A stretch of DNA of 41,566 bases from Marinoscillum furvescens DSM 4134. GTDB lineage: Bacteria > Bacteroidota > Bacteroidia > Cytophagales > Cyclobacteriaceae. The DNA lies in the NCBI RefSeq assembly GCF_003386095.1, contig NZ_QREG01000015.1, positions 1 through 41,566 of the forward strand, written 5' to 3'. Positions 1 through 41,566 of the stretch are shown piece after piece. The translations under genes and the position numbers were made by a program. Each line of letters begins with the position of its first letter. Position 1 is the first letter of the stretch. The notes beneath the pieces were generated by a model. The model was not told the DNA's origin. It worked only from the letters and a program-made list of their open reading frames with translations, and did no database searches.

Positions 1-212
1 TTTGACGTATAAACACGCCTACAAATTACGCTGGGTCAGTCACTTTTCAAGTAAAAACCTTACTCAAAAGCCAGAAACACACTTTTTAGTATGAAGCCGT
101 TATTGTGTGCGGAAGACAGGAAAATGGGTGTAGAGCTGGAATTCTATACCTTTTTTCAATTGATCAGATAAGGTGTAAAGGCAGCGCGACAGTCCGAAAT
201 ACACAGCTCCGT
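1..212. other. left edge, no gene seen
   Basis: The stretch downstream of smc up to the window edge holds no credible coding sequence. A weak imperfect inverted repeat around 150-180 (ATACC...GGTGT) could be part of an smc terminator, but the pairing is poor and I do not call it. Otherwise I see nothing here. Confidence 0.5.
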
Positions 213-3200
213 CTATGCCAACTCTCGCAAGTCTACAGGCACTACGCGGGACACGCCCTGCTCGATCATGGTAATGCCATAGATCACGTCGGTGCTCGCC
301 ATCGTACGCTTGTTGTGCGTCACGATGATAAACTGTGACTCCTTGCTGAACTGACGGATGATTTGGTTGAACTTATCAATGTTGGCATCATCCAGCGGGG
401 CATCTACCTCATCAAAAATACAGAACGGTGCCGGCTTGAGTAGGTAGATCGCAAACAGGAGGGAAGTAGCCGTCAGGGTCTTTTCACCACCTGAGAGCTG
501 GTTGATCGTCAGCGGTCGTTTGCCTTTTGGCTTGGCCATGATCTCGATAGAGGAGTCTAGCGGGCTGTCTGGGTCGGTCAGTTTGAGCTCACAGTCGTCT
601 TCCTCGGTAAAGAGCGTGCGGAAGACCTTCATGAAGTTCTCCCTGATTTTCTCAAAAGCTTCGAGGAAGGTAACACGCGCCACTTCATCAATCTCGCTGA
701 TGGTAGCCATGAGCGATTCTTTGGCTTTAAGGAGGTCTTCTTTCTGTGCTGCAATAAAGTCGTGGCGCTCTTTGATTTCCTCATAGGCTTCCATGGCCAT
801 CGGGTTGATGGGGCCCATGTTGTCGATGCGGTTTTTGAGCTTGTCTACGCGCTCGCGCAGCTCCTCTTGCGGCTTGTCCAGCATCTCCTCATCTTCGAAG
901 GCCTCTATCTGGTTGAGGTCCAGGTTAAACTCCACCGAAAGCCGGTCTTTGATGGAGTTGAGCTGCATTTTGGTTTCATTGAGTTTGTTTTGCCACTCCA
1001 TGAGTACCTGGCTGGCAGAGTCCTGCATGCGCTGGAGTTCACGGAGGGCCTTTTCGTCCTCGTCGATATTGCCACGCACTTCGTAGTAAGCTTTTTCTGC
1101 TTCGTTTACGCCAGCTTCGATAGACTCTTTTTCCTCGTACATTTCCACCAGGTCGTCATCGCTTTCTTCAGACTTTTTCACCAGGTCGTTGAGGTCCTGC
1201 GTGGCTTTTTGGAGCTCTTCGGTATTTTGCTCTATGCGGGCAGCGCTGCTTACATACGCCTCGTCTTTGTAGCTGATCTCTTGCTTGATGCTGTTGATCT
1301 TGTTTTGCTGGCGGTGGTAGAGCACGTTTTGCTCATTGTATGCCGATGACTTTTGGGTCAGTAGCTCGTTGAGCTCATTGAGTTCTTCGCGCTGATTGGT
1401 CACCTGTAGCTCCAGCTCGCTCAGTAGCGCGGTAGAGTTTTCGTATTCCGGCCGGAGTGCTTCCAGTTCGTCGGTGAGTTCCTGGATGCGGTCTTCTATG
1501 TCTTCACGCTTGGTTTCTGCATTGCTGAGCAGCTCGGTGTACTGCTGCTGCTTGGTTTGCAGCGACACATACTTTTCGTTTACCTGGCTGATTTCCTGCT
1601 GCAGCTCCTCTAGCAGTGACGACTGTGTAGACTGCTTTAGCTGCTCGATTTCTGCCTGCTGCTGGTTGAGGTTCGTTTTGGCCTTTTCCTGTTTTTTGGT
1701 AAGGTCCTTGATGGTTTCAGCCAATTTTTCCAGGTTTTTGGCACGGCCGATTCTTTTACCTTCAAAGAGTCCTACAGATCCACCCGATACGGCATACTGA
1801 CGCTGCGTTACCTGCCCGCTTTTGGAGACAAATACTATGTCCTCAGAAGGTGCTGCAGGTAGCTCGTTTTCGTAGATATACACATTGTCTAGCAGGTGGG
1901 CGATGAGCTTTTTGTAGCGCTCGTCATACTCTACCACTTCGGTGGCAGGCTGGGCGTTGGCAAACATGTGTGGAGCACGCGCCGAGTAGCCTTCTAGTTT
2001 GTCCAGGATGAAAAAGTGTGCCCTACCACGGCTGGCATCGCTGAGCAGGTTTACGGCTTTGAGGGCGTCTGTATGGCTGTCTACCACGTAGTAGTTCATA
2101 AAGGGCTCTAGGAAATTTTCGATAGCGATGCGGTACTCCTCCGGACAGGCAATCACATCGGATAGGAGGGGAGCATCCTGCCATTGCTTACTCTTCTTCA
2201 AAAACTTGATGGCCTCCGGGAATCCTTCCAGACTGTCTACCAGCGACTTGGTGAGGTTGTATTCGTTTTGTTTGCTGTCTAGCTTTCGGTTGACCTGGGT
2301 AAGTTCTTCGCGGATCAGGTCAATGCGCTGTTGCGAAGCTTCTATTTTATCTTTGAGGGCGGTTTCCTGTGCTTTTAGTTTTTGATATTCTTCAGTTTTC
2401 AGTTCCTTTTCACGGGTGATTTCCTCCAGCTTTTGGTCAAAGTCTTTGAGGCTTTCGCTCTGCACACTGGTGTCCTCACGCGACTTGGTAAGCTCGCTCT
2501 GGAGGGTGCGAACCTGCACTTCTTTGATCTCTAGATCTTTGCCTATTTGGTAGACCTGCTCGCGCTTGGTGTTGTACTGCTGGTTGGTTTCGTTGAGGAT
2601 CTCCTGCGCTTCGTGTGTCTTGTTCTTCTGTAGCTGATAGTCTTCCTGGAGCTCTTCTAGTTTTTGACTGATGTCAGAAAGCAGCTGCTGGGCATTGTCG
2701 CGCTCCTTATCGAGGCTTTGTAGGGAGAACTGTGCGCGCTCGTTGCTTTGCTTGTCCTGCGAGATTTGCTCTTGCAGTTTGTCTATTTTGTCCTGAAGGT
2801 AGCGCTGGCGCTCGTTTTTGATTTTCTTTTCGCTTTCGTAATTGCGAATTTTTGTCACGTGCTCATTGAGCGTTTTTTGGCGTGATGCCAAAAGCTTTTC
2901 ACTGCTAATGAGCTCTGCTTTGGTTTTTTCTACTACGGCTTCCTTCTCTGCTAGCTGTGCTTTTAGGGCATTTTTACGATCGCTTTCCTGCTCTATTTGC
3001 TTTTCGATCTCCTTGAAAGCCTTGTTTTGATCATCGATGGATTTTTTGGCCAGTGCCACACTGTACTTCTTGTACTCCTCTTTGATCTCATAGTATTTCT
3101 TAGCCTGGCGCGCTTGCTTTTCCAGTGACTTTAGGTTTTTCTCTATCTCAAACAGCAGGTCTTCTACCCGGTCCAGGTCGGCATCCGTATCACTCAGCTT

Positions 3201-3737
3201 GCGCAGCGTTTCCTTCTTACGGATTTTAAACTTGCTGATTCCTGCGGCTTCTTCAAACAATGCCCGTCGGGAGTTGTCCTTGTCGTTGAGCAGGTCGTCC
3301 ACCATTTTCAACTCTATGATGGCATAGGTATTGGAGGCGATCCCTGTGTCCAGAAAAAGGTCCTTGATGTCTTTGAGTCGGCAGGGGACACCATTGAGCA
3401 GGTATTCACTTTCGCCCGAGCGAAAATACCTACGCGTAATGGTTACCTGGCTATACTCTGTTGGGATGAGGTTTTTGGTGTTGTTAAAAGTCAGCGAAAC
3501 TTCTGCCAGCTGTGTGGCCTTTCGAGCTTTGGTGCCATTGAAAATGACGTTTTCCATCTTGTCGGACCGGAGCACTCGCGTTTTTTGTTCGCCCAGTACC
3601 CAGCGGATAGAGTCTACCACGTTAGATTTGCCGCATCCGTTGGGGCCCACGATGCCCGTGATACCCTCATCGAAATTTATGGTAACTTTATCAGCAAAAC
3701 TTTTAAAGCCTTTGATTTCTAAACGTGTTAACTGCAT
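213..3737 (-). CDS. smc: chromosome segregation ATPase SMC
   Basis: Condensin-type SMC ATPase that compacts and segregates the nucleoid with the ScpA/ScpB partners (not in this window). At 1174 aa it has the usual bacterial SMC length. The N-terminal ABC head carries the Walker A motif GPNGCGKS at about residues 31-38. Long charged coiled coils follow at about 170-500 and 680-1010, with the globular hinge between them at about 510-675. The C-terminal head has the signature LSGGEK at 1081-1086 and Walker B FCIFDE at 1105-1110. The start is ATG with the typical N-terminus MQLTRLEIKGFKSF. A TAAATTTG box (3773-3780, minus strand) fits the Bacteroidetes -7 element 36 nt upstream, but no clear -33 element was found. 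The gene is divergent from the small gene at 3809. Several plus-strand open frames inside it are shadows. Confidence 0.98.
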   Translation of the reverse strand: MQLTRLEIKGFKSFADKVTINFDEGITGIVGPNGCGKSNVVDSIRWVLGEQKTRVLRSDKMENVIFNGTKARKATQLAEVSLTFNNTKNLIPTEYSQVTITRRYFRSGESEYLLNGVPCRLKDIKDLFLDTGIASNTYAIIELKMVDDLLNDKDNSRRALFEEAAGISKFKIRKKETLRKLSDTDADLDRVEDLLFEIEKNLKSLEKQARQAKKYYEIKEEYKKYSVALAKKSIDDQNKAFKEIEKQIEQESDRKNALKAQLAEKEAVVEKTKAELISSEKLLASRQKTLNEHVTKIRNYESEKKIKNERQRYLQDKIDKLQEQISQDKQSNERAQFSLQSLDKERDNAQQLLSDISQKLEELQEDYQLQKNKTHEAQEILNETNQQYNTKREQVYQIGKDLEIKEVQVRTLQSELTKSREDTSVQSESLKDFDQKLEEITREKELKTEEYQKLKAQETALKDKIEASQQRIDLIREELTQVNRKLDSKQNEYNLTKSLVDSLEGFPEAIKFLKKSKQWQDAPLLSDVIACPEEYRIAIENFLEPFMNYYVVDSHTDALKAVNLLSDASRGRAHFFILDKLEGYSARAPHMFANAQPATEVVEYDERYKKLIAHLLDNVYIYENELPAAPSEDIVFVSKSGQVTQRQYAVSGGSVGLFEGKRIGRAKNLEKLAETIKDLTKKQEKAKTNLNQQQAEIEQLKQSTQSSLLEELQQEISQVNEKYVSLQTKQQQYTELLSNAETKREDIEDRIQELTDELEALRPEYENSTALLSELELQVTNQREELNELNELLTQKSSAYNEQNVLYHRQQNKINSIKQEISYKDEAYVSSAARIEQNTEELQKATQDLNDLVKKSEESDDDLVEMYEEKESIEAGVNEAEKAYYEVRGNIDEDEKALRELQRMQDSASQVLMEWQNKLNETKMQLNSIKDRLSVEFNLDLNQIEAFEDEEMLDKPQEELRERVDKLKNRIDNMGPINPMAMEAYEEIKERHDFIAAQKEDLLKAKESLMATISEIDEVARVTFLEAFEKIRENFMKVFRTLFTEEDDCELKLTDPDSPLDSSIEIMAKPKGKRPLTINQLSGGEKTLTATSLLFAIYLLKPAPFCIFDEVDAPLDDANIDKFNQIIRQFSKESQFIIVTHNKRTMASTDVIYGITMIEQGVSRVVPVDLRELA

Positions 3738-3808
3738 GTAAGCCCGAGTAATTTGGTCTCGAAAGAAGCTAACAAATTTAGAATTAAATTTATATTTTAC
3801 TACTGGAC

Positions 3809-4339
3809 ATGGACGATATTCAATTTTGGTTATACCTCGTTTTTGGGGCGATCTACTTTATCACGCGTAGCCTCAAGAAAAAGAATCCTCCGCAGCCTAA
3901 ATCCAGGCCGCAGCAGCAGACGGATGAATCTACGCAACGCCGCAACCGACCGGTGACTTTTGAAGAATTACTTCAGGAGTTTACCGAAGGGAAGAGCACG
4001 CCTAAAGAAGAAGAAAAGCCCGAACCTGTAGAAGCTACACAGGTGGTAAAAGAGCGCAAGTGGCAGGAGGAAAACCGGCCAAAAGAGTACGAAGAGGGTA
4101 AAACGCGTCGTTTTTCTGATGAGGAAAGCCGCAAGGTATATGAAGAGTCGATCAAACGTGCCGAAGGAACGGAGCTGGAGTTTAAACGCGACGAGCATTT
4201 CCAGTCTAAGCTAAAAAGCCGTGCCAAGCGGGAGTCGGAAAGTAACGAAGTGGCGGCTGATGTGCTGGCCATGCTGCAGGATCAGGACCAGGCCAAGCGA
4301 GCTGTGGTGCTGAGTGAAATTCTTAATCGGAAATATTAA
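3809..4339 (+). CDS. hypothetical membrane-anchored charged protein
   Basis: Protein of 176 aa that I do not recognise as a named family. It begins with one hydrophobic segment (about residues 5-20, FWLYLVFGAIYFITR). A basic, proline- and glutamine-rich linker and a very charged Glu/Lys/Arg-rich region (about 45-150) follow. It ends in a short predicted helix containing VAADVLAMLQDQDQAKRAV, a segment that ends many Bacteroidetes proteins of this kind. The layout suggests a cytoplasmic charged tail tethered to the inner membrane. It is divergent from smc with a 71-bp gap and is followed by a hairpin terminator, so it is probably monocistronic. Function unknown. A link to smc is suggested only by adjacency. 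Confidence 0.8.
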   Translation: MDDIQFWLYLVFGAIYFITRSLKKKNPPQPKSRPQQQTDESTQRRNRPVTFEELLQEFTEGKSTPKEEEKPEPVEATQVVKERKWQEENRPKEYEEGKTRRFSDEESRKVYEESIKRAEGTELEFKRDEHFQSKLKSRAKRESESNEVAADVLAMLQDQDQAKRAVVLSEILNRKY

Positions 4340-4350
4340 AAAAATAAAGA

Positions 4351-4387
4351 CGCCCGTTTTTGGTCTACCATAAACCGATAACGAGCG
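4351..4387. terminator. hairpin between convergent genes
   Basis: CGCCCGTT (4351-4358) pairs with AACGAGCG (4380-4387) with one G-T pair, and an inner GGT/ACC adds to the stem. The A-rich stretch at 4337-4348 would give a T-tract on the minus strand, and TTTTT lies inside the loop side on the plus strand. It lies between the ends of the convergent genes at 3809 and 4427, so it could serve both. Confidence 0.5.
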
Positions 4388-4426
4388 CCTTTGAGTATTT
4401 AGTCGATGTGCGAAGTGTAAACCCTG

Positions 4427-5035
4427 TCAGGGCAATTCTGTGATTCGCAGGTTTTTCCAGTATACTTTGATACCTCCACCGTCATGAATCTGCAATGCGA
4501 TGCTGCCAGTGGCATTGCCTATTTTTTCATCTTGTAGGGTGATCATCTCTTTGCCATTGAGCCAGGTAGTGAGCTTGTCGTCCACCACACGGATTTTCAT
4601 CGTGTTCCACTTCCCAAATTTCAAGGCCTTGTCTTTAGCCGGGTCGGGCTTGATGAGCCATCCGCGTCCGTAGGATTCGTAGATGCCACCTGTACTTTTG
4701 CCAGGAGGTGCTACTTCCGCTTGCCACCCGGTGATTTTAGTTCCCTCTATGCTAGACCTAAAGAATACACCACTGTTGCCGTTGGCTTCCTGCTTGAAGT
4801 CTACCGTCAGCTCAAAGTTTTTGTAGCTTTTGTCGGTGGCGAGGTAGCCGTACTGCTCATCAGGACCACTTTCTGCTACCAGCAGTCCATCCTCTACGTA
4901 CCATTTTTCGGTGCCATAGATGGTCCAGCCAGTGAGATCTTTGCCATTGAAAAGGTCCTTTTGGCCAAAGGTCAGGGTGCTTGCCAGTAGCGCAGCGACA
5001 GCAAAAAGTGATTTTAGGTATTTCAAAGAAGTCAT
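4427..5035 (-). CDS. secreted DUF1080 (3-keto-disaccharide hydrolase-like) protein
   Basis: Protein of 202 aa with a signal peptide (about 1-25, ending LTFGQ) and then one DUF1080/PF06439 domain with a concanavalin-like jelly-roll fold. Family hallmarks are LFNGKDLTGW at the start of the mature protein, NSGVFFRS in the middle, WNTMKIRV and the final VYWKNLRI strand. Members of this family have been linked to hydrolysis of 3-keto-glycosides. It overlaps the preceding DUF1080 gene by 4 nt (ATGA at 5032-5035), so the two are translationally coupled. No lipobox cysteine is seen, so it is probably soluble in the periplasm. Substrate unknown. Confidence 0.88.
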   Translation of the reverse strand: MTSLKYLKSLFAVAALLASTLTFGQKDLFNGKDLTGWTIYGTEKWYVEDGLLVAESGPDEQYGYLATDKSYKNFELTVDFKQEANGNSGVFFRSSIEGTKITGWQAEVAPPGKSTGGIYESYGRGWLIKPDPAKDKALKFGKWNTMKIRVVDDKLTTWLNGKEMITLQDEKIGNATGSIALQIHDGGGIKVYWKNLRITELP

Positions 5036-5766
5036 AGTTTTTTGATTTTGATGTTTTTAAACCAGATTTCACTGCCGTGATCCTGTAGGCCTATAAGGCC
5101 GCTTTTGGCTTTGCCATAGTCAGGATACTGATCCCATTTGCCAGAGTTGCGTCTTGCGAGCCAGTCGTCAGACCAGGGGTCAAACTCCACTACTTTTTTG
5201 CCATTGAGCCAGTACTGCGCCAGGTCTTCGGTAAAGAGGATGCGGCTGGTGTTCCAGGTGCCTGCAGGTTTTACCACCTTCTGGGTAGTGTCGGCAGGAT
5301 ACATGGCATAGTCTGCGCCGAGCTTCTGCCAGTCCTCCAGCGGAGCAGGGAAGCCTATATCATCCAGCACCTGATATTCAGGTGCATTTTCGTAGGGAGC
5401 TTTGTATTGCTCGCCTTCCAGCACGTGGTAAAAAATGCCACTGTTGCCACCTTCACTGATTTTCCATTCCAGTGTGAGGTCGAAGTTGTCAAATGTTTCG
5501 ACACCGTATACGATATCCCCTCCGATATCCCCACCTTGTCCTAGCGATTTGAGGGTGCCGTCTTCGATTACCCAGTTGGCAGGGAGTACGTCCATGTTGT
5601 AGCCTCGCCAGCCATCCGTGCTGCTGCCATCAAAAAGTATGATCCACTCCTCGGCTTTGCTGGTGGTAGCTGGCGGCTCTTCCGTAGCAGCTTTCTTTTC
5701 GCTGCCTCCGCACGCAGCCAATACAGCGGCGGTGAGTATGAGTATTGATTTAAAAATAGTTTTCAT
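5032..5766 (-). CDS. DUF1080 lipoprotein (3-keto-disaccharide hydrolase-like)
   Basis: Protein of 244 aa. The N-terminal lipobox LAAC places the lipidated cysteine at residue 19, followed by GG and a Ser/Thr/Glu/Pro linker. The DUF1080 domain (about 40-244) starts with ILFDGSSTDGWRGY and includes NSGIFYHV and the terminal strand IWFKNIKIKKL. It is clearly longer than its downstream paralogue, with an extra segment around EYQVLDDIGFPAP. The gap to the upstream oxidoreductase gene is only 13 nt and it overlaps the downstream paralogue by 4 nt, so the three genes form one operon. I infer a membrane-anchored 3-keto-glycoside hydrolase acting on the product of the oxidoreductase. The chemistry is not proven by sequence. 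Confidence 0.88.
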   Translation of the reverse strand: MKTIFKSILILTAAVLAACGGSEKKAATEEPPATTSKAEEWIILFDGSSTDGWRGYNMDVLPANWVIEDGTLKSLGQGGDIGGDIVYGVETFDNFDLTLEWKISEGGNSGIFYHVLEGEQYKAPYENAPEYQVLDDIGFPAPLEDWQKLGADYAMYPADTTQKVVKPAGTWNTSRILFTEDLAQYWLNGKKVVEFDPWSDDWLARRNSGKWDQYPDYGKAKSGLIGLQDHGSEIWFKNIKIKKL

Positions 5767-5779
5767 AGATGTGGTATGG

Positions 5780-7132
5780 TTAAGAATTGATGATTTTCAT
5801 GGCTACCGGATCCCAGTCAATGAAGCGATTTTCGCGGTAGCTGTCGTTGCATAGGAGGGCAGGGGCGCATGCGCGAAAGCCAAAAACAGGGTCTTCCGCC
5901 ACCTGACCACCTGTTCGGATGGCATGGAGAAAGTTGGCATGGTGATCGTAGTGAGCCCCTTTATATCCATCCTCTGCTTTGTAGACCGTTTCCCTGGGAG
6001 GAAGCATTTTCTTGCGTCCTTCATAGGCTACACCTTCTGCAGCTTTTGCTTTCGCAAAAGGATCATCGGAGGAGTTGTTGTTACGCTTGAGCACTACTTC
6101 GCGCCATTTTACATCCATGCTGCCTTCGCTACCTACCAGTTTGAGGTAAGTAGACCCGCTGGTGCCATCTACGAAATTGCAGCGCAGCGACAGGTTAAAG
6201 GCGGGGTGCGCCTCAGCTTCGGGGTACTGAAACATGCCAAGCAGGACATCAGGTACTTCGCGCCCGTCTTTCCAGTAGCGCAGGCCTCCCATGGCACTGA
6301 CACGGTTGGGGCCGTAGCTCTGCGTGATGAAGTGTAGGCTGCTAAAAAGGTGGACAAAAAGGTCTCCTGACATGCCCGTACCATAATCGGTATAGTTTCT
6401 CCAGCGGAAGAAACGCGTGGCATCAAAGGGTCTTTTGGTAGTGTTGCTCACAAAGCGGTTCCAGCTTACGGTCTTTTTTGAGGCGTCTTCCGGAATGTGG
6501 TATTGCCAGGCGCCTATAGGAGAATGCCTTGCCCAGAATCCTTCGGCGTAGTTGAGCGCGCCGATGGCGCCACTGGCGAGCAGTTCTTGTGCTTTTTCAT
6601 TGCCCAGTGAGCTCATGCCCTGGCTGCCTACCATAAATACTACACCGGTTTTCTTCCAGGTATTGATCAGCTCGTGTCCTTCGGCCACACTATGCACCAT
6701 GGGCTTTTCGCAGTATACATGCTTGCCGGCATTCATGGCGTCTATGGCTATTTGCTTGTGCCAGTGATCGGGGGTAGCTATGATCACAGCATCCACTTCT
6801 TTGCTGGCCAGCACTTTTTTATAATCGTCTGTGGTCATGATGTCATCACCCCAGCGCTCTTGAGCATCAGCTAGTCTGCCTGTATACAGGTCACAAACGG
6901 CTGTGAGTTTTACACCTTCGTGCTTGAGGGCCGTTTTGGCATTTTCCACGCCCATGCCTCCGGCACCTATCAGCGCAAGACGTATGGTGTCACCAGTGCT
7001 GCGAAACAAGTTTCGGCTTAGCTGAACCGATTGTATTTTCTCAGAAGAGAATGCAGGTATGGCTGCTAGTGAGGCGGTGGCGAGACCGGCTTTTTTGATA
7101 AACCCTCTCCGGGTTTTTTGGGTGTCTTTCAT
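5780..7132 (-). CDS. secreted Gfo/Idh/MocA family oxidoreductase
   Basis: NAD(P)-dependent sugar oxidoreductase family, 450 aa from the chosen ATG at 7132. The frame stays open 61 codons further upstream, but that stretch runs through the operator-like repeats and looks unlike a protein. The chosen N-terminus KTRRGFIKKAGLATASLAA is a twin-arginine (Tat) signal, as in many Bacteroidetes members exported with bound cofactor. The Rossmann motif is GAGGMG at residues 56-61 and the family EKP motif is at 142-144 (YCEKPMVHS). It is the first gene of an operon with two DUF1080 genes. Such an enzyme could oxidise a glycoside at C3 so that the DUF1080 partners can cleave it. That role is inference from the neighbourhood. 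Confidence 0.93.
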   Translation of the reverse strand: MKDTQKTRRGFIKKAGLATASLAAIPAFSSEKIQSVQLSRNLFRSTGDTIRLALIGAGGMGVENAKTALKHEGVKLTAVCDLYTGRLADAQERWGDDIMTTDDYKKVLASKEVDAVIIATPDHWHKQIAIDAMNAGKHVYCEKPMVHSVAEGHELINTWKKTGVVFMVGSQGMSSLGNEKAQELLASGAIGALNYAEGFWARHSPIGAWQYHIPEDASKKTVSWNRFVSNTTKRPFDATRFFRWRNYTDYGTGMSGDLFVHLFSSLHFITQSYGPNRVSAMGGLRYWKDGREVPDVLLGMFQYPEAEAHPAFNLSLRCNFVDGTSGSTYLKLVGSEGSMDVKWREVVLKRNNNSSDDPFAKAKAAEGVAYEGRKKMLPPRETVYKAEDGYKGAHYDHHANFLHAIRTGGQVAEDPVFGFRACAPALLCNDSYRENRFIDWDPVAMKIINS

Positions 7133-7184
7133 AGTAAGTGCGTTTATAAAAAAATCAATGAAATATGCTCCCAAGGTAGCTGTA

Positions 7185-7221
7185 GGGGCATAACGCGAGG
7201 GGTAACACCAGGGGTAACACC
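7185..7221 (-). promoter_or_regulatory. tandem direct repeats upstream of oxidoreductase operon
   Basis: Two exact 11-bp copies, GGGGTAACACC at 7199-7209 and 7211-7221 (period 12), follow a looser third copy GGGGCATAACG at 7185-7195. On the coding strand they read GGTGTTACCCC. They sit 53-89 nt upstream of the oxidoreductase ATG and directly after the stop of the SARP-like regulator gene. SARP regulators are known to bind short direct repeats near promoters, so these are a plausible operator. Binding is not shown. Confidence 0.5.
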
Positions 7222-7236
7222 GAAAAAAAAGTAAAA

Positions 7237-9444
7237 TTAATGGCCCACTTTGCCTACAAAATCTGCGTAGTGGTGGGAGAATGGTTCGGAGTAGTACGCC
7301 TGGTAGGTGCGGCAAAACTGATCGAAGGTGCTTTTGGCCAGGCCGTGGTTGCCCTCTTCGATATGGAGCGCCAGTTTGCGCTTAAGGGTAGGTTCGTTAA
7401 GTGGGTCTATTTTGAAAACCACATCGCAGCATTGGTGCAGCACAGCAGCATCTTCATAGAGGCTCATTGCATTGGTGAGGTAGCGGATGATATCATGGTG
7501 GATGCTGCTTTTGAAGGCATCGAGCCATTCAAACTGAAGGTTGGGGAGGAGTGGCCCTGAGTTTACTAGTGGAAGGAGTGTAGACAGGTCTTGCCTGGGG
7601 TTGTTTTTTGCCAGCAAGGCTGTGACCATAAAGAGGTCACAGCGGGTGTGAGCCCCTAGTGCGAGTCGCCAGCGCTTGTTGGTGTAGGTGATGTTGATGC
7701 CGGTATTTTGGCTGAGCAGCTCCCGGAGCTTGCTTACCTGAGTGCTGCGGCTGTTTTTGGCGCGCTCGCTGCTGTAGCCTTCCCACAGGAGGTCATTGAG
7801 CCGAGCAGTAGAGATCCCCTTTTTGTCTAGTGTATGAAAAAGGAGTACCAAAAAGAGCTCAAGACGTTGGGGGGACAGTGCGTGAGTCAGTTCTTTTCCG
7901 TCAAGGTTCGAAAGCCGAAACTGCCCAAAAACCTGTAGCTGCAGCTCATCATGCGGAGGTGGTGTATAGGTGACAGAGGGGCGCTTGTTTTTGCGCAGCA
8001 ACCAAAACACTGGTACAACTACTAAAAGGACCAGGTACCACCAATTGAACGTGCGCTCTGGAAGTGGTGCGTGGTATAGTTCGTGTACCTCACGTGTGCT
8101 CAGTGCCCGGTTCCATATGCGGAGGTTGTCCATTTTACCCGAAAAGGATTCCTCCCAGAGATTGCTGCCAATCAAAAGGGACTGTGCAGTACTTTCCAGC
8201 TCACTTGCGCTTTGGCTGTCTACCAGCTTTCCGTTAAGGTAGAAATGCAACTCTTGCTTCTGGGTGTAGACGTATGCCAGGTGATGCCATTGTTTGAGTG
8301 GAATGCTGTCATGTATGGCAATGTGATCGAGGATGTCGGGTGTGGTGAAGCACATCCGGCCCTCTTGTATTTTTATCGAAAAATCTTCTCCTACGCCCAC
8401 TATGCTGTGATTGCCCGACAAGCTGTCTGGTCGTATCCATACAGAGAGGCTGAGCTCGGTGAGGTTTTGAGGGATCACCTGACCAAAATCGATGTAGTGA
8501 TTGGTAGAGGCAAATTGTACACAAGTGCCCCGCTGCGGATCATCTATGAAGGTGACATTGGCGTATACAGCCGGGTGGAGTTCGGCTTCATTATCAAATG
8601 TCAGGTGCAGGATTTGATTGTCTTCAAGACTCAATCTGGTAGCTATGAATCGTTTGGTAGTTTCCGAATTAATGGCATTGAAGCTCAGTACATCTGGTGA
8701 AAAGCGATAGCCACGCTTGTAGGGGCGCACGCGCTGCTGCCAGTGATGAACCTTCCCGGAAGTGGTAAGCCCTTCTATTTTGGCCCAGGAAACTTCTGGT
8801 AGGTTTTGGCCATTTTCAGTCACCCGTGCAGTGTATAACTCCAACTGCCCGAGGCTGTCCGTGAGTGGAAGCAGTTCCTCAGGGCTATCGCTCACGATGA
8901 TGTTTGGTAGCTTTCCCGTACGTCGTAGCAGCGTGCTAATGTACTTTAGGCTGGTGCTATCATTGTTGTCATGTATAAGTGCCAGGTCATTGGCGGGGTT
9001 GGAATCACCCTGATGGTCAACGGCCCAAATGTGGTGGGTAATGGATAGGAAATCAGGTCCATAGCTGAAAACAAACAGCGAAGGTTGAGTAGAAAGGGTT
9101 GTGCCTTCAGTAGATGTCAGCAGAGTGTCGAGTCCATGTTTTCGAAGCAGCGAAAGAGTTTGAAGCGCACTGTCTTGCAGTACCAACACAAAGTGGTTTT
9201 GCGTAAGCCTCTGACGGATAGCGTCCATCACTTCTTCTTCAAGTTGGTCGGAAGTGCAAACCAATGCATTGTAAACTGCCGCCGTGTCGCGGAGGAGTGC
9301 CTGCGGGTGCGGAGCTGCAAGTATGATCAGCTCATCCAGGCTGCGCTGCTGGTTGGCTGAGTGAGCAGTGTGGCCTGCCAGTAGTAGACACAAGATGGTT
9401 AAAAAAATACCTTTCAACAGTGGGGCTGATTGATTAGGTTTCAA
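7237..9444 (-). CDS. membrane-spanning LamG sensor with SARP-like DNA-binding domain
   Basis: Protein of 735 aa whose start is a TTG at 9444; no in-frame ATG gives the signal peptide. Domains in order: signal peptide (1-30); an unassigned periplasmic region (30-270); a LamG/concanavalin-like domain (about 280-455, with LSLSVWIRPD, WHHLAYVY and MDNLRIWNRALS); a single membrane helix (467-484); a cytoplasmic winged-helix domain (about 500-595, starting LQLQVFGQFRL, with SPQRLELFLVLL and LLWEG); and an alpha-helical BTAD-like tail (600-730). It could sense a polysaccharide outside and regulate transcription directly, without a phosphorelay. Its likely target is the oxidoreductase/DUF1080 operon 104 nt downstream, preceded by tandem repeats. 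Sensor and target are inferred; the domain order is visible. Confidence 0.87.
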   Translation of the reverse strand: MKPNQSAPLLKGIFLTILCLLLAGHTAHSANQQRSLDELIILAAPHPQALLRDTAAVYNALVCTSDQLEEEVMDAIRQRLTQNHFVLVLQDSALQTLSLLRKHGLDTLLTSTEGTTLSTQPSLFVFSYGPDFLSITHHIWAVDHQGDSNPANDLALIHDNNDSTSLKYISTLLRRTGKLPNIIVSDSPEELLPLTDSLGQLELYTARVTENGQNLPEVSWAKIEGLTTSGKVHHWQQRVRPYKRGYRFSPDVLSFNAINSETTKRFIATRLSLEDNQILHLTFDNEAELHPAVYANVTFIDDPQRGTCVQFASTNHYIDFGQVIPQNLTELSLSVWIRPDSLSGNHSIVGVGEDFSIKIQEGRMCFTTPDILDHIAIHDSIPLKQWHHLAYVYTQKQELHFYLNGKLVDSQSASELESTAQSLLIGSNLWEESFSGKMDNLRIWNRALSTREVHELYHAPLPERTFNWWYLVLLVVVPVFWLLRKNKRPSVTYTPPPHDELQLQVFGQFRLSNLDGKELTHALSPQRLELFLVLLFHTLDKKGISTARLNDLLWEGYSSERAKNSRSTQVSKLRELLSQNTGINITYTNKRWRLALGAHTRCDLFMVTALLAKNNPRQDLSTLLPLVNSGPLLPNLQFEWLDAFKSSIHHDIIRYLTNAMSLYEDAAVLHQCCDVVFKIDPLNEPTLKRKLALHIEEGNHGLAKSTFDQFCRTYQAYYSEPFSHHYADFVGKVGH

Positions 9445-9536
9445 TCTAATACGCTTTGTGATAAAGACGTAATGAAAAGTGAAAAATTGGGGCGTGTTGG
9501 CGTTAACAAGGTAAGGGTTTTCATCAGCTCGGAAAT

Positions 9537-9567
9537 AAAAAAAGGTGTCAATTGCTTGACACCTTTT
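9537..9567 (-). terminator. rho-independent terminator of gltA
   Basis: Perfect 12-bp stem AAAAGGTGTCAA (9540-9551), TTGC loop, TTGACACCTTTT (9556-9567). Reading on the minus strand, the stem runs into seven T residues (9543-9537). It lies 23 nt after the gltA stop and before the regulator's promoter region. Confidence 0.9.
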
Positions 9568-9589
9568 CTGTAAAATCCATGTGTGAGAC

Positions 9590-10876
9590 CTATCGTTTGG
9601 CCAGGTCTACATAATCACGTTCGTTTTCGCCTACGTATACCTGTCTTGGTCTTCCGATAGGCTCTTTGTTTTCTCTCATTTCTTTCCACTGAGCAATCCA
9701 GCCCGGTAGACGTCCGAGGGCAAACATTACAGTAAACATCTCCGCAGGAATGCCAAGCGCTCTGTAAATGATGCCCGAGTAGAAGTCTACGTTAGGGTAG
9801 AGCTTTCTGTCTACGAAGTACTGATCTTCAAGAGCTTCTTGCTCCAGACCTTTGGCAATATCCAGTACCGGATCGTTTACGCCGAGTTTCTCCAGTACAT
9901 CGTCTGCGGCTTTTTTGATGATTCGCGCTCTAGGGTCAAAGTTTTTGTAAACTCTGTGTCCGAAGCCCATCAGACGGAAAGGATCGTTTTTGTCTTTGGC
10001 TTTAGCCATCCACTTCTTGGTGTCGCCACCGTCTGCCTTGATGCCTTCTAGCATTTCGATCACAGCAGTGTTTGCTCCACCGTGTAGCGGTCCCCAAAGG
10101 GCATTGATACCAGCAGAGATAGAAGCGTAAAGGCTAGCTTGTGAGCTACCTACGATACGTACCGTAGATGCAGAGCAGTTTTGCTCATGATCAGCGTGTA
10201 GGATAAGTAATTTGTCCAGAGCTCTGGATACTACCGGGTCTACCTCGTATTCTTCTGTAGGTAGTCCAAACATCATTTTTAGGAAGTTGCCGCAGTAGTC
10301 CAGTTTGTTGTCAGGATATACTACAGGGTGTCCCATTTGGTTTTTGTACGACCAGGCTGCGAACGTTGGCATTTTGGCCAGTATACGAATGATGCTGAGG
10401 TTGACCTCTTCCCAGGAGCGATTTGGGTCAAGACTTTGTGGGTAGAAAGCTGTAAGCGACGTTACCAGTGAAGACAACACGCCCATTGGGTGAGCAGTAG
10501 ACGGGAACCCATCCAATAGTTTCTTGATGTCTTCGTGAACTAGCGTATGGTTGGTTACCTGAGATTTGAAAGTTTCAAATTCAGATTTTTGTGGCAACTC
10601 ACCATAGATAAGCAAATACGCTACTTCGAGAAATGTAGACTTGTCTGCAAGCTGCTCGATGGGATATCCACGGTAGCGGAGAATTCCTTTCTCACCGTCG
10701 AGGAACGTGATGGCACTTTTTGTAGACCCAGTGTTTTTGAATCCCGGGTCGATGGTGATCACACCAGACTGGCCACGCAGTGAGCTTATATCAATTGCTT
10801 TTTCCTGTTCGCTGCCTTCTACTACTGGCAACTCATAACTTTTACCGTCTACCTTAATCTCGGCTGTATTTGACAT
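9590..10876 (-). CDS. gltA: citrate synthase (type II)
   Basis: Condenses oxaloacetate and acetyl-CoA to citrate at the entry of the TCA cycle; cytoplasmic. The 428 aa match the length of Gram-negative hexameric type II enzymes. The catalytic triad is visible: His265 in LHGGAN, His307 in GFGHRVYK and Asp364 in NVDFYSG, almost the numbering of the E. coli enzyme. The N-terminal small beta domain (EIKVDGKSYELPV) of the type II group is present. The start MSNTAEIKVDG is supported by this domain. It has its own strong terminator. It is followed in the window by the SPFH gene on the same strand, 87 nt upstream, so the two could be co-transcribed but more likely have separate promoters. Confidence 0.98.
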   Translation of the reverse strand: MSNTAEIKVDGKSYELPVVEGSEQEKAIDISSLRGQSGVITIDPGFKNTGSTKSAITFLDGEKGILRYRGYPIEQLADKSTFLEVAYLLIYGELPQKSEFETFKSQVTNHTLVHEDIKKLLDGFPSTAHPMGVLSSLVTSLTAFYPQSLDPNRSWEEVNLSIIRILAKMPTFAAWSYKNQMGHPVVYPDNKLDYCGNFLKMMFGLPTEEYEVDPVVSRALDKLLILHADHEQNCSASTVRIVGSSQASLYASISAGINALWGPLHGGANTAVIEMLEGIKADGGDTKKWMAKAKDKNDPFRLMGFGHRVYKNFDPRARIIKKAADDVLEKLGVNDPVLDIAKGLEQEALEDQYFVDRKLYPNVDFYSGIIYRALGIPAEMFTVMFALGRLPGWIAQWKEMRENKEPIGRPRQVYVGENERDYVDLAKR

Positions 10877-10963
10877 CTGTTAATCGTTTTTTAATGTGTG
10901 TTTACAAAAATGAATTTATTCCCGTCACAATAACTCTCCGCTCCTAAAAAGTGTTGGACGAAA

Positions 10964-11788
10964 TCAGTTTCCTCCCAAAATTAAGGGAAGTCCGTCTTTT
11001 CCACTACCTATTACGATAACTTTCGTATTTGAGGATTCGGATAATCGGGTTGTAGCCTCAATTCCGCGCATTTTGAGCAGTTCATCCGTCAAACTGTTGT
11101 TGATAATTTTGTTGGCACGCGCTTCACCTTCCGCTGCGATACGTTTTCTTTCTGCTTCACTTTCCTCTTTATCTAGTCTAAACTGATAGGCGAGGGCTTC
11201 TTGTTCTTGCTTGAGTTTGTTTTCAATGGCAAGTCGTATTTGCTCTGGCAGCTTAATGGACCTGATCAATAAGGCGCGCATTTCGATGTTGTTGCCGGGA
11301 GCACCCAGGATGGCATCCGTTTCAGTTTTTATAGCGCCTTCCACCTCTGGCCTTTTAGTAGAGTAGATTTCTTCAGCCGTATAGCGACCCATTACCTGAC
11401 GTACTGTGGAGCGTACTTCCGGAATCACCAGACGCCTAACATAGTCCATTCTGAAAGTTTCGTAAATCTCACCGATGCTGTCGTACATAGGGTGAAATCT
11501 CACGGTTATATCTACGTTGATGTTTAGACCGTTTTTATCCAAAACATCCATCGTTTCTTCGATCTGGTTTTCGGTCACATCATATATATACGCGTCACTC
11601 CATGGCACTTTTACGTGGTAGCCGGGGCCAATGATGTTGTTTTTATCCAGCGTACCCGTTAGCGTGTTGAAAATCACGGCGCGTTCACCTGATTTTACCT
11701 TATAAATGATATTGCTTGAGAGTGATATGAGCAGTATGAGTACCACTGCTAGAGTGATCACAAGGGGGAGGTATTTGCGGTTGTCCAT
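10964..11788 (-). CDS. SPFH/prohibitin-family membrane protein
   Basis: Protein of 274 aa with one N-terminal membrane helix (about 8-28) followed by a band-7/SPFH domain (about 28-215). Family-like segments are VKSGERAVIFNTLTG, LTVDITVRF-type strands (here NINVDITVRFHP) and VRSTVRQVMGRYTAEEIYS. A charged helix rich in Glu/Arg/Ala (about 195-235) and a short hydrophobic tail end it. Prohibitin-like proteins form membrane rings and often modulate the protease FtsH, but no such partner is visible here. A good Bacteroidetes promoter precedes it. The gene is divergent from ppc. Confidence 0.93.
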   Translation of the reverse strand: MDNRKYLPLVITLAVVLILLISLSSNIIYKVKSGERAVIFNTLTGTLDKNNIIGPGYHVKVPWSDAYIYDVTENQIEETMDVLDKNGLNINVDITVRFHPMYDSIGEIYETFRMDYVRRLVIPEVRSTVRQVMGRYTAEEIYSTKRPEVEGAIKTETDAILGAPGNNIEMRALLIRSIKLPEQIRLAIENKLKQEQEALAYQFRLDKEESEAERKRIAAEGEARANKIINNSLTDELLKMRGIEATTRLSESSNTKVIVIGSGKDGLPLILGGN

Positions 11789-11816
11789 TATTGAATTTTT
11801 TTTATGAAATGTGGGG

Positions 11817-11844
11817 CAAAGTTAAGAACCTTCGAATTATTCAA
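11817..11844 (-). promoter_or_regulatory. Bacteroidetes-type promoter of the SPFH gene
   Basis: On the minus strand a TTG (11842-11844), 17 nt, and TAACTTTG (11817-11824) match the known TTTG/TAnnTTTG -33/-7 pattern. The -7 box lies 28 nt upstream of the ATG at 11788. Confidence 0.6.
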
Positions 11845-11947
11845 TGCATTCCTAAAATTGCGTTGCTAATTTATTGATTTTTCAACAATTTTTAGCTTTT
11901 ATTGTAAATAGCCCCATCTTTCTAGACAATCTATAACATTTATTGCA

Positions 11948-14713
11948 ATGCAAGCGACTTTAGAATTATTGAAAAGTACCTTAGGAAAGCCTTACGAAGA
12001 TTTGGAGTATTTGCTGGAAGCACTCAAGGAAATACTTCTTGAAAATGGAGAGACTGAAATGGCGGCTCAGATCCCATGGATCAATGAGATTGAGGACATG
12101 GCATCTAAAGAGCTTACTCAAAAGCACGTGCAGCTTTATTCTTTGGTGTTTCAGCTGGTAAACATGGTAGAAGTTAATGGAGCTGTCCAAAACCGACGTG
12201 CTAAAGAAAACGAAGACCTGGCAGCGGTAAACGGGCTTTGGGCCAATAACTTTAAAAAGCTCAAAGACCAGAATATTGATGAAAAGGACATAGCCGTACG
12301 TCTAAAGGATGTGCGTGTGGAGCCAGTACTCACTGCTCACCCTACAGAGGCTAAGCGTGCAACTGTACTGGAGCACCACCGTGAGCTCTACCTGCTTTTG
12401 GTACAACGTGAAAACTCCATGTACACCGAAAAGGAAAAGCAGGCCATTCGCCACGATATTAAGCAAAGCCTGTATCGTCTGTACATGACAGGTGAGATCT
12501 TTTTGGAGAAGCCAGACGTGCCTTCTGAGCTTCGAAATATCATGCACTACCTTATCAATGTATTCCCTGAAGTGGTGCCGGTGATGGATCGTCGGATGCT
12601 GCAGGCATGGGAAGATCAGGGATTCGATGTGGATACAATTCATGAGCTCGGAGCCTGGCCTAAGCTGAGTTTTGGTGACTGGGTAGGAGGTGACCGTGAC
12701 GGACACCCGCTAGTGACAGAAAACGTGACAGAAGAGACGTTGAAGTCGTTGCGATTAAATGCAATCGTGGTTATTCGAAGAAAACTTACCGACCTGGTAA
12801 GACATTTGAGCTTTACGGCTGATATAGAGGAAGTAAATGGTGACCTGAAAAACCGAATCCTCGAGATGCAATCACAGCTGGGCGAGCGAGGCGAAGAAGC
12901 ATTCTCAAGAAACAGAGGAGAAGCATTCAGACAGTTTGTCAACCTGATCATCACCAAGCTGCCCGTAGACACTAAGCGTGGGCACGCTACGGAAATAATG
13001 GAGTACCCAGGATGCTATGTAGAATCCAAAGAGCTGCTCAATGATCTGAAGTTGCTACAAAAATCGATGCTGGAGTATGGCGCAAAGACCATCGCTCGAG
13101 ATGACGTGCATACGGCTATTCGAAGTGTGGAGACGTTTGGTTTTCACCTGGCCAGAGTAGATGTGCGTCAGAATAGCGATTTCCACGACAAGGCCGTTCA
13201 GCAGCTGCTGGAAGCTGCAGGGTTTGAAAAGACCAACTTTGCAGAATGGAGCGAAGAAGAAAGAGTCGAGTTTATCAACAAAGAGTTGAAGTCCAATCGA
13301 CCATTTACGCATCAAAAGATCAAGCTCGGACCAAATGCTGAAGCGGTGGTCAATTGCCTGCGTGTGTTGGAAGCACACATTGCCAACTACGGTACTGGCG
13401 GACTCGGTTCACTGATCGTGAGTATGACCCGAAGTGTATCTGATCTTCTGGTAGTCTATCTATTGGCACGTGAGGCTGGACTTACTGTGCAAACCGATAG
13501 TGGAATTGTATGTGAGTTGCCGGTAGTTCCATTACTGGAAACGATCGAAGACCTGGAAAATGGTCCTGAGATTATGAAAGGCTTCCTTTCACATCCATTT
13601 ACTCAGCGCAGCCTGAAATATCAGCAGGAGAAAGAAGAAACTGAAAAGCCGGTACAGCAAGTGATGGTCGGCTATAGTGATAGTAACAAAGACGGTGGAA
13701 TCATGGCGAGCCAGTGGCACTTGTTCAAGGCTCAGTCGAAACTTTTTGAAACAGGAAAGCAGTTTGATGTGAAAATCAGATTCTTCCACGGAAAAGGTGG
13801 GTCGATTAGCCGTGGTGCCGGACCTACTCACTACTTCATCAACTCTCTTCCGCACTCCAGTATCGCTGGTGATCTGAGACTTACCGAACAGGGAGAAACA
13901 ATTGCGCAGAAATATGCCAACAAAGTAAATGCCGAGTACAACATTGAGCTGCTCATGGCAAGTACAGCATCTGCATCAATCTTGAGCCAATTTACCGAGC
14001 GTAAGCCACATCCTTTGGCCCATGTGCTGGAAAAACTGGCGACAGACAGTAAGAAGTATTATGAAAACCTCATGCATGAGGATGGGTTTATTCCTTACTT
14101 TCGTGAGGCTACACCGATCGACGCTATAGAGACCAGTAAAATTGGTTCCAGACCTGCCAAACGTACAGGTGCTAACTCACTGGAGGATTTGAGAGCTATT
14201 CCATGGGTATTCTCGTGGAGCCAGTCGCGTTACAATATGACGAGCTGGTACGGTCTTGGGTCTGCACTCAACGACTTGCGTGAAAACGATAGAGCGTCTT
14301 ATGATGAGTTCAAGAAAATGCTCAAATACGATCCGTTTATCAGATACGTGCTCACCAACGTGGATACCAGTTTGGCAGCTACGGATGAAGATATCATGAA
14401 GTCATATGCATCGCTGGTGACAGATGAGCAAATCAAAGAAAAATTCCTCGGTATGTTTTTGAGCGAGTTGAAGCTCACACGTGAAATGCTGATGGACTTG
14501 CTAGAAGAGGGCATCGAGTCGCGTCGTAAGAATCATTACTACTCTAATCAGCTGCGTGCATCACTCATGAATCACCTGCATACCCGCCAGGTGGCGTTGC
14601 TGAAGCAATGGAGAGAGCAAAAAGCGAATAACGATCCGGAAGCGGAGAAAACACAAACACAGCTGATGCTTACAATCAATGGTATTGCATCTGCTATGAG
14701 AAACACTGGTTGA
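11948..14713 (+). CDS. ppc: phosphoenolpyruvate carboxylase
   Basis: Anaplerotic enzyme making oxaloacetate from PEP and bicarbonate in the cytoplasm; 921 aa, within the normal bacterial range. Active-site motifs are visible. The first is VLTAHPTEAKR with catalytic His131. The second is VMVGYSDSNKDGG at about residue 572. The third is the glycine-rich FHGKGGSISRGAGP loop at about 612. The C-terminus ends RNTG, close to the conserved QNTG that completes the active site. The start ATG lies in an AT-rich leader, divergent from the SPFH gene. Together with gltA nearby it feeds the TCA cycle. It ends in a strong terminator whose T-tract touches the end of the convergent vapC. Confidence 0.98.
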   Translation: MQATLELLKSTLGKPYEDLEYLLEALKEILLENGETEMAAQIPWINEIEDMASKELTQKHVQLYSLVFQLVNMVEVNGAVQNRRAKENEDLAAVNGLWANNFKKLKDQNIDEKDIAVRLKDVRVEPVLTAHPTEAKRATVLEHHRELYLLLVQRENSMYTEKEKQAIRHDIKQSLYRLYMTGEIFLEKPDVPSELRNIMHYLINVFPEVVPVMDRRMLQAWEDQGFDVDTIHELGAWPKLSFGDWVGGDRDGHPLVTENVTEETLKSLRLNAIVVIRRKLTDLVRHLSFTADIEEVNGDLKNRILEMQSQLGERGEEAFSRNRGEAFRQFVNLIITKLPVDTKRGHATEIMEYPGCYVESKELLNDLKLLQKSMLEYGAKTIARDDVHTAIRSVETFGFHLARVDVRQNSDFHDKAVQQLLEAAGFEKTNFAEWSEEERVEFINKELKSNRPFTHQKIKLGPNAEAVVNCLRVLEAHIANYGTGGLGSLIVSMTRSVSDLLVVYLLAREAGLTVQTDSGIVCELPVVPLLETIEDLENGPEIMKGFLSHPFTQRSLKYQQEKEETEKPVQQVMVGYSDSNKDGGIMASQWHLFKAQSKLFETGKQFDVKIRFFHGKGGSISRGAGPTHYFINSLPHSSIAGDLRLTEQGETIAQKYANKVNAEYNIELLMASTASASILSQFTERKPHPLAHVLEKLATDSKKYYENLMHEDGFIPYFREATPIDAIETSKIGSRPAKRTGANSLEDLRAIPWVFSWSQSRYNMTSWYGLGSALNDLRENDRASYDEFKKMLKYDPFIRYVLTNVDTSLAATDEDIMKSYASLVTDEQIKEKFLGMFLSELKLTREMLMDLLEEGIESRRKNHYYSNQLRASLMNHLHTRQVALLKQWREQKANNDPEAEKTQTQLMLTINGIASAMRNTG

Positions 14714-14741
14714 TTTAGAGTCAATCAATCTTCGGTTTACA

Positions 14742-14776
14742 AACAGGCTGTCTCAAAAGGACAGCCTGTTTTGTTT
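14742..14776 (+). terminator. rho-independent terminator of ppc
   Basis: 11-bp perfect stem AACAGGCTGTC (14742-14752) / GACAGCCTGTT (14760-14770) with a 7-nt loop, followed by TTGTTT. It lies 29 nt after the ppc stop. Its T-tract overlaps the vapC stop codon at 14775-14777 on the other strand. Confidence 0.9.
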
Positions 14777-15152
14777 AGTTCTCTGTTAATACTTTTTCTG
14801 TAGCCGCCATGAGCTTTTTGTCCAGGGTCCACAGCGCCAGGTCATTGTCTAACGCGCCAGCCAGAATATAACAGTCGATGATGCCCACGTCCATGGCATA
14901 GAGCCGATGTTTGTTGGAGAGGTGACCGGCCTTGATAAATAGTGCCTCTTCATTTATTTTGGGCAGGTTGAGCCAGATTTCTTGGATGATTTTTTGCTCA
15001 CGTTTGTTTTTGGCTCCTTGCAAGAGTTCTCCAAATACGGCACTGATGGCAAAAACGTCGTTACGCTTCAGGTAAGACTTCATGATGTCCACCAGATCCT
15101 GATCACTCTGCCGGAGAAAATCAATCCAAACAGAAGTATCTACCAGAATCAT
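14775..15152 (-). CDS. vapC: VapC-like PIN-domain RNase toxin
   Basis: PIN-domain ribonuclease toxin of a type II toxin-antitoxin pair, 125 aa (normal length). The acidic metal-binding residues of the PIN fold are visible: Asp5 in LVDTSVWIDF, Glu42 in FGELLQG, Asp93 in IIDCYI and Asp111 in TLDKKL. The start ATG overlaps the antitoxin stop by 4 nt (ATGA, 15149-15152), as is usual for vapBC operons. Targets of VapC enzymes are specific tRNAs or rRNA; the target here cannot be told from sequence. All active-site residues are intact, so the toxin is probably functional. Confidence 0.93.
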   Translation of the reverse strand: MILVDTSVWIDFLRQSDQDLVDIMKSYLKRNDVFAISAVFGELLQGAKNKREQKIIQEIWLNLPKINEEALFIKAGHLSNKHRLYAMDVGIIDCYILAGALDNDLALWTLDKKLMAATEKVLTEN

Positions 15153-15361
15153 CGGTTCCGATTTTGATCACGTCCATATTTGGCTGCAGCATCGTTGAGG
15201 ATTAAAGGATGTTGCTCGATTTCCTCCAACAGCGCATCCATTTTTTGTGCTCTTAAGTATTCTTTAAGAGCAATGGTGATGCTTTCGGTGATGTTTTTGC
15301 CTTTGGTGTAAGCTTTGACTTCTTCAATGAGCTTGTCGTCAATGATCGCTGTGACTTTCAT
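15149..15361 (-). CDS. vapB: VapB-like antitoxin
   Basis: 70-aa antitoxin of the vapBC pair. I chose the ATG at 15361 (MKVTAIIDDKLIEEV) because it begins the ribbon-helix-helix-like domain. The frame stays open 15 codons upstream, but that part runs into the inverted-repeat operator. The N-terminal half (1-45) is the DNA-binding and dimer part (KGKNITESITIALKEYL). The C-terminal half (QHPLILNDAAAKYGR) should wrap the toxin. The complex likely represses its own promoter by binding the perfect inverted repeat just upstream. Confidence 0.88.
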   Translation of the reverse strand: MKVTAIIDDKLIEEVKAYTKGKNITESITIALKEYLRAQKMDALLEEIEQHPLILNDAAAKYGRDQNRNR

Positions 15362-15362
15362 A

Positions 15363-15411
15363 ATCGTATGCTTTATCGTATCAAACATGAAAATACGATA
15401 AAGCATACGAT
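15363..15411. promoter_or_regulatory. vapBC operator: perfect 19-bp inverted repeat
   Basis: ATCGTATGCTTTATCGTAT at 15363-15381 and its exact reverse complement at 15393-15411 are separated by 11 nt. The left arm begins 2 nt upstream of the vapB start codon, so a bound VapBC complex would cover the promoter and leader. Confidence 0.8.
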
Positions 15412-15433
15412 AGTTCCAAATTTTAGGAAGAAT

Positions 15434-18400
15434 TTATTTTGCTGCGAACGGACTTAGGTCAATTTTTTCCATTTCAGCCTGATACACCGGCCAGGCATTG
15501 GCCAGGTACTCATCAGCCAGCTCGTTGGCCTCTGCCATTACTTCACGGTATTTGGCTACCAGTTCCATTTCTGTAGCAGTTGGTTTGTGGGTGGCATTGC
15601 TCACATAAAACTGCGCATTGCCATAGTGATAGGTGAAGTGCGTGGTTTGATCTGCAGTAATGCCCTGCCGTTCGTCTTTCTTACCCAGGTAGCCGTCCAG
15701 GAGTGTATTTACGGTGTCCTTTTGAGCTTTGTTTTGCTCTATCAACTCCTTATACCCGTCTTCGTCTATGGCTTTCAGACGTTCGGTTACCTGATCTATT
15801 ATCTTCAATTTTTCTTTGAGCTGTTCTACTCTTCCCAGCGCCAGTTCATAGTCCTCTTCCATTTCTTTGAGCAGTGCATACTTTGCTTCAAGAATGTCAC
15901 GGGTCACAGGTAGTCGCGGATCTTGTTTTACTTCCAAAGTCGCTTCGGAAACTGCCTCACCGTAACTGAGTTTTAGGCGGTAAGTGCCCGTTAAAACTGT
16001 AGCCCCGGCTCGTTCTTTGTCTTTGTCGATCGCTTCTCTGGAAATACGCTGTGGTCCTTTACCTTTCAAGTCCCAGGCGATACGAGTGATGCCGTTTTTC
16101 TCCGGTAGGGATGGCTCCAGTGTACGGATCAACTCACCATTAGCATTAAAAATTTCCACTTTGAGGGTGTCGGCCTTTTGCTCTTTTTCAGGGTTCTCGT
16201 CATTTTCATCTTCAGGTTTAGTAATGCTAAAGCTGATCAATGCTCCACGTTGGCGGTTTTCACCATTAAAGATGGCATCTGCCCCAAAACGTGTGCCGCT
16301 TGGTTGCTGGTAGGCCGCCAAATAAGCCGCGGGCGGGCTAAACAAATGTGCTTTTTTCTCCAGAACGTCTGTCCCGTTTTTGGCTAATGCCCGCAGTGGC
16401 CGGATATCATCTAGTACATACGCCGCTCTTCCAAAGGTGCCAATGATCAGGTCATGCTCACGTGGGTGAATTACCATGTCCATGGTGTTGACGGTAGGGT
16501 AGCTATTGGTCCATTTGGTCCAGGTGCTGGCTTCATCTACAGACACATAGAGGCCATCGTCAGTACCGAGAAACATGAGTCGTGGTTCCTCCTGATCTTG
16601 TAAAATCGATAGGGTGTAGCTCTCGGCATCAGTTTCATCTACAATTCGCTCCCACGATTTTCCGTAATTGCGTGTGCGGTAGGCATACGGGGTGTAGTCA
16701 AAATTTCGGTAATTATTGGCTACCACGAGTGCTTCTCCCGCATTGCCGGTCAGCTGTATTTGCGGAATCCAGATGTTTTTGGGTAGCCCTTTGATGTTGT
16801 CAGAAATACGGCTCCAGGTTTTGCCTCCATCGCGAGTGAGCTGTATGAGTCCATCGTCAGTAGTTACCCAGATTTCGTTTTCATCTCTGGGGCTTGGGGC
16901 TATGGCCAAAATGGTACAGTAGTTTTCTGCACCCGTAGCATCCATGGTAAGGCCACCACTTTCGTCTTGTTTCTGTTTCTCCTTATCATCGGTGGTGAGA
17001 TCAGGTGAGATGATTTCCCACGTCTGGCCTTTGTCGGTGCTTTTATGCACAAACTGGCTGCCAAAATATACCGTGCTGTTGTCGTGTGGCGATTGAGCGA
17101 TTGCTGCGTTCCAGTTGTAGCGAAGCTTAGTGTCCAGGTCCGGTCCCAGAGGTTTTACGTACTCAAAGTAGCCAGTTTTGCGGTCGTATCTGCCTACCCA
17201 TCCTTCTTGTGACATGCTAAAGCCATAGCGGCTGTCATCCAGGTCAGGCACCACATCAAAGCCATCACCGAAGGAGATCTCCTGCCAGTAACTGTTGCGA
17301 ATACCTTGCGCTTTCCATACATAGGCCGGTCCTGCCCATGAGCCATTGTCTTGCATGCCACCGTAGACGTTGTAGGGATATTCATGGTCTACACTGATGT
17401 GATAAAATTGTGCTACCGGTAGGTTTTGTACAAAACGCCAGGTTTTGCCCCGGTCACGAGAAATATTGAGACCGCCATCGTTGCCTTCAATGATGTAGTT
17501 GGCATCATTGGGATGGATCCACCAAGCATGGTGGTCTGGATGTACTCCTCGAGTCGTGTTGTATGCGGGCATTAGCTCTTCAAATGATTTGCCGCCATCG
17601 TTGCTGACATTCACATAGGTAAACACCGTATACAGTCGGTTTTCATTGACGGGATCCACGAAAAGGTCACTATAGTAAAAAGGGCGGTTGCCGATTTCAC
17701 TTTTGTCATTGATCATCTTCCATTTGAACCCTCCATCTTCGGATTTGTACAAGGCATTCTTTTTTGACTCAATCAGCGCATAGACAATATTAGGATCGCT
17801 TGGCGCAATGGCCAGGCCAATACGTCCGAGCTCGCCTTTGGGAAGTCCGTCTTCATCGGTACGTTTTACCCAGTTTTTGCCTCCATCATGAGTGACGTAG
17901 AGACCTGAGCCTTCGCCACCGGAAGTAAAGAACCACGGCTGGCGATAGTGCTCCCACATGGCCACCATGAGTTTGTTGGGATTGGAAGGGTCCATCACCA
18001 GGTCTGCAGCTCCGGTTTTGTCATTTACATAAAGTACTTTTTCCCAGGTCTGGCCTCCATCAGTGGTTTTGAAGACTCCACGTTCCGGGTGTATACCCCA
18101 TGGAGAACCTATAGCCGCTACATATACGGTATTGGGATTGTGCGGATCAATGATGATTTTGTGGATGTGGCGGGTTTTGGATAACCCCATTTTTGTCCAG
18201 CTGCGCCCACCATCGAGGCTTTTGTAGATGCCATCACCACCGTTGAGTGAGTTTCGGGGATTACCTTCGCCTGTGCCTACCCAGATTACGGATGGGTTTG
18301 ACTGCTGGATGGCTACCGCACCAATAGAAGCAGTGGTTTGCTCATCGAAGATGGGCTCCCAGGAGGTGCCTCCACTGGTGGATTTCCACAACCCTCCGGA

Positions 18401-18583
18401 GGCAGTGCCCACGTAGATAATTTCCGGTTGGTTGGTGACCACATCTATGGAAGTGACTCGTCCGGCCATGCCTGCCGGCCCAATGCTGCGGGGCTCCATG
18501 CCCGAAAGTAGGTCCATCTCCAATTTTTGGCTGAAAGCCAGAAACGGAAGGATCGTAAGGGTAAGTAGTAGATTTTTGATCAT
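15434..18583 (-). CDS. secreted BNR/sortilin-type beta-propeller protein
   Basis: Protein of 1049 aa from the ATG at 18583, chosen because it gives a clean signal peptide (1-19, ending LAFSQ). A longer open frame upstream has no signal-like start. Many BNR/Asp-box repeats (S-x-D-G-G-x-x-W, e.g. SLDGGRSWTKM, TTDGGQTWEKV, SRDRGKTWRFV, TRDGGKTWSRI) span about residues 25-700 and form propellers of the VPS10/sortilin type. A small FlgD-like domain (about 770-850, LIRTLEPSLPEKNGITRIAWDLKG) and a C-terminal helical region (about 865-950) follow. These proteins are abundant in Cytophagales and often called glycosyl hydrolases, but no sialidase active site is seen. I would annotate only a secreted or surface propeller. 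Confidence 0.88.
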   Translation of the reverse strand: MIKNLLLTLTILPFLAFSQKLEMDLLSGMEPRSIGPAGMAGRVTSIDVVTNQPEIIYVGTASGGLWKSTSGGTSWEPIFDEQTTASIGAVAIQQSNPSVIWVGTGEGNPRNSLNGGDGIYKSLDGGRSWTKMGLSKTRHIHKIIIDPHNPNTVYVAAIGSPWGIHPERGVFKTTDGGQTWEKVLYVNDKTGAADLVMDPSNPNKLMVAMWEHYRQPWFFTSGGEGSGLYVTHDGGKNWVKRTDEDGLPKGELGRIGLAIAPSDPNIVYALIESKKNALYKSEDGGFKWKMINDKSEIGNRPFYYSDLFVDPVNENRLYTVFTYVNVSNDGGKSFEELMPAYNTTRGVHPDHHAWWIHPNDANYIIEGNDGGLNISRDRGKTWRFVQNLPVAQFYHISVDHEYPYNVYGGMQDNGSWAGPAYVWKAQGIRNSYWQEISFGDGFDVVPDLDDSRYGFSMSQEGWVGRYDRKTGYFEYVKPLGPDLDTKLRYNWNAAIAQSPHDNSTVYFGSQFVHKSTDKGQTWEIISPDLTTDDKEKQKQDESGGLTMDATGAENYCTILAIAPSPRDENEIWVTTDDGLIQLTRDGGKTWSRISDNIKGLPKNIWIPQIQLTGNAGEALVVANNYRNFDYTPYAYRTRNYGKSWERIVDETDAESYTLSILQDQEEPRLMFLGTDDGLYVSVDEASTWTKWTNSYPTVNTMDMVIHPREHDLIIGTFGRAAYVLDDIRPLRALAKNGTDVLEKKAHLFSPPAAYLAAYQQPSGTRFGADAIFNGENRQRGALISFSITKPEDENDENPEKEQKADTLKVEIFNANGELIRTLEPSLPEKNGITRIAWDLKGKGPQRISREAIDKDKERAGATVLTGTYRLKLSYGEAVSEATLEVKQDPRLPVTRDILEAKYALLKEMEEDYELALGRVEQLKEKLKIIDQVTERLKAIDEDGYKELIEQNKAQKDTVNTLLDGYLGKKDERQGITADQTTHFTYHYGNAQFYVSNATHKPTATEMELVAKYREVMAEANELADEYLANAWPVYQAEMEKIDLSPFAAK

Positions 18584-18700
18584 GGGTAGTATGTAGATTT
18601 TGAGCACTAAACCTAACCAAAATTGTATAGCTGCATGGTGGTGATTTTTATGACTGGAAAAATAGCGGTATGAAATCGGGGGATTGGCTGGAGAACGCAC

Positions 18701-18733
18701 AAAAAAGCCAGCCGAATGAACGTTCAGCTGGCT
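18701..18733 (-). terminator. terminator of the SDR gene
   Basis: AGCCAGC (18706-18712) pairs with GCTGGCT (18727-18733), with GAACGTTC inside the loop. On the minus strand the stem runs into six T residues (18706-18701). It lies 30 nt after the stop of the gene ending at 18764. Confidence 0.8.
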
Positions 18734-18763
18734 CATTTAAGGATTTATATTCTAACTGCTTCG

Positions 18764-19405
18764 TTATAGGCTTGCCAGGGCTTTGTCAATAGGGTCGTCA
18801 CCGCTAAGTAGCTCCAGCGATCTTCTGATGGTCTGTGGAGCACTGAGGCATTTTTCAATTACCGTGGCTACGTCGGCCCGAGGGATTGTTCCTTTTTCAC
18901 GGTTTAGGTCATCACCAATCGCAATGTTGTTGGTGCCGGGATCGTCAGTAAGCCTGCCTGGTTTCAGAATGGTGAAATCCAGCTGAGTTTGTAGCAGGTG
19001 TTTGTCGGCATCTGCCTTGGCTTCATAGTAATGCTTCATACTATCGGGCCACTGGTCTGGGGAGGCATCAGCTCCATAGGCACTGACCATAATGAAGCGC
19101 ATCACATGCTTTTTTACAGCAGTGTCGATGGCTTTTTTAGCACCTATGCGGTCTACAAGATGAGTCTTATCCTGTCCGGTGTGTGCTCCTGACCCTGCTG
19201 TGAAAACTACCGCTTCCACTCCATCAAAAGCATGTTCGAAATCCTTTTCCAGATCGCCATATACGGCATCTATCCCGGCAGCTTTCGCTTCAGCTACCTG
19301 CACCTCGTCTCGGTACATAGCGCGGGGAGGGTGACTGGTGTTTTTGAGCTTCTTGGTGAGCCTTTGGCCGATTTTGCCATTCGCTCCGATGATCAAAATT
19401 TTCAT
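18764..19405 (-). CDS. NAD(P)-binding SDR (NmrA-like/atypical) protein
   Basis: 213 aa from the ATG at 19405, which gives the usual N-terminus MKILIIGANGKIGQ; 18 further open codons upstream look non-protein. The dinucleotide-binding motif G-x-x-G-x-x-G is at residues 7-13. The pattern of AVVFTAGSG, FIMVSAYGAD and ILKPGRLTDDPG fits the atypical SDR-a5 group (YwnB/YhfK-like), whose members lack a confirmed substrate and may bind NAD(P) as redox or regulatory proteins. It is single, with its own terminator. Confidence 0.9.
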   Translation of the reverse strand: MKILIIGANGKIGQRLTKKLKNTSHPPRAMYRDEVQVAEAKAAGIDAVYGDLEKDFEHAFDGVEAVVFTAGSGAHTGQDKTHLVDRIGAKKAIDTAVKKHVMRFIMVSAYGADASPDQWPDSMKHYYEAKADADKHLLQTQLDFTILKPGRLTDDPGTNNIAIGDDLNREKGTIPRADVATVIEKCLSAPQTIRRSLELLSGDDPIDKALASL

Positions 19406-19618
19406 AGTGTTGATATTGTCATTTATGCTGCGTTTTAGGGTTTCGCAGCAGTGATACATCGTTTTAGTATATAAGTGTTTTGGGAGGGTAATCGTTTGAA
19501 TAAATTCAGATTAGCGGCCTGTATTGGACACGGTGCCGACATTTTGCTTTCTACGTGCGGATGAAAGGGCAAGTGAAAAGGCTTTGCGCTGTATCTTCAT
19601 TGGAAAGATGAAGTGGAC

Positions 19619-20545
19619 ATGAGAAAATACCTGTGGATTCTAATTTTTGGTGTGATGCTCACTCAGTGCATTGGCACAGACTATTTGGATGACCCGAAAG
19701 ACCCGGCTATCCTGACCAATGTAGACAGTTTGAGTTTACTGGTAGGGGAAACTTTTCAGCTGGAAGCTACCTACTATTACAACATGTGGAAAGCGGAGGA
19801 GGCAGATCTGTTTTGGCAATCCAACGCTCCCCAGGTAGCAGAGGTGACCGACGATGGGTTGGTGAGCGCCCGGGCAAAAGGGCAGACGAATATTCAAATT
19901 TGGAATCCGGGAGAAGATACGGTTTTCGTAAACGTGAGTGTGGTGGAAAACGATGCCTCCGTGGCTCAGGTGCGCGTGGTGGGAAGCAAAAGTACCTTGG
20001 CCGTAGGAGAGGAGCTTCAGCTTACGGCGCAGGCGTTTGATGTGAATGACCGAGAGGTGGCGTACAGTGAGGTGCTGTGGGCCAGTACAAACCCCGGCAG
20101 TGTGACGGTAAGTAGCAGTGGGTTGGTGAGAGGTGAGGCGGATGGTACGGCTGAGATTACGGCTACTATAGATGAAGTGGTCAGTGCACCCTATAAGGTA
20201 ATGGTAGGCGTAGAAGGCCGGGTAGGTACTTTTCAGGATGCCAACGGATACAAAGCTAAAGGTACCGCTACATTAATTCGGGATGCTTCCGATGACCTCA
20301 TTATAGAGCTGAGCGATGATTTCGAGACGAGCTTTGCTTTGGGCACCTTTTTATACCTGGCCAACAACACCTCAGGCACGGCTGTAGCAGCACAGGGGCT
20401 TGAAATTGCGGAGATTACGACAAACGGAGCTCAATCCTATAATGTCACCGCAAAAGATGCAGCAGTGGGACTGGACACTTATAAGTATGTAGTGCTGCTC
20501 TGCAAGCCCGCAAGTATTACGTTTGGATTTGCTGAATTGAAATAA
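19619..20545 (+). CDS. lipoprotein with two BIG2-like domains and a DM13 domain
   Basis: 308 aa from the ATG at 19619; a GTG two codons upstream is possible. The lipobox LTQC places the lipid cysteine at residue 17. Two bacterial Ig-like (BIG2) domains follow at about 38-105 (SLLVGETFQLEA...GLVSARAKGQ) and 112-195 (TLAVGEELQLTA...GLVRGEADGT). The last 110 residues match the DM13 pattern: GTFQDANGYKAKGTATL, SDDF, GTFLYLAN, then VVLLCKPASITFGFAEL with its conserved cysteine. DM13 domains have been proposed to take part in redox reactions. The downstream barrel gene starts 1 nt after the stop, so the two are co-translated. I infer an outer-membrane surface or periplasmic partner of that barrel. 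Confidence 0.85.
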   Translation: MRKYLWILIFGVMLTQCIGTDYLDDPKDPAILTNVDSLSLLVGETFQLEATYYYNMWKAEEADLFWQSNAPQVAEVTDDGLVSARAKGQTNIQIWNPGEDTVFVNVSVVENDASVAQVRVVGSKSTLAVGEELQLTAQAFDVNDREVAYSEVLWASTNPGSVTVSSSGLVRGEADGTAEITATIDEVVSAPYKVMVGVEGRVGTFQDANGYKAKGTATLIRDASDDLIIELSDDFETSFALGTFLYLANNTSGTAVAAQGLEIAEITTNGAQSYNVTAKDAAVGLDTYKYVVLLCKPASITFGFAELK

Positions 20546-20546
20546 A

Positions 20547-21398
20547 ATGAAAACAAGACTCATCATTTTTTCACTGGCACTAAGTATTGGATTTCTGGCA
20601 CAGGCCGGAGGTGGCTGGGTATATGGTAAAAACAAAGGCTTCTTTAAGCTTGCCCAAAATGTGATCCGGTCTCCGCATTTCTATGATGGCGATGGTAATG
20701 TTATTGATATTCCCACCGTGAGCTTGTATACTTCCAGCCTCTACGCAGAGTACGGGATTACTGATCGACTCAACGGAGTGTTATATATGCCCTTTTTCGT
20801 GAGGTCTACCCTAAATCGGGTGGAGTTTCGCCAAAGTGGGAGCACGATTAAGGGAGATGCTATCAGCTCATTTGGTGACACCAACATAGGATTGAAATAC
20901 GGTATTGTGAGAAACAAACCCGTAGTGTTGGCCGCAAGCTTGATTTTGGGAATCCCACTCGGTTCGTCGGAAGTTTCAAGTGAGCGAATTTTACAAACTG
21001 GTGATGGTGAGTTTAATCAAATGCTCATGCTGGAGGCGAGTCATTCCATTTCCGGAACACCACTCTATGCCTCTGTTGGGTTGGGATATAACAATCGAAC
21101 GAATGGTTTTTCAGATGAAGTTCGAATTGGTTTAGAGCTAGGAGGTGGCTATGATCGAATTGCGGCGAATGTAAAGCTAGGCATCGTGGAATCGCTATAC
21201 AATGGACAGCCCAATGATGGCTCAAACAGTGCCAATGGGGTTTTTAGCAACAATACCGAATACGTGTCGATCACTCCAGAATTGATTTATGGTTTCACCG
21301 ACCAGTTTGGAGTAGCGGCATCTGCAGGATTTGCGGCTAGTGGGAGACGCATTCTCGCATCTCCCAACTTTAGCCTGGGTGTTTTTCTGGAACTTTAG
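20547..21398 (+). CDS. putative outer-membrane beta-barrel protein
   Basis: 283 aa with a signal peptide (1-20, ending AQA). The rest is a row of alternating polar/hydrophobic strands with frequent aromatic girdle residues: LYAEYGITDRLNGVLYMPFF, GDTNIGLKYGI, YASVGLGYNNR, ITPELIYGFTDQFGVAASAGF and a last strand ending FLEL. This is the look of a small transporter or porin barrel. No specific family is assigned. It starts 1 nt after the DM13 lipoprotein stop, so it is the second gene of a two-gene operon, and its stop overlaps the convergent gene's stop by 4 nt (21395-21398). Confidence 0.83.
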   Translation: MKTRLIIFSLALSIGFLAQAGGGWVYGKNKGFFKLAQNVIRSPHFYDGDGNVIDIPTVSLYTSSLYAEYGITDRLNGVLYMPFFVRSTLNRVEFRQSGSTIKGDAISSFGDTNIGLKYGIVRNKPVVLAASLILGIPLGSSEVSSERILQTGDGEFNQMLMLEASHSISGTPLYASVGLGYNNRTNGFSDEVRIGLELGGGYDRIAANVKLGIVESLYNGQPNDGSNSANGVFSNNTEYVSITPELIYGFTDQFGVAASAGFAASGRRILASPNFSLGVFLEL

Positions 21399-23194
21399 AA
21401 GTCGATGCTCAGCCCAAAATACGGCGACACATACTTTGTGGGCTTGTAGCTGCCATCAGCAGTAGGGGTAAAGGCCCAGTAGTAGTCGAGCCCTGCTGCC
21501 AAAAACTTGTTGAGATGATAAATCACTCGGAGTTTGGCCAGCGATCGCTCATCAAAGGTGAACGCTTCATCCAATGTGCTTAGGTTGCCTTTGATGTAGC
21601 TGCCATGAAATGAAAACTTATCTGCCAGACGGTCCAGGTCGGCATTTACCCTGACAGTAGCAGGGTTTTCGTCAGAGATTTCATCGGGTAACATCAGGGC
21701 ACCACCCAGGCGTACTTTGTGCAAAATATGCCCGGTAAGGCTTCCGTAAAATCCGCTCATTTTTTGGGCTTCACCCAGCGAATAGATGCGTGCGTCTTTG
21801 TTGATCTCGTAGGTAGCATCGAAAAACTGACCTACGTAGTGCTCAGAGTTGTTGAGTCGCTCTAGTCTAATGTCTGTACTTAGGATGTCAGCAATGAAAT
21901 GGAAGCGGAAATTAACCCCCACACTGGTGCCATGACCATTCTGAAAACTATCAGCCATGGCCTCAGGTTCGCCATTTTGGGTGTAGTCTGCTGCCAGTGA
22001 GTCCGTGAGAGCTGTGGAGCTTACGTTGAGCCTGGAATAGTTGGCAAAGAAATCTATCTGGATGAACGGCACACGTAGCAGGGTCATGCCCAGGTCCAGT
22101 CCAAATGCACCTATGCCATCGCGGGTAAAGAGGTAGCTGGAGGACGTGCTGTCACTCGATATTAACTGAGTTTGATCCTTGTCTCTGACGATGGTAGTCC
22201 CCATTTCGAGCGTTCGAATGATGGGTAGAGGCGTCCAAGCCAGCGGCCTTACGTAAGGGCGAATGGCAAACAGGTTGAAAGACTCAGGATTAAAGTCACT
22301 ATACAATCCGTCAACTCCTGCCAGTCCTTTGATGTTAAAGTCATAGTGCAAACCAAGTTTACGTTTTTCAAAACTCGTGGTATTGGTGTAATTGTTGATC
22401 AGGCCGCCAAACCCAATCATGGTGTTGTTGAGCTGTCCAACTTTTACATACACAGGATCAGCCTTCTGTACTCCATAGCGTATGTAGGTAATCAAGCGAG
22501 CTGCGCCTACACCGTCTTTGAAGATTTCGGTTCGTATCGACTGGTCATCTAACCCATACAGTACCGGGACATTCAGTCCAACGCCTACCTTACCGATTGA
22601 AAACTCAGGGCTGAGCACCATGCCCACAAAATACTGATCATCAATCTGCGTGAAGGTAAATCCTCCATTGAATGACCCACCTCCTGATGATGAAGCCATC
22701 CCAGACCTGAAGTCCTGCACAGGAGGGCCGGAGAGGTCACGCTTTTCTTTCTTCGGTTTTTTTGCTTTTTCCTCGGGCTCAGGCATTTCCTCTATTTCTG
22801 GCTGTTGCGGCTCAGGCTTATCCAAAGTATCTGGAGCTGTTGGTGTCGGTTGCGGCTGTTGTGGCTCGGGATCTGGTATGGTATCAGCTGGAGCCTGCAT
22901 GCTGTCCAGAGGAATGGTTTGTTCTGGAATAGAGTCCAATCGTGCTGGCTCCGCGGATGCCGCCTGACGTGTGGTGTCTGGCAGCAAACCTTGCTTACGC
23001 ATTTTTTCCAGCTCTTTTTGCCGCTTTTTCTCTTCTTTAGCTTTGCGTTTGGCTTCTTTAGCCTTGGCTTTTGGGTCTTCCCAAAGGTAGGAGTAGTCGG
23101 CATAAGGGTCTTCTGCTGTATCCTGGGCGGCTACATCTAGCATGCCTACACTCATCAACAAAAACACTCCTGTTAGTCTTAAAAATCTGGTCAT
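21395..23194 (-). CDS. outer-membrane porin-like protein with charged, Pro-rich N-terminal region
   Basis: 599 aa from the ATG at 23194, chosen for its signal peptide (1-24, ending DVAAQ). After it come a Lys/Glu/Ala-rich helix (about 38-70, KAKAKEAKRKAKEEKK), a Pro/Gln/Glu-rich linker (about 80-150) and a Gly/Ser stretch. From about 180 on, beta strands of a large outer-membrane barrel end in the aromatic strand SPYFGLSIDF. The basic helix and proline-rich linker might cross the periplasm or contact peptidoglycan. No named family is recognised. It is convergent with the small barrel gene and divergent from the GH26 gene. Confidence 0.83.
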   Translation of the reverse strand: MTRFLRLTGVFLLMSVGMLDVAAQDTAEDPYADYSYLWEDPKAKAKEAKRKAKEEKKRQKELEKMRKQGLLPDTTRQAASAEPARLDSIPEQTIPLDSMQAPADTIPDPEPQQPQPTPTAPDTLDKPEPQQPEIEEMPEPEEKAKKPKKEKRDLSGPPVQDFRSGMASSSGGGSFNGGFTFTQIDDQYFVGMVLSPEFSIGKVGVGLNVPVLYGLDDQSIRTEIFKDGVGAARLITYIRYGVQKADPVYVKVGQLNNTMIGFGGLINNYTNTTSFEKRKLGLHYDFNIKGLAGVDGLYSDFNPESFNLFAIRPYVRPLAWTPLPIIRTLEMGTTIVRDKDQTQLISSDSTSSSYLFTRDGIGAFGLDLGMTLLRVPFIQIDFFANYSRLNVSSTALTDSLAADYTQNGEPEAMADSFQNGHGTSVGVNFRFHFIADILSTDIRLERLNNSEHYVGQFFDATYEINKDARIYSLGEAQKMSGFYGSLTGHILHKVRLGGALMLPDEISDENPATVRVNADLDRLADKFSFHGSYIKGNLSTLDEAFTFDERSLAKLRVIYHLNKFLAAGLDYYWAFTPTADGSYKPTKYVSPYFGLSIDF

Positions 23195-23245
23195 CGCAGG
23201 TAAATTCAATTTTATGCAATAATAGTACAATTTGCGCTATTGACA

Positions 23246-23273
23246 TTGGGATTAATGGTCACCTCTATCTTTG
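23246..23273 (+). promoter_or_regulatory. Bacteroidetes-type promoter of the GH26 gene
   Basis: TTG (23246-23248), 17 nt, TATCTTTG (23266-23273) match the TTTG/TAnnTTTG consensus with the same spacing as the SPFH-gene promoter. This leaves an approximately 85-nt leader before the ATG at 23364. Confidence 0.6.
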
Positions 23274-23363
23274 GCGAAATGAACAAATTCATCCCATTTC
23301 CCACACAATCGCGGGGGGTCAGCATGGAGTTTAGGCTGTTAATTTGTCGGTAAATTCCTATTC

Positions 23364-24950
23364 ATGCGCATAGTATTCTTTGTCTTATTTGTTGGTGTTG
23401 TCGACGTGGCACTGGGCCAAAAACGCTCCATTTCTGAAGTAGAAATATTAGGAAATATGCCTGATCGAGTACACTTTGGCAAGCAGAACGTCTCGTTGCG
23501 TTTTGTCAATGGAAGAGTGCTCAGCACGCCCAACCCGTCGGTGGAGGCTGTGGCGTTGTATCGCTATTTGCAGGATATGTCTGGCAAACTGATGCTTTCG
23601 GGGCAGATGTGGGTACCCTGGGGAATACACGAAATCGAATACATCCAAACAAAAACAGGGTATAAGCCCGCAATAGCGGGCTTTGATTACATCAACGAAC
23701 CCTCCAATGCGCTGGAAACGCAGCGAGCTATTGACTACTGGCGAGGAGGAGGTATTGTCACCTTCATGTGGCATGCGGGTGCGCCTGGAATAGGCGAAGG
23801 GTATGAAAACAGTAAGGCTACCATCGATATCGATCGTTGTTTTATAGAGGGGACGGAAGAATATGAGGATTTTTGGGGCGATCTGAAGCGAATAGGTGAC
23901 TGGCTGCAAAAGCTGGAAGATGCTAATGTGCCGGTGATTTGGCGGCCTTTTCATGAGCTAGACGGTCATTGGTTTTGGTGGAGTAAGCAAGGGCCAGAGC
24001 GGTTTAAACTCCTATGGACGACCATGTATGACTACCTTGTGAATGAACGTGGGCTTTCTAACCTGATTTGGACACTATGCTACACTGCCACCCCGGACTC
24101 CAGCTGGTACCCGGGAGATGACTATGTGGATATCGCAGGGGCAGACACGTATGACAACCTGGATGACTCGCATGCGGGTATGTACCATGCAGTGGTAGAG
24201 GCTGTTGGTCAGGCTGATTTTCCAATTGCGTTTCATGAGACGGGAAATTTGCCACAGCCAGAGGAGTGTATCGTGGATGGAGCGATGTGGTCGTGGTGGA
24301 TGGTCTGGCATACCGACTGGCTTACTCAGGTAGATGAGGACTACCTGAAGTATAACTACCAACATCACCTGGTAGTCACACACGATGAGCTGCCAGATAT
24401 TGTAAGCGAATATGGCTGGGATGCAGCCTGTGAGGTGCCGGAGATTCAGGCTTATGTGAAAATAGGGGATGGTGACTGGGAAGAAAGCAATCGGATTGCG
24501 CTCAATGTAGGAGAACAAGTGAGTTTTCGCGTTGCTACTGATGACGCAGGCAGCTGGGATTGGAATGGCTATGGGACCAGCACGGCAGACCAGTCTCAGC
24601 TAGAACAAACCGTAACCATGGACAAGCTTGGCGTAGCCAAGGCTACATTCACATCGACTTGCGGGGTTACTTACACCCAGACCTTTCATGTCACCAATGC
24701 ATTACCCAACCAACCGGTCTTATCCATTAATTCCATGCCTATGGTATACCCTACTGAAATGTACGACCATGTCACTGTTGCAGGAGAAAAGCCTGTGGAC
24801 TTTATACTGCTAGATGCAAGAGGAGTGGAGGTGCTGTCAATCCAGGTGAAAGAGCAGCGTCAGGTAGACGTCTCGCATTTGATATCTGGAAGCTACTTTG
24901 CTGTATTGAGAGGCGCTTCCAACCGGGTAGTACGCTTAATTAAAAAATAA
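23364..24950 (+). CDS. GH26 beta-mannanase with T9SS sorting domain
   Basis: 528 aa endo-1,4-beta-mannosidase. A signal peptide (1-19) leads to a GH26 catalytic TIM barrel (about 55-365). The catalytic acid/base is Glu198 in WRPFHELDGHWFWW and the nucleophile Glu292 in FHETGNLP, both in the expected GH26 settings. A small Ig-like beta domain follows (about 372-445). The last approximately 75 residues are a type IX secretion sorting domain (VYPTEMYDHVTVAG...LISGSYFAVLRG...RVVRLIKK). The enzyme is therefore probably secreted through T9SS and may stay on the surface. No SusC/SusD pair or other mannan gene is adjacent; the aldose epimerase lies further on. Confidence 0.95.
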   Translation: MRIVFFVLFVGVVDVALGQKRSISEVEILGNMPDRVHFGKQNVSLRFVNGRVLSTPNPSVEAVALYRYLQDMSGKLMLSGQMWVPWGIHEIEYIQTKTGYKPAIAGFDYINEPSNALETQRAIDYWRGGGIVTFMWHAGAPGIGEGYENSKATIDIDRCFIEGTEEYEDFWGDLKRIGDWLQKLEDANVPVIWRPFHELDGHWFWWSKQGPERFKLLWTTMYDYLVNERGLSNLIWTLCYTATPDSSWYPGDDYVDIAGADTYDNLDDSHAGMYHAVVEAVGQADFPIAFHETGNLPQPEECIVDGAMWSWWMVWHTDWLTQVDEDYLKYNYQHHLVVTHDELPDIVSEYGWDAACEVPEIQAYVKIGDGDWEESNRIALNVGEQVSFRVATDDAGSWDWNGYGTSTADQSQLEQTVTMDKLGVAKATFTSTCGVTYTQTFHVTNALPNQPVLSINSMPMVYPTEMYDHVTVAGEKPVDFILLDARGVEVLSIQVKEQRQVDVSHLISGSYFAVLRGASNRVVRLIKK

Positions 24951-24985
24951 AAGCCACAAACAATCCATCGGTTGTTTGTGGCTTT
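24950..24985. terminator. bidirectional terminator
   Basis: 14-bp perfect stem AAAGCCACAAACAA (24950-24963) / TTGTTTGTGGCTTT (24972-24985) with an 8-nt loop. It lies between the convergent GH26 gene and tyrS and carries A/T-rich flanks on both sides, so it can end both transcripts. Confidence 0.85.
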
Positions 24986-25007
24986 AAAGATCGAGCCTAA
25001 TGCTCTG

Positions 25008-26306
25008 CTAGACTACTTTGATCAGGTAATAATTCTTTTTGCCCTTTTGAGCAAGGAGGTATTTGTCCTGCAAGAGTTCGTGAGTTACTTTGTCCTCTGC
25101 AGACCCTAGCTTTTGTTTGTTGATGCTCACACCACCACCTTTTATCATGCGTCTGGCTTCTCCTTTGCTGGAGAATACCATTCCACCGGTGAGTTCGCTG
25201 AGTAAGTCCGTCACATTTTCGGCGCCTGCCAACTGATCTTTGGAGATCTCCGCCTGAGGTACTCCATCAAATACCTGAAGCAATGTTTTTTCATCTAGTG
25301 ATGCCAAATCTTCTGTGGTACTTTTTCCAAAGAGAATCGAAGATGCTTTCTGAGCCATTTCCAGATCTTCCTTTGAGTGCACCATTACGGTGATTTCCTC
25401 TGCCAGCCGTTTTTGCAAAGCACGAGCGTGTGGTGCTTCACGGTGGGTGGCGATCAGGCTTTCTATTTCTTCTTTTTCCAGGAAAGTGAAGATTTTAATG
25501 TATTTCTCCGCGTCTTCATCAGATGTGTTGAGCCAGTACTGGTAAAACTGGTATGGGCTGGTACGCTCTGCATCGAGCCAGATGTTTCCTCCTTCCGTTT
25601 TGCCAAACTTGGTGCCATCGGCCTTGGTAATGAGTGGGCAGGTGAGTGCATATGCTTTACCACCGCCTATACGTCGAATAAGTTCTGTGCCCGTGGTGAT
25701 GTTGCCCCACTGATCACTTCCACCCATCTGCAGGGTACAATCCGCCTCTTTATATAAGTGTAAAAAGTCATACCCTTGTACCAACTGATAGGTAAACTCC
25801 GTAAAGCTCATTCCTTCTGATGCTTCCGAAGACAGGCGTTTCTTCACCGAGTCTTTTGCCATCATGTAGTTGACCGTGATGTGCTTGCCTACGTCCCTGA
25901 TAAAGCCGAGGAATGAAAACTCTTTCATCCAGTCGTAGTTATTCACCAGTTTGGCGGCATTCGGGGCGTCCGAGTCAAAATCTAAAAACCTGGACAACTG
26001 TTCTTTGATCGATTCTTGATTGTGCCGTAAAGTCTTTTCATCGAGTAGGTTCCGCTCAGCAGATTTTCCAGAAGGATCGCCAATCATACCCGTGGCGCCA
26101 CCTATGAGCGCATAGGGCTTGTGACCACACTCCTGAAAATGCTTGAGCATCATGACGCCCACCAGGTGACCAATGTGCAGGGAGTCGGCCGTAGGGTCTA
26201 TGCCCACATAGGCTGCACGCATGCTTTCCATTAGGTGCTCTGCTGTGTCTGGCATGATGTCCTGAATCATACCCCTCCATTGTAGTTCTGCTACGAAATC
26301 TTTCAT
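25008..26306 (-). CDS. tyrS: tyrosyl-tRNA synthetase
   Basis: Class I aminoacyl-tRNA synthetase that charges tRNA-Tyr; 432 aa. The HIGH motif is at residues 44-47 (SLHIGHLVG) and the KMSKS-type loop is KFGKT at 233-237, the form typical of bacterial TyrS. The Tyr/ATP-binding segment [13 protein letters not shown] is at about 194-206. The C-terminal S4 RNA-binding domain runs from about 365 to the end. The start [16 protein letters not shown] is typical. A TATTTTTG box lies upstream (26338-26345, minus strand) but has no well-spaced -33 partner. No T-box leader is seen. Confidence 0.98.
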
Positions 26307-26527
26307 TGGTCTATATGGTTACACTTATTTGGTGGCGCAAAAATAGACGGACAGGAACAAACCGCATGATCCAACCTGATTTTTTTACCGTATAGGTTCC
26401 CCTAAAAGAAATTTTATGTAACCGTACAGTATACGTTTAAAGTTTTTCCTAATTTTCCGTTCGATCTAATTACGGTTTACCCAATTTTGTTGGTGCCCCG
26501 TTTATCATTTCCTAAACACTCAAAGAC

Positions 26528-27448
26528 ATGGAATTTAAGTTTGCCAAAAGTGGCGATATCGAGCGCGTAGTACTCATTGATGGGGAAGAAGTATTGATGG
26601 CTGTTGCGCCTCAGTTTGGAGCAAAGGTGACCCAACTACACCTGCAGGTAGCTGATGCTTACCATAGTGTGCTATGGCCTGCGTCTGATGCCGATCTGCT
26701 AGCCAATGATTGGTACAAACAGAGCATTTTATTTCCATACCCAAACCGTCTACGTGATGGGAAATACACATTTGAGGGGGAGGAGTTCCAGTTTCCGATC
26801 AATGAACCTGCAACGAACAACCAACTCCATGGTATGGTCTACAATTCATCCTTTGAGGTAGTAGATACCACCGCTTCGCCATCAGAGGCGTCTCTAAAAC
26901 TGGTACATGAATATGATGGTGGTTTAGACTACTACCCATTCCCTTTTCGCCTAAGCGTTACTTATACGCATACCAAGTCAGATTTTAAGGTCTTGTTTGA
27001 GCTGGAAAATACCGGTAATAGAACCCTTCCTTATGGACTGGGTTGGCACCCATATTTTCAGTTTAATGGAGAAAGCATCAATAACTGCACGTTCATCTGT
27101 GATGGATTGGAACAAGTGGTGCTGGCCGACAGGTCGCTGCCCAATGGTGAGCGCAAGCTTCGGGATGCCAATGATTTTGTGCTGGCCGAGCACGAGCTCG
27201 ATCATGCCTATCAGATCAAAGGAGCCAACCGGTCCTACACATTAGCAAATGGTACTATTAAGCTGGACTTTGAAGTAAGTGAAGCTATGGATTATTTGCA
27301 GTTGTTTACCCCTCCGGGTCGAGCAGCGGTGGCTGTTGAGCCCATGACTTGCAATGTTAATGCCTTTGAGAATGGCGAGGGCCTGAAAATACTAGCTGCT
27401 GGTGATTCGGTGAAGGAGAAGGTTTGCCTGAAATTAGTTGGTAAATAG
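26528..27448 (+). CDS. aldose 1-epimerase family protein
   Basis: 306 aa, galactose mutarotase-like beta-sandwich that interconverts alpha and beta anomers of a sugar. His101 in NNQLHGMVY and the WHPYF motif (about 176-180) match substrate-binding positions, and Glu271 in VAVEPMTCNVNAF matches the catalytic base. No signal peptide is seen, so it is cytoplasmic. The gene stands alone, divergent from tyrS and 150 nt before the efflux operon. The sugar cannot be told; galactose or glucose are the family norm. Confidence 0.93.
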   Translation: MEFKFAKSGDIERVVLIDGEEVLMAVAPQFGAKVTQLHLQVADAYHSVLWPASDADLLANDWYKQSILFPYPNRLRDGKYTFEGEEFQFPINEPATNNQLHGMVYNSSFEVVDTTASPSEASLKLVHEYDGGLDYYPFPFRLSVTYTHTKSDFKVLFELENTGNRTLPYGLGWHPYFQFNGESINNCTFICDGLEQVVLADRSLPNGERKLRDANDFVLAEHELDHAYQIKGANRSYTLANGTIKLDFEVSEAMDYLQLFTPPGRAAVAVEPMTCNVNAFENGEGLKILAAGDSVKEKVCLKLVGK

Positions 27449-27598
27449 TTGCACTTAACTAAGAATATTTGGGTGAAGTTGGGGTAAATGTTAATTTATT
27501 CTAATAAACACGTAATTCTTACGCATATTGGATCGTTGTTTGTGGTGAAAAGGACATTGTCACATTTAGCGGGCATTTTGCCGCTATAACCTAACACT

Positions 27599-28948
27599 AT
27601 GTTGAAAAACAAACGATTCCTAACGATTGCAAGCATCGTCGTGCTTTGCATTGTTCTCTATTTTTCATTTGGATCTGCCGGCGGAGTTGCTACTTCAGAA
27701 CTGTTGGCCACTGTAAAGCAAGGCGAATTTGTAGTGGATGTTACCACTACAGGGGAGCTGGAAGCCAAAAACTCAACCCGGATAATGGGCCCAACTGGGC
27801 TGCGCAATTACCACATTTGGAACGTTACCATTCAAGATATTATTGAAGAGGGCGTTTTTGTAAAGAAAGGCGACTATGTAGCCAAACTAGATCCCTCTGA
27901 GCTCTCCACCAAAATAGGCGAAGCGGAGTTGCGTCTGGACGAACGCGAATCTCGCTACATTCAAACGCAGCTGGACACTACATTGGAAATGCGTCAGGAG
28001 CGAGACAAGCTCATCAATCTCAAATATGCGGTAGAGGAGAAAGAACTGATATTGGAGCAGTCGCAGTATGAACCGCCTGCTTCTATCAAACAGGCAGAAA
28101 TAGAGCTGCAAAAAGCGAAGCGCGCCCTGTCTCAAGCCATCGAAAACCTGGACATCAAACGTCGGCAAAACGTAGCCAAGATGCAGCAGGCCTATGCCAG
28201 CAGACAAAAGCAACGCAATGAACTACAAGGACTCCTGGACCTGCGTAAGCAGTTTGTGGTGAAAGCACCCGAGGACGGTATGCTCATTTACCTTAAAGGC
28301 TATAGAGGAAGTCAGATTCAAAAAGGCAGTCAGATAAGCGCGTGGGATCCTGCTGTGGCTACCTTGCCAGACCTGTCTGAAATGAACTCTATCACTTATG
28401 TAAATGAAGTGGACATTCGCCGTATTGCCATTGGTCAACAGGTGGAGATTGGGTTGGATGCTTTTCCAGAAAAACGACTGACGGGAAAGGTTACCAAAGT
28501 GGCCAATGTAGGCGAACAGCGACCCAACTCAGACGCCAAGGTGTTTCAGGTAATCGTGGAGATCGATAAAATAGACGAAACACTACGCCCCGGAATGACT
28601 ACCAGCAATACGATCCTTACCAATGTGGAAGAAGAGACGCTCTTTGTGCCGCTGGAGTGTTTGCACAATCACCTCGACTCCATCACCTATGTGTACCGCA
28701 AAAGCGGAATAGGCTATAGCAAACAAGAAGTACAGGTCGGACTCACCAATGCCAATGAAGCTCAAATACTGGCAGGCCTAAAGGCTGGTGAGTCGGTGTA
28801 CCTTAGCGTGCCCAATGGTGGCTATGAAGCGGTAAACTTGCTGCCAGAGCTCAATGGAAAACGCAATCAGAAAACACAGCATGAGGCTAAGCCAAAGCCT
28901 AAACCGATGCGGGCAAAAGGTGCTGGTAAGAAAAAGCAGGCATTATGA
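27599..28948 (+). CDS. HlyD/MacA-type periplasmic membrane-fusion protein
   Basis: 449 aa adaptor linking an inner-membrane transporter to a TolC channel. One N-terminal membrane helix (about 7-25), a biotinyl-lipoyl-like region (about 40-95), and a long coiled-coil hairpin (about 95-215, rich in Gln/Lys/Glu/Arg) are followed by the second half of the lipoyl domain (VKAPEDGMLIYLKG at about 221-234). A beta-barrel region (IGQQVEIGLDAFP) and a basic Lys-rich tail (KPKPKPMRAKGAGKKK) end the protein. The first gene of a three-gene operon; its stop overlaps the permease start (ATGA at 28945-28948). Confidence 0.92.
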   Translation: MLKNKRFLTIASIVVLCIVLYFSFGSAGGVATSELLATVKQGEFVVDVTTTGELEAKNSTRIMGPTGLRNYHIWNVTIQDIIEEGVFVKKGDYVAKLDPSELSTKIGEAELRLDERESRYIQTQLDTTLEMRQERDKLINLKYAVEEKELILEQSQYEPPASIKQAEIELQKAKRALSQAIENLDIKRRQNVAKMQQAYASRQKQRNELQGLLDLRKQFVVKAPEDGMLIYLKGYRGSQIQKGSQISAWDPAVATLPDLSEMNSITYVNEVDIRRIAIGQQVEIGLDAFPEKRLTGKVTKVANVGEQRPNSDAKVFQVIVEIDKIDETLRPGMTTSNTILTNVEEETLFVPLECLHNHLDSITYVYRKSGIGYSKQEVQVGLTNANEAQILAGLKAGESVYLSVPNGGYEAVNLLPELNGKRNQKTQHEAKPKPKPMRAKGAGKKKQAL

Positions 28949-30291
28949 ATCAGAAGTTGCTGATGAATTTTGTCATTGCCGTGGAAGCGGTGATGGCCAA
29001 CAGGATGCGCTCCATACTTACGGGATTGGGAATCATTTTTGGCGTAGCTGCCGTGATCGCCATGCTAGCCATAGGAAACGGAGCACAACAGGAAATACTC
29101 GAGCAAATCAAGCTCGTAGGAGTCAACAATATTGTTATAAAACCTGTGGTCAAACAATCCGAAGAAAAGCTGGAGGAAGAGGAGGAGGAAGAAGCTTCCA
29201 AAGCTGAGCGTTTCTCTCCAGGACTTTCTACAGCTGACCGGGAAGCCATAGCAGACATAGTGCCTGGAGTGCAGGTGCTCAGCCCAGAAATCACGCTGGA
29301 TACCTATATCATCAACAATGGCATACGGCGCTCAGCCAAACTCGTAGGAGTGGAGCCTGGGTATTTTGAAGTGTTCAACTTTGAGTTGGAGCGTGGAGAC
29401 ATGTTTTCGGCCTACCACCTTCAGCATGGGGAGCCCGTTTGTGTGATTGGGAAGTCTATCAAAACCAAGTTTTTCCCCACGGAAGACCCTATCGGAAAAT
29501 ACATCAAGTGTGGTAATAACTGGCTCAAGGTAATTGGCATCCTGAAAGAACGACTCATTAGCACCAACAGTATTTCGAATCTGGGTATTCGCGATTATAA
29601 TATGGACGTGTACATCCCTATTCAGTCTATGCTGATCCGCTACAAAAACAGAGGGTTGATCACCAAAGAGCTTTTGCGCAAAGCCAATTCACGCGGGGGC
29701 AGCAACAACAATAATAACTCGAACGATCGGGTGGTGAACTACCACCAGCTGGACCGCCTGGTGGTACAGGTAGCAGAGACTGAAAAGATAAATGCAACTG
29801 CCGATGTGATCAGCAGAATGCTGCAGCGCAGACATTACGATGTGGTAGACTTTGAAATCGAAATCCCCGAACTGCTACTGAAGCAGCAGCAGCGCACCAA
29901 TGATATTTTTAATTATGTGCTGGGCGCTATTGCGGGTATTTCATTGCTCGTAGGTGGTATAGGAATCATGAACATTATGCTGGCCTCCGTGCTCGAGCGC
30001 ATCAAGGAAATAGGGCTCCGCCTGTCGCTTGGCGCAAAAAAGCTGGACATCATTAGTCAGTTTCTCTTTGAGGCCATGATGATCAGCGTAACGGGAGGGC
30101 TAATCGGTGTGGTGCTTGGAGTAGCCATTGCCCTGCTGGTAAGTGCTGTGGCTGATATACCTACGGTGGTGACGTTTACCTCCATCATTCTTTCCTTCGG
30201 TGTGGCTGCCGGAGTGGGGCTCATATTCGGTATAGCTCCAGCTAAAAAAGCTGCTTCACAAGACCCAATCCAATCTTTACGTTATGAATAG
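28945..30291 (+). CDS. MacB/FtsX-type ABC transporter permease without ATPase domain
   Basis: 448 aa. One N-terminal membrane helix (about 20-45, MRSILTGLGIIFGVAAVIAMLAIG) is followed by a large periplasmic MacB core domain (about 45-320). Three C-terminal helices of the FtsX type follow (about 325-430: IAGISLLVGGIGIMNIMLASVLER, then GLIGVVLGVAIALLVSAV and ILSFGVAAGVGLIFG). The periplasmic part carries an acidic run (KLEEEEEEEA) and an Asn/Ser-rich loop (about 253-262). Full MacB has an N-terminal nucleotide-binding domain, and none is present here. It must therefore pair with an ATPase encoded elsewhere. Overlaps both neighbours, so it is tightly co-translated. Confidence 0.93.
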   Translation: MNQKLLMNFVIAVEAVMANRMRSILTGLGIIFGVAAVIAMLAIGNGAQQEILEQIKLVGVNNIVIKPVVKQSEEKLEEEEEEEASKAERFSPGLSTADREAIADIVPGVQVLSPEITLDTYIINNGIRRSAKLVGVEPGYFEVFNFELERGDMFSAYHLQHGEPVCVIGKSIKTKFFPTEDPIGKYIKCGNNWLKVIGILKERLISTNSISNLGIRDYNMDVYIPIQSMLIRYKNRGLITKELLRKANSRGGSNNNNNSNDRVVNYHQLDRLVVQVAETEKINATADVISRMLQRRHYDVVDFEIEIPELLLKQQQRTNDIFNYVLGAIAGISLLVGGIGIMNIMLASVLERIKEIGLRLSLGAKKLDIISQFLFEAMMISVTGGLIGVVLGVAIALLVSAVADIPTVVTFTSIILSFGVAAGVGLIFGIAPAKKAASQDPIQSLRYE

Positions 30292-31735
30292 ATATTTGCT
30301 TTTGCTGGCTGCAATGATCCTGGCTACAGGTTCGCTTTTTGCCCAGCTTACACTCATCGATGTAATCGAACAAGCCAAAGCCCAATCACCCATGGCTAAG
30401 GCTGCAGAGACACGGAAAAAGAATAGCTATTGGGAGTACCGCAGATTTCGGGCGGATTATAATCCCACCCTACAACTCTATGGTAATTTACCCGGGTACA
30501 ATCGAGATTTTTTCGAAAACCGACTCGATGATGGTCAAATCGATTTTCAAAGCCGGCAGCAGATTTCCTCAGCGCTGAGCCTCGGACTTTTTCAGCCTAT
30601 TGCTCTCACAGGAGGGAATATTAGTGTCAATAGCCGGGTCAATCAGTTTAATGATCTTTCGCAAGACCTCACGCGCTACAATACCACTCTTTTCAATATT
30701 GAATTGGAGCAGCCCGTTTTTGGCTTCAACAACCTTAAATGGGATAAACGGACTGAACCTTTAAGATATGAAGAGTCCAAAAGGTCTTTTGTAGAAGAAA
30801 TGGAGTCCATTTCCAAAGAGGCTACGCGGCGGTATTTTGATTACCTGGATGCTCAGATCAACCTGCAAATAGCGGAGTTTAACCTGGCTAACAATGACAC
30901 GATCTACCGCATCGAGGAAGGACGGTACAATATCGGTAAAACCACCCGTGACAAACTGCTCCAGGTAGAATTGCAACTGTTGCAATCACGCCAGGATGTC
31001 ACGCAGGCTCAGCTGGACATGCAGACGTCCCGCTTGTCCTTGCGTAGATACATCGGTTTGCAGGATTCTAGCAATGTGAAACTGGAGCTGGTCATGCCGG
31101 CTGAGCTTCCGAAATTCGCCATTCCACTAAGTGATGCACTGACCTATGCCAAGCAAAACCGATCAGACTACCTGGCCTACGAGCGACGAAAAATTGAAGC
31201 CAATCGAGATGTGGCTCGGGCCAAATCACAGCGTTTCCGAACTGAAATACAAGCATCCTTCGGACTCAATGACGCAGAGCCAGTGCTTTCAGAGACTTAT
31301 AGTCAGCCCAATCAGCAACAGCGCCTCAATGTGACTTTGAGTATGCCGGTACTGGACTGGGGACGAAGTAAAGCACGCGTACAAACAGCCCTCGCCAATC
31401 AGGAGCTGGCGAGCTATTCATTGGCTCAGGACATACAAAACTTTGAGCAGGAGATTATGACATTGGTGAGCAGGTTTGAGGTGTTGAGGCTGCAGGTGGA
31501 GATCACCAAAAAGTCTGATGAAGTGGCTCAGGAGCGCTATTTGGTAACCCAAAATCGGTACCTGATTGGGAAGATAGATATTACGAATCTCAACATAGCA
31601 CTGAAAGAAAAGGACAGTGCCAAACGCAACTACATCCGTGCGCTTCGTGAGTTTTGGATAGCCTATTTCGACTTACGCAGGCTTACGCTGTATGATTTTC
31701 TTAATGATGAGTTGCTGTACCAGCAGGAGGGGTAA
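30284..31735 (+). CDS. TolC-family outer-membrane efflux protein
   Basis: 483 aa with a signal peptide (1-20). Two repeats of long amphipathic helices with TolC-type beta segments follow. Characteristic parts are the ARSQRF-like helix followed by IQASFGLND, TLSMPVLDWGRSKARVQTA at about residues 345-370 and a final helical LREFWIAYFDLRRLTLYDF. This is the outer-membrane channel of the tripartite pump with the two preceding genes, starting 8 nt inside the permease gene. The stop at 31735 is followed at once by the first repeat island, so the operon's natural 3' region has been replaced or ends there. Confidence 0.93.
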   Translation: MNRYLLLLAAMILATGSLFAQLTLIDVIEQAKAQSPMAKAAETRKKNSYWEYRRFRADYNPTLQLYGNLPGYNRDFFENRLDDGQIDFQSRQQISSALSLGLFQPIALTGGNISVNSRVNQFNDLSQDLTRYNTTLFNIELEQPVFGFNNLKWDKRTEPLRYEESKRSFVEEMESISKEATRRYFDYLDAQINLQIAEFNLANNDTIYRIEEGRYNIGKTTRDKLLQVELQLLQSRQDVTQAQLDMQTSRLSLRRYIGLQDSSNVKLELVMPAELPKFAIPLSDALTYAKQNRSDYLAYERRKIEANRDVARAKSQRFRTEIQASFGLNDAEPVLSETYSQPNQQQRLNVTLSMPVLDWGRSKARVQTALANQELASYSLAQDIQNFEQEIMTLVSRFEVLRLQVEITKKSDEVAQERYLVTQNRYLIGKIDITNLNIALKEKDSAKRNYIRALREFWIAYFDLRRLTLYDFLNDELLYQQEG

Positions 31736-31988
31736 TAGCCAGACGTGAGACATAAGACAATAGGCAGACGCAAAATTTAATAGGCAGTTGGCAAAAAGGC
31801 AAGAGTTTAGATGGAAGGCATTAGATCCAATAGGCAATAGGGAGACGCTAGACTTCAGACATAAGACAATAACATTGAGCAATAGGCAAAATTCAACAGG
31901 CAGTATGCAAAAAGCAGTAGGCAAACAGGCTTAAGTGATAGTTGTAAGAGATTAGATAAAAGACAAAAGACTGATGTTCTTCGCCCAA

Positions 31989-32055
31989 GTTGGTCTTGTG
32001 ACCAACATGTCAGGTTAGCATCCGTCAAAATGCTATTGGTGACAACACCAATAGC
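31989..32055. repeat. two-hairpin module, copy 1
   Basis: Hairpin 1 is GTTGGTC-TTGT-GACCAAC (31989-32006). Hairpin 2 is GCTATTGGTG-ACAA-CACCAATAGC (32032-32055), a perfect 10-bp stem. The loops TTGT and ACAA are reverse complements, so the two hairpins look like diverged inverted copies. About 25 nt separate them. Confidence 0.85.
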
Positions 32056-32308
32056 GGCGGGTGGATTCAATAGACAATGGACAAAAAAGCAGTAGGCAAG
32101 ACATTAGATAAAAGACACGAGAAAAGGCAATATGCAAAATGCAGTAGGCAGTAGCTGGACGAAAGACAATAGATCCAATAGGCAATAGGGAGACGCTAGA
32201 CATAAGACGAAAGACAACAGACAGTAGTCATTGAGCAATAGGCAAAATTCAACAGGCAGTATGCAAAAAGCAATAGGCGACCGGGGAAGAAGTCATCTTT
32301 CACCCATT

Positions 32309-32378
32309 TTGGTCTTGTGACCAACAGGCTTGATTTCCCGGTAGCTGTCAAAAAGTTGTTGGTGACAACACCAACAAC
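32309..32378. repeat. two-hairpin module, copy 2
   Basis: Hairpin 1 is TTGGTC-TTGT-GACCAA (32309-32324). Hairpin 2 is GTTGTTGGTG-ACAA-CACCAACAAC (32355-32378), a perfect 10-bp stem. Compared with copy 1, four of the base pairs in hairpin 2 differ but all stay paired. Confidence 0.85.
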
Positions 32379-32446
32379 GGCGGTTAGCACAATTTACCAC
32401 CAGTTAGCCCGTATCTCATTAGGAAATTGAAAAGTGGGATGTAAAT

Positions 32447-32481
32447 AAAAAGGACCATCGCCGGGCGATGGTCCTTTTTTT
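32447..32481. terminator. terminator of the OmpA-family gene
   Basis: GGACCATCGC (32452-32461) pairs with GCGATGGTCC (32465-32474) around a CGG loop. It is flanked by A-runs on the left and seven T residues on the right, so it can work on both strands. It lies just after the stop of the minus-strand gene ending at 32503. Confidence 0.9.
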
Positions 32482-32502
32482 AGATCTTTACCTTAAAATC
32501 GT

Positions 32503-33762
32503 CTATTGAAGACGCAGGACTTCAATGCGGCGGTTAAGCTCACGGCCATTTTCTTCATCGTCGTTAGAAGCTAATGGCACCTCTTCACCATAGCCTTTCG
32601 CTACCAATCGATCTTTCGAAATTCCTTTCTTTGCCAACCAATTGACAACTGCTTCAGCTCTGCGTACAGACATCCATTCATTTGCTTGTTTTGGGCCAAT
32701 ATTGTCGGTATGTCCGGCGATTTCAATGCGAATAGACTCATTGGATTTCATCATTTCATAGATGCGATTGAGCACCTCTTCTGAGTCTTTCTTCAGTGTA
32801 CTTGTACCGAAATCAAAGTAAATGTTTGAAGCAATCACCTTGTTTCTACGGCGGTATTTGCTGGCCAGCATGGAGATGTCGTCTATACCATTTGTGGGTG
32901 TTTTGTAGTTGTTGGTTTTAGACTGCTCATCATCGGTTGATGGTTGCGCTTTTGTGTCAGACTTGAGGGTTTCTGTGCTTGCGAGGTTTTTGGTTGCTGT
33001 TTCATCTACTGGGGCAGTATCTTCTGCAGTAGCGAGTTGAGGTTCTTCTTTCAGAAATACTTCCCAGTCCGCAGTAATGGCTGCAGATGCATCTTCTGCA
33101 ATGATGAGTTCGTCTAGCAATACCTGCTCTCCCATATAGTTAATCAAAATTGTATATGTCGAGCCCGCTACGAGTTTGAGGGAGTAGCTGCCCTCCTCGA
33201 TACTTTCACGGTAAGACTTTTGGGTGTAGTCTACAGGACGAAAGGAAATAGTACCAGTCTGTAATGGTGCCCCAGACCCAGCGGAAGTGATTTGCCCACT
33301 CACTGCGATGTTGGCACCAGCTTCAAAACGTTTTAGGGTGTTTTCCGATTGAAGCATTAGATATTGCGTTTCCGCTACAATCTGCGGGCTTTTGTATTCA
33401 TCAGTAGCCAGGAATGTCTTCCATGCTTCCATTCCTTCGGTGGGGTTGCCCCTGAGGTAGTGGATGCGTCCCAGCCAGTAATGGAAAAAATAGTCAGCTT
33501 CTTCCTCATATTTGAGATAATCATTTAATTCTATCTCAGCAGGGGTGCCCGACATGAGATGACTTAGTATAAGACGATAATTTACATCCTGATATTCAGG
33601 GTTAGCCGCGTATGCCTGTTCAAAGAAATCAACAGCCTTTTGAAATTCTTCATTGTATAGCGCCTTCATCCCCTGTTTGTATGCCTTTTCAGCCTCCTGG
33701 CCAGTACTAAGCAAAAACATAAAAAGGCATAAGACGGTGGCGAGCGGTTTCAATCCGATCAT
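32503..33762 (-). CDS. OmpA-family protein with TPR-like N-terminus
   Basis: 419 aa. A signal peptide (1-21, ending LLSTGQ) is followed by TPR-like helices (about 24-130, KAVDFFEQAYAANPEYQDVNYRL). A small carboxypeptidase-regulatory-like beta domain follows (about 145-225, VSGQITSAGSGAPLQTGTISF), and then a low-complexity Thr/Glu/Ser linker (about 235-295). The C-terminal OmpA-like peptidoglycan-binding domain (about 300-419) holds the GHTDNIG motif and the SVRRAEAVVNWL, GYGEEVPLASND and NRRIEVLRL segments. It probably anchors the outer membrane to peptidoglycan, as in PorE-like or other Bacteroidetes OmpA proteins. No adjacent gliding or secretion genes are seen. Confidence 0.92.
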   Translation of the reverse strand: MIGLKPLATVLCLFMFLLSTGQEAEKAYKQGMKALYNEEFQKAVDFFEQAYAANPEYQDVNYRLILSHLMSGTPAEIELNDYLKYEEEADYFFHYWLGRIHYLRGNPTEGMEAWKTFLATDEYKSPQIVAETQYLMLQSENTLKRFEAGANIAVSGQITSAGSGAPLQTGTISFRPVDYTQKSYRESIEEGSYSLKLVAGSTYTILINYMGEQVLLDELIIAEDASAAITADWEVFLKEEPQLATAEDTAPVDETATKNLASTETLKSDTKAQPSTDDEQSKTNNYKTPTNGIDDISMLASKYRRRNKVIASNIYFDFGTSTLKKDSEEVLNRIYEMMKSNESIRIEIAGHTDNIGPKQANEWMSVRRAEAVVNWLAKKGISKDRLVAKGYGEEVPLASNDDEENGRELNRRIEVLRLQ

Positions 33763-34181
33763 TCGTTAGGTTATGTTTGGTTGACTTACAATAATATGAA
33801 TTTATCTAATAAGCATCACTGTTTTATGGGCTAAAAACACACCTTGATTTGTATTTTAATGATGTGAGTGAAATGTAAGATAATTGACGATAGGTGCTAG
33901 ACATTAGATCCAACAGGCAATAGGCAAAAGCAGTAGGCAAGCAAGACTTCCGCCCATGTTGGTCTTGTGACCAACATGTAAGTAACCTCTGTCAAAATGC
34001 TATTGGAGGCAACAAGTCCTTAAATAGGCAAAAAGCAATATGCAAAGAGAAGTAGGCTAGACATAATACAGTAGACAAAAGACATTAGATCCAATAGGCA
34101 ATAGGCAAAAAGCAGTAGGCAAGCAAGACTTCCGCCCATGTTGGTCTTGTGACCAGCGTGCCTAGCCATTACCTTCAGAAT
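33763..34181. repeat. repeat island 2 with an 80-bp direct repeat
   Basis: No gene. From 33763 to about 33880 it is plain AT-rich leader of the OmpA-family gene. From about 33890 on it is repeat. The block 33900-33978 recurs at 34081-34160 (heptamers, then CATGTTGGTC-TTGT-GACCAACATG) with few changes. In the second copy the right arm reads GACCAGCGTG, so its stem is damaged. The first copy is followed by a broken second hairpin (TGCTATTGGAGG at about 33999-34010). Confidence 0.82.
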
Positions 34182-34889
34182 TTATTTTACAGTGATGCGG
34201 TAGGAGATGGAAGCTTCCGGGTTTTTGGCTTCACGCAAAGTACCTATCAGTTGGAGGCGCTCCCACAGAAGTAGTTTCGTGCCAATATTAATATTACGAG
34301 AGTCGTATTCGGCAATGAGGCTCAACCACGGAGCCTGGCTAAGCGCAAGGTCCACTGCGCCAAACACACCAAGCAATTCATAGTGTTTGGCATTGAAAAA
34401 ATCAGCTCCATAGCCAGCGTGTATACCTGCTTTGATTGGTCCTGCTTCGATGGTCTTGCTAGCAACCGCATAGGAAGCTGCAAAGTGTCTGGCCTTCCCT
34501 CCTTTTACCGAAGAAAAGTCATGGAGCCCTACAGCAATGGCCGGTAGATAGTCATGTTCTTTGATGAGACGCACTCTTGCGCTGGGCATACGGTCAGGGA
34601 AGTTGCTATTCTCTGGTAATATCTTGCGCATTTGCCCGGTGTACCGAAAGGTGAGTTCCGCAAATGGTAAAAAGGTCAAGGATACAAAGCCTGCCAGTGC
34701 ATTGTATTCGTACTTACCATATTCCAGGTACTCATTTTGGAAAAAGCTCCCGCCAACGGCGATGGTTTTGTCATCCAGGAAATAAGCGGAAGGGGTGACA
34801 AGTAGTCCTCCCGGACCGGTCGCGGATTGTCCCAATGCACCAGGGCAAAGCGCTATCAGAAAAACGATCAGAACTGCTAATCTTTGCAT
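34182..34889 (-). CDS. YjbH-like outer-membrane protein
   Basis: 235 aa with a signal peptide (1-20, ending GALGQ). The mature part starts SATGPGGLLVTPSAYFLDD and continues as amphipathic strands (TIAVGGSFF, AELTFRYTGQMR, ALSQAPWLSLIAEYDSRNINIGTKLL) to SYRITVK. This resembles the N-terminal part of the YjbH barrel family linked to exopolysaccharide secretion, but it is only about a third of the length of enterobacterial YjbH. It lies 5 nt after the FlaA1/CapD-like gene and so shares its operon, which supports a role in envelope polysaccharide. Family assignment is moderate. Confidence 0.68.
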   Translation of the reverse strand: MQRLAVLIVFLIALCPGALGQSATGPGGLLVTPSAYFLDDKTIAVGGSFFQNEYLEYGKYEYNALAGFVSLTFLPFAELTFRYTGQMRKILPENSNFPDRMPSARVRLIKEHDYLPAIAVGLHDFSSVKGGKARHFAASYAVASKTIEAGPIKAGIHAGYGADFFNAKHYELLGVFGAVDLALSQAPWLSLIAEYDSRNINIGTKLLLWERLQLIGTLREAKNPEASISYRITVK

Positions 34890-34894
34890 AGCAA

Positions 34895-36820
34895 TTAGCT
34901 GGCTACTGCACGCCGCGCCGTATCCAATGATTCAAATTTCGAGTTGCGACTGATAAACTCTGGCACAATTTCTTTGAGCATGCCCACCATACCAGTAAGG
35001 TCATGGTTTTCCAGGCGCTCATTGAGGCGAGCGATTTGGGCCATCAGTTGGTCTACATTCACATCACGTACTTTGGCTTTCATTATTTTCTCATGATGCG
35101 TAGGGAGCGTGTTTTCTTCGTTGGCCAACAACTCTTCGTAAAGTTTTTCACCTGGTCTCAGTCCTGTCACGGCGATTTTGATATCCTCATTTTCCACCAA
35201 ACCTGATAATTTGATCATTTTACGAGCCAGGTCAATGATTTTGACGGGCTGACCCATGTCGAAGACGAATATTTCGCCACCTGTACCCATAGATCCAGCT
35301 TCAAGCACAAGGCTACAGGCTTCGGCTATGGTCATAAAATAACGGGTGATTTCCTCATGAGTAACCGTAAGTGGACCTCCTTGAGCGATTTGCTTGCGGA
35401 ACAAAGGAATTACCGATCCATTGGAGCCCAGTACATTGCCAAATCGAGTAATGATAAACTGAGTTTTGTTGTGTGGCTCAGCATTCAATGCTTGTGTATA
35501 CATCTCTGCCACACGCTTGGTGGTGCCCATCACGTTGGTCGGGTTGATGGCCTTGTCGGTGGAGACCATCACAAATTTCTCTACATTGTAAAATTGGGCC
35601 AGGTCGGCAATGCATTTCGTGCCCATTACGTTGGTGTCTACGGCTTCAAAAGCATTGAGCTCCATTAGCGGCACGTGCTTGTAAGCGGCGGCATGAAATA
35701 CCACGTCTGGACGGAATGTCGAAAACAATCGTTTCATTCGTCGCAGATTGGTGACATCACCTATTACCGTGGTAAAGCGTGGATCACGTCCTTTAAATTC
35801 TTTTTGTAGCGCAATTTCCAATTCATGGCAGGGGCTTTCGGCCTGGTCCAGGATGATTACATGCTCGGGGTTGTAGTGCAATACCTGGCGAACGATTTCA
35901 CTGCCTATGGACCCTGCACCTCCTGTGACTAGCACTGTTTTGCCAGACAGCTCATTGGATACGTGTTCATTACTTAGAGAAATCTCACCACGCCCTAGTA
36001 GGTCTTCGATGCGTACCGGGCGGATCTGACGTGCTCTGAGTTCACCACCAATCCATTGGCTAAACGGTGGCACTTCTTTTATTTCTACATTTTGCTGTAG
36101 GCAGTGCTCGATTACCTCTTTCTTGTGGGGATGAGGTACGTCATTGTTGGAGATTATAAGCTGGCTGATATTGTATTTCTTGATGAAGTCAGTCTCCAAT
36201 ACCTTGAGGGCATTGAATACAGGCACGCCTTCCAGCCTTTTACCCACCATACTTGAATTGTCATCGATGAAGCCAAACACTTTCGTTTTACCTCCATTTC
36301 CCAGGGTGTTGCGCGTCATGATGCCTGAGTGGCCAGCACCATAGATGAGTACGCGGGTTTTCATCTGAGAGTAGTTGTTGAGAAAGCTGGCGTACGTAGC
36401 CTTGACCACCAAGCGGAATGCTGCCATGAAAAAAGTGGCTAGCAAAAACTGGATGATCATTATGGACTTGGATACCAATAGTGTGCCCGAATAGCCCAAA
36501 ACCTGATGAGCCATATATGAGCAGAATACCATGCAGGCTACAGCTACACTGGAAGCAATAACGATGCGCTGAATGTCTAATAAGGAGGCATGACGCACCA
36601 CGCCGGTATAGGACTTGAAGGCATAAAATGCCAACGCATAAATGCCCATGGTGATAAATGCATGCCATGCAAAGTGATCTTCAATTCGTGACAATTCAAA
36701 GTTGAATCGAAGGGTGGCGGCTAGCAGAAAACTACAAAAGACTACTGTGAGGTCGATAAAAAAGACAACCCAGACAGCCAAATGTTTCATGGAGAGATAG
36801 TTAATCAAATTCTTCTTCAT
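34895..36820 (-). CDS. FlaA1/CapD-like nucleotide-sugar 4,6-dehydratase/epimerase
   Basis: 641 aa polytopic protein of the WbpM/PglF/CapD group. Four membrane helices fill residues 12-140. A CoA-binding-like Rossmann region follows (about 155-260, with YGAGHSG at 160-166). The extended SDR domain (about 290-600) has the NAD motif GGAGSIG at 300-306 and the catalytic-region segment VSTDKAINPTNVMGTTKR. These enzymes make 4-keto-6-deoxy UDP-sugars (for example from UDP-GlcNAc) at the first step of capsule, O-antigen or glycan building. Start ATG at 36820. It leads an operon with the YjbH-like gene. Confidence 0.95.
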   Translation of the reverse strand: MKKNLINYLSMKHLAVWVVFFIDLTVVFCSFLLAATLRFNFELSRIEDHFAWHAFITMGIYALAFYAFKSYTGVVRHASLLDIQRIVIASSVAVACMVFCSYMAHQVLGYSGTLLVSKSIMIIQFLLATFFMAAFRLVVKATYASFLNNYSQMKTRVLIYGAGHSGIMTRNTLGNGGKTKVFGFIDDNSSMVGKRLEGVPVFNALKVLETDFIKKYNISQLIISNNDVPHPHKKEVIEHCLQQNVEIKEVPPFSQWIGGELRARQIRPVRIEDLLGRGEISLSNEHVSNELSGKTVLVTGGAGSIGSEIVRQVLHYNPEHVIILDQAESPCHELEIALQKEFKGRDPRFTTVIGDVTNLRRMKRLFSTFRPDVVFHAAAYKHVPLMELNAFEAVDTNVMGTKCIADLAQFYNVEKFVMVSTDKAINPTNVMGTTKRVAEMYTQALNAEPHNKTQFIITRFGNVLGSNGSVIPLFRKQIAQGGPLTVTHEEITRYFMTIAEACSLVLEAGSMGTGGEIFVFDMGQPVKIIDLARKMIKLSGLVENEDIKIAVTGLRPGEKLYEELLANEENTLPTHHEKIMKAKVRDVNVDQLMAQIARLNERLENHDLTGMVGMLKEIVPEFISRNSKFESLDTARRAVAS

Positions 36821-37370
36821 GGTTAGGTGGCGGTACTCGCAGTTACATTTTATTTCGGTGATATATGAACTGATCTAATGAGGCTGGACGGTAAATATAC
36901 AATTGTGATTGATAAGGTCTAAAGAATAATTAGAATTTTCGATGGATTTGTTGGATTTTAGAAATGTGTGTGATAACGTAATTGAATGGAGAATTGAATA
37001 GGCAATAGGCAAAGAGCAATAGGCAAGACTTAAGACGCGAGACAATAGATCCAATAGGCAATAGGCAAAGAACAATAAGCAAGATTTTAGACACTAGATC
37101 CAATAGGCAGTAAGCAATAGCAGTAGGCAAGATTTTAGATATTAGACTTTACATAATTGGACCAAAGACAATAAGCAAAAGCCAATGGGTAATAAATGGT
37201 CAATCCGAAAACCTGGGGAGTATTGGGAATTCGTTCAATTTGCAAATCAATAAAAACTTGATATGCTGAATCTAACAGTATCATTGTAAATTAATTTTTT
37301 AAACTGGCCTTGAAGGAAATGCGTAAAGAATTCTGATACTGTAGGACGGTTATAAAAACATACTGTTTGA
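36821..37370. repeat. repeat island 3 (clean heptamer register) and plain spacer
   Basis: From 36821 to about 36990 is the AT-rich leader of the FlaA1/CapD-like gene, with no further signals. From about 36995 to 37160 the heptamer quasi-repeat is clearest. From about 37025 on it can be read in steps of seven as AGACTTA, AGACGCG, AGACAAT, AGATCCA, ATAGGCA, ATAGGCA, AAGAACA, ATAAGCA, AGATTTT, AGACACT, AGATCCA, ATAGGCA. From about 37200 to 37370 there is AT-rich sequence with only a 9-bp inverted repeat (ACAGTATCA at 37275-37283, TGATACTGT at 37334-37342). No gene is seen. Confidence 0.75.
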
Positions 37371-37604
37371 AGACCGACAGAGGAGGGCAAGTTTATGTTT
37401 TTCCGGCCTCAATATCAGAATTTAGTCATTTTTTTCACAGCCTTGATTTTTTTGCTTCGTTTTTGGATCAAGCCAAAAATGAAGAGCCCGCCCGGCTAAA
37501 GGGCACAACGAGTAATTCTGACAGAAAAATCGAAGAAAGATGCAATCTCCCTACAGAATTATTGCTTGAGCCACCAAAAAAGGCAACAGTTAGCAAACGA
37601 AGAA
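37371..37604. repeat. 234-bp block (module E), copy 1
   Basis: Recurs at 40423-40656 with three substitutions and no indels. It contains CTTGAT...ATCAAG arms around a T-rich stretch (37442-37473). An open frame through it could encode a short basic peptide. It has no recognisable domain and differs at its ends between the copies, so I treat it as non-coding. It is followed by module F in both places. Confidence 0.9.
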
Positions 37605-37613
37605 GCAGTTATC

Positions 37614-37763
37614 GTGCCTGCTTGCCACGCCGATAGGCGGGCCTGCCGGAGGCATGGTCGAAGGGTAAGACTGCTGGAAGATCCAGTAGGCAGTAGGCAA
37701 AGGGCAGTATGCTCGGCGAAGATAAACCTTGGAGGTTTTCAAAACCTCCAAGGTTTGGTGATG
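37614..37763. repeat. 150-bp block (modules F and C), copy 1
   Basis: Recurs without indels at 38837-38986. It starts with GC-rich sequence (GTGCCTGCTTGCCACGCC) containing AGGCGGGCCTGCC, continues through heptamers and ends in the 33-bp palindrome. GC content is far above the AT-rich neighbours. Confidence 0.88.
37724..37756. repeat. 33-bp odd palindrome (module C)
   Basis: Arms AAACCTTGGAGGTTTT (37724-37739) and AAAACCTCCAAGGTTT (37741-37756) flank a single C. Four more copies occur, at 38947-38979 (degraded), 40376-40408 (centre G), about 40786-40817 and 41407-41439 (centre changed). No T-tract follows, so it is not a classical terminator. Confidence 0.88.
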
Positions 37764-37800
37764 GAGGGATTAACACACCTCTTGCCGGGCGCCCCATGCT

Positions 37801-37854
37801 GGGCGCCTATTGAAGTACGTATAGACACACCCCTTTGTCCCCTCTCAAGAGGGG
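37801..37854 (+). repeat. module D, left direct copy
   Basis: GGGCGCCTATTG leader, ACACACCCCTTTGT and palindrome CCCCTCTCAAGAGGGG (37839-37854). Matches 38501-38556, 40833-40861 and 41455-41485. Confidence 0.88.
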
Positions 37855-38005
37855 AGTTGATTGTGCAAGGTTCGACGATATTGATGGGTTTTGGTATGAA
37901 GAGTGGTGATGAACAATTGGCTATTTCCTCCAGAGCGGATCAATGTCATCTTAATCTAGATTACCTGTAAGCTAGAAGTAAACAAACTAACTATGCACTC
38001 ATGTT

Positions 38006-38036
38006 CCCCTCTTAAGAGGGGCTAGGGGTGTGTTGG
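38006..38036 (-). repeat. module D, inverted copy upstream of the nuclease gene
   Basis: CCCCTCTTAAGAGGGG (38006-38021, a perfect palindrome) followed by CTAGGGGTGTGTTGG. This is the reverse complement of the module D leader ACACACCCCT. It lies 50 nt before the GTG start and, with the copy at 38523-38556, forms terminal inverted repeats around the gene. Confidence 0.85.
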
Positions 38037-38086
38037 CGGTATGAAATAAAACCACTATCTTTCATCAACACTACCCCACTTACCGT

Positions 38087-38470
38087 GTGAGAAGAAAGAT
38101 TATTCCTTACAAACCTCACCTTAAAGAATTGGCCAGGTCGATTCGCAATAACAGCACTAAATCGGAGATCATGCTGTGGAGATACCTGAAGGGGAAGCAG
38201 ATGAAAGGATATGACTTTCATCGACAGAAACCGCTGCTCAATTATATCGCCGATTTTTATTGTGCTGAACTGTCTCTGGTAATAGAACTGGATGGGTACT
38301 CACATACTTTTGAGGAGGTACAAGAAAGGGATCGGATTAAGGAGGAGGAGCTTGCATCAGTTGGGGTAAAGGTTCTTAGGTTTGAGGATAAGGAGGTGTT
38401 TAAGGATATTCGAAATGTCTTGCGGACCATTGAGGGGTATATTGAGGAATATGAACATACACATCATTAG
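38087..38470 (+). CDS. DUF559 PD-(D/E)XK-like endonuclease domain protein
   Basis: 127 aa from a GTG start at 38087, which gives the usual family N-terminus RRKIIPYKPHLKELAR. The single DUF559 domain is related to the Vsr/PD-(D/E)XK nuclease fold. Candidate active-site residues are Glu27 (TKSEIMLW), Gln47 (FHRQKPL), Asp56 (YIADFYC), and Glu67 and Asp69 (LVIELDGYSH). All are kept, so the gene looks intact and active. Helix LASVGVKVLRFED follows as in the family. DUF559 proteins are common in Bacteroidetes and their role is not established. The gene is bounded by inverted palindromes and direct repeats and is the only intact gene within the repeat islands. Confidence 0.88.
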   Translation: MRRKIIPYKPHLKELARSIRNNSTKSEIMLWRYLKGKQMKGYDFHRQKPLLNYIADFYCAELSLVIELDGYSHTFEEVQERDRIKEEELASVGVKVLRFEDKEVFKDIRNVLRTIEGYIEEYEHTHH

Positions 38471-38500
38471 TCGGGCGCACCTGGTCGGGCACCCCTGGCC

Positions 38501-38556
38501 GGGCGCCTATTGCAGGACGTATTAACACACCCCTTTTATTCCCCTCTCAAGAGGGG
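38501..38556 (+). repeat. module D, right direct copy
   Basis: GGGCGCCTATTG leader, AACACACCCCTTTTATT and palindrome CCCCTCTCAAGAGGGG (38541-38556). Just upstream lies GC-rich sequence (CGGGCGCAC, CGGGCACCCC) similar to that before the left copy. Confidence 0.88.
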
Positions 38557-38600
38557 AGTGGGAGCGTAGAAAATAGGTGTTCGCTATAATAGGCAGTAGG

Positions 38601-38734
38601 CAAAGGGTAATAGGCAAGACTTATAGACACTAGACTTTAGACGTTAGACTACCGTGTAAGGGCAATAGGCAAATTTTACGCCCCTGTTGGTCTTGTGACC
38701 AACAGGATGTAATTTCTGGTAGTAACCCAATAGG
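38601..38734. repeat. 134-bp heptamer plus hairpin block, copy 1
   Basis: Recurs at 40957-41090 with a single mismatch and no indels. It contains heptamers, then CCTGTTGGTC-TTGT-GACCAACAGG (38683-38706, perfect 10-bp stem) and the tail ATGTAATTTCTGGTAGT. Confidence 0.92.
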
Positions 38735-38836
38735 CAGTAGGCAAAGAGCAATAGGCAAGACTTGAGACAATAGACAAAAGACATAAGATTCAATAAGCAA
38801 AGAGGATTAGCAAACGGGGAAGCAGTCACCCTGAGC

Positions 38837-38986
38837 GTGCCTGCTTGCCACGCCGATAGGCGGGCCTGCCGTAGGCATGGTCGAAGGGTAAGACTGCTGG
38901 AAGATCCAATAGGCAGAGGTCAAAGAGCAGTATGCTCGGCGAAGATAAACCCTGGAGGTTTTCAAAATCTCAAAGGTTTGGTGATG
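38837..38986. repeat. 150-bp block (modules F and C), copy 2
   Basis: Second copy of 37614-37763 at constant offset 1223. The palindrome in this copy (38947-38979) has lost perfect pairing (CTCAAAGG in the right arm). It lies 26 nt before the stop codon end of the transferase gene. The rest of 38471-39011 is heptamer repeat and holds no gene. Confidence 0.88.
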
Positions 38987-39011
38987 TTGGAACCTTCCTG
39001 TTGCTATGCCT

Positions 39012-39989
39012 TTATTTTGATTCGAAAACTTTAAATCGAACTATTTTGATGTAGGCATAAATCAAACTTACTGCTAAAAACAACCCGATCGCGAAAAGCC
39101 AGGAGTTTTGCTGTGTGGTGATGCTCCATAGGATGATGGCATTGATAGCGAGCTGTAGGAAGGCATAGCCCAGACTTACTACCCGGTGGTCGATGCGTTT
39201 TTCGTTGGCCAGGAGCTGGTAAAGATGCAGCCGGTGTGGCTCAAAGATCTTTTCACGCTTAATCAGCCGCTCGGTGATGGTGCCCACAGCATCTACGGCA
39301 TAGATGAGCAAAAACAACAAGTAGCTGATTTCGCCGGTTACGAGCATAAGCTTGATAACCAAATAGCCAAGCAAAAGGGCCAGGCTAATAGCTCCCACAT
39401 CGCCAGCAAAGCAAATGGCTCGCTTGCGGAAATTGAACCAGGAGAATATGACCAGGGCCAGGAGCATAAACCCTAAAAACTCCATAGGGGCAAAAGTGAC
39501 CACCTGGTGGTTGACCCAGCCCAGCGATAGGAGGGTCACGCCTGCATAACACGATGTAATGCCATTGATGCCGTCCATGAAGTTGAAGGCGTTGATCCAG
39601 CCGATCAGACAGATGCCGCCAATGGCCCACAGCCACCACGGCAGCTCAGCACCCAGCTGGATGCCAGCCAGCACCACAGCACCTAAGTGGACGATCATGC
39701 GCAAGCCGGAAGGTAGGGTATACAGGTCGTCCAGAAAGCTGATGAGGGCCAGGGCCAAAAAGCCTGTAAGCAAATACGGTAGGGTGAGGGAGCCACTTTC
39801 GCCAAAAAAGGAGTATCCGGCCCATAGGATGCCAGCCATGACGAAGACGATGCCTCCACCACGCACGGGTTCATAGTCATGAGAGCTCCGGTGGTTGGGC
39901 TTGTCTACAATCTGGTAGTGCCGTGCCAAACGGATAAACAGGTACAAGCTGGCAAGCAGTAGAAGGGCGGCGATGAGGTAGGTAATCAA
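39012..39989 (-). CDS. WecA/MraY-like undecaprenyl-phosphate glycosyl-1-phosphate transferase
   Basis: Glycosyltransferase family 4 integral membrane enzyme that loads the first sugar-1-phosphate onto undecaprenyl phosphate for envelope polysaccharide. I propose TTG at 39989 as start (325 aa). The frame is open to 40217, but the extra 76 codons only translate repeat DNA and no ATG lies between. About ten membrane helices are predicted. Motifs include the PVRGGG loop (41-46), Asp-Asp 87-88 (FLDDLYTLPSG), the NFMDGING motif (136-143) and FAGDVGAISLALLLGYL. The ACTG or C-terminal cytoplasmic loop HRLHLYQLL is typical of this group. The promoter must lie in, or have been replaced by, the adjacent repeat island. 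Confidence 0.9.
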   Translation of the reverse strand: MITYLIAALLLLASLYLFIRLARHYQIVDKPNHRSSHDYEPVRGGGIVFVMAGILWAGYSFFGESGSLTLPYLLTGFLALALISFLDDLYTLPSGLRMIVHLGAVVLAGIQLGAELPWWLWAIGGICLIGWINAFNFMDGINGITSCYAGVTLLSLGWVNHQVVTFAPMEFLGFMLLALVIFSWFNFRKRAICFAGDVGAISLALLLGYLVIKLMLVTGEISYLLFLLIYAVDAVGTITERLIKREKIFEPHRLHLYQLLANEKRIDHRVVSLGYAFLQLAINAIILWSITTQQNSWLFAIGLFLAVSLIYAYIKIVRFKVFESK

Positions 39990-40422
39990 AGTAAGGTTGT
40001 CTTTTAGTAATGAGGCTGCAAAATAAGTGGGTATTGGATAAAAGACAATTGATTCAATAGGCAATAGGCAAGACTTAAGACGCGAGACAATAGACAAAAG
40101 ATATAAGGTGCAATAGGTAAAGAGGAGTAGGCAAATGAGGAAGCAGTCATCGTGAGCCTGTCGAATGATAAGACTGCTGGAAGGTCCAGTATGAAGTAGG
40201 CAAGAGGCAGTAGGCAAAAGCAGTAGGCAAAATTCAATAGGCAGTAGGCAAGATTTTAGACACTAGACGTTAGACTACCGTAAGGGCAATAGGCAAATTT
40301 TCCGCCCCTGTTGGTCTTGTGACCAACAGGATCGATTTCATGGTAATAGGCAAAGAACAGTAGGCAGGCGAAGATAAACCTTGGAGGTTTTGAAAACCTC
40401 CAAGGTTTGGTGCAGGACGTAT
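39990..40422. repeat. repeat island upstream of the transferase gene
   Basis: No separate gene. Heptamers fill most of the stretch, with a GTGAGCCTGTCGAATG-type block at about 40150-40170. A hairpin CCTGTTGGTC-TTGT-GACCAACAGG lies at 40307-40330 and a 33-bp palindrome with centre G at 40376-40408. It also contains the N-terminal open-frame extension of the transferase (to 40217), which translates as repeat. Confidence 0.8.
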
Positions 40423-40426
40423 AGAC
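40293..40426. repeat. 134-bp hairpin plus palindrome block, copy 1
   Basis: Matches 41324-41457 with a handful of substitutions and no indels. It contains the GTTGGTC hairpin, ATCGATTTCATGGTAATAGG, heptamers, the 33-bp palindrome and GCAGGACGTATAGAC. Confidence 0.88.
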
Positions 40427-40656
40427 CGACAAAGGAGGGCAAGTTTATGTTTTTCCGGCCTCAATATCAGAATTTAGTCATTTTCTTCACAGCCTTGATT
40501 TTTTTGCTTCGTTTTTGGATCAAGCCAAAAATGAAGAGCCCGCCCGGCTAAAGGGCACAACGAGTAATTCTGACAGAAAAATCGAAGAAAGATGCAATCT
40601 CCCTACAGAATTATTGCTTGAGCCACCAAAAAAGGCAATAGTTAGCAAACGAAGAA
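40423..40656. repeat. 234-bp block (module E), copy 2
   Basis: Second copy of 37371-37604 at offset 3052, with three substitutions (near its start, inside the T-run, and near its end). Followed by a GC-rich F-like block (40665-40730) and a palindrome, the same order as at copy 1. Confidence 0.9.
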
Positions 40657-40785
40657 AGAATCAACGTGTCTACCCGCCGAAGGAGGGCTTGCCTCGCCTT
40701 TGGCGGGCCTGCCGTAGGCATGGTCGAATGATAAGACACTTTTGAGAAAATCAACCGGCAAAGAGCAAAAGGCAAAGCGGAGATA

Positions 40786-40861
40786 GACCCTGGAGGTTTT
40801 CAAAACCTCCAAGGTTTGGTGCAGGACGTATAGACACACCCCTAACCCCTCTCAAGAGGGG
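40786..40861. repeat. module C and single module D: empty-site arrangement
   Basis: The palindrome copy (about 40786-40817) is followed by GCAGGACGTATAGACACACC and one CCCCTCTCAAGAGGGG (40846-40861). Directly after it comes GGGAGCGTAGAAAATAGG, the same sequence that follows the right end of the DUF559 cassette at 38561. No nuclease gene is present. Confidence 0.85.
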
Positions 40862-40956
40862 AATGGGAGCGTAGAAAATAGGCGCTCGATATAATATGCA
40901 ATAAGAGCAATAGGCAAGACTTAGGACGCGAGACAATAGATCCAATAGGCAATAGG

Positions 40957-41090
40957 CAAAGGGTAATAGGCAAGACTTATAGACACTAGACTTTAGACGT
41001 TAGACTACCGTGTAAGGGCAATAGGCAAATTTTACGCCCCTGTTGGTCTTGTGACCAACAGGATGTAATTTCTGGTAGTTACCCAATAGG
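40957..41090. repeat. 134-bp heptamer plus hairpin block, copy 2
   Basis: Copy of 38601-38734; one A/T difference at 41080. The hairpin stem lies at 41039-41062. Confidence 0.92.
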
Positions 41091-41323
41091 TAATAGGCAA
41101 TAGGCAGATTAGATTTTAGATAAAAGACATTAGACCAAAGAAAATAGGTAAATGGAGAAGCAGTCATCGTGCCCGCCTGCCGGAGTTTACGCAGGCATGG
41201 TCGGTAGATTTTATCAAGCTGAGCATGTCGAAGTTTAAGACAAAATCTACTAGAATAGATAGCAAGTAAGCAAAATTCAATAGACAGTAGGCAAGACTTT
41301 AGATATTAGACCAAAGACAGTAA
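41091..41323. repeat. heptamer and GC-rich repeat stretch
   Basis: No gene. It contains heptamers (ATAGGCA, AGACATT-like), a GC-rich block GCCCGCCTGCCGGAGTTTAC (41171-41190) and the AAGCTGAGCATGTCGAAG motif (41217-41234) common in F-type blocks. Confidence 0.75.
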
Positions 41324-41457
41324 GCAAATTTTCCGCCCCTGTTGGTCTTGTGATCAACAGGATCGATTTCATGGTAATAGGCAAAGAACAGTAGGCAGGC
41401 GGAGATAAACCCTGGAGGTTTTGTAAACCTCCAAGGTTTGGTGCAGGACGTATAGAC
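41324..41457. repeat. 134-bp hairpin plus palindrome block, copy 2
   Basis: Copy of 40293-40426 at offset 1031. Here the hairpin right arm reads GATCAACAGG (one mismatch in the stem), and the palindrome centre is changed (GGTTTTGTAAACC). Confidence 0.88.
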
Positions 41458-41566
41458 ACACCCCTTTGTCCCCTCTCAAGAGGGGAGTTGATTGTGCATG
41501 GTTTGCCGGTATTGATGAATTTTGGTGTGCTGAGTGTTGATGAATAATTGACAATATCCTCCAGAG
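41448..41566. repeat. left part of a second cassette at the window edge
   Basis: 119 bp matching 37817-37935 without indels. The first 50 bp, which include palindrome 41470-41485, are identical; the next 69 bp differ by roughly a quarter. The window ends inside it, so its right part is unseen. Confidence 0.82.

Follow-up and report, generated by a model that had tools for sequence, protein, structure and literature searches.

A possible selfish element formed by DUF559 nuclease genes and G/C-rich triplex palindromes

Introduction

The window (the whole stretch of 41,566 nucleotides analysed here, bases 1-41566 of contig C15) belongs to a genome of 5.96 Mb in 62 contigs and carries, within islands of repeats, a gene of the DUF559 nuclease family placed between inverted palindromes. 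What holds such a gene and such palindromes together, and does the pair move? An earlier note on this DNA had proposed that the protein recognises the palindrome and that both behave as a small mobile or homing-like system. The same pair is found in many bacteria, even within essential genes, and therefore resembles an unrecognised selfish element. The reading that we hold to be somewhat probable is that DUF559 genes and the G/C-rich triplex palindromes (PIT/BoxC/TM) are two parts of one element, which would work like REP/RAYT but be no member of that system. Among the open-licence papers listed, judged by title and abstract opening, none links DUF559 to these repeats.

The locus in the window

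The features of the locus are the following, in window coordinates.

38087..38470, + strand: DUF559 (PF04480) PD-(D/E)XK-type nuclease gene, 127 amino acids, GTG start, from the ORF call, Pfam and the structure model
38006..38033, + strand: left triplex-motif unit, with hairpin CCCCTCT-TA-AGAGGGG (38006-38021), loop CTA and third strand GGGGTGTGT (38025-38033) toward the gene
38525..38556, - strand: right triplex-motif unit, inverted, with third strand ACACACCCC (38525-38533) toward the gene and hairpin CCCCTCTCAAGAGGGG (38541-38556)
37825..37854, - strand: outer triplex-motif unit, first of a hairpin-spacer-hairpin pair, with third strand 37825-37833 and hairpin 37839-37854
37855..38005, no strand: spacer between the paired palindromes, common to the gene-less copies
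38022..38556, no strand: 535-bp unit, extra in the filled state relative to the gene-less copies C15:41661-41900 and 42190-42430
40834..40861, - strand: solo gene-less triplex-motif unit, loop TAA/TTA
41456..41485, - strand: solo triplex-motif unit, opening another gene-less stretch that runs into an N run past the window

The hairpin occurs at five window sites and in none of 100 dinucleotide-preserving shuffles. It has the form CCCCTCTTAAGAGGGG once (38006-38021) and the form CCCCTCTCAAGAGGGG at 37839-37854, 38541-38556, 40846-40861 and 41470-41485, and each of the five is adjoined by ACACACCCC or its complement. This block points inward on both sides of the DUF559 gene, so that the flanks are inverted. 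The inverted palindromes described in the earlier note are thus real, as units 38006-38033 and 38525-38556, and so are the direct repeats that it placed on either side of the gene, found near 37781-37854 and 38481-38556.

The islands hold further repeat families. A palindrome of 31-33 bp like AAACCTTGGAGGTTTTCAAAACCTCCAAGGTTT is present at 37724-37756, 38947-38979, 40376-40408, 40787-40817 and 41407-41439; further copies are spread over many other contigs, and the congener G003 has some as well. An imperfect 24-bp palindrome, CCTGTTGGTCTTGTGACCAACAGG, lies inside longer shared modules at 38683-38706, 40307-40330, 41039-41062 and 41338-41361, and much of the islands (36990-37180 and 40040-41330) consists of short A/G-rich repeats, among them AATAGGCAATAGGCAA and AGACATTAGAC. 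An intact wecA-like gene (39012-40025) sits between two islands, outside both.

The DUF559 protein

Pfam assigns the window protein to PF04480 at E 3.9e-30 (104.4 bits, the curated cut-off being 20.6), with DUF2726, MTES_1575 and a weak DUF3964 as other matches; neither PF01797 (Y1/HUH transposase) nor PF03852 (Vsr) is among them, and a family search found no PF03852 in the window genome. The residues that are invariant in two alignments of relatives (T24, E27, W31, Q47, E67, G70, H73, D82 and R98) are all kept, as is D56, invariant in one alignment and nearly so in the other. The gene is thus intact with its acidic, catalytic-type residues retained, as the earlier note had it. A congener carries a DUF559 gene (L025) with ATG at the position of the GTG start.

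The AlphaFold2 model, built with 62 sequences, reaches a pLDDT of 92.8. Its nearest solved structure is 3hrl, a DUF559 crystal structure (Foldseek E 4e-7), followed by the catalytic domain of I-Bth0305I, 3r3p (Foldseek E 1.5e-4, TM 0.80 on the target; profile E 8.9e-6), a homing endonuclease of the EDxHD/Vsr-like family. The model thus points to a Vsr-like PD-(D/E)XK fold and to a predicted nuclease. DUF559 nucleases are under purifying selection in close pairs: dN/dS ranges from 0.03 to 0.21 in 10 of 12 chosen pairs, some of them with high dS, the other two giving no ratio.

Filled and gene-less copies in the same genome

The earlier note had pointed to a gene-less site inside the window. The repeat modules concerned are real (37371-37626 and 40423-40678, 95% identical; 38541-38598 and 40846-40903, 90%), but the cleanest gene-less counterparts lie just past the window, at C15:41661-41900 and 42190-42430. 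Both read hairpin, spacer of about 140 nt, hairpin and then AGGAGGAGCGTAGAAAATAGG. The filled copy reads hairpin, a diverged version of the spacer, hairpin, 535 extra bases and then AGTGGGAGCGTAGAAAATAGG, the 535-bp unit starting directly after one hairpin and ending with another.

A second DUF559 module lies at C15:42996-43310 (L010). Its protein is 92% identical to that of the window and carries Glu in place of the conserved D56, so that this copy may be impaired. Tandem-like repeats of type CAATGCTTAGCAAGGACC (L012 7170-7540, C15:43669-44039) adjoin the module. The third copy, at C9:53874, has no hairpin of this kind. Window-type hairpins, searched with the pattern CCCCTCTN{1,4}AGAGGGG, occur at 12 sites of the genome, all on C15, and window-type palindromes are therefore local in this genome.

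Recombination within the repeat array could yield the filled and empty pattern of the window, and the comparison was therefore extended to other genomes. In the search for an orthologous filled or empty site, congeners showed hardly any DNA-level match to the genes flanking the window locus. Locus L041 was compared with the genus in the same way: one congener matches it rightward from the upstream hairpin and not leftward, which places a breakpoint at the hairpin, and this congener was rejected as a clean empty site.

A hairpin bracket specific to DUF559 genes

A scan of many phyla with seven DUF559 proteins matched at least 586 stretches, the best 80 of which were taken, a choice biased to the KFRRQHP and DFYC motifs; flanks could be judged at 72 loci, the other 8 lying too near contig ends. 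A hairpin was counted when a perfect pyrimidine-loop-purine structure with a stem of at least 7 lay at most 400 bp from the gene. Such hairpins stand on both sides of the gene at 42 of the 72 loci (best 80 of at least 586), on one side at 15 and on neither at 15, as against 0 and 17 of 1036 control intervals for both sides and one side. Hairpins of opposite polarity are found at these 72 loci (best 80 of at least 586) on both sides in no case and on one side in two. An inverted-repeat score of at least 15 within 350-bp flanks is reached at 44/72 DUF559 loci (best 80 of at least 586) and at 3/1038 control intervals in the same loci. A separate set of 79 loci from the genus and phylum of the window gives 40 with hairpins on both sides, 30 with one and 9 with none. 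The possibility that DUF559 genes lie in fixed places devoid of palindromes, under which the earlier note would fall, thus fails as a general rule (42/72 among the best 80 of at least 586, and 40/79). Loci without hairpins include the third copy of the window genome and five HisF fusions of Pedobacter.

The bracketed loci are widely spread. Among the best 80 of at least 586, both-side loci amount to 19/38 in Bacteroidota and 9/15 in Pseudomonadota and occur also in Cyanobacteriota, Chloroflexota and Elusimicrobiota; one more belongs to a record titled Methanophagales archaeon, a MAG in which a binning error is possible. At least one both-side locus is present in 35 of 55 labels (the genus where known, otherwise the family or title), the locus counts including related species such as several of Pedobacter and Acinetobacter. 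The distribution of DUF559 itself is sporadic, with matches in 78 of 148 genomes of the window's phylum and several lineages per genome. The upstream flanks of DUF559 seem, by eye, to be common to several Acinetobacter species.

None of 28 Vsr loci (30 fetched, 2 too short) has flanking hairpins, and the bracket as a general property of the Vsr-like fold was therefore rejected. Likewise, a hairpin is found on neither side of 25 Y1_Tnp loci in relatives (30 fetched, 5 too short, weak matches included), and a RAYT as mobiliser was therefore rejected. Rfam reports no known RNA, group I and II introns included, in five loci (L012, L088, L254, L143 and L163). An anti-phage system was also considered and set aside: PADLOC matches are weak only, one of them being to a homing endonuclease model (E 6.8e-4).

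The palindromes as intrastrand triplex motifs

The G-rich tail beside the hairpin mirrors its purine arm, which is the rule of an intrastrand triplex. A match of at least 0.85 is obtained for 83 of 99 nearest hairpins; in 500 runs of each control the count never exceeded 10 with shuffled flanks or 64 with arms swapped between loci, which shows that arm and tail co-vary. Tail orientation could be called clearly on both sides at 29 loci; relative to the gene it is inverted at 24 of them (13 outward, 11 inward) and direct at 5. The window units fit the same design by inspection. Judged by their sequence, most palindromes flanking DUF559 genes are repeats of the G/C-rich intrastrand triplex motif (PIT/BoxC/TM) and predicted triplex formers. 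Stretches of the SPSPQPSP type at the ends of DUF559 proteins are explained as translated palindromes.

The E. coli motif is reported to form a triplex in vitro, and Holder et al. 2015 (PMC4666352) found nothing in favour of a stable one in vivo. The same paper ties triplex motifs to genomic instability and reports that no mobility activity was found near the repeats; its text contains no word beginning with nuclease, endonuclease or DUF.

Palindrome type and nuclease lineage

The similarity of DUF559 proteins correlates with that of their palindrome arms over 100 loci (rho 0.416, with 0/2000 permutations as high), taxonomy being uncontrolled and at least one locus (G081, identical to L169) entered twice. 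Within genomes the correlation is weak, at 0.275 over 14 genomes and 86 pairs (179/5000 permutations as high, p about 0.04). A DUF559 tree of 157 proteins and 107 columns, made after 2 of 159 rows whose matched frame contains a stop codon had been removed, is poorly resolved, and palindrome types cluster on it: the window's ACAC type requires 6 changes against 13.6 when shuffled, and the TCTCC type 23 against 51.7, none of 500 shuffles being as low in either case. Three families are represented in one main clade of 11 (9 ACAC, 2 hairpin-less; SH-aLRT 93), outside which 5 of the 14 ACAC rows fall. Genome G115 has three DUF559 groups, with ACAC, TCTCC and other palindrome types, respectively. 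Related DUF559 proteins thus tend to have the same type of palindrome.

Copy numbers were counted in a draw of 148 genomes minus the window genome; they are raw and uncorrected for kinship between genomes. Among 62 genomes with strong DUF559 matches, 25 have at least 3 hairpins of the CCTCTCC type; so do 1 of the 15 whose matches are all weak and 6 of the 70 that have none. Window-type hairpins reach at least 3 copies in 7/8 genomes with the window's DUF559 subfamily (cut at 130 bits, the analyst's choice), in 9/49 with other DUF559 and in 1/90 with none. The prospect that palindromes are equally frequent where DUF559 is lacking, which would also have told against the earlier note, therefore fails, with kinship uncorrected in these numbers. 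The claim of that note that the protein recognises its palindrome is addressed indirectly: clustering of types on the tree and, weakly, the correlation within genomes suggest that each DUF559 protein may recognise its own palindrome.

DUF559 in frame inside core genes

In 32 of the 80 loci (best 80 of at least 586), DUF559 lies in an open frame of more than 230 amino acids; these frames were selected by length, so that out-of-frame insertions would escape. In 28 of these 32, Pfam also recognises a host domain in that frame, the exceptions being L125, L169, L195 and L201. The hosts are LeuRS (three), ValRS, MnmE, MetH, HrpA, PriA, RimM, HemD, dihydroorotate dehydrogenase, an epimerase, HisF (five), ten restriction-modification proteins and one DUF1156 protein. 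DUF559 is terminal, not internal, in some of them, namely RimM, HemD, HisF and dihydroorotate dehydrogenase. RecG, PheT, a second MetH and two more LeuRS are added by loci outside the many-phyla set. Hairpins could be judged at 27 of the 28 host-domain loci and stand on both sides at 18, on one at 3 and on none at 6, five of these six being the HisF fusions. Pfam results for 10 DUF559-carrying proteins contain no splicing domain.

The LeuRS gene occurs in several states. The only LeuRS found in G004, a member of the window's genus, holds DUF559 with palindromes at residues ~295-457, and the LeuRS of all five G004 congeners is empty there, both sides being matched at 78-92% identity and separated by no more than a few codons. 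Parsimony argues for a gain of the insert in G004. No target-site duplication is seen at this LeuRS site, the junction being blurred by 8-22% divergence. Other states are found among the LeuRS genes of 16 chosen genomes. In G200, LeuRS has a palindrome-only insert at the G004 site and palindromes with DUF559 at a second site; in G198, it has palindrome-type peptides and a hairpin, DUF559 being absent. The LeuRS of G028 (L253) retains a decayed in-frame DUF559 with no hairpins, in which VVEIKG replaces the usual E-x-D-G motif, and by these traits the insert appears to be a fossil. One further LeuRS frame (L197) has two DUF559 stretches.

ycjD of E. coli and the Neisseria gene

In E. coli the DUF559 gene is ycjD, which lies between sapF and fabI; DUF559 is its annotation, and it has a match to NCBIfam NF007294. 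PF04480 was not reported in E. coli among the 14 control genomes of the family search, despite ycjD. A paper of 2005 (PMC1189080) already listed YcjD among the known PD-(D/E)XK proteins. With at least 80% of the query covered, ycjD is present in 3364 of 5426 complete E. coli genomes, and sapF is its neighbour in 16/16 ycjD-bearing rows of a listing spread over strains. The triplex-type repeat stands on the downstream side only. In TOP10 (K-12), the protein ends in ...RRSPSP and CCCCTCGCCCCTCTGGGGAGAGGGTTAGGGTGAGGGG follows ~170 bp downstream, no other hairpin of this kind being present in the 8.7-kb stretch; in strain KE47, the ycjD end runs into CACCCTCACCCCAACCCTCTCCC. A 51-bp query around the TOP10 repeat is matched in 5375/5426 E. 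coli genomes, at a median of 18 places per genome. Set against the 3364/5426 genomes with ycjD, and with the repeat on one side of ycjD only, this count implies that the repeats persist without the gene.

The two ycjD-less strains inspected have an efflux operon beside sapF and no such hairpin. They were rejected as clean empty alleles, since the operon occupies the site. At the sapF-fabI site (L330, L331 and L332), ycjD and this operon are alternatives in the E. coli strains inspected; the operon at sapF had been reported earlier (PMC12817139). In N. gonorrhoeae, similar units stand, as judged by eye, to either side of the gene whose product matches 3hrl, in direct orientation.

Discussion

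The observations above would fit an element which in its full form consists of a PD-(D/E)XK nuclease gene of Vsr/homing type with a palindrome at either end, usually inverted; solo or paired palindromes would be its gene-less derivatives. The nuclease would recognise the extruded hairpin or triplex of its own palindrome type and cut there, and host repair would then copy or re-join palindrome-bounded DNA at the cut site or at other palindromes. PD-(D/E)XK enzymes hydrolyse DNA only and perform no strand transfer by themselves, unlike HUH enzymes, and joining and new sites would therefore depend on the host. The gene would thereby spread between palindromes and leave solo copies behind, and in essential genes only frame-keeping insertions would survive.

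As a serious yet unlikely alternative, DUF559 may be a Vsr-like repair or housekeeping nuclease, the fragile palindromes spreading otherwise and DUF559 gathering beside them or acting on them. The one functional report found on a DUF559 protein, VsrA of Caulobacter, ties it to a cytosine methylase, mismatch repair and the SOS response (PMC12907096), triplex motifs are tied to instability (PMC4666352), and some DUF559 copies lack palindromes; but the bracket is specific (0/28 true Vsr loci, 0/1036 control intervals), the palindrome type clusters with nuclease lineage, and gene and palindromes occur together inside LeuRS, ValRS, MnmE and others.

It is distinctly unlikely that DUF559 is a domesticated device which resolves or polices hairpins at replication forks, with the adjoining palindromes as its regulatory or target site. 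Many unrelated host genes, the sporadic spread (78/148 phylum genomes), several lineages per genome and the decayed copy in the G028 LeuRS speak against such a device, despite the strong purifying selection in close pairs, the upstream flanks seemingly common by eye to several Acinetobacter species, and a ycjD present in 3364/5426 E. coli and beside sapF in 16/16 carrying rows.

That the filled and empty pattern of the window reflects segmental duplication and recombination in a repeat array, with no event specific to an element, is very improbable. Modules of several repeat families are indeed shuffled through C15:37-44 kb, and the two filled copies are alike on the left flank and different on the right; yet the breakpoints fall at hairpins, and other genomes show the bracket again at unrelated places. 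Scarcely credible, finally, is a REP-associated tyrosine (Y1/HUH) transposase that mobilises the palindromes with DUF559 as cargo, for although the architecture resembles REP-RAYT units (PMC2817692) and Y1_Tnp matches exist in 19 of 24 genomes searched, 0/25 Y1_Tnp loci have a hairpin on either side, 8 of these 25 having inverted repeats of their own.

A selfish element made of nuclease gene and palindromes is thus the reading retained. Of the mobile or homing-like system that the earlier note had envisaged, the fold near I-Bth0305I and the in-frame filled and empty sites argue in favour, but the pattern at the window locus could also arise by ordinary repeat recombination. Its parallel with RAYT and REP stands as far as a gene between inverted palindromes that are also dispersed alone; it stops at the enzyme, since no RAYT-type gene tested has these palindromes. 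A bolder proposal, to which we give slightly less than an even chance, is a pan-bacterial class of mobile elements in which a stand-alone PD-(D/E)XK nuclease recognises triplex-forming palindromes and spreads along with them, in-frame inserts in essential genes being kept translated and unspliced; the BoxC/PIT/TM repeats of E. coli would be non-autonomous progeny and YcjD their enzyme. This offers a function hypothesis for DUF559, YcjD of E. coli included, and core-enzyme genes (LeuRS, ValRS, MnmE and MetH) are able to carry a nuclease domain in frame.

Comparison with known systems

The palindromic elements of Rickettsia are translated in frame within protein genes and in this resemble the DUF559 case; to our knowledge, they have no associated nuclease. 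I-Bth0305I (PDB 3r3p) provides the closest solved fold outside DUF559 and shares the logic of a selfish nuclease aimed at conserved genes; it differs in that no intron or intein is found around DUF559 (Rfam matches none of 5 loci, and Pfam shows no splicing domain in any of 10 proteins).

The triplex motif (PIT/BoxC/TMECO) of E. coli (PMC4666352) has the same pyrimidine-purine hairpin with a G-rich third strand, many dispersed copies and inverted pairs. Its TTA and CCG loops, described for PIT/TM in that paper, recur here in the window solo unit (TTA, G strand) and in L184 (CCG). The repeats of PMC4666352 are orphan and intergenic in E. coli, whereas those described here flank a nuclease gene on both sides and are also found in frame within genes. 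The E. coli repeats have been known for a long time, and Holder et al. 2015 (PMC4666352) found no mobility activity near them; a DUF559 nuclease would be a candidate for their enzyme.

With REP-RAYT (PMC2817692) are shared the enzyme gene between inverted palindromes, the gene-less copies and pairs, and a palindrome type tied to enzyme lineage. No head of the GTAG type is seen at the window hairpins. The enzyme here is PD-(D/E)XK-like and not HUH/Y1, and a third strand and in-frame coding insertions set the two systems further apart. If the proposed element is real, REP-like palindromes would spread by a second, chemically different route beside that of HUH/RAYT.
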